40,744 nt of DNA from Candidatus Aminicenantota bacterium (GTDB lineage Bacteria; Acidobacteriota; Aminicenantia; Aminicenantales; Aminicenantaceae), in NCBI GenBank assembly GCA_011049545.1, contig DRHQ01000141.1:1-40744 (forward strand), in the 5' to 3' direction. Below, one piece after another: positions 1 through 40,744 of the stretch. The notes under the pieces are model-generated. The model was not told the DNA's origin. It was given only the letters and a program-made list of their open reading frames with translations, and made no database searches. The first letter of the stretch is position 1. Each line of letters opens with the position of its first letter. The translations under genes and the position numbers were made by a program.

Positions 1-1410
1 GTTATCCTCTCCAAGGCCCTGGAATCCTTAGGAGCAGAAGTAGATTACTTCATCCCTGAGAGATTGAAGGAAGGATACGGGATTAAAGAGGAGCATATTG
101 AAATTGTCCTTGAAAGAAAAGCTAGCTTAGTAATCAGTGTTGACTGTGGGATAAAAGCGACGCAGTTTACGAAAAAAGCTAAAGAGGCAGGGGTTGATAT
201 CATCATAACTGACCATCATCTGCCGGGAGATATCCTTCCTGAAGCTAAAGCAATCCTCAACCCTGTACTTAACGACTCCGGATATCCTGATAGGAGATTA
301 GCCGGAATTGGAGTGGTCTTCAAGCTGATCCAGGCTCTTTTTGAAGAGGAAGGGAAGTCTTCTTCTCTTCCCCATTATTTGAAGATGGTCTCAATAGGAA
401 CAATAGCCGATGTTGCAGAATTGAAAGGTGAAAACAGGCTTTTTGTTAAGTTCGGACTAAAGGGGCTGGAAAAGGTTGCAAATACTGGGTTATTAAGTCT
501 GATGAAATCCTGCGGTTTGAGTGGAAGAAGAGTCTCTGCGGGAGATATCGGGTACAGAATTGGGCCGAGGATTAATGCTGCTGGAAGAATGGGGATGACT
601 GATTTAGCTGTCAAGCTGTTTTTTACGGATTCTCTTCCAGAGTCGGTTGAACTTGTGAGCCACCTTGATAAGCTGAATTCCAAGAGGCAGAAAACTCAGC
701 AGAAAATTTATGAACAGGCCTTGAGTAAAATAAGGGAAAGAAGCCTTGATAAACGCTACAAATTTCTAATACTGGGCTGCGAGGAATGGCACCGTGGAGT
801 GATCGGTATTATCGCCTCAAAGCTTAAAGATCTTTTTCATCGGCCTGTTTTGATCTTTTCCTATGAGGATGGAAAGGCATATGGCTCAGGGAGAAGCATC
901 GATGAATTTCCCCTTATTGCGTGTTTGGATGAATGTAAAGATTTGTTCCTGAATTATGGAGGACATTCAATGGCCGTTGGTTGTGCGATTGCTCAGGAAA
1001 ATCTGACACCTTTTAAAAAGGCGGCAAATGCCTATGTCGACTCGAGAATAACTGATGAGCATTTAAAAAGAAAAATATACATAGACTCGAAGATAGATTT
1101 TTCTGATATAAGCTCTGGTTTCATCGAGAATTTTTATCTCCTTTCTCCATTTGGAGCTGGAAATCCCAAGCCAATTTTTATGACTGAAAAAGCAGAAGTC
1201 GTGAGGGAACCCCAGAAAATTAAGGGAAAGCACACTAAGCTTTTGGTACAGCAGAAAGGAAGGATTTTTGAAGCTCTTGGGTGGAATAGAGGTGAATGGG
1301 CCCAGAGCATCCAGAAAGGCGATAAAATCGATTTGGCTTATTCTTTTCAATTTTCCGAATATATGGGGGAAGAAAAGCTCAGCCTTTCTCTTGAAGACAT
1401 AAAAACATAG
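1..1410 (+). CDS. recJ: Single-stranded-DNA-specific exonuclease RecJ, 5' end missing
   Basis: The reading frame is open from base 1, so the N-terminus lies outside the window; the TTG at 64 is not the real start. About 469 residues are visible of a family usually near 560. The DHH motif is encoded at 211-219, preceded by the VDCG phosphoesterase motif, and the DHHA1-domain GGH motif is at 958-966, followed by the C-terminal OB-like region. RecJ degrades single-stranded DNA 5' to 3' in recombination and mismatch or base-excision repair, using two metal ions. The stop lies 23 bases before the LptC/OstA gene on the same strand, so it probably heads or belongs to that transcript. Family assignment is secure. 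Confidence 0.95.
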   Translation, partial: VILSKALESLGAEVDYFIPERLKEGYGIKEEHIEIVLERKASLVISVDCGIKATQFTKKAKEAGVDIIITDHHLPGDILPEAKAILNPVLNDSGYPDRRLAGIGVVFKLIQALFEEEGKSSSLPHYLKMVSIGTIADVAELKGENRLFVKFGLKGLEKVANTGLLSLMKSCGLSGRRVSAGDIGYRIGPRINAAGRMGMTDLAVKLFFTDSLPESVELVSHLDKLNSKRQKTQQKIYEQALSKIRERSLDKRYKFLILGCEEWHRGVIGIIASKLKDLFHRPVLIFSYEDGKAYGSGRSIDEFPLIACLDECKDLFLNYGGHSMAVGCAIAQENLTPFKKAANAYVDSRITDEHLKRKIYIDSKIDFSDISSGFIENFYLLSPFGAGNPKPIFMTEKAEVVREPQKIKGKHTKLLVQQKGRIFEALGWNRGEWAQSIQKGDKIDLAYSFQFSEYMGEEKLSLSLEDIKT

Positions 1411-1433
1411 CGGATAGATTTTAAGGAAAAAAC

Positions 1434-3320
1434 ATGAATTTCCCGAAGATCATAAGAGCCGGGATAATAATTCTATTTATAATACTTCTGGCCATAATTG
1501 TAAGATATTTTATGATTCGCCCGCTTGGAAAGCCTCAGGTCCCTCTGAAAACTGATGATCTTACTCAGCAGAAAATAGAGAAGAAAGATAAGATTGTCCA
1601 TTTCGAAATCAAGGGAGGAGAGGAAAGTATCCGGTTCAAGGCAGATAAGCATTATGTTGGTGAAGATAAGAATTATCACGCTGAGGGGAATGTAGAAATT
1701 ATTTTCCTGAAGAAAACAGAAGGCAAAGATGTTTTCATCTACGGCAATGAAGTTGTCTATGACAAAGACTGGAATCATTTTGTATTATCTGGCCAGGGAA
1801 AAGTTAAATTCAAGGATTTGGTGATTGAATCAGTTTCGCTGCGTTATGACAATACAAAGGAACTTTTCAGTACCGAAAGTGGAGTCAGTTTTTCCTCAGA
1901 GGGCTTCAGCGGGACTGCCCAGAAGTTGGACTATTTGATGGAGCAAGAAAAGCTACACCTCCAGGAGAACGTCCATCTCCGCTTAAGGCCTAATCTTGAA
2001 ACGTCCTTCCCCCTTATTGTCCAAGGGAAAAGGTTGGAATACAGCCGAAAAAGTAGACAAGGTATAATGGATGGAGGAGTGCGTCTTTTTCATGGAGAGA
2101 GCCGTGCCACAGCTTCGATTTTAAGGTTTGATTTGTCAGAAGATGAAGAAAATATCAGAACTTTGGTTCTAAAAGGTAAAGTCAAAGCTTTTCTTAGAAA
2201 AGAGGAGAAGAAAAATATTTCTTCATCGAGGCGGCCTTCTCCTTTTTCTCAAAGTGCAATGCGCGAGGTCGAAGCAGAGGAGATAGAACTTAGAGCCTTC
2301 GCCGACTTTCAGAAGGTTCAGTCCTTAGAAGCGAGCGGGAATTGCTCCTTTAAATTTGTATCTTCCTCAGGGAGTTCTACCCATATTTTGGGAGAATCTG
2401 TAAAATTTTTATTTGATCAAGAAGGAGAGCTAAAAGAATTTCAGGCCTTGAAAAAGGCGAGGATGATCGACCAAGAAGAAAATTCAGAAGAGAGGAGGCT
2501 TATTGAGGGAGATACCCTAATCATAAAGGACAAAACGGATGTTCTCCAGGTGAAGGGAAAAGGTCCATATGGAGCGCGCGTAGCTTCTTCAGACAGCGAG
2601 GTTTTTTCCGAGGAGATATCCATTTTCCTTGATAACAATAACCTAGAGGTGAAAAGGGGGGTCAAGGTTATTCTGAATTCAAAAAAAGGAGAAAAGAAGC
2701 GCATAGGCATCTTTTCCAAAGAATACCCTGTTCTTATAAATGCAAAGGAGATGAGATATTTCGACGAGCAAAAGCGTTTTCTTTTCAATGGCGATATAAA
2801 AGCATGGCAGGAGAAGAGAATATTGCTTGCCGAGGAAATCGTGCTTTATGAAGAGACGGGAAAAATTCTTTCCACAGGAGGAGTGAAATCCATCTTTCCT
2901 CATAAGCCAAAAGATGAAGAAAAAGAGGAAAGAGTGGAAATATCTTCCGATAAAATGACCTTCCAGCCTGAGCAGAATCTTATTTTCTACGAAAAAAAAA
3001 GTTCCTTAAAGGTTAAGGACATTGACGTTCGAGCCCAATCCGTTTCAGTCTATCTGAGCGAAGAGGAAGGAGACATGGAAAAGATAATTGCCCGCGGGAA
3101 TGTTGTCATTGTTCGAAATCTTGGAGAAGGAAGGGGAGAAGAAGCGATATACGATCCGGATAAGGAGTCTGTTGTCCTTTCGGGAAACCCAGTCCTGATA
3201 GATAAAGACGGGGGGATAACAAGGGGAGATAAATTGACTTTTTACCTGGCCAATGATAAAATTCTTGTTGAAAATAAGGCAAAAAAAAGGTCGGTAACTG
3301 TAATAAAACGTGAAAAATGA
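1434..3320 (+). CDS. lptC: LptC/OstA-family LPS export protein, enlarged
   Basis: 628 residues. An N-terminal membrane anchor (about residues 8-27, mostly I, L and F) is followed by a long periplasmic part with repeated OstA-like beta segments, for example around YHAEGNVEI near residue 75, and similar G-x-V patterns to the C-terminus. LptC is the single-span protein that takes LPS from the LptBFG transporter and passes it to LptA. Typical LptC and LptA are each below about 200 residues, so this protein is three times the usual size and may combine the LptC anchor with LptA-like bridge modules. An AAGGA Shine-Dalgarno sequence precedes the ATG. It overlaps lptB by four bases (ATGA), which supports the LPS-export role. 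No separate lptA is seen. LptC versus general OstA-like naming is uncertain. Confidence 0.8.
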   Translation: MNFPKIIRAGIIILFIILLAIIVRYFMIRPLGKPQVPLKTDDLTQQKIEKKDKIVHFEIKGGEESIRFKADKHYVGEDKNYHAEGNVEIIFLKKTEGKDVFIYGNEVVYDKDWNHFVLSGQGKVKFKDLVIESVSLRYDNTKELFSTESGVSFSSEGFSGTAQKLDYLMEQEKLHLQENVHLRLRPNLETSFPLIVQGKRLEYSRKSRQGIMDGGVRLFHGESRATASILRFDLSEDEENIRTLVLKGKVKAFLRKEEKKNISSSRRPSPFSQSAMREVEAEEIELRAFADFQKVQSLEASGNCSFKFVSSSGSSTHILGESVKFLFDQEGELKEFQALKKARMIDQEENSEERRLIEGDTLIIKDKTDVLQVKGKGPYGARVASSDSEVFSEEISIFLDNNNLEVKRGVKVILNSKKGEKKRIGIFSKEYPVLINAKEMRYFDEQKRFLFNGDIKAWQEKRILLAEEIVLYEETGKILSTGGVKSIFPHKPKDEEKEERVEISSDKMTFQPEQNLIFYEKKSSLKVKDIDVRAQSVSVYLSEEEGDMEKIIARGNVVIVRNLGEGRGEEAIYDPDKESVVLSGNPVLIDKDGGITRGDKLTFYLANDKILVENKAKKRSVTVIKREK

Positions 3321-4045
3321 AAGACTCTCTAGAAGCGATAAAACTGGAAAAAAGCTATCAAAAGAAAAAAGTCGTAGATAATGTCTCTATTAGCGTTAAA
3401 AAAGGAGAGGTCGTTGGGCTTTTGGGGCCCAATGGAGCAGGAAAAACGACAACCTTTTCTCTAATACTCGGTCTCATTCCTAAAGATTCAGGGCGAATTT
3501 TTCTGGATGAAGAAGATATTACGGATCTTCCTATGTATGCTAGGGCCAGAAAAGGATTGTGTCTTCTTCCACAGGAAGCATCTGCTTTCAGGAGACTGAG
3601 TGTCGAGGACAATCTGTTGTCAATAATGGAGACGAAGTGGAATGTCCAATCAAAGGAAAATAGCGATCTTGCCGGGATTCTTGAAGAGTTTGGGCTTGAT
3701 AAGCTTAAAAAAGCCAAAGCTTATACGTTATCAGGGGGAGAAAGAAGAAGGCTTGAAATTGCTAGAGCCTTGATCACGACTCCTGAATTTATCCTTTTGG
3801 ATGAGCCTTTTACTGGCATCGATCCTTTAGCCATCCTTGATTTACAAGAAATCATCCTGGGCCTTAAAAATAGAAGAATAGGGATTCTTTTAACAGACCA
3901 TAGTGTTAGGGCAGCATTGAAAATTACGGATAGGGCTTATATCATCGATAAAGGAAGGATCTTAATGGAAGGGACTCCCCAGGAATTGGTCTTTTCTGAA
4001 GAAGTAAAGAAAAGTTATTTAGGAGAAGATTTTCATCTTTCTTGA
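3317..4045 (+). CDS. lptB: LPS export ABC transporter ATPase LptB
   Basis: 242 residues, the normal length for LptB. Visible motifs are Walker A GPNGAGKTT (about residue 36), Q-loop PQEASAF, the signature LSGGERRRLEIARAL (about 139), Walker B FILLDEPF and the switch His in LTDHS. LptB is the cytoplasmic ATPase that powers extraction of LPS from the inner membrane with LptF and LptG, which are not in this window. Its start overlaps the stop of the LptC/OstA gene, and rpoN follows directly, the classic lptA-lptB-rpoN-hpf-ptsN order of many diderms. The sequence alone would fit other ABC ATPases; the neighbours make LptB the best call. Confidence 0.95.
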   Translation: MKDSLEAIKLEKSYQKKKVVDNVSISVKKGEVVGLLGPNGAGKTTTFSLILGLIPKDSGRIFLDEEDITDLPMYARARKGLCLLPQEASAFRRLSVEDNLLSIMETKWNVQSKENSDLAGILEEFGLDKLKKAKAYTLSGGERRRLEIARALITTPEFILLDEPFTGIDPLAILDLQEIILGLKNRRIGILLTDHSVRAALKITDRAYIIDKGRILMEGTPQELVFSEEVKKSYLGEDFHLS

Positions 4046-4077
4046 TTTTATGGAGTAAGGTCGATTCGGTTATAATC

Positions 4078-5565
4078 ATGGTTCTGAAACTAAGGCTGGA
4101 GCAGAGGCAAGTTCAAAAATTAATTCTTGCTCCTGCTCTTCAGCAGGCTATTAAACTCCTCCCTTTAACTAATTTAGAGCTTATCGAAATCATTGACACC
4201 GAGCTTTCTGAGAATCCCATGCTCGAGTCTGAGGAAGAAACGATAGAAAAAACACCAGGAGAAGAGGCCAAAGAAGGAGAGAAAGATAGAGAAGAAAAGG
4301 GAAAGGAGCAGGAGGAGAAACCAGAGGACTTAGAGTCTGAAGGAGTCAAGGAGGCCCAAAAAGAGGACGAAGACTCAGAATTTGAAGCTTACTTTCAAGA
4401 ATATTTTGATGATAAATTTCGTTCCTTTTCCTTGGAGAAAAAGGAAGCGCTTTCTCTAGAAAATATCGTTTCTAAAAGCACTTCTCTCTGGGATCATCTC
4501 GATTGGCAGGCGAATCTGGCATTTTTTCATGAAAAAGATAAAGAAATTGCCCAGCATATTATCGGGAATATAAATGAAGATGGCTATCTAACTACTTCTG
4601 TAGAAGAAATAGCAAAAACATGCAAAACTTCTGTGGAGAAGGTAAATGAGGTCAGAAAGAAAATACAAGAATTTGATCCTGTAGGTGTAGGGAGCCTAAC
4701 CCTCAAGGAAGCGCTCTTGGCTCAAATTGAATATCTTCAAATCAAGGATGAGATAGCTTGTACAATCATTAACCACCATCTTCATCTTGTGGAAAAATCC
4801 GATTATTCTCATCTGGCAAAGGTGCTTGGTATTTCTCTGTCAGCACTAAAGTATCATATGGAAATTATCAAGGGCTTGGATCCAACGCCCGGAGTGAAAT
4901 ACAGTCAGGAGAGAACATTTTATGTTGTTCCAGATATTACTGTTACCAAGGAAGACGGTAAGCTTAATATCGTGCTAAATAACGAAAGCTTGCCTCGGTT
5001 GAGAATTAGCAGCTACTATAAAAAACTTCTGTCTCAAACTTCAAAAGATAATCCTGAAACATACAGGTTCTTGAAGGATAAGATGCAAAAAGCATTTTGG
5101 TTTTTGCGAAGCCTGGACCAGAGGAATCGAACGGTTTTTAAAGTAGCAAAATACATCGTGGAGAAACAAAAAGGTTTTCTCGAGAAGGGGATTGAACACA
5201 TTAAGCCTTTAACTTTAATTGAGCTGGCCCAGGAGATTGGTGTCCATGAGTCTACTGTAGGGCGAGTGGTCGCCAACAAATACATGATGACACCTCGAGG
5301 TGTCTTTTCGCTAAAGTATTTTTTCCACAAGGCCCTCTCGGGAGATTTTGGCGAAGAAATTTCTTCCTTAAGGATCAAGGAAAGGATTAAAAAACTTATA
5401 GAAAGTGAAGATAAAGGAGATCCATTAAGTGATATTGAAATAGGAGAAGTACTAACCAGGGAAAACTTAAAAATTGCTCGTCGGACTGTGGCCAAATACA
5501 GGAAGCAACTCCGGATACAGCCGTCCCACATAAGGAAGAGAAAGTTCGAGATGGAGGATGCTTAA
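4078..5565 (+). CDS. rpoN: RNA polymerase sigma-54 factor RpoN
   Basis: About 495 residues. Region I is the Gln/Leu-rich activator-interacting segment at the N-terminus (LILAPALQQAIKLL), then a very acidic Glu/Lys linker (about residues 45-105), the core-binding domain, a helix-turn-helix around HESTVGRVVANKYM, and the C-terminal RpoN box ARRTVAKYRK that reads the -24 promoter element. A TTG at 4042 overlapping the lptB stop would add 12 residues, but the ATG at 4078 matches the family N-terminus; neither start has a well-spaced Shine-Dalgarno. Sigma-54 needs AAA+ activators, none of which are in the window. It sits between lptB and hpf, as in many Gram-negatives. I saw no convincing -24/-12 promoter in the intergenic DNA here. 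Confidence 0.95.
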   Translation: MVLKLRLEQRQVQKLILAPALQQAIKLLPLTNLELIEIIDTELSENPMLESEEETIEKTPGEEAKEGEKDREEKGKEQEEKPEDLESEGVKEAQKEDEDSEFEAYFQEYFDDKFRSFSLEKKEALSLENIVSKSTSLWDHLDWQANLAFFHEKDKEIAQHIIGNINEDGYLTTSVEEIAKTCKTSVEKVNEVRKKIQEFDPVGVGSLTLKEALLAQIEYLQIKDEIACTIINHHLHLVEKSDYSHLAKVLGISLSALKYHMEIIKGLDPTPGVKYSQERTFYVVPDITVTKEDGKLNIVLNNESLPRLRISSYYKKLLSQTSKDNPETYRFLKDKMQKAFWFLRSLDQRNRTVFKVAKYIVEKQKGFLEKGIEHIKPLTLIELAQEIGVHESTVGRVVANKYMMTPRGVFSLKYFFHKALSGDFGEEISSLRIKERIKKLIESEDKGDPLSDIEIGEVLTRENLKIARRTVAKYRKQLRIQPSHIRKRKFEMEDA

Positions 5566-6089
5566 TGAGTTTAAATCTCACAGCGCGACATACAAGTATA
5601 ACTCCTGAAATAGAACGGTACTGTGAAAAAAGACTTAGATCTTTTGCGAAAATTTTGGGACATAAGATAGATGCTGACCTGATTCTCTCTGTTGAAAAAT
5701 ACAGACATAAAGTCGAGATCAATGTGAAAACCAAAGGGGCGACTTTAAATGCTGTGGAAGAGACGCATGATATGCTTAGTTCCCTTGGCTTGGCTTTTGA
5801 CACCATAGAGAAGAGAGTCAAAAAGGAGAAGGAAAAATTAAGAGGTAGGAAAAGAAGAAAAAATAGAGAAAGAGAAGCTTTCCCTCTTCCCATCGAACCG
5901 GAAGAGACGCAAAGGAGAGTTATCAGCAGTCAGGACTATTCCCTGAAGCCCATGTCAGTTGAGGAAGCCTTTCTTCAATTTGACCTGAACAAGAAAGAGG
6001 TATTTGTTTTTCGAAAATTAGGCTCAGAAAAATGGGCTGTAATATACCGAAGAAAAGACGGAAATTATGGCTTGGTGGAGCCTGACTGA
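5565..6089 (+). CDS. hpf: Ribosome hibernation promoting factor, long form
   Basis: 174 residues. The N-terminal half (1-100) is the S30AE/YfiA fold that sits in the 30S decoding channel. A basic linker (about 95-110) leads to the C-terminal dimerisation domain starting at MSVEEAFLQFDLNKKEVFVF (about 130) and ending GNYGLVEP. The long form joins two 70S ribosomes into 100S dimers by itself, unlike the short enterobacterial HPF that needs RMF. The start overlaps the rpoN stop by one base (TAATG), so the two are probably translationally coupled. Linkage to rpoN and ptsN is standard for this family. Confidence 0.95.
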   Translation: MSLNLTARHTSITPEIERYCEKRLRSFAKILGHKIDADLILSVEKYRHKVEINVKTKGATLNAVEETHDMLSSLGLAFDTIEKRVKKEKEKLRGRKRRKNREREAFPLPIEPEETQRRVISSQDYSLKPMSVEEAFLQFDLNKKEVFVFRKLGSEKWAVIYRRKDGNYGLVEPD

Positions 6090-6112
6090 ATCTTGATAAG
6101 TGAGAGATAGAA

Positions 6113-6583
6113 TTGAAGCTACATAATTTATTGACGCAGGATATGATTATCCTTGAGCTGGAATCCGAGAATGCGGAAGGTATTCTCAGAGAGATGGTCA
6201 GATTTTTAAGAAAGAAAGACATCGTTTCTAAAGAAAAGGAACTGTACGAAAAGCTCGTTCAAAGAGAAAAACTAGGGAGCACGGCTATTGGGGAGGGCAT
6301 TGCCATTCCCCACTGCAAGATAAAAAGAGTGAAAAATCCAGTCGTTATGCTTGCCATTTCGAAGAAAAGTGTGGATTTTTGTTCCTTAGATGGAAAGCCT
6401 TCTAATATTTTTTTTATGGTCGTGTCTTCTCCAGATAATCCAAGCATAAACCTTCAAATTTTAGCAGCCATAGCTCACCTTGTCCGGAAGTCAGGCTCTT
6501 TGGCAAAGAAAATTCTTAAAGCCAAAAATATCAGTGCCGTCATGGATGTTATCAGAGAAGAAGAAGAGAAGCTAAATGGATAA
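6113..6583 (+). CDS. ptsN: PTS EIIA domain protein, PtsN/fructose type
   Basis: 156 residues. The phosphoryl-accepting His is His67 in GIAIPHCK, the signature of the fructose/nitrogen EIIA fold. A TTG start at 6113 gives the family-like N-terminus MKLHNLL, with a weak GAGAG six bases upstream; no better in-frame start is visible. PtsN-type proteins are regulatory phosphoacceptors of the PTS, often controlling potassium transport and stress responses in other bacteria. Position between hpf and hprK, with HPr and EI about 2.3 kb downstream, supports a regulatory relay. It overlaps hprK by eight bases. Confidence 0.9.
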   Translation: MKLHNLLTQDMIILELESENAEGILREMVRFLRKKDIVSKEKELYEKLVQREKLGSTAIGEGIAIPHCKIKRVKNPVVMLAISKKSVDFCSLDGKPSNIFFMVVSSPDNPSINLQILAAIAHLVRKSGSLAKKILKAKNISAVMDVIREEEEKLNG

Positions 6584-7466
6584 CAATCTCGATATCAAAG
6601 ATTTTTTCGAGAGAACAAAGGATTTACTGAAGCTGAGACCGGCATTTAAAAAAAATTATTTTCCTAGAAAAGAGGGGGGGGAAGACAGTGTGTCCTTTCA
6701 GGTCTGGGGGAAAAAAGAAATTCAAAATTTTGAAAAACTTTCTTCCAAGGAGAGGAAGGGCTTTATAAGGAAAAAATTCAAGGAAGGCTCGCCTTGTGTT
6801 ATTCTTGCCGATAATCTTTCCTTTTCTCCGGAAATTGAAAAAGAGGCGAAAGAAAAAAGGTTGGCACTTTTTCGCTCTATGCTCTCTCAAAAAATGTGTC
6901 GGGAAAGAATGAAAAGCTTTCTTTTCCATCTTTCGCCTGACCAAGTCACAATTTCTGGAGGGTTGCTCCAAATTTCGGGCTTGGGAGTTCTTATTGTGGG
7001 GGATAGCGCCATCGGAAAGAGCGAAAGCGCTTTAGTGCTCATTTCTAGAGGTCATCGTTTTGTTTGTGATGATGTAGTACACGTTAAGAGAGAAAATGGC
7101 AGTAGGTTAGTAGGAAGAGCTCCCCCAATCTCATGCAATTTTATGGAAATAAGAGGTTTAGGAATAATCAATATTAAAGAGATTTTTGGATCTAAAGCTG
7201 TCTTGAAGCGATCAGCAATTGACTTAGTTATCAAACTGGAAAAAAGGCAGCGAAAAAAAGAGGACGACCGCCTTGGCCTAAAAACCCCTGAAGATTACAA
7301 AATTTTAGGAGTGAAAATTCCTCAGGTAAATATTCCTGTGGCTCCTGGCAGGAACATAGCAACCTTGATAGAGGTTGCTTGTAAAGTCTACATTTTAAAA
7401 GAAAAAGGTTACCATGCACCTCAGGACATAGTCCGGAAGCTCAATCGTGCCCTCTCCCTTCGTTGA
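6576..7466 (+). CDS. hprK: HPr kinase/phosphorylase
   Basis: 296 residues, slightly short for HprK (about 310). The N-terminal domain is poorly conserved; the catalytic C-terminal half has Walker A GDSAIGKS (about residue 147), the Asp pair in VCDDVVHV, the HprK signature MEIRGLGIINIKEIFG, and the C-terminal PGRNIATLIEVA motif. HprK phosphorylates HPr on Ser46 and can reverse the reaction, coupling PTS state to energy supply. The His of the usual IHG motif just before the P-loop appears as Ser here (TISGG), which is unusual. It overlaps ptsN, and its HPr target downstream has Ser46. Function as a kinase is likely; phosphorylase activity is less certain. Confidence 0.92.
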   Translation: MDNNLDIKDFFERTKDLLKLRPAFKKNYFPRKEGGEDSVSFQVWGKKEIQNFEKLSSKERKGFIRKKFKEGSPCVILADNLSFSPEIEKEAKEKRLALFRSMLSQKMCRERMKSFLFHLSPDQVTISGGLLQISGLGVLIVGDSAIGKSESALVLISRGHRFVCDDVVHVKRENGSRLVGRAPPISCNFMEIRGLGIINIKEIFGSKAVLKRSAIDLVIKLEKRQRKKEDDRLGLKTPEDYKILGVKIPQVNIPVAPGRNIATLIEVACKVYILKEKGYHAPQDIVRKLNRALSLR

Positions 7467-7485
7467 AGCGAGAAGAGGAAAAAAA

Positions 7486-8343
7486 GTGAAAGACGATAGA
7501 TTTCTTATTATCACAGGATTATCGGGATCAGGGAAGACTGTAGTCAGCCGGTTTCTCGAGGATATTGGGTATTACTGTATAGACAATTTGCCTTCCAAGC
7601 TTATTCTCAATTTAGTTGAATTCTGGACAAGCAAAGAGGTCGAAATAGAAAAAATCGCTCTTGTAGTGGATATAAGGGAAGCTGGATTTTCCAAAAAATT
7701 TCCAGAAGTTTTAAAGACTATTAGAAAGAAAATATCCTCTCGCCTGATTTTTCTCGAAGCTTCAGACGCGGCCCTGGTTAAAAGATTCAGCGAAAGCAGA
7801 CGACCTCATCCCCTGGCCAGAAAGAGATCAGTGCTGGAGAGCGTTAAGTTAGAGAGGAAGAGATTGGCTGAAATAAAGAAAATGGCTGATGAAGTTATTG
7901 ATACCACTTCGACCAATATTTCCCAGATAAAAGAACATCTTACGAGAAAGTATTTTAAGAGAAAAGATCAGAAAATGCAGATTATGGTTGTCAGTTTTGG
8001 CTACAAATATGGCATTCCTCTGGATTCGGATTTGGTTTTTGATACAAGGTTTTTGCCCAATCCTTTTTATATTGATGAGTTGAGAAACAAGACAGGAAAG
8101 AGCCCTAAGGTCAGGGAGTTCGTCCTCAAAGAAGAGGAAACAAAAAAATTTCTTTCCAAATTGTATAGCTTTGTCGATTTTTTGATACCTAGGTTTATAG
8201 ACGAAGGAAAAAGCAACTTGACAATTTCTACAGGGTGCACAGGGGGAAAGCACAGGTCTGTAATATTGGGTGAAAAGCTAAAAGAGCACATAAAGCATAA
8301 GAATTATAATGTAAGAATTTATCATCGCGATCTATTTAAATAA
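7486..8343 (+). CDS. rapZ: RNase adapter / nucleotide-binding protein RapZ
   Basis: About 285 residues from the GTG at 7486, which has AGAGG eight bases upstream and begins KDDRFLIITG; this matches E. coli RapZ (284 residues). An in-frame GTG at 7447 would overlap hprK and add 13 residues without family support. Motifs are Walker A GLSGSGKT, DNLP, Walker B-like VVDIRE, and the C-terminal domain with FGYKYGIP, FDTRFLPNP and GCTGGKHRSV. In E. coli RapZ senses a cell-envelope precursor and directs RNase E to the GlmZ RNA; the role in other phyla is less known. Linkage to ptsN and hprK is typical. It ends the first compact run of genes. Confidence 0.92.
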   Translation: MKDDRFLIITGLSGSGKTVVSRFLEDIGYYCIDNLPSKLILNLVEFWTSKEVEIEKIALVVDIREAGFSKKFPEVLKTIRKKISSRLIFLEASDAALVKRFSESRRPHPLARKRSVLESVKLERKRLAEIKKMADEVIDTTSTNISQIKEHLTRKYFKRKDQKMQIMVVSFGYKYGIPLDSDLVFDTRFLPNPFYIDELRNKTGKSPKVREFVLKEEETKKFLSKLYSFVDFLIPRFIDEGKSNLTISTGCTGGKHRSVILGEKLKEHIKHKNYNVRIYHRDLFK

Positions 8344-8431
8344 GTGACCCTGTTGATCGTTTTTCTGTTTTTCCGAAAAAAAATAAATTAAGCCATCGGT
8401 TCTTTTAGCTAGAATTATCCATGAAAAAAAC

Positions 8432-8460
8432 TTAAGATTGGAATAAGAAAGTGGTAAAAT
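8432..8460 (+). promoter_or_regulatory. Sigma70-like promoter for the EIIA-HPr-EI genes
   Basis: TTAAGA (8432-8437), 17-base spacer, TAAAAT (8455-8460), in the 178-base gap between rapZ and the mannose-type EIIA. Four of six and five of six bases match the -35 and -10 consensus. It would start transcription about 55 bases before the ATG at 8522. Consensus match only. Confidence 0.5.
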
Positions 8461-8521
8461 GAATAAGTTAATAATTAGAGATGAAAAAAATTTGTACTAA
8501 GCAGACTAACGGAAGAAGAAA

Positions 8522-8926
8522 ATGATCGGTGGAGTCATCGTTTCCCATGGAAAATTGGCCGAGGAGATCTTAAACGCCCTGACGATTATCATTGGTGAGG
8601 CCGTGAACATTGAGGCTATTTCTATCGGGTGGTATGATGATGTTGAGGAATCGAAAAAAAAGATTAACAAATCACTGAAAAGTGTCAATCAGAAAAATGG
8701 AGTGGTAATTTTCACTGATATGTTTGGGGGAACAGCTTCTAACCTGAGTTTCTCTTTTCTTAAAAATGATCAAGTAGAGATTATTACTGGCGTCAACCTC
8801 CCCATGCTTATAAAGTTTGTTTCCCTCCAGAGAAGCAACAATCTGAAAGAAGTAGTAAAAAAGGTTGTAGAACAAGGAAAAAAGAACATTCATATTGCCA
8901 GCGTTCTTTTAAGTTCCAAGCATTAA
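8522..8926 (+). CDS. PTS EIIA domain protein, mannose type
   Basis: 134 residues, a single EIIA-Man domain. The phosphoaccepting His is His9 in IVSHGKLAEE, followed by the DMFGGTASN loop near residue 66 and the GVNLPML strand. A GGAAG Shine-Dalgarno lies before the ATG. In permease systems this domain passes phosphate to an EIIB-Man, but no EIIB, EIIC or EIID is present nearby. It begins a three-gene set with HPr and EI, as in many bacteria with a regulatory-only PTS. The gap to HPr is about 15 bases. The family is clear; the target of regulation is unknown. Confidence 0.9.
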   Translation: MIGGVIVSHGKLAEEILNALTIIIGEAVNIEAISIGWYDDVEESKKKINKSLKSVNQKNGVVIFTDMFGGTASNLSFSFLKNDQVEIITGVNLPMLIKFVSLQRSNNLKEVVKKVVEQGKKNIHIASVLLSSKH

Positions 8927-8941
8927 GATTTGTGGGAGGAG

Positions 8942-9211
8942 ATGCTCAAGAAGAAAATCACGGTGAAGAACAAACTGGGGCTTCACGCCAGGGCTGCAGT
9001 TAAATTTGTCAATCTGGCAAACTGTTTCGGTTCTTCAGTAAAAATCGAAAAAGACGGTTCAGAAATCGATGGCAAGAGCATATTGGGCATACTTACTTTA
9101 GCTGCAGTCAAAGGCTCTCAAATCACTTTAATAGTATCAGGGAAGGACCAAGCCGCAGCTCTCAAAGCATTGGTGGCCCTTATAAACAATAAATTTCAAG
9201 AGGAAAAGTAA
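8942..9211 (+). CDS. ptsH: Phosphocarrier protein HPr
   Basis: 89 residues from the ATG at 8942, which gives the family N-terminus (MLKKKITVKNKLGLHAR). An upstream in-frame TTG at 8930 would place the GGAGGAG Shine-Dalgarno inside the coding region, so I rejected it, although the motif is unusually close to the ATG. His15 (in LGLHAR) accepts phosphate from enzyme I and Ser46 (in GKSILGI) is the HprK target; both fall at the canonical positions. The residue after HAR is Ala rather than the common Pro. It carries phosphate to the two EIIA proteins and sits five bases before ptsI. Confidence 0.95.
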   Translation: MLKKKITVKNKLGLHARAAVKFVNLANCFGSSVKIEKDGSEIDGKSILGILTLAAVKGSQITLIVSGKDQAAALKALVALINNKFQEEK

Positions 9212-9216
9212 TTTTT

Positions 9217-10980
9217 ATGGATTACTTCAGGCTGAGAGGAATTGGAGTTTCACCAGGTATTGCCGTTGGTGAAGTTTTGCTCACAGAAAGAGTCATTTTT
9301 ACTGGAAGAAAAGAGAGCATTTCTCCCCGTAAGGTTGAGGAAGAATTGAAGAGGTTAAAAAAGGCAATCAAAAGAACAAGGGGACAATTGACTCAAATAA
9401 AAGAACAAATAAAAGAGAAAATGGGAGAGGAGTATTCCTTTATCTTTGAAGCGCACCTTCTTATCCTTGAAGGTAAGTCACTGCATGCAAACTTTGAGAG
9501 AATCATCAAGGAAGAGAATTGTAGAGCAGAATGGGCACTTTCGCGAGTTCATGATAAATACGATAAGATTTTTGAATCTCTTAATGATGAGTACTTTAAG
9601 CAAAGAAAGTCAGATATAACAGACGTTTTAGCGAGAGTCTACAGGAACCTTGAATCTGTGGGCCGGAAGAGAGAAGATGAGGGGAGAGAAAAAATCTTAG
9701 TATCCCACGAGCTCCTTCCTTCAGAGGCTGCTGTAAAACTCAGCAAAGGAAATGTTTTAGCTGTTGCGATCGATATGGGTGGACAAACGTCCCATACAGC
9801 TATTCTTGCCCGTTCCTTAGATGTCCCGGCAGTTGTAGGTCTCCACAATATTTCTAAGAAAGTTAAAAACGGAGACACTCTGATTGTGGATGGAACGGAT
9901 GGAGAGGTCCTAGTTAATCCTCCTCTAGCAATAAGAAAAGAATTCTTAAGTAAGAAACAAAAATATAATGACTACCGAAAAGAACTCAAAAAAACAGCAA
10001 AATTGAGTTCTTTGACATTAGATAATGTTAGTTTTTCTCCCCTGGCCAATATCGAGCTTCCTGAAGAGGTAAATCTTGCTCTTTCTCTTGGGGCTGAAGG
10101 GATCGGGCTTTTTAGATCTGAATTTATCTATTTTCAGAGTACATCTCTTCCCAGTGAGGAAGATCATTTTTCAATTTATTCTCGAATCGCAAAAGAGGCC
10201 TATCCTCATCCAGTTTACATTAGGACCGTTGATGTGGGAGGAGAAAAAAACCTTCCTCAGTTGAAGCTAGAGAAGGAACCAAACCCTGCCCTTGGTTTAA
10301 GAGCTATAAGATTTTCCCTTCGGGACAAAGACCTCTTTAAGATACAGCTCAGGGCCATACTGAGAGCAAGTATCCAAAAAAATGTCAAGATTCTCTTCCC
10401 CATGATAACAGAAATTGAGGAAGTGGGAGAGGTAAAGCTTCTCTTACAAGAGGTCAAGGATGAGCTTAAAACAAAGCGGATTAAATTCGATGAGAAAATT
10501 CCTATTGGAGTAATGATTGAAGTGCCTGCTGCAGCCGCCATTACAGATTTATTGGTGAAAGAAGTGGATTATTTAAGCATTGGCACTAATGATTTAATTC
10601 AGTATTATCTGGCAGTCGATCGTTCAAATGAATTCGTTTCCTACCTGTATAAGCCTTTGCATCCCTCTGTTTTAAGGCTACTTAAGTTTATCATCGAGGC
10701 CGCCCATAAAGGGGGGAAAGAAATCACTGTTTGTGGAGAGATGGCCGCAGACCCTCTTTGTGCTATTGCATTGCTTGGATTAGGCTTAAAGAAATTTAGC
10801 ATGAACCCGATCTTTATCCCCAGGATAAAAAAGGCCTTGCGTTCCCTTGAGTATAAAACTGTGAAAAGAGTCATACAAAAAGCGATGACATTAAGGACTG
10901 CTCAAGAAATTGAAGAGTGTATTATTGAAAATATACTGGCAAAGCATCCAAAGGCCTTCCTGATGGGACAAATGATTTAA
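9217..10980 (+). CDS. ptsI: PTS enzyme I (phosphoenolpyruvate-protein phosphotransferase)
   Basis: 587 residues, normal for EI and without the N-terminal GAF domain of PtsP. His193 in GGQTSHTAIL is the phosphorylated residue. The PEP-binding barrel shows GLFRSEF, the metal site near GIMIEVPAA-like VMIEVPAAAA, GTNDLIQYY, and the catalytic Cys506 in VCGEMAADP. EI takes phosphate from PEP and hands it to HPr. It follows ptsH by five bases and ends the operon; no clear hairpin terminator is seen after it. The next gene is on the other strand. Confidence 0.96.
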   Translation: MDYFRLRGIGVSPGIAVGEVLLTERVIFTGRKESISPRKVEEELKRLKKAIKRTRGQLTQIKEQIKEKMGEEYSFIFEAHLLILEGKSLHANFERIIKEENCRAEWALSRVHDKYDKIFESLNDEYFKQRKSDITDVLARVYRNLESVGRKREDEGREKILVSHELLPSEAAVKLSKGNVLAVAIDMGGQTSHTAILARSLDVPAVVGLHNISKKVKNGDTLIVDGTDGEVLVNPPLAIRKEFLSKKQKYNDYRKELKKTAKLSSLTLDNVSFSPLANIELPEEVNLALSLGAEGIGLFRSEFIYFQSTSLPSEEDHFSIYSRIAKEAYPHPVYIRTVDVGGEKNLPQLKLEKEPNPALGLRAIRFSLRDKDLFKIQLRAILRASIQKNVKILFPMITEIEEVGEVKLLLQEVKDELKTKRIKFDEKIPIGVMIEVPAAAAITDLLVKEVDYLSIGTNDLIQYYLAVDRSNEFVSYLYKPLHPSVLRLLKFIIEAAHKGGKEITVCGEMAADPLCAIALLGLGLKKFSMNPIFIPRIKKALRSLEYKTVKRVIQKAMTLRTAQEIEECIIENILAKHPKAFLMGQMI

Positions 10981-11013
10981 AAAGGGGACAGAATAGCCAG
11001 TCTTTTTTTTATG

Positions 11014-11250
11014 TTATCCGCAAAAAATACTATCTGGCTCAGTTGTTCTTACTTCCTGTTCTGTTAGGCGGTCAACTAATTTTCTGCTGCGGTAGTATTC
11101 TCTTATCTGAGAAGCCTTTTTTTTGTCGAACACACCTAATAACTTCTTGTGCCCTAATTCGTCATAAAAATAGAGTACTTTTTTACATTTTGTCCTTTTC
11201 AGGGCCTCATCTATTTGTTTTTGAATATTTGTGTCTTGGACTGATTGCAT
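11014..11250 (-). CDS. Small unknown protein
   Basis: 78 residues, mixed charge, no membrane segment or known motif that I recognise. Features are a central KKVLYFYDELGHKKLLGVFDKKKA segment that looks like two short beta strands, and a basic helix around REYYRSRKLVDRL. An AGGGAG Shine-Dalgarno nine bases before the ATG supports translation. It is convergent with ptsI (33-base gap) and sits alone upstream of nothing obvious; the cupin gene lies further upstream on the same strand. It could be a real small gene or a chance frame; the Shine-Dalgarno is the main support. Confidence 0.45.
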   Translation of the reverse strand: MQSVQDTNIQKQIDEALKRTKCKKVLYFYDELGHKKLLGVFDKKKASQIREYYRSRKLVDRLTEQEVRTTEPDSIFCG

Positions 11251-11533
11251 TTTTTATTCTCCCTGCTTTTTGAGCATGCAAAATTCATGCCAAATATATC
11301 TCTCATAGAAGTAGTCCCCGTATCTGTTTAAACAGCTGGTTGATGAAATTAGTGTAAATAAATTTTGCACTTGTAAAGTTTTTTCCACTTGGAAGCATTT
11401 CCAAATCTCTCTTTTTTGTTCAGAATATAAAGGAAAGTAGTGGCCTGCTGTTGTTTTTTTTAGAGAGGACGGAAGGATTCTTCCCCCGATAATTCGAATT
11501 TTAAAGGATGGCTAATCGGTTTTCTTCCCTTTT
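11251..11533. other. Intergenic stretch between the small gene and the cupin gene
   Basis: 283 bases, A+T-rich, with no open frame, RNA gene or strong repeat that I can support. If the small gene at 11014-11250 is not real, the non-coding gap runs from 10981 to 11533. The bases just after ptsI contain GGGGACAG, which resembles the heads of the repeats seen elsewhere in the window. Confidence 0.4.
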
Positions 11534-11917
11534 CTATTCTCTTCCATATTCATCCTCAAGGCGGACAATGTCTGATTCCTCAGAGTTTCCTATCCAAATT
11601 TCCATCACGCGAGCCGGCTTTGACCCAAGGCAACGAAGGCGATGAGGGCTTTTCCTGGGAATAAAGATTTCTTCGCCTTCCTCTGGCTGCCAGACTCTTT
11701 TGCCTTCGGTCACCTCAAGACCTTTATCCAGCACGACCCAGAATTCACTTCGGTGAAGATGATACTGAAGAGAGAGAGTTTCTCCGGGTTTTACCGTGAT
11801 AATTTTTATGCCTCTGGCTTGTTTATAGGGGAATGAGCGGAATTTTCCCCATGGCCGAATGTCTTCTTTTATTCCTTTTTTAAAATTTTCAATATCGCTT
11901 TTTTTGTTTGAAGTCAT
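11534..11917 (-). CDS. Stand-alone cupin, type II phosphomannose isomerase-like
   Basis: 127 residues, a single cupin domain very like the C-terminal isomerase domain of bifunctional mannose-1-phosphate guanylyltransferase/mannose-6-phosphate isomerases. Visible features are RPWGKF near residue 22, the metal-binding motif LSLQYHLHRSEFWVVL with two His and a Glu, and IPRKSPHRL with a third His. An AGGAG Shine-Dalgarno lies five bases before the ATG. The guanylyltransferase partner is not in the window. It may isomerise mannose-6-phosphate and fructose-6-phosphate, or act on another sugar phosphate; the cupin fold is sure, the substrate is not. Confidence 0.8.
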   Translation of the reverse strand: MTSNKKSDIENFKKGIKEDIRPWGKFRSFPYKQARGIKIITVKPGETLSLQYHLHRSEFWVVLDKGLEVTEGKRVWQPEEGEEIFIPRKSPHRLRCLGSKPARVMEIWIGNSEESDIVRLEDEYGRE

Positions 11918-12011
11918 GAATGCTCCTGCAGGTAACCCCGCTTACAGGAATCGGATTGAAGGACAAACCTAACCAAAGGAATTACGAGTAAATTTTTCAA
12001 CCTTAAATAGA

Positions 12012-12473
12012 TTAAAAGGGAACTTCGTCTTCGTCTTCTTTTTCCTTATCAGGTGCTTCGGCTGCATCCTCAGGAAGATCAGCGGGTGGTTTAGGTTCTG
12101 CATGATCTTGATCTTCAGCCTGATCTTCCCTCCTACCAAGGAAGGTGATATTTTCGGCTTCAATTTCGGTTGTATATCTTTGGTTACCATCTTTGTCTTG
12201 CCATTTTCGAGTTCTTAATTTTCCTTCCAGATAGATCTGCTTCCCAGTGCTCAAGTATTTTTCGCAGAACTCGGCTAATTTGCCCCAGGCCACTATTTTG
12301 TGCCATTCAGTACGATCCGTTGACTCGTTTGTGTCGGGTTTGAAATAACGTTCATTGGTAGCCAGGCTAAATTTTGCCACTGCCCTTTCTCCCCCGGGAA
12401 GGTAGCTTAATTCAGGTTTTTTACCGAGATGCCCGATTAGCATAACCTTATTAAGGCTGTTTTTATCTCTCAT
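12012..12473 (-). CDS. ssb: Single-stranded DNA-binding protein
   Basis: 153 residues. An OB-fold (about 1-110) begins with LNKVMLIGHLGKKPEL and includes TEWHKIVAWGKLAEFCEKYL and YLEGKLRTRKW. A Pro/Glu/Asp-rich flexible tail follows, ending DEDEVPF, the protein-interaction tip (DDDIPF in E. coli). SSB coats single-stranded DNA and recruits repair and replication proteins. The start overlaps the cpoB stop by 11 bases, so it is co-transcribed with the pal-cpoB genes, an unusual partner for ssb. The start is set by the family N-terminus; GGGAG is present but further upstream than ideal. Confidence 0.95.
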   Translation of the reverse strand: MRDKNSLNKVMLIGHLGKKPELSYLPGGERAVAKFSLATNERYFKPDTNESTDRTEWHKIVAWGKLAEFCEKYLSTGKQIYLEGKLRTRKWQDKDGNQRYTTEIEAENITFLGRREDQAEDQDHAEPKPPADLPEDAAEAPDKEKEDEDEVPF

Positions 12474-13344
12474 TTTCTAATAACAACTCCCTAATTTTTT
12501 GTTGAGCTATTTTTGTTTCTTCTTCAAGCGGATATTTACTTATCAAGAGTTTAAACACGGTAAGAGACTCTTCTTTTTTTCTAAGTTCCATAAGGCTGAT
12601 TCCCTTTTTCAAATAAGCCGCAGGAATCCTGTCTCCCCGAGGATAATTAAGAAGAAGTTCGTTAAATTGTTCGATAGCTTCTGCGTATTTTTTCTGACTG
12701 AAGTAACATTCTCCGATCCAGTATAAAGAATTGTCAACAAGAGGACTTTCTGGAAATTGTTCTTTGTACATCCTGAAGCCATCAATTGCCAGCTCGAAAT
12801 TTCCTTTTCGATAATCTGAATAAGCCATGTTGTAGACTTCTTTGGGAGACAGATGAGTAACGGGAGGTTTTTCAGGTACTTCTTCGGTTTGTTCCTCTTC
12901 TTTTTTGTCCTCTTTTTCTTTTTTCGGAAGAGGAGGCTGTCCTTGCTTGTCTTCCAAATTTTCCTCTTGCTGCTCAGGGGAAGGAGGAAGCGCCATCTTT
13001 ATTTCCGTGAGTCCCTCAGAAAATTTTATAAGCTGTAGAGTCATCGTCTCTATTTTTTCAAGAAGAATTTGATACTGAGTAGGGATTTTCTTCTGATCTT
13101 CTTTAAAACTTGCCTGCTCTGTTTGGAGATGCTTCACTATATTCAGAAGTTCATCTAAGTGTTCCTTTATGAAACTTATGTCCTCGCTATTTTTTTCTAT
13201 CTTCTCTTTAAGTGCAAGGAATTGTTGTGTTAGGAGCTGAACATCTTGATAGATCAGTTCATAGGTTTTTTTCTTCTTATCAGCTCCAGCAGAAACGAGG
13301 GCTAAAAGCAGGATAAGAAATATCCCGATTGCCCTTTTGCGCAT
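12463..13344 (-). CDS. cpoB: Tol-Pal system protein CpoB (YbgF)
   Basis: 293 residues. A signal peptide (about 1-20, IGIFLILLLALVSAGA) is followed by a coiled-coil region (about 30-115), a Pro/Glu/Lys linker (about 118-165), and a C-terminal TPR domain with repeats from VYNMAYSDYRKGNFELAIDGF to the end. CpoB is periplasmic and links outer-membrane constriction by Tol-Pal to peptidoglycan synthesis in E. coli. It starts two bases after the pal stop and has no own Shine-Dalgarno, so it is probably translated by coupling. A general TPR lipoprotein of the YfiO type is less likely given the context and the coiled coil. Confidence 0.88.
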   Translation of the reverse strand: MRKRAIGIFLILLLALVSAGADKKKKTYELIYQDVQLLTQQFLALKEKIEKNSEDISFIKEHLDELLNIVKHLQTEQASFKEDQKKIPTQYQILLEKIETMTLQLIKFSEGLTEIKMALPPSPEQQEENLEDKQGQPPLPKKEKEDKKEEEQTEEVPEKPPVTHLSPKEVYNMAYSDYRKGNFELAIDGFRMYKEQFPESPLVDNSLYWIGECYFSQKKYAEAIEQFNELLLNYPRGDRIPAAYLKKGISLMELRKKEESLTVFKLLISKYPLEEETKIAQQKIRELLLENER

Positions 13345-13346
13345 AA

Positions 13347-13919
13347 TTATTTTCTGATAATTAAGAACTGAGCCCTTCTGTTTTTTTGCCAGGATATTTC
13401 ATTATGCTCTGGATCCAGGGGCACACTTTTTCCGTAAGAAATGGTTCTTGTTCTGTCTGTAGGAATACCGAGAGAGGTAAGATAATCAAGGGTGCTCTTG
13501 GCTCTTTTCTCACCCAGAGCTAAGTTGTACTCCTCGGTCCCCCTTTCGTCGCAGTGGCCTTCAATAAGGATTACTGCAGTATCGTATTTTTTGAGCCAGT
13601 CTGCATTCGCTTCAAGGACATATTTCGCGTCGTCTCGAATAAAGTATTTGTCATAATCGAAATGAATCATTTGCATTGGAGCTTCCAGGTTGATTTCTTC
13701 AAGAGTTTTACTCATGAAAATTTCTTCTTCTGTCAGTTCCGGCTCTTTCACCACGACAGGTTCTTCTACCTTTTCGACCGTTTCAACCTCAGGCTGCTCT
13801 ACAACCTCAGGAGGTGGAGGGGGAGGAGTTACTTCTTCTACTCTCGCTCTGCTCCGGCAGGATGAAAGAGCGGCGAAAACCATGAGGAAAGCCAAAGAAA
13901 AAATGATTGCTTTTTTCAT
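13347..13919 (-). CDS. pal: Peptidoglycan-associated lipoprotein Pal
   Basis: 190 residues. A lipoprotein signal ends LSSC with Cys21, then a Pro/Val/Glu-rich linker (about 30-68) and an OmpA-like peptidoglycan-binding domain with IHFDYDKYFIRDDA, the binding motif GHCDERGTEEYN, and LGEKRAKSTLDYL. Pal anchors the outer membrane to peptidoglycan and pairs with TolB. AAAGGAG six bases before the ATG is a good Shine-Dalgarno. It is followed directly by cpoB and ssb; tolB lies 678 bases upstream beyond a repeat block, so pal probably uses its own promoter (13991-14019). Confidence 0.96.
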   Translation of the reverse strand: MKKAIIFSLAFLMVFAALSSCRSRARVEEVTPPPPPPEVVEQPEVETVEKVEEPVVVKEPELTEEEIFMSKTLEEINLEAPMQMIHFDYDKYFIRDDAKYVLEANADWLKKYDTAVILIEGHCDERGTEEYNLALGEKRAKSTLDYLTSLGIPTDRTRTISYGKSVPLDPEHNEISWQKNRRAQFLIIRK

Positions 13920-13990
13920 TTAATCTCCTTTAAATGTTTTTTTTCTCTCCTGATTTGTTCAAAAGAGTCTTTTTATCTTATTCCTATAAT

Positions 13991-14019
13991 TTTATACCTT
14001 TAAATGCGTTTCATGTCAA
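13991..14019 (-). promoter_or_regulatory. Strong sigma70-like promoter of pal-cpoB-ssb
   Basis: On the - strand TTGACA (14019-14014), 17-base spacer, TATAAA (13996-13991), about 70 bases before the pal ATG. The -35 is a perfect match and the -10 five of six. This would uncouple pal, cpoB and ssb from tolQRAB upstream. Confidence 0.65.
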
Positions 14020-14106
14020 CATAACCATGATATTCTTTGAATCTCATCTATGCAAATCAAAAAAGATTATGAAATCGTAAGCACCTCTATTTCCGTTATT
14101 AGAAAA

Positions 14107-14501
14107 GGTTTTGGGAAATAGCCAAGCTCCCTTCAGATTTTTAACGCCATTCTCCATTCGCTCTTTTTGGCGGCTGCGTAACTCGCTCTGCTCAAACATA
14201 CTCGGGAAAAAAGGGGGTAGGCCTCCTTTTTCTCTTCCTTAGCTTGGCGAAGGCTGTATGGTGAAAAAACCGTGAGAAAGGCTGAGCGGGCACGGTTTCT
14301 CTCCGTAGGAGAGGAGAGCGGAGCCTTGAGAATAAATGGGGCCAGGCTCCATTTTCTGCTGTTATGTCTTCAAGTTGAGAATGTCTTCTTTCTTGCAAAA
14401 TGGAGCCTGGCCCCATTTATTCTGGGGTCAAAAGCAACGTGTTTTTTAACCATATTGCCTGAGCCTTTCTTCAATGGTCGCTGCGTCTATTTCCCAAAAC
14501 C
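14107..14501. mobile_element. Insertion-like element or remnant with 14-base inverted ends
   Basis: GGTTTTGGGAAATA at 14107-14120 recurs as its exact reverse complement at 14488-14501. The 395 bases between contain a long hairpin but no open frame of transposase size. A 27-codon frame on the - strand (start near 14530, ATGCGTTATAAC, ending near 14452) reads through the right end. No target duplication is evident. It could be a decayed insertion sequence or a MITE; the inverted ends are observed, the mobile nature is inferred. Confidence 0.45.
14329..14423. repeat. Perfect 27-base inverted repeat with 41-base loop
   Basis: The arm at 14329-14355, containing GGGGCCAGGCTCCATTTT, is exactly reverse-complemented at 14397-14423. 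Right after it comes GGGGTCAAAAGCAA (14424-14437), which recurs almost exactly at 23824. The layout matches the 35-base inverted repeat at 17822-18054, so the two look like members of one family of GGGG-headed elements. Confidence 0.75.
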
Positions 14502-14597
14502 TATACCTTAGCAATGAGTTATAACGCATAAAGGGATGTTTCCTATGAAATCCCGAATGCGATAATTTGGGCCAAGGAATGAATCCCGCAAATTATT

Positions 14598-15887
14598 CTA
14601 TCGTGACCAGTCAGGTAGTTTGCTTTCCCCCTTAGAAGTGAGGCGGCGAAGGTTGAAGCCATCGTAATCAATGGTGTAAATCTGTATTGTTCCAGTAATG
14701 TTTGAGGAGAAAACAAGGTGCCTGCCGTCAGGAGACCAGGAAGGAGTCTCATTCCGGGCATTGCTCTCCGTGAGTTTGACAACTTGCTCTGTCCTGAGAT
14801 TCAGGGCATATATATCAAATACTTGGTCTACACGGGAAACGTAGGCAATCCTGCCTCCAGCGGGAGACCAGGCGGGTGCATCATGATAGCTTCCCCCAAA
14901 GCTTATCCTCCTGATATTTGAGCCCTCGGCATCCATGATGTATATTTGAGGAGTCCCCCCCCTGTCAGAAGTGAAGGCTATTTCTCGACTTGTCGGAGAC
15001 CAGGAAGGAGCTGTGTCAATTGCTTTGTTAAATGTCAATCTTCTTATTTTTTTGCCCTCGCTTGTAGCTACATAAATTTCTGGATTCCCATCATCCATAG
15101 TAGAGCAGAAAGCTAATTTTTTTCCATCAGGAGAAAAGCTTGGGGCAAAGTTTGTTCCTTTGGTGACCACTTCAGTTATTTCTCCTTCAAAGGGATTTAA
15201 AATATACAGGCCTGCCCTGTTGTTCCGGTAAGAAGTATAAGCGATCTTTTTTCCATCAGCAGACCAGGCCGGCATATAGTCCTGTTTTTTGTTGAACGTA
15301 ACTCGTGTTTGGTTGTGGCCGTCATAGTCCATCATGTAAAGTTCATCGTTGCCATCTCTATTAGATATAAAGACGATCTTGGAGGTGAAAAGTTCTCTTT
15401 CTCCATAGATTTTCATGATTTCATCTGTCATTTTGTGAGCTACCAGACGTAGCAGGGTTTTTTCTGATTGATATCGCTTTCCAAAAATTAATCTCCCGCC
15501 TTTGATGTCATAAATCTTGCCCTCGAATATAATTTTTTCCCCCTCGCTTTCCGGAAGCTCGCCCACAAAAAGGATATTGGCCTGGATAGATTCCCAGTCC
15601 TTAAAAAATATTTCTTCAGGATTCAGGGGTCTTATATAGCTGTAATAACTCTTGGGCAAGAGTTGAAATACCCGACTGTACTTTAAATCGCTGTAGATGA
15701 TTTTATGAAGTTCTTGAGCAATAGCTTTTGTTTCAGGAGAGGAAGAACGGACCATGAAATCAGGGAGAGCCAGAGGAATGGCCGGCATCCCTTCTTTTAT
15801 ACTTATAACCACTTCCTGCTGAGGATGGAGTATTAATACTGCGAGAAAGATAATAATTCCCCCCAATAAAATCCACTTTATCTTCAT
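14598..15887 (-). CDS. tolB: Tol-Pal system beta-propeller protein TolB
   Basis: 429 residues. An N-terminal hydrophobic segment (about 5-22) is a signal peptide or anchor. The TolB N-terminal domain (about 30-165) precedes a six-bladed propeller with repeated SPDGKKLAF, SPTSREIAFTSDRGG and SPDGRHLVFSSN motifs followed by IYxxD strands. TolB is periplasmic and binds Pal and TolA during outer-membrane invagination. Its start overlaps the TolA/TonB-like gene by four bases. Length and domain order are normal. The gap to pal on its 3' side is unusual. Confidence 0.95.
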   Translation of the reverse strand: MKIKWILLGGIIIFLAVLILHPQQEVVISIKEGMPAIPLALPDFMVRSSSPETKAIAQELHKIIYSDLKYSRVFQLLPKSYYSYIRPLNPEEIFFKDWESIQANILFVGELPESEGEKIIFEGKIYDIKGGRLIFGKRYQSEKTLLRLVAHKMTDEIMKIYGERELFTSKIVFISNRDGNDELYMMDYDGHNQTRVTFNKKQDYMPAWSADGKKIAYTSYRNNRAGLYILNPFEGEITEVVTKGTNFAPSFSPDGKKLAFCSTMDDGNPEIYVATSEGKKIRRLTFNKAIDTAPSWSPTSREIAFTSDRGGTPQIYIMDAEGSNIRRISFGGSYHDAPAWSPAGGRIAYVSRVDQVFDIYALNLRTEQVVKLTESNARNETPSWSPDGRHLVFSSNITGTIQIYTIDYDGFNLRRLTSKGESKLPDWSR

Positions 15888-16678
15888 TTTGAGTGCTCAA
15901 ATATCAAATATATTCCTAAATATTCATCCTCGTAGGCTCCTGGGAGTGGAGGAAATGATGCTGATGTTTGTATAGCCCGAAGGGCAGATAGATCCAGGGA
16001 CTTTATTCCGCTTGACTCCTCGATTTTTAGTTCTGAGATTTGGCCGTTTTTGTATATTTTAAAATGGACAGTTACCTGGAAGCTGCCCGAGATTCCTGGG
16101 TCGACAAGAGAAGTGAACCAGTTGTTTGAAACCCTGTCTATTATTAGTTGGAGATAATAAGTGAAAGGAAAGTTGGAGAGCCCAATTTGGGAGGAAAACG
16201 CTGATCCAGTATCCGAACTGCTGCCTGAACCGCCGCCAAGCCTTATACCAGAGCCTGGGCCAGTGCCTTTTTCTTTGACTGAGCCAGCTTCAGGCGCTTT
16301 GGTTCCAGTTGATTGTTTTTGTATAACAGCTTTTTTTTCTTTTTTTGTCCTTGTCTTCTTTTCGGGCTTTTCGACTGGATGTCTTAAGGCTGGCACTGTC
16401 TCTTGCTGCAGCTTTTGAGGTGTGGTTAAATCTCTTAAAGTTTCTCTTTCTGGCAAGGGGGTTTCTGCAATTTTTTCTTCGCCTCCTCCGGATGAGCCTG
16501 CGCCTCCGCCACCTCCTCCGGGAAAGGAGATGAGCTCCACATAGTGAATCGTTTCTCCTCTTGAGGACTTTTGTAAATTAGGAGAGAGAAGAATAAACAG
16601 GAAAAATGCCAGATGAGCAGTGAAAGAAAGGACAACAGCCTTTTTAAATACGGGATTGCTTTCGCTGAGCGCTGTCAT
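15884..16678 (-). CDS. tolA: TolA/TonB-like energy-transducing protein
   Basis: 264 residues. A short cytoplasmic start, a membrane span (about 14-30, VVLSFTAHLAFFLFILL), a Gly-rich stretch (about 53-66), a Lys/Glu/Pro/Thr linker (about 70-140), a second Gly/Ser-rich stretch, and a C-terminal TonB/TolA-type domain with VTVHFKIYKNGQISELKIEESSG-like strands. It would span the periplasm and carry the energy of TolQ/TolR to TolB and Pal. It is two bases after tolR and overlaps tolB, which favours TolA over TonB. It lacks the long helical middle domain of E. coli TolA. Confidence 0.85.
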   Translation of the reverse strand: MTALSESNPVFKKAVVLSFTAHLAFFLFILLSPNLQKSSRGETIHYVELISFPGGGGGGAGSSGGGEEKIAETPLPERETLRDLTTPQKLQQETVPALRHPVEKPEKKTRTKKEKKAVIQKQSTGTKAPEAGSVKEKGTGPGSGIRLGGGSGSSSDTGSAFSSQIGLSNFPFTYYLQLIIDRVSNNWFTSLVDPGISGSFQVTVHFKIYKNGQISELKIEESSGIKSLDLSALRAIQTSASFPPLPGAYEDEYLGIYLIFEHSK

Positions 16679-16680
16679 TT

Positions 16681-17115
16681 TTATTTTTTTTCTTCGGGTT
16701 CTATAGGTCTTGTTATAAGTCCGGTTATCTCCACACCCGCCTTTTTAGAAATATCAAGAATGCGCATAACAAAACCATAGGGAAGACTCTCATCGGCGCG
16801 GATAAACACAATTTTCTTTTCTTTTCCATAGAAGTATTCTTTCAATTTTTGTTCTAGCAAAAATTGATTGATGACAGAATTTTCAATGTGAATGTATTTA
16901 TCCTTGGTGATAGTAAGGGTTAAGCCTTCTTCTGCGGGTGTTGAGTCCGTTTCAGCTTGAGGAAGATTAACGCTAATTCCAGATTGAATCATAGGGGCTG
17001 TTACCATAAAAATGACCAGGAGAACGAGCATGACATCCACAAAAGGTGTGATGTTTATCTCCGATAGAGAAGTTCCGAGACGTCTTTTGTAGGGATGCCG
17101 CGCTTTAAGGGCCAT
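16681..17115 (-). CDS. tolR: TolR/ExbD proton-channel subunit
   Basis: 144 residues. One membrane span (about 24-43) follows the motif SEINITPFVDVMLVLLVIF, which holds the conserved Asp for proton movement. The periplasmic part has the ExbD/TolR strand VFIRADESLPYGFVMRILD near residue 103. With TolQ it forms the inner-membrane motor of the Tol system. It overlaps tolQ by 11 bases and precedes the TolA-like gene. Placement next to tolB favours TolR over ExbD. Confidence 0.94.
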   Translation of the reverse strand: MALKARHPYKRRLGTSLSEINITPFVDVMLVLLVIFMVTAPMIQSGISVNLPQAETDSTPAEEGLTLTITKDKYIHIENSVINQFLLEQKLKEYFYGKEKKIVFIRADESLPYGFVMRILDISKKAGVEITGLITRPIEPEEKK

Positions 17116-17767
17116 AGAGCTTCCCGGCGATGCTTAAAAATTCGAGAGAAAAATCTTCCATCTCAATTACCAGGTTTTTTATTCGGTGAAGGTAATGGTT
17201 GTAAGCGATAACCGCAGGAATGGCAGCAAAGAGGCCTGCCGCCGTGGCAATGAGTGCTTCGGCAATTCCGGGCGCGACTACATCAAGACCTGCAGATTTA
17301 ACTATCCCGATTCTCTGGAAGGCGACCATGATTCCCCATACGGTCCCGAACAGGCCAATGAAAGGAGTTACGCTTCCTGTAGTAGCAAGGAAGCTCATCT
17401 TTTTTTCCAGCTTGGATATCTCTCTGTTTGAAGCCTTTACCAGAGCTCGCTCCACGCTTTCGAGCCTATCCAAGGTAAGAGGCCGTTCTGGATTGGATCT
17501 GCTCAGATAGACGAGCTCTTTATATCCAGACTGAAAGAGTGAAGCCAGAGGGCTGCCGCGGTATTTTCTAGAGGCTTTATTCACCTCAGATAGGTTATTG
17601 CTTTTTTGAAACACTTTCAGAAATTCTTGTGACTGGGAATAGGCGGATTTCAAAGCCGCTCTTTTGAAGAAAATAATTGCCCACGAAAAGACTGAGAAGA
17701 AAATAAGGACGAGGATGACCAGTTGGACTACAATATTTGCTTCAATAATTAGTTTTAGAAAGTTCAT
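17105..17767 (-). CDS. tolQ: TolQ/ExbB proton-channel subunit
   Basis: 220 residues with three membrane spans: near 12-32, a second around 126-147 (ATTGSVTPFIGLFGTVWGIM), and a third around 165-187 (EALIATAAGLFAAIPAVIAYN). These two later segments are the MotA/TolQ/ExbB signatures. TolQ and TolR convert the proton gradient into force on TolA. It is first in the tolQRAB set, which reads leftward. No clear Shine-Dalgarno precedes the ATG. A sigma70-like promoter lies just upstream (17783-17811). Confidence 0.94.
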   Translation of the reverse strand: MNFLKLIIEANIVVQLVILVLIFFSVFSWAIIFFKRAALKSAYSQSQEFLKVFQKSNNLSEVNKASRKYRGSPLASLFQSGYKELVYLSRSNPERPLTLDRLESVERALVKASNREISKLEKKMSFLATTGSVTPFIGLFGTVWGIMVAFQRIGIVKSAGLDVVAPGIAEALIATAAGLFAAIPAVIAYNHYLHRIKNLVIEMEDFSLEFLSIAGKLYGP

Positions 17768-17782
17768 CGGCGGTTATTCAAA

Positions 17783-17811
17783 AAAGTAGCATATGCCAGG
17801 GTTAAAGTCAA
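17783..17811 (-). promoter_or_regulatory. Possible promoter of tolQRAB
   Basis: On the - strand TTGACT (17811-17806), 17-base spacer, TACTTT (17788-17783). The -35 matches five of six bases but the -10 only three. It ends about 15 bases before the tolQ ATG, at the edge of the 35-base inverted repeat. Confidence 0.35.
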
Positions 17812-17821
17812 TCTGGGGCTT

Positions 17822-18054
17822 GGGGTCAGACTTGCGGAACTTGCATAAATTGAATTCTTATTTGCTCCTTCCTAAAATTGTTTATGTTTTACTCTAACTG
17901 ATATAGGAAGCTTGGATCAGGCCTTGCCATTGGGAAAAAAGATGTTTCTCTCCCTTTGATTGCCTAAATTTCCATTTTATAAAGTCTGACCCCCCGTCTG
18001 ACTCTAACTGATAGATTAAAATTCAATTTATGCAAGTTCCGCAAGTCTGACCCC
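17822..18054. repeat. Perfect 35-base inverted repeat flanking about 163 bases
   Basis: The arm at 17822-17856 begins GGGGTCAGACTTGCGGAA and ends TTGAATT. It is matched base for base by its reverse complement at 18020-18054. The interior has a direct repeat ACTCTAACTGATA and another partial head, AGTCTGACCCC, near 17985. No transposase is encoded. The head GGGGTCAGACTTGCG recurs at 26297-26311. It resembles non-autonomous REP or MITE elements; the exact class is inferred. Confidence 0.75.
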
Positions 18055-18058
18055 GTGA

Positions 18059-18087
18059 TTGACAAAATCTTTATTAAGGAATAGATT
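18059..18087 (+). promoter_or_regulatory. Sigma70-like promoter of ktrB-ktrA
   Basis: TTGACA (18059-18064), 17-base spacer, TAGATT (18082-18087). The -35 is perfect and the -10 matches four of six. It begins four bases after the end of the inverted repeat and would start RNA about 40 bases before the proposed ATT start. Confidence 0.55.
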
Positions 18088-18120
18088 TGATATCTTAATC
18101 AAGACAAAGAGGAGGGCTTA

Positions 18121-18138
18121 AAAAGGAGGCAATCTATT
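18121..18138 (+). promoter_or_regulatory. Perfect Shine-Dalgarno before an ATT start codon
   Basis: AAAAGGAGG (18121-18129) is followed by six bases and ATT (18136-18138), in frame with ktrB. The frame is closed by a TGA at 18088-18090 and has no ATG, GTG or TTG before 18199. This decides the start of ktrB. Confidence 0.6.
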
Positions 18139-19473
18139 AAAGCAGAGAGGAGATTTCAGCCAGCTCAAGTCCTAGCTATAAGTTTTATTGTTGCCATATT
18201 GGGAGGCACCTTCCTTCTTCTTCTTCCTTTCAGTACAAAATCAGGCCATATTTCTCTCGTCGATGCTCTCTTTACAGCTACATCCGGAGTTTGTGTGACC
18301 GGTCTTATTGTCCAGGATACAGCCACGTACTTCACTCCGTTTGGCCAGGCCGTTATCCTAGTTCTGTTTCAATTGGGTGGGCTGGGAATCATGACTTTTT
18401 CGACCCTTATTCTTTTGGTTGCTGGAAAAAGAATTTCCATAAAAGACAGGATCATTATTCAGCAGGGATTTCATCATGGGGCACCTAAAGATTTCAAATC
18501 TCTCATCAAGAATATATTTTTATATACTTTGATTCTTGAGGCTGCAGGAACTCTCTCTCTTTTTCTTCGGTGGCAGCAAGACTTCCCCTGGCAAAAGGCT
18601 CTCTCTTATTCAGTTTTTCATTCCATCTCAGCTCTTTGTAATGCAGGCTTTTCTCTTTTTAGCCGCAGTTTCATTTCTTACAGAAGTGATATATGGATAA
18701 ATATCACGCTCTTTCTTCTGATAATACTCGGCGGAGTGGGATTTTTAGCCCTTCAAGAAATGAAGGAAGTCTTTTCTGGTGTTTTAAGAAGGCAGAAAAC
18801 TAAAATTTCTCTGCATACCAAGTTGGTTCTTACCCTGACTTCGTTCCTGGTGGTTTTTTCCTTCGTTCTATTTCTGGCGATTGAGTGGAATCATTCGTTA
18901 AAAATGTTCACCCTGAAAGAAAAGATTTTCTCTTCCATTTTTCAAGTTGTAACTCCTCGCACGGCCGGATTCAACACCATGGACCTGAATTCTTTAAGTT
19001 TCTCCGCTGTCCTGCTTTTAATTATGCTGATGTTTATAGGAGCCTCTTCAGGCTCAACAGGTGGAGGCATCAAAACAAGTACAATTGGAGTGATACTTGG
19101 ATTCTTGAAATCTAAAATCACGGCCAGGGATTCGGTTAATCTTTTTCACAGAACTCTACCCATGGAATCAGTCATGAAGGCCTTCACAGTCATCACCTTG
19201 GCCATGTGCGTCATTTTCTTCTCTTCTTTTATCCTCCTGCTTACGCAACCAGTGGCAAGCATGAAGGAAGCGCTTTTTGAAGTTTTTTCTGCGTTCAGCA
19301 CGGTGGGGCTTTCTCTGGGCTTAACACCAAAGCTGAGCAGCTTAGGTAAAATTGTGATCATCTTAACCATGTACATCGGGAGGATTGGTCCCTTAACCTT
19401 GTTGTATGCTTTTAGCCGTCAGAGGGCCTACGGGCGATTTGAGTATGTTGAAGAAACAGTTATGATAGGATAA
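18136..19473 (+). CDS. ktrB: Potassium uptake channel subunit KtrB/TrkH family
   Basis: 445 residues from the proposed ATT start at 18136, the usual KtrB length. The next ordinary start, TTG at 18199, would remove the sequence RFQPAQVLAISFIVAILGG, the first half of the first membrane helix. Four selectivity-filter loops are visible: ATSGVCVTGL, SALCNAGFS, TPRTAGFNT and AFSTVGLSLG, each with the key Gly, and about ten membrane spans. The protein moves potassium (often with sodium) across the inner membrane under control of the KtrA ring encoded 23 bases downstream. The single-RCK partner favours Ktr over Trk. Confidence 0.9.
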   Translation: MKAERRFQPAQVLAISFIVAILGGTFLLLLPFSTKSGHISLVDALFTATSGVCVTGLIVQDTATYFTPFGQAVILVLFQLGGLGIMTFSTLILLVAGKRISIKDRIIIQQGFHHGAPKDFKSLIKNIFLYTLILEAAGTLSLFLRWQQDFPWQKALSYSVFHSISALCNAGFSLFSRSFISYRSDIWINITLFLLIILGGVGFLALQEMKEVFSGVLRRQKTKISLHTKLVLTLTSFLVVFSFVLFLAIEWNHSLKMFTLKEKIFSSIFQVVTPRTAGFNTMDLNSLSFSAVLLLIMLMFIGASSGSTGGGIKTSTIGVILGFLKSKITARDSVNLFHRTLPMESVMKAFTVITLAMCVIFFSSFILLLTQPVASMKEALFEVFSAFSTVGLSLGLTPKLSSLGKIVIILTMYIGRIGPLTLLYAFSRQRAYGRFEYVEETVMIG

Positions 19474-19496
19474 AATCAGGAAAGGAGGCCTCGGTT

Positions 19497-20147
19497 ATGA
19501 AATTTGCAGTGATAGGACTTGGGAGCTTCGGATCAAACATTGCCAAAACTCTTTATGAGAAAGGAAATGAGGTCTTAGCAGTGGATGAAAATAAGGAGAA
19601 GGTTGACGAAGTCAAGAATTTTGTATCTCATGCTGTACATATGGATGCTGCTGATAAGGAAAATCTTCAGGCACTGGGAATCAAAGATATGGATGTTGTG
19701 ATCGTGAGCTCAGGTCCGGAGATGGAAGCATCTATACTCACTGTTCTTTACCTGAGTGAGATGGGGACAAAACGCATAGTGGCCAAAGCTCTGACAGAAG
19801 ATCATGCCAAAATTTTAGAATCAGTTGGGGCCACAGAGACTATCTATCCAGAGAAAGATATGGCCATTAAGACAGCTCTGAAGTTAAACTACCCTAACGT
19901 GCTGGAATACCTTCCTCTTATTTCCGGTTTTGGAATTCAGGAGATCGCACCCCCGGAAAAATTTATCGGAAAGAATTTACGAGAGCTTGATTTGAGAAAC
20001 AAGTACGGTATTCAGGTTATTGCTATCAAAGAGCTTATCCCAGAAAAAACGACTTTTATTCCTAAAGCAGATTTTATCTTAAAGGACAGTGATATTTTGG
20101 TCATTATGGGAAAACATAAACAGCTCGAAAAGATAAACGCGCAATAA
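19497..20147 (+). CDS. ktrA: Potassium uptake regulator KtrA/TrkA (RCK protein)
   Basis: 216 residues, one RCK_N and one RCK_C domain, the size of KtrA rather than the double-domain TrkA. The nucleotide site is GLGSFGSNIA at residue 7, with the acidic end of the second strand at AVDENKEKV. The RCK_C domain (about 135-215) includes FIGKNLRELDLRNKYGIQVIAI. It forms an octameric ring that binds ATP/ADP or NAD(H) and gates KtrB. A GGAGG Shine-Dalgarno precedes the ATG. Co-directional with ktrB with a 23-base gap. Confidence 0.93.
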   Translation: MKFAVIGLGSFGSNIAKTLYEKGNEVLAVDENKEKVDEVKNFVSHAVHMDAADKENLQALGIKDMDVVIVSSGPEMEASILTVLYLSEMGTKRIVAKALTEDHAKILESVGATETIYPEKDMAIKTALKLNYPNVLEYLPLISGFGIQEIAPPEKFIGKNLRELDLRNKYGIQVIAIKELIPEKTTFIPKADFILKDSDILVIMGKHKQLEKINAQ

Positions 20148-20420
20148 TGTTTTTAGCCTATCTTTTGTATTCTTTCTGTCCCCTCCTTCGAGCTTCTGGG
20201 TTTTAGCTGCTTTTATTTGTCAGCCTGCTTCTCTTTATTTGACTATCTCTTTTTTATTTGATATATAAATAAAAGTTACCGTACGTAATAGACAAAAAGA
20301 AACGAGAGAAATTGTTGCTTGATCAGACTTGATCAAGAACAAATTTTTATAAATACAGGGTTTGGATAGCAAAATAAAAGAAAAAGTGTTATTCTATAAA
20401 AAAACTTCTTAGCGGGACTT
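20148..20420. other. Gap between ktrA and the GGDEF-PilZ gene
   Basis: 273 bases, A+T-rich. Near 20171-20190 the reverse complement reads GGGGACAGAAAGAATAC, similar to GGGGACAGAATAGCC just after ptsI (10984-10998), so it may be another remnant of the GGGG-headed repeats. I see no clear terminator or promoter. Confidence 0.35.
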
Positions 20421-22454
20421 ATGACCAGCGGAAACATCCTCATTCTTAATAAAAATCCTGAAGAAAGAGCACTTTTAGATGAGTTATGCGGCAAAATTGG
20501 CACTGCTCATTCTTCTTCCAACCTTGAGAGAGCAATTTCCTTCCTTGAGTCAATAGATTTCAATGTGCTCGTTGTGGATTATTCTCTGGCCAGCTACGCT
20601 TCCCTTAAAGGATTACTAGAAAAGCCAGTGAGTATCATTATCACGGGCAGTGAAGAAGAGAAAATTAAAAAAATAATTAACGAATGGTCTTTGAACCGCT
20701 ATGTAGACCATCATATCATCCTTTTAAAAGAACACGATGAGAAAGCTTTCTTTCGGGTTCTAAAAAAAGCAGTCGAACACTCCTTGCTCAAAATGGAAGT
20801 AGAGAATCTTATACATTATATTGAGCAGACTAAAGTTGAGATAAATGATGCTTACTCCGAAATCAAAGAAATTAAAAATTTTGTAAATGAAAGTATTATC
20901 AGAGAGTTAGAAAAGCGTTTAGAGTTAGAGGCAAAACATATATGGTTCAAAAAGGAAAAACAGAAAATAGAGGAGATATTAAAGAATATTTATGTAGCTA
21001 ACGATGTTACAAGTCTACTGGATACTGTCTACGAGATAAAAGACATTATCCAGGCCAGTAGCATTTCAATTTATATTCTGGATGAAGACGAGACTCTCGG
21101 AAAATTCCTCAAACCTTTAGTATGGGACGATGCTTTCTTGCTTCATCCTGAAATTTCAAAGCATACCGTCTTAATAGAATCGCAAGATTTTGCAGCCTTC
21201 GTTGCCCGTTACCGGCAGGAAATCAATATCACTGACCTATCAAACGACATTCGGATGTCTAAAAGATATTTGGAGCAATTTAAACCTCCCTTGAAGAACA
21301 TACTGTGTGTCCCCATCATGCATGACCAGGAGGTCATAGGCGTGCTGGAAGTCTACGACAAAATACACCGCAAAAACTCGAGCGAAAAAGGCTTTACAAA
21401 GAGAGACGAGCAAATTATGCGCACGCTATCCGAGCATATATCCTTGGCCATCACAAAACTAAATCTGATTCAGTATGACGCCCTTACGGGTTTGCTGCGC
21501 CCTGATCCTTTCTATGATAATGTTATCCAGAAGCTAGAATCTCAGAGGAAGAGGCGCGAAGAAAAAGAATCATACGCAATGGTGATGGGTGATGTCGACT
21601 GGTTTAAGAACTATAACGACAGAAATGGCCATGAAGCGGGCAACCGACTTCTTCGAGAGTTGGCGAAGGCCCTTAAGTCTTCGACTAGAGATCAAGATTT
21701 TCTCTGCCGGTATGGGGGAGAAGAATTCCTGTTCTTTCTCACAGGATTAAAAGACATCGAAGAAGCCTGCCTATTTACGGAAAGGATAAGGAAAAATATC
21801 GAAGAGCACTATTTTAAATTCCAGGAATATCAACCCAGAAAAAACCTAACTATGAGCTTTGGCATAACTTATTTTACAAAGGAGAGGATTGATTCCCTGG
21901 AGTTGATAACCAAAAGTGATTTAAAAAAGATGGCTAATGAAGCGGATATTGCTTTGGCAGAAGCAAAGGGCAAAGAGTCTGCAGCCTTAGGTGCACGGAG
22001 GAAGAAAGATTCATCCAGGGTCAAAAACAGAGTCTGTATTTACTACGGCAAAGCAACCGATGAGCTAGAAAAAGAAGGCGTTATCAGACCTTTTGAGAAA
22101 AAACTCCTTCAGGAAAGAAGGCAAGCCGAAAGATTCTATACTTCTACTGTTCTCCTATACAAAGAAAATAACGATAGCAACGTGGCCCAGACAATAAACA
22201 TAAGTTTGGTGGGAGTAAAAATTTCCTCAGAATCAGAGCTTCCTCGTGATCATACTCTTGATTTGATGATAGTTTTGAAGGATAAAGCCTATCAGTTTAA
22301 AGGGGATGTTGTCTATTCTGAAAAAGTCGAAAAGAATTTTTTCCGTTATTACTCAGGATTAAGATTTAAAAATATTTCCCCAGAAGACAAACTTATCCTG
22401 GAAGATTATTTTTCTTCTTTAGATTTAGATGAGAGATTATCTCTACCCCATTAA
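20421..22454 (+). CDS. Diguanylate cyclase with REC-like, GAF, GGDEF and PilZ domains
   Basis: 677 residues. Residues 1-120 resemble a receiver domain: VLVVDYS keeps the phosphoacceptor-like Asp, but the acidic pair after the first strand is replaced by LNKNP. A coiled coil (about 125-190) leads to a GAF domain (about 195-350). The GGDEF domain (about 353-530) has GGEEF at 432-436 and the inhibitory-site motif RDQD (423-426) five residues before it, so an active, feedback-inhibited cyclase is likely. A C-terminal PilZ-like domain (about 560-670) starts ERRQAER and has NISLVG in place of the usual DxSxxG. It would both make and bind cyclic di-GMP in the cytoplasm. The Shine-Dalgarno is weak. 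It is convergent with the coiled-coil gene. Confidence 0.88.
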   Translation: MTSGNILILNKNPEERALLDELCGKIGTAHSSSNLERAISFLESIDFNVLVVDYSLASYASLKGLLEKPVSIIITGSEEEKIKKIINEWSLNRYVDHHIILLKEHDEKAFFRVLKKAVEHSLLKMEVENLIHYIEQTKVEINDAYSEIKEIKNFVNESIIRELEKRLELEAKHIWFKKEKQKIEEILKNIYVANDVTSLLDTVYEIKDIIQASSISIYILDEDETLGKFLKPLVWDDAFLLHPEISKHTVLIESQDFAAFVARYRQEINITDLSNDIRMSKRYLEQFKPPLKNILCVPIMHDQEVIGVLEVYDKIHRKNSSEKGFTKRDEQIMRTLSEHISLAITKLNLIQYDALTGLLRPDPFYDNVIQKLESQRKRREEKESYAMVMGDVDWFKNYNDRNGHEAGNRLLRELAKALKSSTRDQDFLCRYGGEEFLFFLTGLKDIEEACLFTERIRKNIEEHYFKFQEYQPRKNLTMSFGITYFTKERIDSLELITKSDLKKMANEADIALAEAKGKESAALGARRKKDSSRVKNRVCIYYGKATDELEKEGVIRPFEKKLLQERRQAERFYTSTVLLYKENNDSNVAQTINISLVGVKISSESELPRDHTLDLMIVLKDKAYQFKGDVVYSEKVEKNFFRYYSGLRFKNISPEDKLILEDYFSSLDLDERLSLPH

Positions 22455-22465
22455 GACAGCCCGAC

Positions 22466-23713
22466 CTACTCTATTCCTAATTCCTCAGTCATAGATTTCA
22501 CATAAGCAGCCCACGGAGTGATTCGTTCATAATATGTATTTTTGATTTTTTTTGCGAACTCATCAAAAGAATGGAAATCATCTTGGTTATTCCAGTTCTC
22601 CATACTTACCTTTTCAAGAATATCTTTGAGAACATCCATATTTAAAATGTCTGAGGTATATTCAGGAAAAGAACAGGTTTCTTTTTCGCAGATTCGAACA
22701 CTTCCTAATATAATTTTCCGGAGGCTCTTTTGATATCTTATGATTTCCTGTTTTATAAAAAACTTATCTTTTAGAGATTCAGCCTGAGTGAGTCTTGTAA
22801 AAAGTTTTTTTGCCTCATCCAGGTCTTTATTCAGGTTTGAGACAAAACTCTCCCCGTCCAGAATCATCTTATCGTTATTCTGAAAATAACTCACTTCACC
22901 GTCATTCTTGGTGCTTTCAGATTTCCGGAATTTGGCAAGAGTTTCGAATGCATCTTGAAAATCTGTTCCACCCCTTAAGATGTTCTTTTCCGATTCTCCT
23001 TTTACCGATGGCTCTTTGTCTTTTGCCTCCTTCTCCTCAGATAAAGAGGATTCCTCAGCTTCATCCATTTTTGGTTTCTCAACATGAAGTTCATCTTCTT
23101 TATTCACTTCTGATCCTTCAATATCCTCTTCGGCTTTTCTTTTTTCTTTTGTTCTTTTTGTTACAGGTTCGGGTGTCACTTTCGGACCTAACAGTTCTTT
23201 AATCTTCCTCAGTTTTGCCAGTTCTCGCTTCAAATCAACATCTTCAAGTTCTTTTATCTCCAGGTCTTCAGCCACAATTCCGAATTTTTTTTCAAGATCT
23301 TTTTTCAAAATGGCGGTTTTTTCTTCAGTCGCATGATGGAATTTCTCAAGCTTCTTGTTCAAATCGCCGACTTTTTTTAGTTCTTCGAGTGTTTGGGCAG
23401 TCAGAGTTTCTATTTCTGTCAAGGATTGAACCGCCTTGTCAATATGTTCTTTTATCTGACTTTTAGTAGCTGCCTTATTATTTTCAAACTCAGCAAGCGT
23501 GGTTCGATAATTTACCAAAGCCTCCTTTTCATCCTTAAGGTCCATTTCAATTTGATGAACCTTCTTTTCCGCTTCTTTTTTCTCCTGCTGAATCTTTCCT
23601 TCAAGCTCCTCCTCTATTGCCTGTTTTTTCTTGTTGAAAATTTCCTCTAATTGATTTTCAACATCTTCGATGGTCGGAGGTGGCTTTTCTAGGAGTTCTT
23701 TATTTTTTTGCAT
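22466..23713 (-). CDS. Unknown coiled-coil protein
   Basis: 415 residues; I do not recognise the family. Residues 15-185 are almost entirely Glu/Lys/Gln/Leu heptad-like sequence, a long coiled coil. Residues 195-250 are a charged, low-complexity linker rich in Glu, Lys and Ser. The C-terminal part (about 250-415) looks like a helical globular domain with FQDAFETLAKF and three Cys in VRICEKETCSFPEY-like sequence, and ends WAAYVKSMTEELGIE. There is no signal peptide or membrane span. AAGGAAA lies before the ATG and a strong promoter upstream, so it is expressed as a single gene. It ends 11 bases from the convergent GGDEF-PilZ gene. Role unknown; a structural or partitioning role is only a guess. 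Confidence 0.75.
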   Translation of the reverse strand: MQKNKELLEKPPPTIEDVENQLEEIFNKKKQAIEEELEGKIQQEKKEAEKKVHQIEMDLKDEKEALVNYRTTLAEFENNKAATKSQIKEHIDKAVQSLTEIETLTAQTLEELKKVGDLNKKLEKFHHATEEKTAILKKDLEKKFGIVAEDLEIKELEDVDLKRELAKLRKIKELLGPKVTPEPVTKRTKEKRKAEEDIEGSEVNKEDELHVEKPKMDEAEESSLSEEKEAKDKEPSVKGESEKNILRGGTDFQDAFETLAKFRKSESTKNDGEVSYFQNNDKMILDGESFVSNLNKDLDEAKKLFTRLTQAESLKDKFFIKQEIIRYQKSLRKIILGSVRICEKETCSFPEYTSDILNMDVLKDILEKVSMENWNNQDDFHSFDEFAKKIKNTYYERITPWAAYVKSMTEELGIE

Positions 23714-23746
23714 GCTTGCTTTTCCTTGCAGTATTTTTTCTTCTTA

Positions 23747-23774
23747 ATTATTATCAATAAAAAAAAATTGTCAA
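23747..23774 (-). promoter_or_regulatory. Sigma70-like promoter of the coiled-coil gene
   Basis: On the - strand TTGACA (23774-23769), 16-base spacer made mostly of T, AATAAT (23752-23747). It ends about 33 bases before the ATG. The -35 is perfect and the -10 five of six. Confidence 0.6.
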
Positions 23775-23823
23775 GAAAAGTTCACCTTTTTAAAGAAATA
23801 AAAATAAAAAGTGGTAAAAAAGT

Positions 23824-23849
23824 GGGGTCAAAAAGCAAGACCTGATCCC
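23824..23849. repeat. Short GGGG-headed palindromic repeat
   Basis: GGGGTCA at the left and TGATCCC at the right form imperfect inverted ends over 26 bases. The left part, GGGGTCAAAAAGCAA, matches the sequence at 14424-14437 with one extra A. It lies between the mrfA-like stop and the coiled-coil gene. Confidence 0.5.
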
Positions 23850-23866
23850 ATGCATCAATAGGGGGG

Positions 23867-26212
23867 TTAAATTAGACTTACAAGTATTTCCAGTGCGGCT
23901 TGCTTTGCCTGTTTGCCGCTTTCTTTAGTAGGCCCTACGCATGAGGGACATCCTTCCTTGCAGGGGCAGGCTGCAATCGTTTTCTGACAGTGTTTAAGGA
24001 GTTCTTTTTCCAGATCAAAAAGAGAAGGGCTTAAACCTATCCCTCCAGGAAAGTTGTCAAAGATGAAAATATTCGGTTCGAAGGCGATATCTGTGAAGTC
24101 ATGCCGTTCTTCTCCCTGGATTATTTTGGAGGGAATGTTACGCGGGGGGATTGACTTTCCTGTTGTATTGTCACCGATGGATACGCCGACATCATGGAGG
24201 TCACACATCATAAACAGAGGCGAGACATGATGGAGAAGATAAGCCACGCCGAAAAGACCGTTTATCTTTTCCTCTGCGGAAAAGCGAAGGGAATGGAAGA
24301 TTTCAGAAGGTATGGTCAACCAGTAGGCTGTAGTGTGCATTTCGTTTTCAGGAAGGCTTAAATCTCCCGCACCTACATTTTCTGCGGTGTAGAATTTTAT
24401 TTTTTTGAAGCCGACAACCTGTGTAGCAACATGGACCTCGCCGTGGGAGATGGAACATTTCTCCAGACTCTTTTTATCAAAAACATCAAGGATTTTGATT
24501 TTAGTGTAGTCTATGGCGTCTGTGAAATAATCGACGTCTGTTTTTTTGACATAAGCTTTTCTCTGATTATAATCGAGCTTCTCCACATAATATTGCTCTC
24601 CCTCACACAGATAGATGGCCTTTGAATGCAGGGTTGTTAGCGCAGATGAAAAATCAACTTCAGCGATGACTCTTGCTTTTTTACTTGTATCCACAACCAC
24701 GAAATTATCCGAACTTATGCTCCTCAAGCTGACTCCATCGGCAGGATAAGCATCAGATGTCCAGAACCATTTATCTTTTGAATGATGAACGAGCTTCTCC
24801 TCTTCCAGAAATTTGAGGATTTCTCCGATTTCAACGCGCCCGAATTTATCTTTCTCGGCAAAGGGAAGCTCAAAGGTTGCACACTCGATATGACTGACAA
24901 GAATAGATAGATTATCCGGATTAATCAAAGCTTTCTCTGGGTTTTTTGAGAAGAAGTAATCCGGGTTATTGATGATGAACTGGTCTATGGGGGCGCTTGA
25001 AGCGACTAAAACTGCAGCTGACTTTCCCGTTTTACGACCGGCCCGTCCTGCCCTCTGCCAGGTGCTTGATATAGTGCCTGGATAGCCTGCAAGCACGGCA
25101 ATATCAAGACTTCCGATATCAATTCCTAATTCTAAGGCATTAGTAGAGATAACACCCTTTATTGTTCCCTCTCTTAAACCCTTTTCGATTTCTCTTCGCT
25201 TTAAGGGAAGATATCCTCCCCTGTATCCACGAATAAGGCCTTTTTCCTTGATTGTCCTTTCGATGTCTTCTTTAAGATAGGTCACCAAGAGTTCGGTGAT
25301 TAGGCGACTCTTAGCAAAAACGATGGTTTGAAGGTTGTTTTTGATGAAGAGAGAAGCGATTCGCCGTGATTCATTGACATAGGAACGGCGAATACCCAAG
25401 AACTTATTAACCACCGGTGGATTAAAGAAGATAAAATATTTTTCTCCGCGAGGAGCGCCATTGTTGTCAACAAGGGAGACCGGCTCTTCTGTCATTTTTT
25501 CTGCCATCTCCAGAGGATTAGCGATGGTGGCTGTACAGAGGATAAATTGGGGTTGGGCGCCGTAGAATTTAGCGATTCTCTTCAGTCTTCTCAGGATATT
25601 TGCCAGATGGCTGCCAAAGATACCGCGATAATTGTGAAGTTCATCGATCACTATATATTTTAGATTTTCGAAGAGTTTAATCCACTTTGTGTGATGAGGT
25701 AATATTCCGGCGTGAAGCATATCGGGGTTGGTCAGGATGATGTGTCCGCGAGCTCTTATGGCTTTTCTTGCATCCTGAGGAGTGTCGCCGTCATAGGTGA
25801 AGATCCTGATTTCTTCCCCAAGATGTTTGATTGTTTCATTGAGCTCAGTCTTCTGATCCTGGGAAAGAGCTTTTGTGGGGAAAAGATAGATTGCACGACT
25901 TGAGGGATTTTCAAGCATTGCCTCAAGCACTGGGAGGTTGTAACAAAGCGTTTTTCCTGAAGCGGTTGGAGTGACAACAACAATGTTTTTTCCTTCCTTG
26001 AGCAAGCGCCATGATAGATGCTGATGTGTGTAGAGTTTTAAGAATCCTTTTTCTTTCAGGGCTTTAGCAAGAGCAGGGTGGACATCGGAGGGATACTCGC
26101 AGTATTGTCCTTCTTGGGCAGGGATATGTTTTATGGCCCGGATGGAGTCATTTTTGACGCCAATATCTTTTAATAATTCTAAGGATTTAAGTAAACTTTC
26201 CTCTCTACTCAT
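23867..26212 (-). CDS. mrfA: MrfA/YprA-type DEAD/DEAH-box helicase with C-terminal Cys cluster
   Basis: 781 residues. Superfamily 2 motifs: TPTASGKT at 81-88, the DExH box DELH at 190-193, TATIANP, and QRAGRAGR in the second RecA domain. A long C-terminal region (DUF1998-like) ends with a zinc-type cluster CPCKEGCPSC (Cys749, 751, 755, 758). In Bacillus subtilis MrfA acts with the exonuclease MrfB in a UvrABC-independent repair of mitomycin-C adducts. It is divergent from uvrA across 153 bases, which also suggests repair. No MrfB is visible nearby. Function by family resemblance. Confidence 0.88.
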   Translation of the reverse strand: MSREESLLKSLELLKDIGVKNDSIRAIKHIPAQEGQYCEYPSDVHPALAKALKEKGFLKLYTHQHLSWRLLKEGKNIVVVTPTASGKTLCYNLPVLEAMLENPSSRAIYLFPTKALSQDQKTELNETIKHLGEEIRIFTYDGDTPQDARKAIRARGHIILTNPDMLHAGILPHHTKWIKLFENLKYIVIDELHNYRGIFGSHLANILRRLKRIAKFYGAQPQFILCTATIANPLEMAEKMTEEPVSLVDNNGAPRGEKYFIFFNPPVVNKFLGIRRSYVNESRRIASLFIKNNLQTIVFAKSRLITELLVTYLKEDIERTIKEKGLIRGYRGGYLPLKRREIEKGLREGTIKGVISTNALELGIDIGSLDIAVLAGYPGTISSTWQRAGRAGRKTGKSAAVLVASSAPIDQFIINNPDYFFSKNPEKALINPDNLSILVSHIECATFELPFAEKDKFGRVEIGEILKFLEEEKLVHHSKDKWFWTSDAYPADGVSLRSISSDNFVVVDTSKKARVIAEVDFSSALTTLHSKAIYLCEGEQYYVEKLDYNQRKAYVKKTDVDYFTDAIDYTKIKILDVFDKKSLEKCSISHGEVHVATQVVGFKKIKFYTAENVGAGDLSLPENEMHTTAYWLTIPSEIFHSLRFSAEEKINGLFGVAYLLHHVSPLFMMCDLHDVGVSIGDNTTGKSIPPRNIPSKIIQGEERHDFTDIAFEPNIFIFDNFPGGIGLSPSLFDLEKELLKHCQKTIAACPCKEGCPSCVGPTKESGKQAKQAALEILVSLI

Positions 26213-26247
26213 ATTACTTTAACCAGAATCTCCGAAAAGCTATTCCT

Positions 26248-26277
26248 ATATTATTATTTTTACAAGGAAGCGGTCAA
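26248..26277 (-). promoter_or_regulatory. Possible promoter of the mrfA-like gene
   Basis: On the - strand TTGACC (26277-26272), 18-base spacer, TAATAT (26253-26248), about 35 bases before the ATG. Reasonable -35, moderate -10. No SOS/LexA box is recognised in this divergent gap. Confidence 0.4.
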
Positions 26278-26296
26278 CAGAAACTGTGCCAACTGT

Positions 26297-26311
26297 GGGG
26301 TCAGACTTGCG
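26297..26311. repeat. Solo head of the GGGG repeat family
   Basis: GGGGTCAGACTTGCG is identical to the first 15 bases of the inverted-repeat arm at 17822. No second arm is found nearby, so this may be a decayed copy. Confidence 0.6.
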
Positions 26312-26346
26312 AAAACTGTGTTTTTATTCGCCAGCCTATCTCACAA

Positions 26347-26357
26347 TATGATAGAAT
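26347..26357 (+). promoter_or_regulatory. -10-like sequence very close to the uvrA start
   Basis: TATGAT (26347-26352) and the overlapping TAGAAT (26352-26357) lie 13 and 8 bases before the uvrA ATG. No Shine-Dalgarno and no good -35 are seen. If used, the mRNA would be leaderless or nearly so. Confidence 0.3.
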
Positions 26358-26365
26358 AAGATCTA

Positions 26366-28885
26366 ATGATAAACGAGATTAGAGTAAAGAAGGCAGCCCA
26401 GCATAATTTAAAGAGAATCGATATAAACCTGCCACGCAATAAATTAATTGTCATCACCGGGCCGAGCGGCTCTGGAAAGTCCTCTCTTGCTTTTGACACT
26501 CTCTATGCTGAAGGACAGCGCCGTTACATTGCATGCCTCTCAGCTTATGCTCGCCAGTATATTGAGCAGATGGAAAAGCCGGAAATGGAGTCCATTGAAG
26601 GTGTTTCTCCTTCCATTTCAATCGACCAAAGGACGATCTCTTCAAATCCTCGGTCTACGGTTGGAACAGTCACGGAGATTTATGATTTTTTAAGGCTTCT
26701 TTTCGCCAGGGTAGGATCCCCTCACTGTCCTCGATGCGGAAGAAAGGTGAGCTCTCAGACTCCTCAGCAAATCTTGAAGAGAATTTTTGATTCTTCCTCT
26801 GGCGAAAAAGTTAAAATTCTTTCTCCCGTGGTTAAAGGACGCAAAGGGGAATACCAGCGTCTTTTCGAGAAGCTTAGAAAAAAAGGTTTTCTTCGTTTTC
26901 GGGTGGACGGTCAGTTCAGGGAAGTTGAGGAGGATATTTTACTGAAGAAGACAAAAAAGCACAACATCGATATCTTGATCGACGAAATAAAAGTTTCTTC
27001 CGCATCAGAAAGAAGATTAAAGGAAGCGGTGGACAAAGCTCTCGAGATTGCCAACGGGGACCTCTTATTGATAAGAAAAGAAGGAAAAGAAATTTATTAC
27101 TCTCTAAACTTGCTATGTCCTTTTTGTGAGATCAGTCTTCCAGAGCTTGAGCCCCGGAATTTTTCTTTCAACAGCCCGTACGGAGCCTGCCCTCGTTGCC
27201 ATGGTCTTGGCTTTGAAACCGTATTGAACATGCGGGGTAAAGTGGAGCTTACAGATGAAGTCTGCCCCCTTTGTGAAGGAGGCCGGCTGAAGAAGGAAAG
27301 TCTGGCTGTGAAAGTAGGAGACTGGAATATTTATGAGCTGACTTCTCTGCCCGTAGGAAAGCTGACTGATGAACTTTTTACTTTTAAGCTTTCCTCTTCT
27401 GAAGAACTGATCGCTTCAAGAATACAAAAGGAGATTCTTTCACGCCTTGAAATCATAGTTGAACTGGGAATGCCCTACATCCAGTTATCCCGAACGACCG
27501 CTTCTCTCTCGGGCGGCGAAGCTCGGCGCCTTCGCCTGGCTGCACAGGTTGGCGCTCGCCTGAGAGGCATACTCTATGTCCTGGATGAGCCTACCATTGG
27601 TCTTCACCAGAGAGATAACCGCCGTTTGATTTCCTTGTTGAGAGAAATTAGAGATCAGGGAAACTCTATAATTGTTGTTGAACATGATGAACAGACGATT
27701 CGCTCAGCTGATTTCATCCTGGATTTAGGTCCTGGCGCTGGGGAAGAAGGAGGATTTAAAGTAGTTGAAGGAAATTTAGACCGCATTCTTTCTTCTCCAG
27801 TTTCTCTGACTGCGAAATATCTTACAGGGGAAAAATGTGTCCTTGTTCCTTTAAAGCGGAGAAAGCCAAAAGGCTGGCTTGTGATTGTAAAAGCGGCAGA
27901 GCACAATTTGAAAAATATCGATGCTCGGATTCCGATCTCAGTTATGACAGGTATCACAGGGGTTTCGGGTTCAGGGAAGAGTACTCTTATCTACGATATT
28001 CTTTTCAAAAGACTCTTGAACATATTCTACAAGGCTAAACAAAGACCTGGAAAACACAAGACTATTTCAGGAATTGATCAAATTAACAAAGTCGTCTCCG
28101 TCGATCAGAAGGCCATAGGTCGAACGCCTCGGTCAAACCCAGCTACTTATACAGGACTCTTCACCCCTCTGAGGCAGCTTTTTTCTAGTGTTCCGGAGTC
28201 AAGAATGAGAGCGTACTCGGCAAGCCGTTTCAGTTTTAATCTCCCTGGAGGACGATGTGAGGAATGTCGAGGAGCAGGAGTCAGGAAAATTGAGATGCAT
28301 TTTTTACCAGATGTTTTTGTAACCTGTGACCGTTGCAGAGGAAAACGCTACAATACGGAGACTCTTTCCGTCCGGTATAAGGGGAATAATATTGCGGATT
28401 ATTTGGATATGACTGTCGATGAAGCATATGAATATTTCAAGGCTGTTCCGATTCTGAAGAGGAAGCTGGGAACATTAAAAAAAGTAGGCTTAGGTTATAT
28501 CAGATTGGGCCAGTCAGCTCCTACCATCTCAGGGGGAGAAGCTCAGAGAATCAAGCTGACCAAGGAGCTGAGCCGGAAAGGTACAGGGAAGACTCTGTAT
28601 CTTCTGGATGAACCTACCACCGGTCTCCATTTCGATGATGTTCGCAAGCTTCTCGAAGTTCTTTCAGAGTTAGTGGAATTGGGTAATACCGTGGTAATTA
28701 TTGAGCATAATCTTGATGTTATCAAGTATTGTGATTATATTATAGATTTAGGTCCGGAAGGAGGTGAAAAAGGAGGCTGGATTGTTGCTAAAGGTGTTCC
28801 AGAAAAAGTGGCAGAAGCAGAAAATTCTCATACTGGCAGGTTCTTAAAGAGGGTCTTTACAGAAGGGAAACCAATTTTCGAATGA
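26366..28885 (+). CDS. uvrA: UvrABC excinuclease subunit A, shortened
   Basis: 839 residues; UvrA is usually about 940. First Walker A GPSGSGKSS (about residue 32) and first signature SGGEARRLRLAAQ with Walker B VLDEPTIGLH; second Walker A GVSGSGKST and second signature SGGEAQRIKL with LLDEPTTGLH. The UvrB-binding region after CPRCGRKVSSQTP is present, so it is not a UvrA2-type drug-resistance paralogue. Zinc-type Cys pairs occur at CPFC, CPRCHGLG, CPLCEGG, CEECRGAG and CDRCRGK. About 100 residues normally between GLG and CPxCxGxRLK (here near residues 280-297) are missing. UvrA finds bulky DNA damage and loads UvrB. It heads a set with holB (3-base gap) and ricT. Confidence 0.95.
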   Translation: MINEIRVKKAAQHNLKRIDINLPRNKLIVITGPSGSGKSSLAFDTLYAEGQRRYIACLSAYARQYIEQMEKPEMESIEGVSPSISIDQRTISSNPRSTVGTVTEIYDFLRLLFARVGSPHCPRCGRKVSSQTPQQILKRIFDSSSGEKVKILSPVVKGRKGEYQRLFEKLRKKGFLRFRVDGQFREVEEDILLKKTKKHNIDILIDEIKVSSASERRLKEAVDKALEIANGDLLLIRKEGKEIYYSLNLLCPFCEISLPELEPRNFSFNSPYGACPRCHGLGFETVLNMRGKVELTDEVCPLCEGGRLKKESLAVKVGDWNIYELTSLPVGKLTDELFTFKLSSSEELIASRIQKEILSRLEIIVELGMPYIQLSRTTASLSGGEARRLRLAAQVGARLRGILYVLDEPTIGLHQRDNRRLISLLREIRDQGNSIIVVEHDEQTIRSADFILDLGPGAGEEGGFKVVEGNLDRILSSPVSLTAKYLTGEKCVLVPLKRRKPKGWLVIVKAAEHNLKNIDARIPISVMTGITGVSGSGKSTLIYDILFKRLLNIFYKAKQRPGKHKTISGIDQINKVVSVDQKAIGRTPRSNPATYTGLFTPLRQLFSSVPESRMRAYSASRFSFNLPGGRCEECRGAGVRKIEMHFLPDVFVTCDRCRGKRYNTETLSVRYKGNNIADYLDMTVDEAYEYFKAVPILKRKLGTLKKVGLGYIRLGQSAPTISGGEAQRIKLTKELSRKGTGKTLYLLDEPTTGLHFDDVRKLLEVLSELVELGNTVVIIEHNLDVIKYCDYIIDLGPEGGEKGGWIVAKGVPEKVAEAENSHTGRFLKRVFTEGKPIFE

Positions 28886-28888
28886 AAA

Positions 28889-29881
28889 ATGGCATTTAAA
28901 GATATATTAGGCAATAGCCGCGTAAAAAATATCCTGAGGAAAGCTCTGCAGAGAAATAAAGTTCCCAATTCTATGCTTTTATATGGGCCGGAGGGAATCG
29001 GCAAGAGGGATATGGCTTTGGTGTTGGCTAAAGCGATGAACTGCGAGAGAAAAAAAGATGATGCCTGTGAGGTCTGTGCATCCTGCAAAGCGATTAATGC
29101 GGGAAATTTTCCCGATGTCCTTGAGATTTCTCCTGAGAAAGAAGTGATAAAGATTGACCAGATGAGGATATTGAGAAAGATAGCTTATCTGAAGCCTATG
29201 ATGGGCAAGAAAAGAATCTTTGTTGTTGTTGATGCTGATAAGATGAAGGAAGAAGCAGCAAATTCTCTTTTGAAAATACTGGAAGAACCCCCCCTTTTTT
29301 CTTATATTATCCTTGTTGCTCGTAATCCTTTTATGATTATGCCTACTATAAAATCTCGATGTCAGGTACTAAATTTTTCCCCTATCTCAAAAGAAGAGAT
29401 AGGAAAAATTTTGGTGGAGAAGGGCTATGAGGAGAATAAAGCCAGAATTATTTCTCTCCTCGTTCGCGGGAATCTTAAACAGGCTTTAAGTTTGGAATGG
29501 GAAGAGGTTCAGGATAAAAGAGCGAAAGCTTGGCAGCTTTTCCTTTCTCTTATCAGGAAGGGAAAAGTTGCTCTTTTTTTGAAGAATTATGCTACTTCTC
29601 AAAGAACTCTTGTCAGGAACGAATGGGAGCAGGTCTTAGAAATGCTCTCGTCTTTTTGCCGGGATTCAATCCTGATCAAAGAAAAGAGCGATAGTCGCCT
29701 CCTGATGAATCCTGACTATGAGAAAGAAATCAAGAAAGAAGAAGCGCTGCTGAGCCTCGAGGGGTTGATAGATTGTCTGGCAAAGATAGATTATGCGATT
29801 TATGGTTTAGGAAAAAACCTTAATGTGAATCTGCTTGTCAGTTCGTTTTTTTCATATTTTAAGGAATGGGAATATGCCTGA
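28889..29881 (+). CDS. holB: DNA polymerase III clamp-loader subunit delta'
   Basis: 330 residues. AAA+ domain with Walker A-like GPEGIGKRDMA (about residue 33), a zinc module with CEVCASC, LLKILEEPP and the SRC motif (PTIKSRCQVL). DNA polymerase III delta' helps load the sliding clamp. Length is normal for holB. It follows uvrA by three bases and overlaps ricT by eight. The similar tau/gamma subunit is much longer and starts differently, so delta' is the better call. Confidence 0.92.
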   Translation: MAFKDILGNSRVKNILRKALQRNKVPNSMLLYGPEGIGKRDMALVLAKAMNCERKKDDACEVCASCKAINAGNFPDVLEISPEKEVIKIDQMRILRKIAYLKPMMGKKRIFVVVDADKMKEEAANSLLKILEEPPLFSYIILVARNPFMIMPTIKSRCQVLNFSPISKEEIGKILVEKGYEENKARIISLLVRGNLKQALSLEWEEVQDKRAKAWQLFLSLIRKGKVALFLKNYATSQRTLVRNEWEQVLEMLSSFCRDSILIKEKSDSRLLMNPDYEKEIKKEEALLSLEGLIDCLAKIDYAIYGLGKNLNVNLLVSSFFSYFKEWEYA

Positions 29882-30554
29882 GATTATCTGTGTACTTTCT
29901 GAGCTTTCGGGTAAAGTTATTCGGGTCAAAAAAGGAGAAGAAGATTTCAAGAAAGGAGATTTATGTATTATTGAATCTGAGTTAGGAGGCGATTTGGTGG
30001 TTGTTATAGATACTTCGAGCGATATATGCAGTCATCTAAAATCTTCCCGGGATGCAGTCAAGGTCATACGAAAAGCCACCGAAGAAGACGAAAAAAAGCA
30101 CAAATGGCTTAGGAAGAAAGAGAAGAAGGCTTTCGACTTTTGCCTGGAGAGAATCAATAGCCGAAATTTGCCGATGAAATTAGTCATGGTTAGGTATTTC
30201 TTTGATGAGAAGAAAGGAATATTCTATTATACAGCAGATGGACGCATTGATTTCAGGGAGCTCGTGAAGGACTTAGCCAAAGAGTTCAAGATGCGGATTG
30301 AAATGCGCCAGGTTGGAGTGCGGGACGAGGCAAAGATGGTTGGAGGATTGGGAGTTTGTGGACGCCAGCTTTGCTGTTGTAGCTTCATGAAAGATTTTAA
30401 ACCCGTAACAATTCAGAGGGCAAAAAAACAGAAGATTGTCATTAACCCTACTAAAATATCCGGGTTGTGTGGACGATTGATGTGCTGCCTTGCTTTTGAA
30501 GAGGAAAGCCCGGGTCGTATGTATGCAGAAGAAAAAGCGGAAGAGGATAAGTGA
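29874..30554 (+). CDS. ricT: PSP1-domain protein RicT (YaaT-like)
   Basis: 226 residues from the ATG at 29874, which has AAGGA eight bases upstream and begins MPEIICVLSEL; an in-frame GTC/ATG further upstream (29835) would lie deep in holB. The PSP1 domain carries the Cys clusters GGLGVCGRQLCCC and GLCGRLMCC. In Bacillus subtilis RicT joins RicA and RicF around an iron-sulphur cluster and works with RNase Y in mRNA processing. The holB-ricT order is conserved in several phyla. RicA and RicF are not seen here, so the same role is uncertain. Confidence 0.9.
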   Translation: MPEIICVLSELSGKVIRVKKGEEDFKKGDLCIIESELGGDLVVVIDTSSDICSHLKSSRDAVKVIRKATEEDEKKHKWLRKKEKKAFDFCLERINSRNLPMKLVMVRYFFDEKKGIFYYTADGRIDFRELVKDLAKEFKMRIEMRQVGVRDEAKMVGGLGVCGRQLCCCSFMKDFKPVTIQRAKKQKIVINPTKISGLCGRLMCCLAFEEESPGRMYAEEKAEEDK

Positions 30555-30591
30555 GGGATATATTCAAGATTTGGAGTGAATGGATGGAATT

Positions 30592-31245
30592 CTATTCGCT
30601 TTTTGTGATTTTGAAGTGAACCTTGCTTGATAGGGCGATAAGGGTTCCTTCGGGAGAGAAAGCTTTCACCTCCCAGGAATATTTTCCGCCTAGCGTCATC
30701 CGTTTTTTTATTTTTTCCGGAAGAACAATGAAATTATCTTTTGTTGTGGTAGTCCACAACTTAAATCCATTATCATAAATGTAGATTTTGTATTCTACAT
30801 CTTTGCCGGGATCTTTCCATTCGAATTTTGAAGGGACTATATTGATATCTATTACAGGGGAGATGAGAGTTATTGATTCCCCCCTGACTGTTTCTTCACT
30901 TATGAAAAATTGAGGTGGTGCGGGCTTGAAATAAGGGAAAAAAATGAAGACGGCGACGAGGATCAAGGCTGTGTAAACTGGAAGCAGTGCCCACTGCTTG
31001 GGAGTAAAGAAAGAAACGATTTTTTCAAACCAGGTCGCTCCTTTTCCCTCTTCAACAACGTATTCATCTTGAAAGATCCCATCTCCTTTTTGCTTGATTA
31101 AGGAAATAAGCTCATCTTTTTCCACCATTTTTTCAAAGCAATAGTGGCAGTTAAAATAATGCTCCTCGAATTTCTTCTTATTCTCATCATCTAATCTATC
31201 AAATAGATAATCATCGATGAGATGTTCGCATTTACACATTTTCAT
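30592..31245 (-). CDS. Anti-sigma factor-like membrane protein
   Basis: 217 residues. The N-terminus has a zinc-finger HC2-type arrangement (Cys and His near residues 4-7, then HYFNCHYCFEKM near 29-40). One membrane span (about 85-106, LLPVYTALILVAVFIFFPYF) separates it from an outside domain with beta-strand content (SPVIDINIVPSKFEWKDPG, YSWEVKAFSPEGT) resembling a fibronectin-like fold. It follows an ECF sigma gene by 68 bases on the same strand and probably holds that sigma factor inactive until an envelope signal. The signal is unknown. It is convergent with ricT. Confidence 0.8.
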   Translation of the reverse strand: MKMCKCEHLIDDYLFDRLDDENKKKFEEHYFNCHYCFEKMVEKDELISLIKQKGDGIFQDEYVVEEGKGATWFEKIVSFFTPKQWALLPVYTALILVAVFIFFPYFKPAPPQFFISEETVRGESITLISPVIDINIVPSKFEWKDPGKDVEYKIYIYDNGFKLWTTTTKDNFIVLPEKIKKRMTLGGKYSWEVKAFSPEGTLIALSSKVHFKITKSE

Positions 31246-31313
31246 GCCATATTCCCGTTAATACATTGCTTCCATAAGTTTAGTCGTAGCAGGAACGAAA
31301 AATGGAAAAAAAT

Positions 31314-31814
31314 TCATTTTTTTATCAATTTCTTTAGAAGTTTTTGGGAATAGTTCACACGTTCGCTAACCCTATGGGGAGTAATGCTTAGCTTTTTAGC
31401 AACTTCCTCTCTCGAAAGTCCTTTATAATAATAAAGGTAAAGGACTTCTCTGTATTTGGGATTTAGTTTTTTTATCGCACTCCCTATTAATTCAGCTCTT
31501 TCTTTGTTTTCAACCTGCTCATGAGGGCCGGGAAAAGGAGTTGGTTCTGGGGCATGTTTCAGCACTTTGGTCTTTTGCCTTATGTAATCAATGATCCTGC
31601 GGCTGGTGATAGTATATATAAATGTTCCTATCGAAGATTCTCCCCTAAACTCGTTCTTCTTTATTTTTTCAATGACATTAGTGATAATTTCATTAGCAAT
31701 ATCTTCCCAATCTGGATTGGAAGCCCCTATGGATTTTCTAACTCTAAAACGGACAACAGGACCATATTTAGCGTAAATTTCTTCCAAATTGGTTTCCTGC
31801 TTCTTTCTGTCCAT
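31314..31814 (-). CDS. ECF-type RNA polymerase sigma factor
   Basis: 166 residues. Region 2 includes WEDIANEIITNVIEKI and GTFIYTITSRRIIDYIRQ; region 4 is a helix-turn-helix LNPKYREVLYLYYYKGLSREEVAKKLSITPHRVSERV. A Pro-rich linker joins them. It is small and lacks regions 1 and 3, so it belongs to the extracytoplasmic-function group. The anti-sigma-like gene follows. A strong sigma70 promoter lies 30 bases upstream, so basal expression does not depend on itself. Target promoters are not identified. Confidence 0.92.
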   Translation of the reverse strand: MDRKKQETNLEEIYAKYGPVVRFRVRKSIGASNPDWEDIANEIITNVIEKIKKNEFRGESSIGTFIYTITSRRIIDYIRQKTKVLKHAPEPTPFPGPHEQVENKERAELIGSAIKKLNPKYREVLYLYYYKGLSREEVAKKLSITPHRVSERVNYSQKLLKKLIKK

Positions 31815-31844
31815 TTTTAACCCGCTTCTCTTTTTTTCTTTAGC

Positions 31845-31873
31845 ATTATACGGACATTGACATCAGATGACAA
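31845..31873 (-). promoter_or_regulatory. Consensus sigma70-like promoter of the ECF sigma gene
   Basis: On the - strand TTGTCA (31873-31868), 17-base spacer, TATAAT (31850-31845). Five of six and six of six matches. It drives the sigma/anti-sigma pair. Confidence 0.7.
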
Positions 31874-32010
31874 GCCTGGATTTCAATTTTTTGAGTTTTA
31901 TTGCGACTAAACCTTTCGCCCAAAAAAATTGAAGAATGGGTAGTTGAAAAAGAGTTCTCAAAATTTGTCAAAAGCAAATTCCATTCTTTCGGGTATTAGC
32001 GAGTAGCTTG

Positions 32011-33054
32011 ATGCAACAAAGTAGACAGGGACAAACTTCAAAGAGGAAAAATTCTCACGTAATAAGGGAAAATACATTATTTACTATACATAAAAAAGAC
32101 AGGAAAAATTCCTTTTATCAGTCTTTAATCAACAGAAATCTTGATCTTCATGCATCAAAAAAGGCAGATAAAAGCGAATTTGCTTTTGCCTTTAATCCTT
32201 ATAATTTCATGATCTTAGGTGGGGGAGAAGCTCCATGGAAAAGGGAAGGTTCAAAGCCTCGCTTTGCCTTTGTCTTTAATGAAGAGAAAGAGGAGCAGGA
32301 TTATTCGTCCTGGGATATGGATAGCACGGAGGTGAGGAAGATGTCATCGGCAAGAAATATATTAAAGCACATGGATCTTTACTACGGCAATATTTTTAAG
32401 GAGCAAATCTCTAATGTTGAAGAAGATATCGTAGAAAAACAGATGTTTTTTAACTCGAGCCTTCTCTATTTAATTGCAGCAACTGACGGCAATGAAGACA
32501 GCATAGGCCATTCTAAGCTTGTGGCCAGTTATACAACGCTTTTGACCAAAGATCTTGGGATTGAAGATAAGAATTTTTTGGTCAATATCCAGAGGGGTGC
32601 TTTACTTCATGATGTCGGAAAAATAGGGATTCCCGAATTCATCTTGAGAAAAACCAGCTCTCTAACCGAAAGAGAAAAAGGAATCTTGCAAGAACATCCA
32701 CTTTTAGGTTATGAGATGTTAGAGGAATTTGATTTTTTAAGGAAAGCAGCCCATGTCGTTCTATATCATCATGAGAAATATGACGGAAGCGGATATCCTT
32801 TTGGTTTGATGGGAGAAGAAATTCCAGTGGAAGCAAGAATCTTTTCTTTGACTGATACATTGGATGCCATAACTTCTGATAGGCCCTACAGGAAGGGAAA
32901 AAGCTTTGAAGAAGCCTTGAGAGAAATGGAGAAATATCGAGGTAGCCAGTTCGACCCTAATCTTTTGGATATCTTCCTTTCCATGCCAGTAGAAAAGTGG
33001 CAGGATATAAAAGTGAAGACTCTGGCCTCCCTTCGCCTTCCTCTTATTAACTGA
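32011..33054 (+). CDS. HD-GYP domain phosphodiesterase-like protein
   Basis: 347 residues from the ATG at 32011; a TTG directly before it at 32008 is less likely. The first 150 residues have no domain I recognise and contain two similar segments (SEFAFAFN and PRFAFVFN). The HD-GYP domain (about 155-340) has His200-Asp201 in HDVGKIGIP, and HHEKYDGSGYP at 253-263 with the GYP motif, then GSQFDP. The family hydrolyses cyclic di-GMP with two or three metals. It is divergent from the ECF sigma pair. No membrane span or receiver domain is attached, so its input may be the unknown N-terminal region. Confidence 0.88.
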   Translation: MQQSRQGQTSKRKNSHVIRENTLFTIHKKDRKNSFYQSLINRNLDLHASKKADKSEFAFAFNPYNFMILGGGEAPWKREGSKPRFAFVFNEEKEEQDYSSWDMDSTEVRKMSSARNILKHMDLYYGNIFKEQISNVEEDIVEKQMFFNSSLLYLIAATDGNEDSIGHSKLVASYTTLLTKDLGIEDKNFLVNIQRGALLHDVGKIGIPEFILRKTSSLTEREKGILQEHPLLGYEMLEEFDFLRKAAHVVLYHHEKYDGSGYPFGLMGEEIPVEARIFSLTDTLDAITSDRPYRKGKSFEEALREMEKYRGSQFDPNLLDIFLSMPVEKWQDIKVKTLASLRLPLIN

Positions 33055-33383
33055 TATTATTCCCCCCTTTAAAGTTTAACGCATAGACATGCCCTTCCGT
33101 TGATATTATGCAGGGTCTGTTTTCTTGTAGGATTTGTCTTATGTAGGGGCTTGATTTATCAAGCCCACCTTTTTGTAGATATAAATAAACTGAACGGTTT
33201 TAATTTTTCTTATCTAGGGGTACCTTTCTTGTAGGAGTTTGATTTATCAAGCCCACCTTTTTTCATGAGGATGGCTCTCCTTATCAAGGTTTGCCCTTTG
33301 CTGGAAAAGGCAGTCCGGACAGTCAGTAGTAATGAGCGAAGCTTCGCTTTTAAGAATTTTTTCTTTTTTCTCCGGCCAAACAC
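33055..33383. other. Gap between the HD-GYP gene and ftsK
   Basis: 329 bases at the convergent end of the HD-GYP and ftsK genes. It holds two copies of the GGGCTTGAT palindrome family (33141-33257) and, at 33335-33348, a small palindrome AGCGAAGCTTCGCT followed by TTTT that might weakly terminate transcription. No gene is seen. Confidence 0.5.
33141..33257. repeat. Two units of the GGGCTTGAT palindrome family
   Basis: One intact palindrome at 33147-33166 (GGGCTTGAT, TT, ATCAAGCCC) and one degraded at 33235-33254 (left arm GAGTTTGAT). Both are preceded by GTAGG and followed by ACCTTTT. Between them is a spacer with AACTGAACGGTTTTAATTTT that also appears in the copies upstream of ftsK. Confidence 0.75.
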
Positions 33384-35699
33384 TTACTCATCTCTTTCGA
33401 TTTTTTCCAGATACGATTGAGGATCCACCAAAAATTCTCTGGGCTTGCTTCCCTCAGAAGGGGCCACTATTCCTTCATGTTCCAGCTGGTCAATGATCCT
33501 GGCAGCCCGGGCGTAACCCAACTTGAGCTTTCTCTGAAGATAAGAGGCAGAAGCCTGGCCTGTAACGAGTATGAGCTTAAGAGCTTTATCATAGAGTTCA
33601 TCTTTTTCGCCGTTTTCCTCCCAGACCTGGTCAGTTTGGCTTTTGAGGGTTTTGACAATTTTTTCATCATAGCTTGGGCTTGCCTGTTCCTTAACAAACT
33701 TAACCAGTCTGGTGATTTCAGGAACAGAAATAAAAGAACTATGCAATCTAATATTGCGAGGATAATTAGGAGGCATAAAGAGCATGTCTCCTAAGCCAAG
33801 GAGTTTTTCAGCTCCGGATGTATCAAGGATGATTCGAGAGTCAATCTTTGAGGGAACGCGGAAGGCTATACGGCTGGAAAAGTTATTTTTGATAGTCCCG
33901 GTTATCACATCTATCGAGGGCCGCTGAGTGGCCATCACGAGGTGAATACCCACTGCCCGGGCTAATTGAGCCAGGCGGGCAATGCAATACTCCACATCTT
34001 GAGCCCCGATCATCATCAATTCTGCTAATTCATCGATGATGATGACGAGATACGAGAGGGGCTTGAGTTTTTCTTTATCATCTTCTGTGAGGGTCTCTTT
34101 TTTTTCTTTAAATATTTGTTTTACCTGGTGATTGTATTGTTCGATATTTCTTGCTTTGAGAACACCCAACTTTTGGTATCTCTCTTCCATTCTTTTTGTT
34201 GTATCAAACAAAATCTTGCCTGCCTTCTTGGCGTCCGTAATAACAGGGCAGAGAAGGTGAGGGATTCCGTCCCAAAACGTGAATTCTAATCTTTTGGGAT
34301 CGATGAGGATGAGCTTGACTTCTTCAGGTGTAGCCTTGAAAAGAATGCTGGCGATAAGTGAGTTGAGAGCTACGCTTTTTCCTGTTCCAGTGGCCCCGGC
34401 AATAAGAAGATGGGGCATGATGGCTAAATCTGTGACATAAACCTCACCATGAATAGTCTTCCCCAGGGCAAAAGTCAGTTTAGAAGGAGAGTCCTGGAAT
34501 TTCTCCGATTGTATTACGTCTTTGAGTTTAATGATTTCTCTTTTGTTATTGGGAATCTCAACTCCCAGAGAAGATCTGCCCGGCATTCTTTGAACCCTGA
34601 CCGATTCTGCCCCTAATGCCAGGGAGAGATCTTCTGTGAGGTTAGCCACCTGGCTCACTTTTATTCCTGGATATGGATAGAATTCATAAGTGGTGACCAC
34701 AGGGCCAGGATGATACTCTTTGACTTCCCCCTCGACGCGGAATTCCCCTAATTTCTCCTCTATCTGTTGTTTTTTTTCATAGAGTTCGTTTTTATCGATT
34801 TTTTCATAGGGTTTTCCAGGATCCAAAAGAGTAAGAGGTGGAAAATTGTAGTCCTCTTTTCCTTCCATTTCAGGAAAAAGATACTTTTCGGGCAAAGTAG
34901 GAGGGACAGGTTTTGTTACTGCAGGTTCTGGCCCAAGTTCTTTTTTTATTTCTTTTTTTCTTTTTTTTAGTTTCGATTTTTCAGCTTTTTTCTCTTGCAG
35001 TAAAGAATATTTTTCGACAACTTTTTTCCTCATCTTCTCCCGGCGCTTTGATTTTTGGTAACGGATAATTTGGATCCTGACTTCTTTGAAAGCGAAGCGA
35101 AAAAACCGCTGAAAGATGCGGAAGATATTTCCAAAAGAAATTTTAGTGGAGAAGATGAAAAAAAGGATAAGGAGAACAAAAAGAACAAGGTAGGTTCCAA
35201 CATGGCCAAAATATCGAATCAAAAAGGAAGATATTAATTCACCGCTAAAACCTCCGCCTGAAAGCTCTGTTCCTCCGAGAGAAAAAATTGGGAACAGCAT
35301 GAAAAAAAGGGAACTGCCGATGAGAACAAGAAAAAGAGACCCTGAAGTCTTTAGGATGAATCGCTTCTCCTTATCGGAAGAGAAAGTCTGGAGACCAAGG
35401 TAAAAAAATGCTAAAGACAGAAGGAAAGAAGCGAGTCCTAAAACTTGAAGTATAGCATCCGAGAGGAAAGCGCCAACTCTTCCCGTATAATTATGGATTT
35501 TTTGGCTGGCATCAGAAGCATTGGCCCAACCTGTGTTGGTCCAGGAAGGGTCACGTGAATCATAGCTTATGAGGCTTATAAAGATGAAAACAGCAAGAAA
35601 AATGAGGAAGATTCCGGTTATTTCAAAAGATCGGATTCCCCTTTTTTTGAGAAACTTTAGAGAAGACGACTCTAATATATCCCTTCTCTTCTTTCTCAT
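33384..35699 (-). CDS. ftsK: DNA translocase FtsK
   Basis: 771 residues. Four or five membrane spans at the N-terminus (to about 205), a Lys/Glu-rich linker (about 210-290), then the alpha-beta motor with Walker A GATGTGKS (about 433-441), Walker B LVIIIDELAELMM, and a C-terminal winged-helix gamma domain (GQASASYLQRKLKLGYARAARIIDQLE) that reads KOPS-like sites. FtsK pumps DNA at the septum for chromosome dimer resolution. Length is like short FtsK/SpoIIIE rather than the long E. coli form. A TATAAT lies just seven bases before the ATG. It is flanked on both sides by the same repeat family. Confidence 0.95.
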   Translation of the reverse strand: MRKKRRDILESSSLKFLKKRGIRSFEITGIFLIFLAVFIFISLISYDSRDPSWTNTGWANASDASQKIHNYTGRVGAFLSDAILQVLGLASFLLSLAFFYLGLQTFSSDKEKRFILKTSGSLFLVLIGSSLFFMLFPIFSLGGTELSGGGFSGELISSFLIRYFGHVGTYLVLFVLLILFFIFSTKISFGNIFRIFQRFFRFAFKEVRIQIIRYQKSKRREKMRKKVVEKYSLLQEKKAEKSKLKKRKKEIKKELGPEPAVTKPVPPTLPEKYLFPEMEGKEDYNFPPLTLLDPGKPYEKIDKNELYEKKQQIEEKLGEFRVEGEVKEYHPGPVVTTYEFYPYPGIKVSQVANLTEDLSLALGAESVRVQRMPGRSSLGVEIPNNKREIIKLKDVIQSEKFQDSPSKLTFALGKTIHGEVYVTDLAIMPHLLIAGATGTGKSVALNSLIASILFKATPEEVKLILIDPKRLEFTFWDGIPHLLCPVITDAKKAGKILFDTTKRMEERYQKLGVLKARNIEQYNHQVKQIFKEKKETLTEDDKEKLKPLSYLVIIIDELAELMMIGAQDVEYCIARLAQLARAVGIHLVMATQRPSIDVITGTIKNNFSSRIAFRVPSKIDSRIILDTSGAEKLLGLGDMLFMPPNYPRNIRLHSSFISVPEITRLVKFVKEQASPSYDEKIVKTLKSQTDQVWEENGEKDELYDKALKLILVTGQASASYLQRKLKLGYARAARIIDQLEHEGIVAPSEGSKPREFLVDPQSYLEKIERDE

Positions 35700-35706
35700 T
35701 GTCAGA

Positions 35707-35712
35707 ATTATA
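35707..35712 (-). promoter_or_regulatory. Perfect -10 hexamer next to the ftsK start
   Basis: TATAAT on the - strand ends seven bases before the ftsK ATG. No Shine-Dalgarno and only a poor -35 (TTAGTA, 17 bases away) are present. Transcription from it would begin at or next to the start codon. Confidence 0.4.
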
Positions 35713-35739
35713 TCATATTTATATTGTTTTACTAAATGT

Positions 35740-36028
35740 AGGAATTTGATTTCTCGTAGGGGCTTGATTTATCAAGCCCACCTTTTTGGATATATAAATA
35801 AACTGGACGGTTTTAGTTTTTCTTATGTAGGGATTCTTTTCTTGCAGGGGCTTCATTTCTTGTAGGGGCTTGATTTATCAAGCCCACCTTTTGAATCTAT
35901 AGATAAACTGGACGGTTTTAGTTTTTCTTATGTAGGGATTCTTTTCTTGCTGGGGTTTGATTTCTTGTAGGGGCTTGATTCATCAAGCCCACCTTTTTGG
36001 ATCTATAAATAAACTGAACGGTTTTAAT
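35740..36028. repeat. Tandem array of three 105-base units with GGGCTTGAT palindromes
   Basis: Palindromes at 35760-35779, 35866-35885 and 35971-35990, each GGGCTTGAT plus two bases plus ATCAAGCCC. Spacing is 106 and 105 bases. Each unit reads GTAGG, palindrome, ACCTTTT, then a TATAAATAAACTG-ACGGTTTTA block and a CTTATGTAGGGATTC block. The same family sits on the other side of ftsK. Confidence 0.85.
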
Positions 36029-36835
36029 TCATTCTTCTATTTGATAGAAAAAATTAAAGAGAGCTACAAACTGGGAAATTGACAACTGTTCGGGGCGGAG
36101 GTTTCTCTCCAGCCCGAATTTATTAAGTGCCTCGTCTACTTGAGGTAGCAGGAAATTGAGTTTTTCTAAATTCTTACGAAGAATTTTTCTTCTGTGTTTG
36201 AAAACTCCTTTTAAAAATTGTCGAAAAAGTTCTTCCTGCTCTATCAAAAAAAGAGGAATGTCTCTGCTCTTTAAAGAAATCAAGGCGGAGTGAACTTTAG
36301 GAGGAGGAGAGAAACTTCCTGGGGCAACGATAAAAAGAAGCTTTGTAGAAAAATGAATCTGGAAGAGGATAGAGAGAGGAGCATATTTTTTCGATCCGGG
36401 CTGGCCGCAAATTCTTTCCGCAACCTCTTTCTGGAGAAGAAAGATACACTCTGAAAAGAGCTCTTTCTCTTGAAGCACTTTGAACAGCAGCGGGGACGAA
36501 AGAGAATAGGGCAAGTTTCCCACAAGTTTCACCTTATTTTTAAAATTTTGCGCTTTCATGAGCTTGCTGAAATCAACTTTCATGATATCTTCTTCTAAAA
36601 TCGTTAAATTCGGAATGTTTTTTTTCTGGAGGAAAGGAATAAAAGATGGATCTTTCTCGATAGCGATAACCTTTCCTGCTGTTGCTGTCAGAGGAAATGT
36701 TAGTGCTCCCTTACCTGCTCCTATTTCGATGATAAGGTCATCTTTCTGCGGAGAGATGTGAAGAATGATCTTTTTTAGGACGGCATCATCTTTCAAGAAA
36801 TGCTGCCCCATTGCCTTTATTTTAGTTCTTTTCAA
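36029..36835 (-). CDS. rsmA: 16S rRNA dimethyladenosine transferase RsmA
   Basis: 268 residues, normal length. GQHFLKDDAVLKKI at the N-terminus, the SAM-binding motif EIGAGKGALTFPL (about 37-49), the catalytic NLPYSLSSPL (about 107-116), and the C-terminal helical domain. RsmA/KsgA dimethylates two adjacent adenines near the 3' end of 16S rRNA. The start is a TTG at 36835, since an in-frame stop lies at 36854-36856, within the end of the mobile-like element; a shorter start at ATG 36811 would begin MGQHF. The element may supply its promoter. Confidence 0.94.
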   Translation of the reverse strand: MKRTKIKAMGQHFLKDDAVLKKIILHISPQKDDLIIEIGAGKGALTFPLTATAGKVIAIEKDPSFIPFLQKKNIPNLTILEEDIMKVDFSKLMKAQNFKNKVKLVGNLPYSLSSPLLFKVLQEKELFSECIFLLQKEVAERICGQPGSKKYAPLSILFQIHFSTKLLFIVAPGSFSPPPKVHSALISLKSRDIPLFLIEQEELFRQFLKGVFKHRRKILRKNLEKLNFLLPQVDEALNKFGLERNLRPEQLSISQFVALFNFFYQIEE

Positions 36836-36853
36836 CCGTTTTGACCTGAGAAA

Positions 36854-37066
36854 CTAATACAAACGCAGTTATCATTGTTACATTGTCATAGCAAGCGACC
36901 GAAGAGAGCGTAGCAATTTAACCAGGAAAAAGGTTGAGATTGCCACCTCGCTTCTTTCCTCGCAATGACATATAAATAAAATGAGATTGCTTAGCCTGTT
37001 CCGGGCAAAGCGAAGGAATCTTCTTCGCTCCTCGCACTGACATTCTATTTAATGCGTTTGTATTAG
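36854..37066. mobile_element. MITE-like element with 14-base inverted ends and CATTGCGAG-type palindromes
   Basis: CTAATACAAACGCA (36854-36867) is exactly reverse-complemented at 37053-37066. Inside, TGTCATAGCAAGCGACC (36885-36901) pairs imperfectly with CTTCTTTCCTCGCAATGACA (36951-36970), and a second degraded copy runs 36983-37042. I recognise the TGTCATTGCGAG...GCAATCTC pattern as a palindromic repeat found in many unrelated bacteria. The right end touches the gltS stop. No protein is encoded. Confidence 0.7.
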
Positions 37067-37067
37067 G

Positions 37068-38456
37068 TCATTTTCTGGATTTGTGGATCCAGCCATTGAA
37101 GAAAGCCACAGCCAGCGCGGCTATGATGGAGGCTGCCCCGATGGAATACGTTAGAGCAATCCCGTAGTTATAAATCAATATCGGAGCTGCTGCTGTAATA
37201 AATCCTCCTCCCATCATGGGTTCATATAGGATTTGTTTGAAACCAAAGGATTTTGCCGCCGGTGTCTTGAAGTTCGGATCAGCAACGCGGAGCAATAGAA
37301 GACCGAGTGCTGTGACTCCCGTCTGCATGCCATATTCGGTGATACTCCGCTCAAACCAGGCCTCAGGAAGCATACGCGGCGCAATAAACCATGTGGCAAA
37401 AAGGACCCAGGCCAGACCGACAACCATCAAAATTGAAAACGGCAAGAAAAAGGCAAAAAACACATCCAGCTTTATGGAAGCGATTGCAGATATTACCAGG
37501 AAATCGAGGGCCAATCCCAGGATGCGGTCGAATGTCTGTCTATCCAGATACTTAGAAAGTCCGGTTTTACTGCCGAAAATCTGGATAAAAAGACCTCCCA
37601 TCATGGCCAGTGGAAAGAGCGGGAAGGCCTTAAACAGGTCGGGCTCCATGTTGGCGCTCAGACTTTTGATGCCTTTGAGCATAAACCATCCGATGAGAAT
37701 CGCTACACCGACCCAAGCTGCATGAAAGGCAAAAGGTTCGAGGGTATCAGGGGATATGGTAGTGATCGAACCAGGCGTTCTCTTATCTGGAGGTATCAGA
37801 CCTCGGGTTTCCGCCCGCGACAACAGCTTCGGTGATTTGATGACTTTTGTGTAGCCACGCCTTGCGGCCAGATTGATCATGGCCATTCCGAAGACCACAG
37901 CGCTGATCACGCCAACTGTTGCGGACATCAAACCAAGGTCAGATCCGGCTTGGAAGCCGAGTTGATCGAACGCTTCGGCCATCCCGGCCGCGGTTCCGTG
38001 TCCTCCCGAGAAACCGATTTCGAGAAGACAGCCGAAGAAATGGGGGACGCCGAATACCGGCGTTAGCAAAATGATGGTGATTCCCACCCCGACCATATAC
38101 TGCCCCATGCCCACAAGCCACCCGTAGCATAATTGCGGCCCTCCTTCTTTCCAAATCGACTTAAAGGAAGGAACGGCAAATCCGAGAAACAGGCAGGCAA
38201 ACACAATATTGATCAATCGGCCCGGATAGAGCGACCAGGAGTTCATAATTTCCTGGGGGATGAAGGTGAAGAGGTACTTCCCGCAGACATAAGGTCCGAG
38301 AAGAAGCCCAATAAACCCGGCAATGACCGAGGCGGGCAAAAAGAGTCTCTGAAGCAACACCAACCTTGTTCGTAGATATTTACCAACAAGAAGCAGAAGA
38401 CTCAACCAGCAAATATCTACCATCAGATTTGTGAGTTGAGCGCCGGTTATTTCCAT
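37068..38456 (-). CDS. gltS: Sodium/glutamate symporter GltS family
   Basis: 462 residues, about ten or more membrane spans over two similar halves. The GltS-type Gly-rich loops are visible: GFSGGHGTAAGMAEAF (about 150) and TGVTALGLLLLRVADP (about 375). The family imports L-glutamate with sodium. It is longer than E. coli GltS (401) by an extended central loop (about 205-240). AAGGAAA is seven bases before the ATG. It lies downstream of the DAACS transporter gene on the same strand (141-base gap). Substrate is by family only; base composition appears more G+C-rich than the genes to its left. Confidence 0.88.
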   Translation of the reverse strand: MEITGAQLTNLMVDICWLSLLLLVGKYLRTRLVLLQRLFLPASVIAGFIGLLLGPYVCGKYLFTFIPQEIMNSWSLYPGRLINIVFACLFLGFAVPSFKSIWKEGGPQLCYGWLVGMGQYMVGVGITIILLTPVFGVPHFFGCLLEIGFSGGHGTAAGMAEAFDQLGFQAGSDLGLMSATVGVISAVVFGMAMINLAARRGYTKVIKSPKLLSRAETRGLIPPDKRTPGSITTISPDTLEPFAFHAAWVGVAILIGWFMLKGIKSLSANMEPDLFKAFPLFPLAMMGGLFIQIFGSKTGLSKYLDRQTFDRILGLALDFLVISAIASIKLDVFFAFFLPFSILMVVGLAWVLFATWFIAPRMLPEAWFERSITEYGMQTGVTALGLLLLRVADPNFKTPAAKSFGFKQILYEPMMGGGFITAAAPILIYNYGIALTYSIGAASIIAALAVAFFNGWIHKSRK

Positions 38457-38597
38457 TAAATGTTTCCTTATGCAAGAAAATTGGAATTCATATCGTATTC
38501 AGATTGATTCTGCCTCATTTCCTTGGAAAACGCTTCATGAAAATGTTTTTTTCTTTTTGTCACCGTTCTCAGCGCGTTTGAATTGCATCTCTAAGCT

Positions 38598-39977
38598 CTA
38601 TGGCGGATGGAGTTCGTTCTCTGAGTGGGCGATGACTGTCGCCGCAGCTACATCACCTGTGATATTGATAACGGTGCGGGACATATCCAGGATGCGTTCC
38701 ACACCCAGGATAAGTGCGATGCCTTCCAGGGGGATCCCCACTTGTCTGAGAACGATAACCAGCATGAGCACGCCCATGGCTGGTGCTCCGGCAGCTCCGA
38801 TGGAGGCGAGCGTTGCCGTGAGAACGATGGCCAGCTGGTCGCCGAACCCCAGGTTCATGCCATAGACCTGGGCAATAAAAATGGCTGTTACTCCCTGATA
38901 GAGAGCTGTTCCGTTCATATTTATAGTCGCGCCCAGGGGAAGGACGAAACTTGAAATCTGCTTTGAAACGCCGATGTTGTCTTCAGCGCACTCCATGGTG
39001 ACGGGCAGAGTAGCGGAACTTGAGCAAGTGCTGAAGGCAATCAATTGAGCCTTGATAATCCCCTTCCAGAACTTTAAATAAGGATATTTTGTGAAGAGCC
39101 AGACAACAGCCGGGTAAGTCAAAGCGAGGATGAGCAGTCCTCCGATAACGACCGCACAATATCGGACAAGGGACATCAATATATCAACGCCGAATGTGCC
39201 CACAACTGCAGCGATGAGAGCGAAGACAGCAAACGGGGCGATTTTTATCACAATCTCGACGATTTTAATCATGATGTCATTTATCGCTTGGAAAAACGAA
39301 ATTACCGGCTTCATTTTTGCTTTGTTAAGAAGAGAGATGACCACTCCCATAAACATTGCTATAAAGATGATCTGTAACATGTTAGCCCTGACAAATGAAT
39401 CGGCTGGATTGTCAGGAATAATGTCGATGAGGATTTCCCCTATGCTTGGCCTTTCCTTGGCACGTATTTTCTGCATATCTGCGGTCTGCCCGTAGCTCGC
39501 CTTGAGTTCAGCCTGAACGTTTTCAGGGAGATTGCTGCCGGGTTGCAGACTGTTAGCCAGAAAAAGGCCTAGGGCAACAGCCGACACGTAATAAGCAATA
39601 TAGAAAGCGAATGTTTTTGTGCCAACACGCCCCAGTTTGCGCAGGTCGCCGAGAGATGCAACGCCAACCAGTAATGAGGCAAAAATCAGAGGAATTACAA
39701 CCATTTTTATAAGACGGATAAAAGCCGTCCCCACAGGGCGGATAACCGCTGCATCCGGACCGAAGATCACACCAGTAACAGCTCCGAGAATCAGCCCAAC
39801 GAAAATCTGTGTAGGTATGCCTGTTCGGCGAAGGGTTGTTAAAATCAAGATAACAATGGCTGCAAGCATCAGCAGGATCTGGATGATTTTGATGCTGAGT
39901 GTGTCTGCCGGGTGGCCCAGAGTATAAGAAATAGCAAAGAGAGCAACGGCAGCAACTGCTCCGGCGATTCGCCTCAT
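38598..39977 (-). CDS. Dicarboxylate/amino acid:cation symporter (GltP/DctA family)
   Basis: 459 residues. DAACS signatures: the Ser-rich hairpin CSSSATLPVTM (about 325), NMNGTALYQG in TM7, the GAAGAP hairpin 2, and DMSRTVINITGD in TM8 that binds substrate. A large loop (about 155-200) sits between TM spans. The family imports glutamate, aspartate or C4-dicarboxylates with sodium or protons. A GGAGG Shine-Dalgarno lies four bases before the ATG. It leads into the unrelated GltS gene on the same strand, giving two possible glutamate importers in a row. Confidence 0.92.
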   Translation of the reverse strand: MRRIAGAVAAVALFAISYTLGHPADTLSIKIIQILLMLAAIVILILTTLRRTGIPTQIFVGLILGAVTGVIFGPDAAVIRPVGTAFIRLIKMVVIPLIFASLLVGVASLGDLRKLGRVGTKTFAFYIAYYVSAVALGLFLANSLQPGSNLPENVQAELKASYGQTADMQKIRAKERPSIGEILIDIIPDNPADSFVRANMLQIIFIAMFMGVVISLLNKAKMKPVISFFQAINDIMIKIVEIVIKIAPFAVFALIAAVVGTFGVDILMSLVRYCAVVIGGLLILALTYPAVVWLFTKYPYLKFWKGIIKAQLIAFSTCSSSATLPVTMECAEDNIGVSKQISSFVLPLGATINMNGTALYQGVTAIFIAQVYGMNLGFGDQLAIVLTATLASIGAAGAPAMGVLMLVIVLRQVGIPLEGIALILGVERILDMSRTVINITGDVAAATVIAHSENELHPP

Positions 39978-40134
39978 GAGTCCTCCTTACGTCCAGGGTA
40001 GGTTTTGGCCAGATAATGTTATTGCACTGTTCATGCCTAAAGTCAATATTTCAGGAAATTAAAATTCATAATATCTGCTTGTTCTTCTCAAGTCAATTTA
40101 CGCTTGTTTATTTGGATTCTTGAATAAAGATTTC

Positions 40135-40744
40135 TTATTGGCCAGGAGGGAAATTAGGGAATTTAATTATATTTAAAAGTATTAAAGACATTATTAGCAT
40201 TAAGATCATCAATACAATCCGGATGATTCCTTCTCCTTTTTTCACAGAAACCTTTGCCGACCACCATGCCCCGGATGCAGTTCCTGCTGCAAGGGCCAGC
40301 CCAAACTTCCAGTTCACATTGCTAGTGAAAATGAAAACAAGCAGTGCTGGAATTGTATAAATAAATATTATAAAAACCTTGTGCATGTTGACCCGGACAA
40401 GGCCGATTTTCATCAAGTGATATATCGATGCCATAAGCACAAATCCCACTCCGACCTGGATAAAACCTCCATAAAGTCCGATGGCAAACATTGCAGGATA
40501 AATAAACCAGGAATTATGATGAAGGCTTTCGTTCTGGTTTTTCTTTTGATTTGATCTCTGGAAAATCATTGAGATGATGACACCAATCATGACATAACCT
40601 AAAATATCCTTGAAGAGTTCATCACTGATGTTGACGGCGATGATGGAGCCAGCTATAGCTCCTGGCAGGGCGAAAGCAGCCAATTTTAAGCTCAGTTTGA
40701 ATTCGGAGTATTTTTCCTGGCGAAAGGATAAAATTGCAGAAAAA
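40135..40744 (-). CDS. TauE/SafE-family membrane permease, 5' end missing
   Basis: About 203 residues visible. The frame stays open to the window edge (SFRQEKYSEFKLSLKL before the TTG at 40683), so that TTG is not the true start and about 50 N-terminal residues lie outside. Six or so membrane spans, with the TauE-type second half GLYGGFIQVGVGFVLM (about residue 95 of the visible part) and the ALAAGTASGAWWSAKVSVKKGEG motif. TauE/SafE proteins move sulphur-containing or organic anions, but individual substrates are mostly unknown. A 157-base gap separates it from the DAACS gene. Confidence 0.85.
   Translation of the reverse strand, partial: FSAILSFRQEKYSEFKLSLKLAAFALPGAIAGSIIAVNISDELFKDILGYVMIGVIISMIFQRSNQKKNQNESLHHNSWFIYPAMFAIGLYGGFIQVGVGFVLMASIYHLMKIGLVRVNMHKVFIIFIYTIPALLVFIFTSNVNWKFGLALAAGTASGAWWSAKVSVKKGEGIIRIVLMILMLIMSLILLNIIKFPNFPPGQ

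Follow-up and report, generated by a model that had tools for sequence, protein, structure and literature searches.

A conserved ATT start codon at ktrB in Candidatus Aminicenantes, and its possible role in limiting synthesis of a potassium uptake subunit

The region described here lies in a 40,744-nucleotide stretch of DNA from a Candidatus Aminicenantota bacterium (contig DRHQ01000141.1, forward strand), hereafter the window, and holds two adjacent genes. The first, ktrB (18136..19473, + strand), encodes a TrkH-family K+ uptake subunit (PF02386, E 4.1e-54; TIGR00933 above cut-off). The second, a ktrA/trkA-like gene (19497..20147, + strand), encodes an RCK subunit (PF02254, TrkA_N; PF02080, TrkA_C) and begins with ATG behind its own Shine-Dalgarno sequence (SD). 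A TrkH domain above the curated cut-off, together with the adjoining RCK gene, identifies the pair as a KtrB/TrkH-type system.

The ktrB frame opens at 18091, directly after a TGA (18088-18090), and closes with the stop codon at 19471-19473. An SD, AAAAGGAGG, lies at 18121-18129 (+ strand; duplex energy -11.8 with the anti-SD) and is kept in congeners; it is followed by a six-base spacer, CAATCT, and an in-frame ATT at 18136-18138 (+ strand). No other ATT, ATC or ATA (ATH) codon that precedes the conserved residues in this frame has an SD. The earliest ATG, GTG or TTG in the frame is TTG 18199, and none is usable ahead of the conserved coding residues. When all frames from 18088 to 18201 are considered, these codons are limited to TTG 18188 and TTG 18191 (other frame) and TTG 18199, with none in any frame from 18090 to 18187. 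The first-pass annotation had placed the ktrB start at this ATT, citing the six-base spacing from the SD, the lack of an earlier canonical codon and a resulting KtrB of 445 amino acids, all of which direct reading of the sequence bears out. The SD is strong and well spaced; the genome contains the bare string AAAAGGAGG-N6-ATT no more often than chance would give (two matches in the 3.24 Mb, 161-contig assembly versus two for the reversed control, the other match falling within an apparent coding region), and the rarity of this string was therefore dropped as evidence. What stands above chance at ATT 18136 is its position and its conservation.

Upstream of ktrB, a consensus scan predicts a promoter, TTGACA-17-TAGATT (18059..18087, + strand; 10/12 matches). 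The scan taken alone is near chance (2 found versus 1.3 expected). In 54 of 57 loci ktrB is preceded by a promoter-like element matching at 9/12 or more, and the same hexamers occur in most of the window's family. Because this element recurs across loci, the RNA would be expected to start near 18094, giving a leader of about 40 nucleotides from the predicted promoter. A hairpin hiding the start was considered and rejected, as the predicted fold of 18094-18175 is not stronger than that of shuffled sequences (z 0.25). No Rfam model, for a riboswitch or otherwise, reached the gathering score in the window; this includes the c-di-AMP riboswitch (ydaO) that would mark a ydaO-controlled ktr operon. 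Just upstream of the promoter lies a 40-nucleotide inverted repeat (17822-17861 and 18015-18054), with arms that are 95% complementary and 153 nucleotides apart, and with ends GGGGTCAGAC/GTCTGACCCC. Among the loci examined, a 21-base arm of this repeat was seen only in the window and in loci cut from it, and other stretches of the same genome, 1.28 Mb in all, contain 26 copies of GTCTGACCCC; the repeat is possibly a MITE-like or REP-type element.

The first-pass annotation had suggested comparing the N-terminus and upstream bases among relatives, and had named a normal ATG in those relatives, with an error in the present sequence, as one outcome that would count against it. Of the four congeners, three carry ATT and one ATA, each behind the same SD, and ATT or ATA thus occurs in every one of the genus's five species; this excludes that outcome for the genus and for most of the family. 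Across the order, 94 genomes were examined, 63 had a match, and 56 full-length ktrB loci were analysable. Of these, 19 start with ATT, ATC or ATA behind a strong SD, 21 with GTG or TTG, and 16 with ATG, mostly behind a weak SD, a count that includes L022, where the sequence ATA AGC ATG makes the ATA an equally possible start. The 19 ATH loci span 11 genera in two families. Ten of these genera belong to the window's family, where ATH is found at 16 of 25 loci, and the eleventh to a sister family, at three of four. Since relatives keep ATT, ATC or ATA at this place, we accept ATT 18136 as the start of ktrB, which we regard as strongly supported by sequence comparison. The remaining nine of the 25 loci in the window's family start with ATG; the weak codon is therefore dispensable in some of its members. 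Mapped onto a quick protein tree, the ATH label changes six times in the best topology, and starred branches force three of these changes.

Several start assignments required care. In L011, L020 and L022 two or more codons are candidates for the start; the automatic rule missed L013 and, in L006, L016, L017 and L028, chose a TTG at or next to the predicted -10 element; these last four were corrected by hand. The 56 loci leave out truncated or degraded copies of ktrB (G022, G033, G025 and G029), a weak partial match in G034, second copies or distant paralogues, and a divergent copy in G062. In the degraded copy of G025 (L216, G025:C77), ATT behind AAGGAGA is kept, although most of the middle of the gene is deleted and the 3' part is out of frame; in the same genus, two further genomes gave no good match to ktrB. 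In one genus of another family, f6 (L195-L213), ktrB starts almost always with TTG or GTG (one ATG) behind AAGAGG or a similar SD, which gives this gene a further kind of weak start. Outside the order, none of 77 ktrB loci needs an ATH start, although a canonical codon could by chance hide one. Four of the 77 lack a canonical codon near the motif; their frames are open for about 125-165 codons upstream and contain canonical codons there, and they were rejected as ATH starts.

The parallel with infC drawn in the first-pass annotation holds in this genome, where infC, found separately from the open reading frame survey, starts at ATT behind TAAAGGAGGCCAATC. ATT or ATC is present at the same place in all 24 family loci parsed (of 31), often as tandem ATC ATC or ATC ATT, either codon of which may be the one used, and a few loci have a possible ATG a few codons further in. 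The gene for IF3 is present in 34 of 38 family genomes. A rough survey of 1.32 Mb of the window's genome (1,056 open reading frames of at least 100 codons, chosen by length only) found eight sites with a strong SD before an ATH or CTG codon and no canonical start within ten codons. Three of these are convincing, namely ktrB, an ATA at FTCD (glutamate formimidoyltransferase) and a CTG at an AMMECR1-type gene, with infC as a fourth; the remaining candidates were judged weak by eye. A smaller survey, of 329 kb from this genome and 400 kb from the relative G016, recovered ktrB in both, and in G016 also two sites within one repeat protein. The ATA of FTCD (L237, near 11227, G000:C12) lies behind AAAAAAGGAG. 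With five further matches set aside, 30 FTCD loci were parsed, this one and 29 others, and all 29 have ATG at that codon; the ATA, unlike the ATT of ktrB, would thus be private to this genome or an error. The AMMECR1-family gene (L263, near 2795, G000:C85) has an apparent CTG start behind AAAGGAGG.

Start codon and SD strength vary inversely at ktrB. Mean SD energy is -10.2 kcal/mol for ATH loci (n = 19), -6.1 for GTG/TTG loci (n = 21) and -3.5 for ATG loci (n = 16), and the difference between ATH and ATG has p 8e-7 when loci are compared and 2e-4 when genus means are. Phylogenetically independent contrasts on starred branches amount to only three pairs, which in most cases all point the expected way (median p 0.25). 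Where ktrB starts with ATG, its SD is weaker than that of ktrA at the same locus in 12 of 13 cases (Wilcoxon p 0.0007), the exception being L022. ktrA itself starts with ATG in 46 of 47 loci, a count from a survey that did not require M (a later ktrA pattern demanded it), and with GTG in the divergent L215. It follows from this pattern that ktrB is nearly always handicapped in one respect, through either its codon or its SD. Part of this trade-off would be expected on functional grounds, because AUH presumably works only with a strong SD and ATG genes generally tend to have weaker ones; PMC5622118 describes such compensation between codon and SD as general, with weaker SDs at ATG genes, and counts a single switch to AUU among 61,358 ancestral AUG starts, which illustrates the rarity of AUU starts.

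The position of the ktrB start, its conservation and the trade-off between codon and SD are established at the level of sequence, and the retention of ATH across many genera suggests that the cell deliberately limits the amount of this K+ channel. The explanation that we favor, and consider probable, is that the AUU start is a conserved brake, in which selection keeps a weak codon that caps initiation of KtrB relative to the AUG-started ktrA. The near-perfect SD would recruit the 30S subunit and hold it on the ktrB leader, and translation would begin at AUU 18136. The pairing of AUU with initiator tRNA would be proofread by IF3 and poorly accepted, as established elsewhere for infC and sigR (PMC5472188), so that the brake probably works through IF3 discrimination against AUH codons. 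The weak codon would then cap the rate of KtrB initiation, and since ktrA starts at AUG, the pore subunit KtrB would be scarce relative to the gating ring KtrA. KtrAB assemblies contain eight KtrA per four KtrB. The lowered KtrB output, the part played by IF3 and the purpose of the arrangement are what we infer from these patterns.

The same start could instead serve mainly for regulation, with KtrB output following IF3 activity as growth phase, stress or ionic conditions change, in the manner of infC and Streptomyces sigR. The architecture of the ktrB start is the same as that of infC in this genome, IF3 represses the GTC start of sigR (PMC5472188) and initiation at the AUA of ccpN varies with medium in S. 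aureus (PMC13009471). Set against this is the use in other families of the order of GTG/TTG, or of ATG with a weak SD, at ktrB, which would weaken initiation without IF3-specific control and makes low output look like the common denominator. The sensitivity of K+ uptake to initiation-factor levels that the first-pass annotation raised would be a plausible further step; a simpler function, in which KtrB is constitutively held down relative to KtrA, explains the trade-off at least as well. We consider regulation as the main role rather unlikely. A more elaborate form places ktrB in an IF3 regulon of Aminicenantes, with falling K+ (or a change in IF3) relaxing discrimination against AUU, raising KtrB and restoring K+. 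Were start-codon proofreading by the 30S subunit sensitive to ions, this would amount to translational K+ feedback without a riboswitch, and we rate it as quite improbable.

Neutral drift, in which ATG decayed to ATH without consequence in slow growers once a strong SD was present, would account for the several class transitions seen on the tree (six changes of label, three of them forced). Convincing ATH starts are very rare elsewhere in this genome, however, and both ktrA and the FTCD genes of relatives keep ATG. Moreover, ATG is one mutation away, yet where it is present (L009) the SD is weak. These observations make drift unlikely, a little more so than a mainly regulatory role.

The remaining alternatives concern where translation begins. 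An upstream start, through another codon, readthrough or a frameshift, would make ATT 18136 internal, and the frame is indeed open for 15 codons before it. As described above, that interval has no canonical codon in any frame, and the predicted promoter puts the RNA start near 18094. Comparison of 15 of the 19 ATH loci places the beginning of codon periodicity at the ATH codon itself: differences by codon position are 0.20, 0.13 and 0.54 downstream, and 0.61, 0.57 and 0.62 upstream, where periodicity is absent. At the ATH codon they are 0, 0 and 0.59, such that AT is invariant and the third base is as variable as silent sites (0.59 versus 0.54). In addition, the run of A before the SD differs in length by one base between the congeners L004 and L006, and L014 and L015 have an in-frame TAA directly before the SD, five codons before ATA. 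An upstream start is rejected as highly improbable. A start at TTG 18199..18201 (+ strand), which a standard open reading frame call reports as the first canonical codon, or a sequencing error at 18136, is scarcely credible, given that this TTG has no SD and, as the first-pass annotation noted, would delete half of the first membrane helix, that residues F7, P9, L13, S16 and F17 between ATT and TTG are invariant in 29 aligned loci, and that four congeners in separate assemblies also have ATT or ATA.

To our knowledge, conserved AUH starts are confined to very few bacterial genes. Our search of the open-access literature, which covered start codons at ktrB, at TrkH and in Aminicenantes, found no mention of this start; within that search neither the gene nor the lineage nor so deep a conservation seems to have a precedent, the class of mechanism being known from infC, pcnB, sigR and ccpN. 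Gene finders limited to ATG, GTG and TTG would truncate KtrB in its first membrane helix. An ATH start kept over 11 genera, with codon and SD strength inversely related, makes selection for weak initiation testable at one defined gene.

Among known systems, infC has AUU as its start in E. coli, ATC in Streptomyces (PMC5472188) and AUA in S. aureus (PMC13009471). Like ktrB, it has an AUH codon behind a strong SD, with a similar start region in this genome; in contrast, infC autoregulates, whereas KtrB is a membrane transporter. We know of no tie of KtrB to IF3. The E. coli pcnB gene, an unrelated one, reportedly has an AUU start, described by Binns and Masters in 2002, that limits synthesis, as the ktrB codon would. 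In S. aureus, cvfC1 (AUU) and ccpN (AUA) resemble ktrB in having a conserved non-canonical codon with an extended SD, and, in reporter assays in poor medium, reached about 10% of the output from AUG (PMC13009471); these were shown experimentally, whereas ktrB, in another phylum and a different gene, is known from its sequence alone. For Streptomyces sigR, which has a GTC rather than an AUH start and for which an IF3 effect was measured, PMC5472188 indicates that the weak first codon keeps SigR below RsrA, as proposed here for KtrB versus KtrA. In gene order, the locus resembles KtrAB/TrkAH K+ uptake systems, with a TrkH-type pore followed by an RCK subunit; unlike those systems elsewhere, the pore gene in much of the Aminicenantes lineage has no canonical start.
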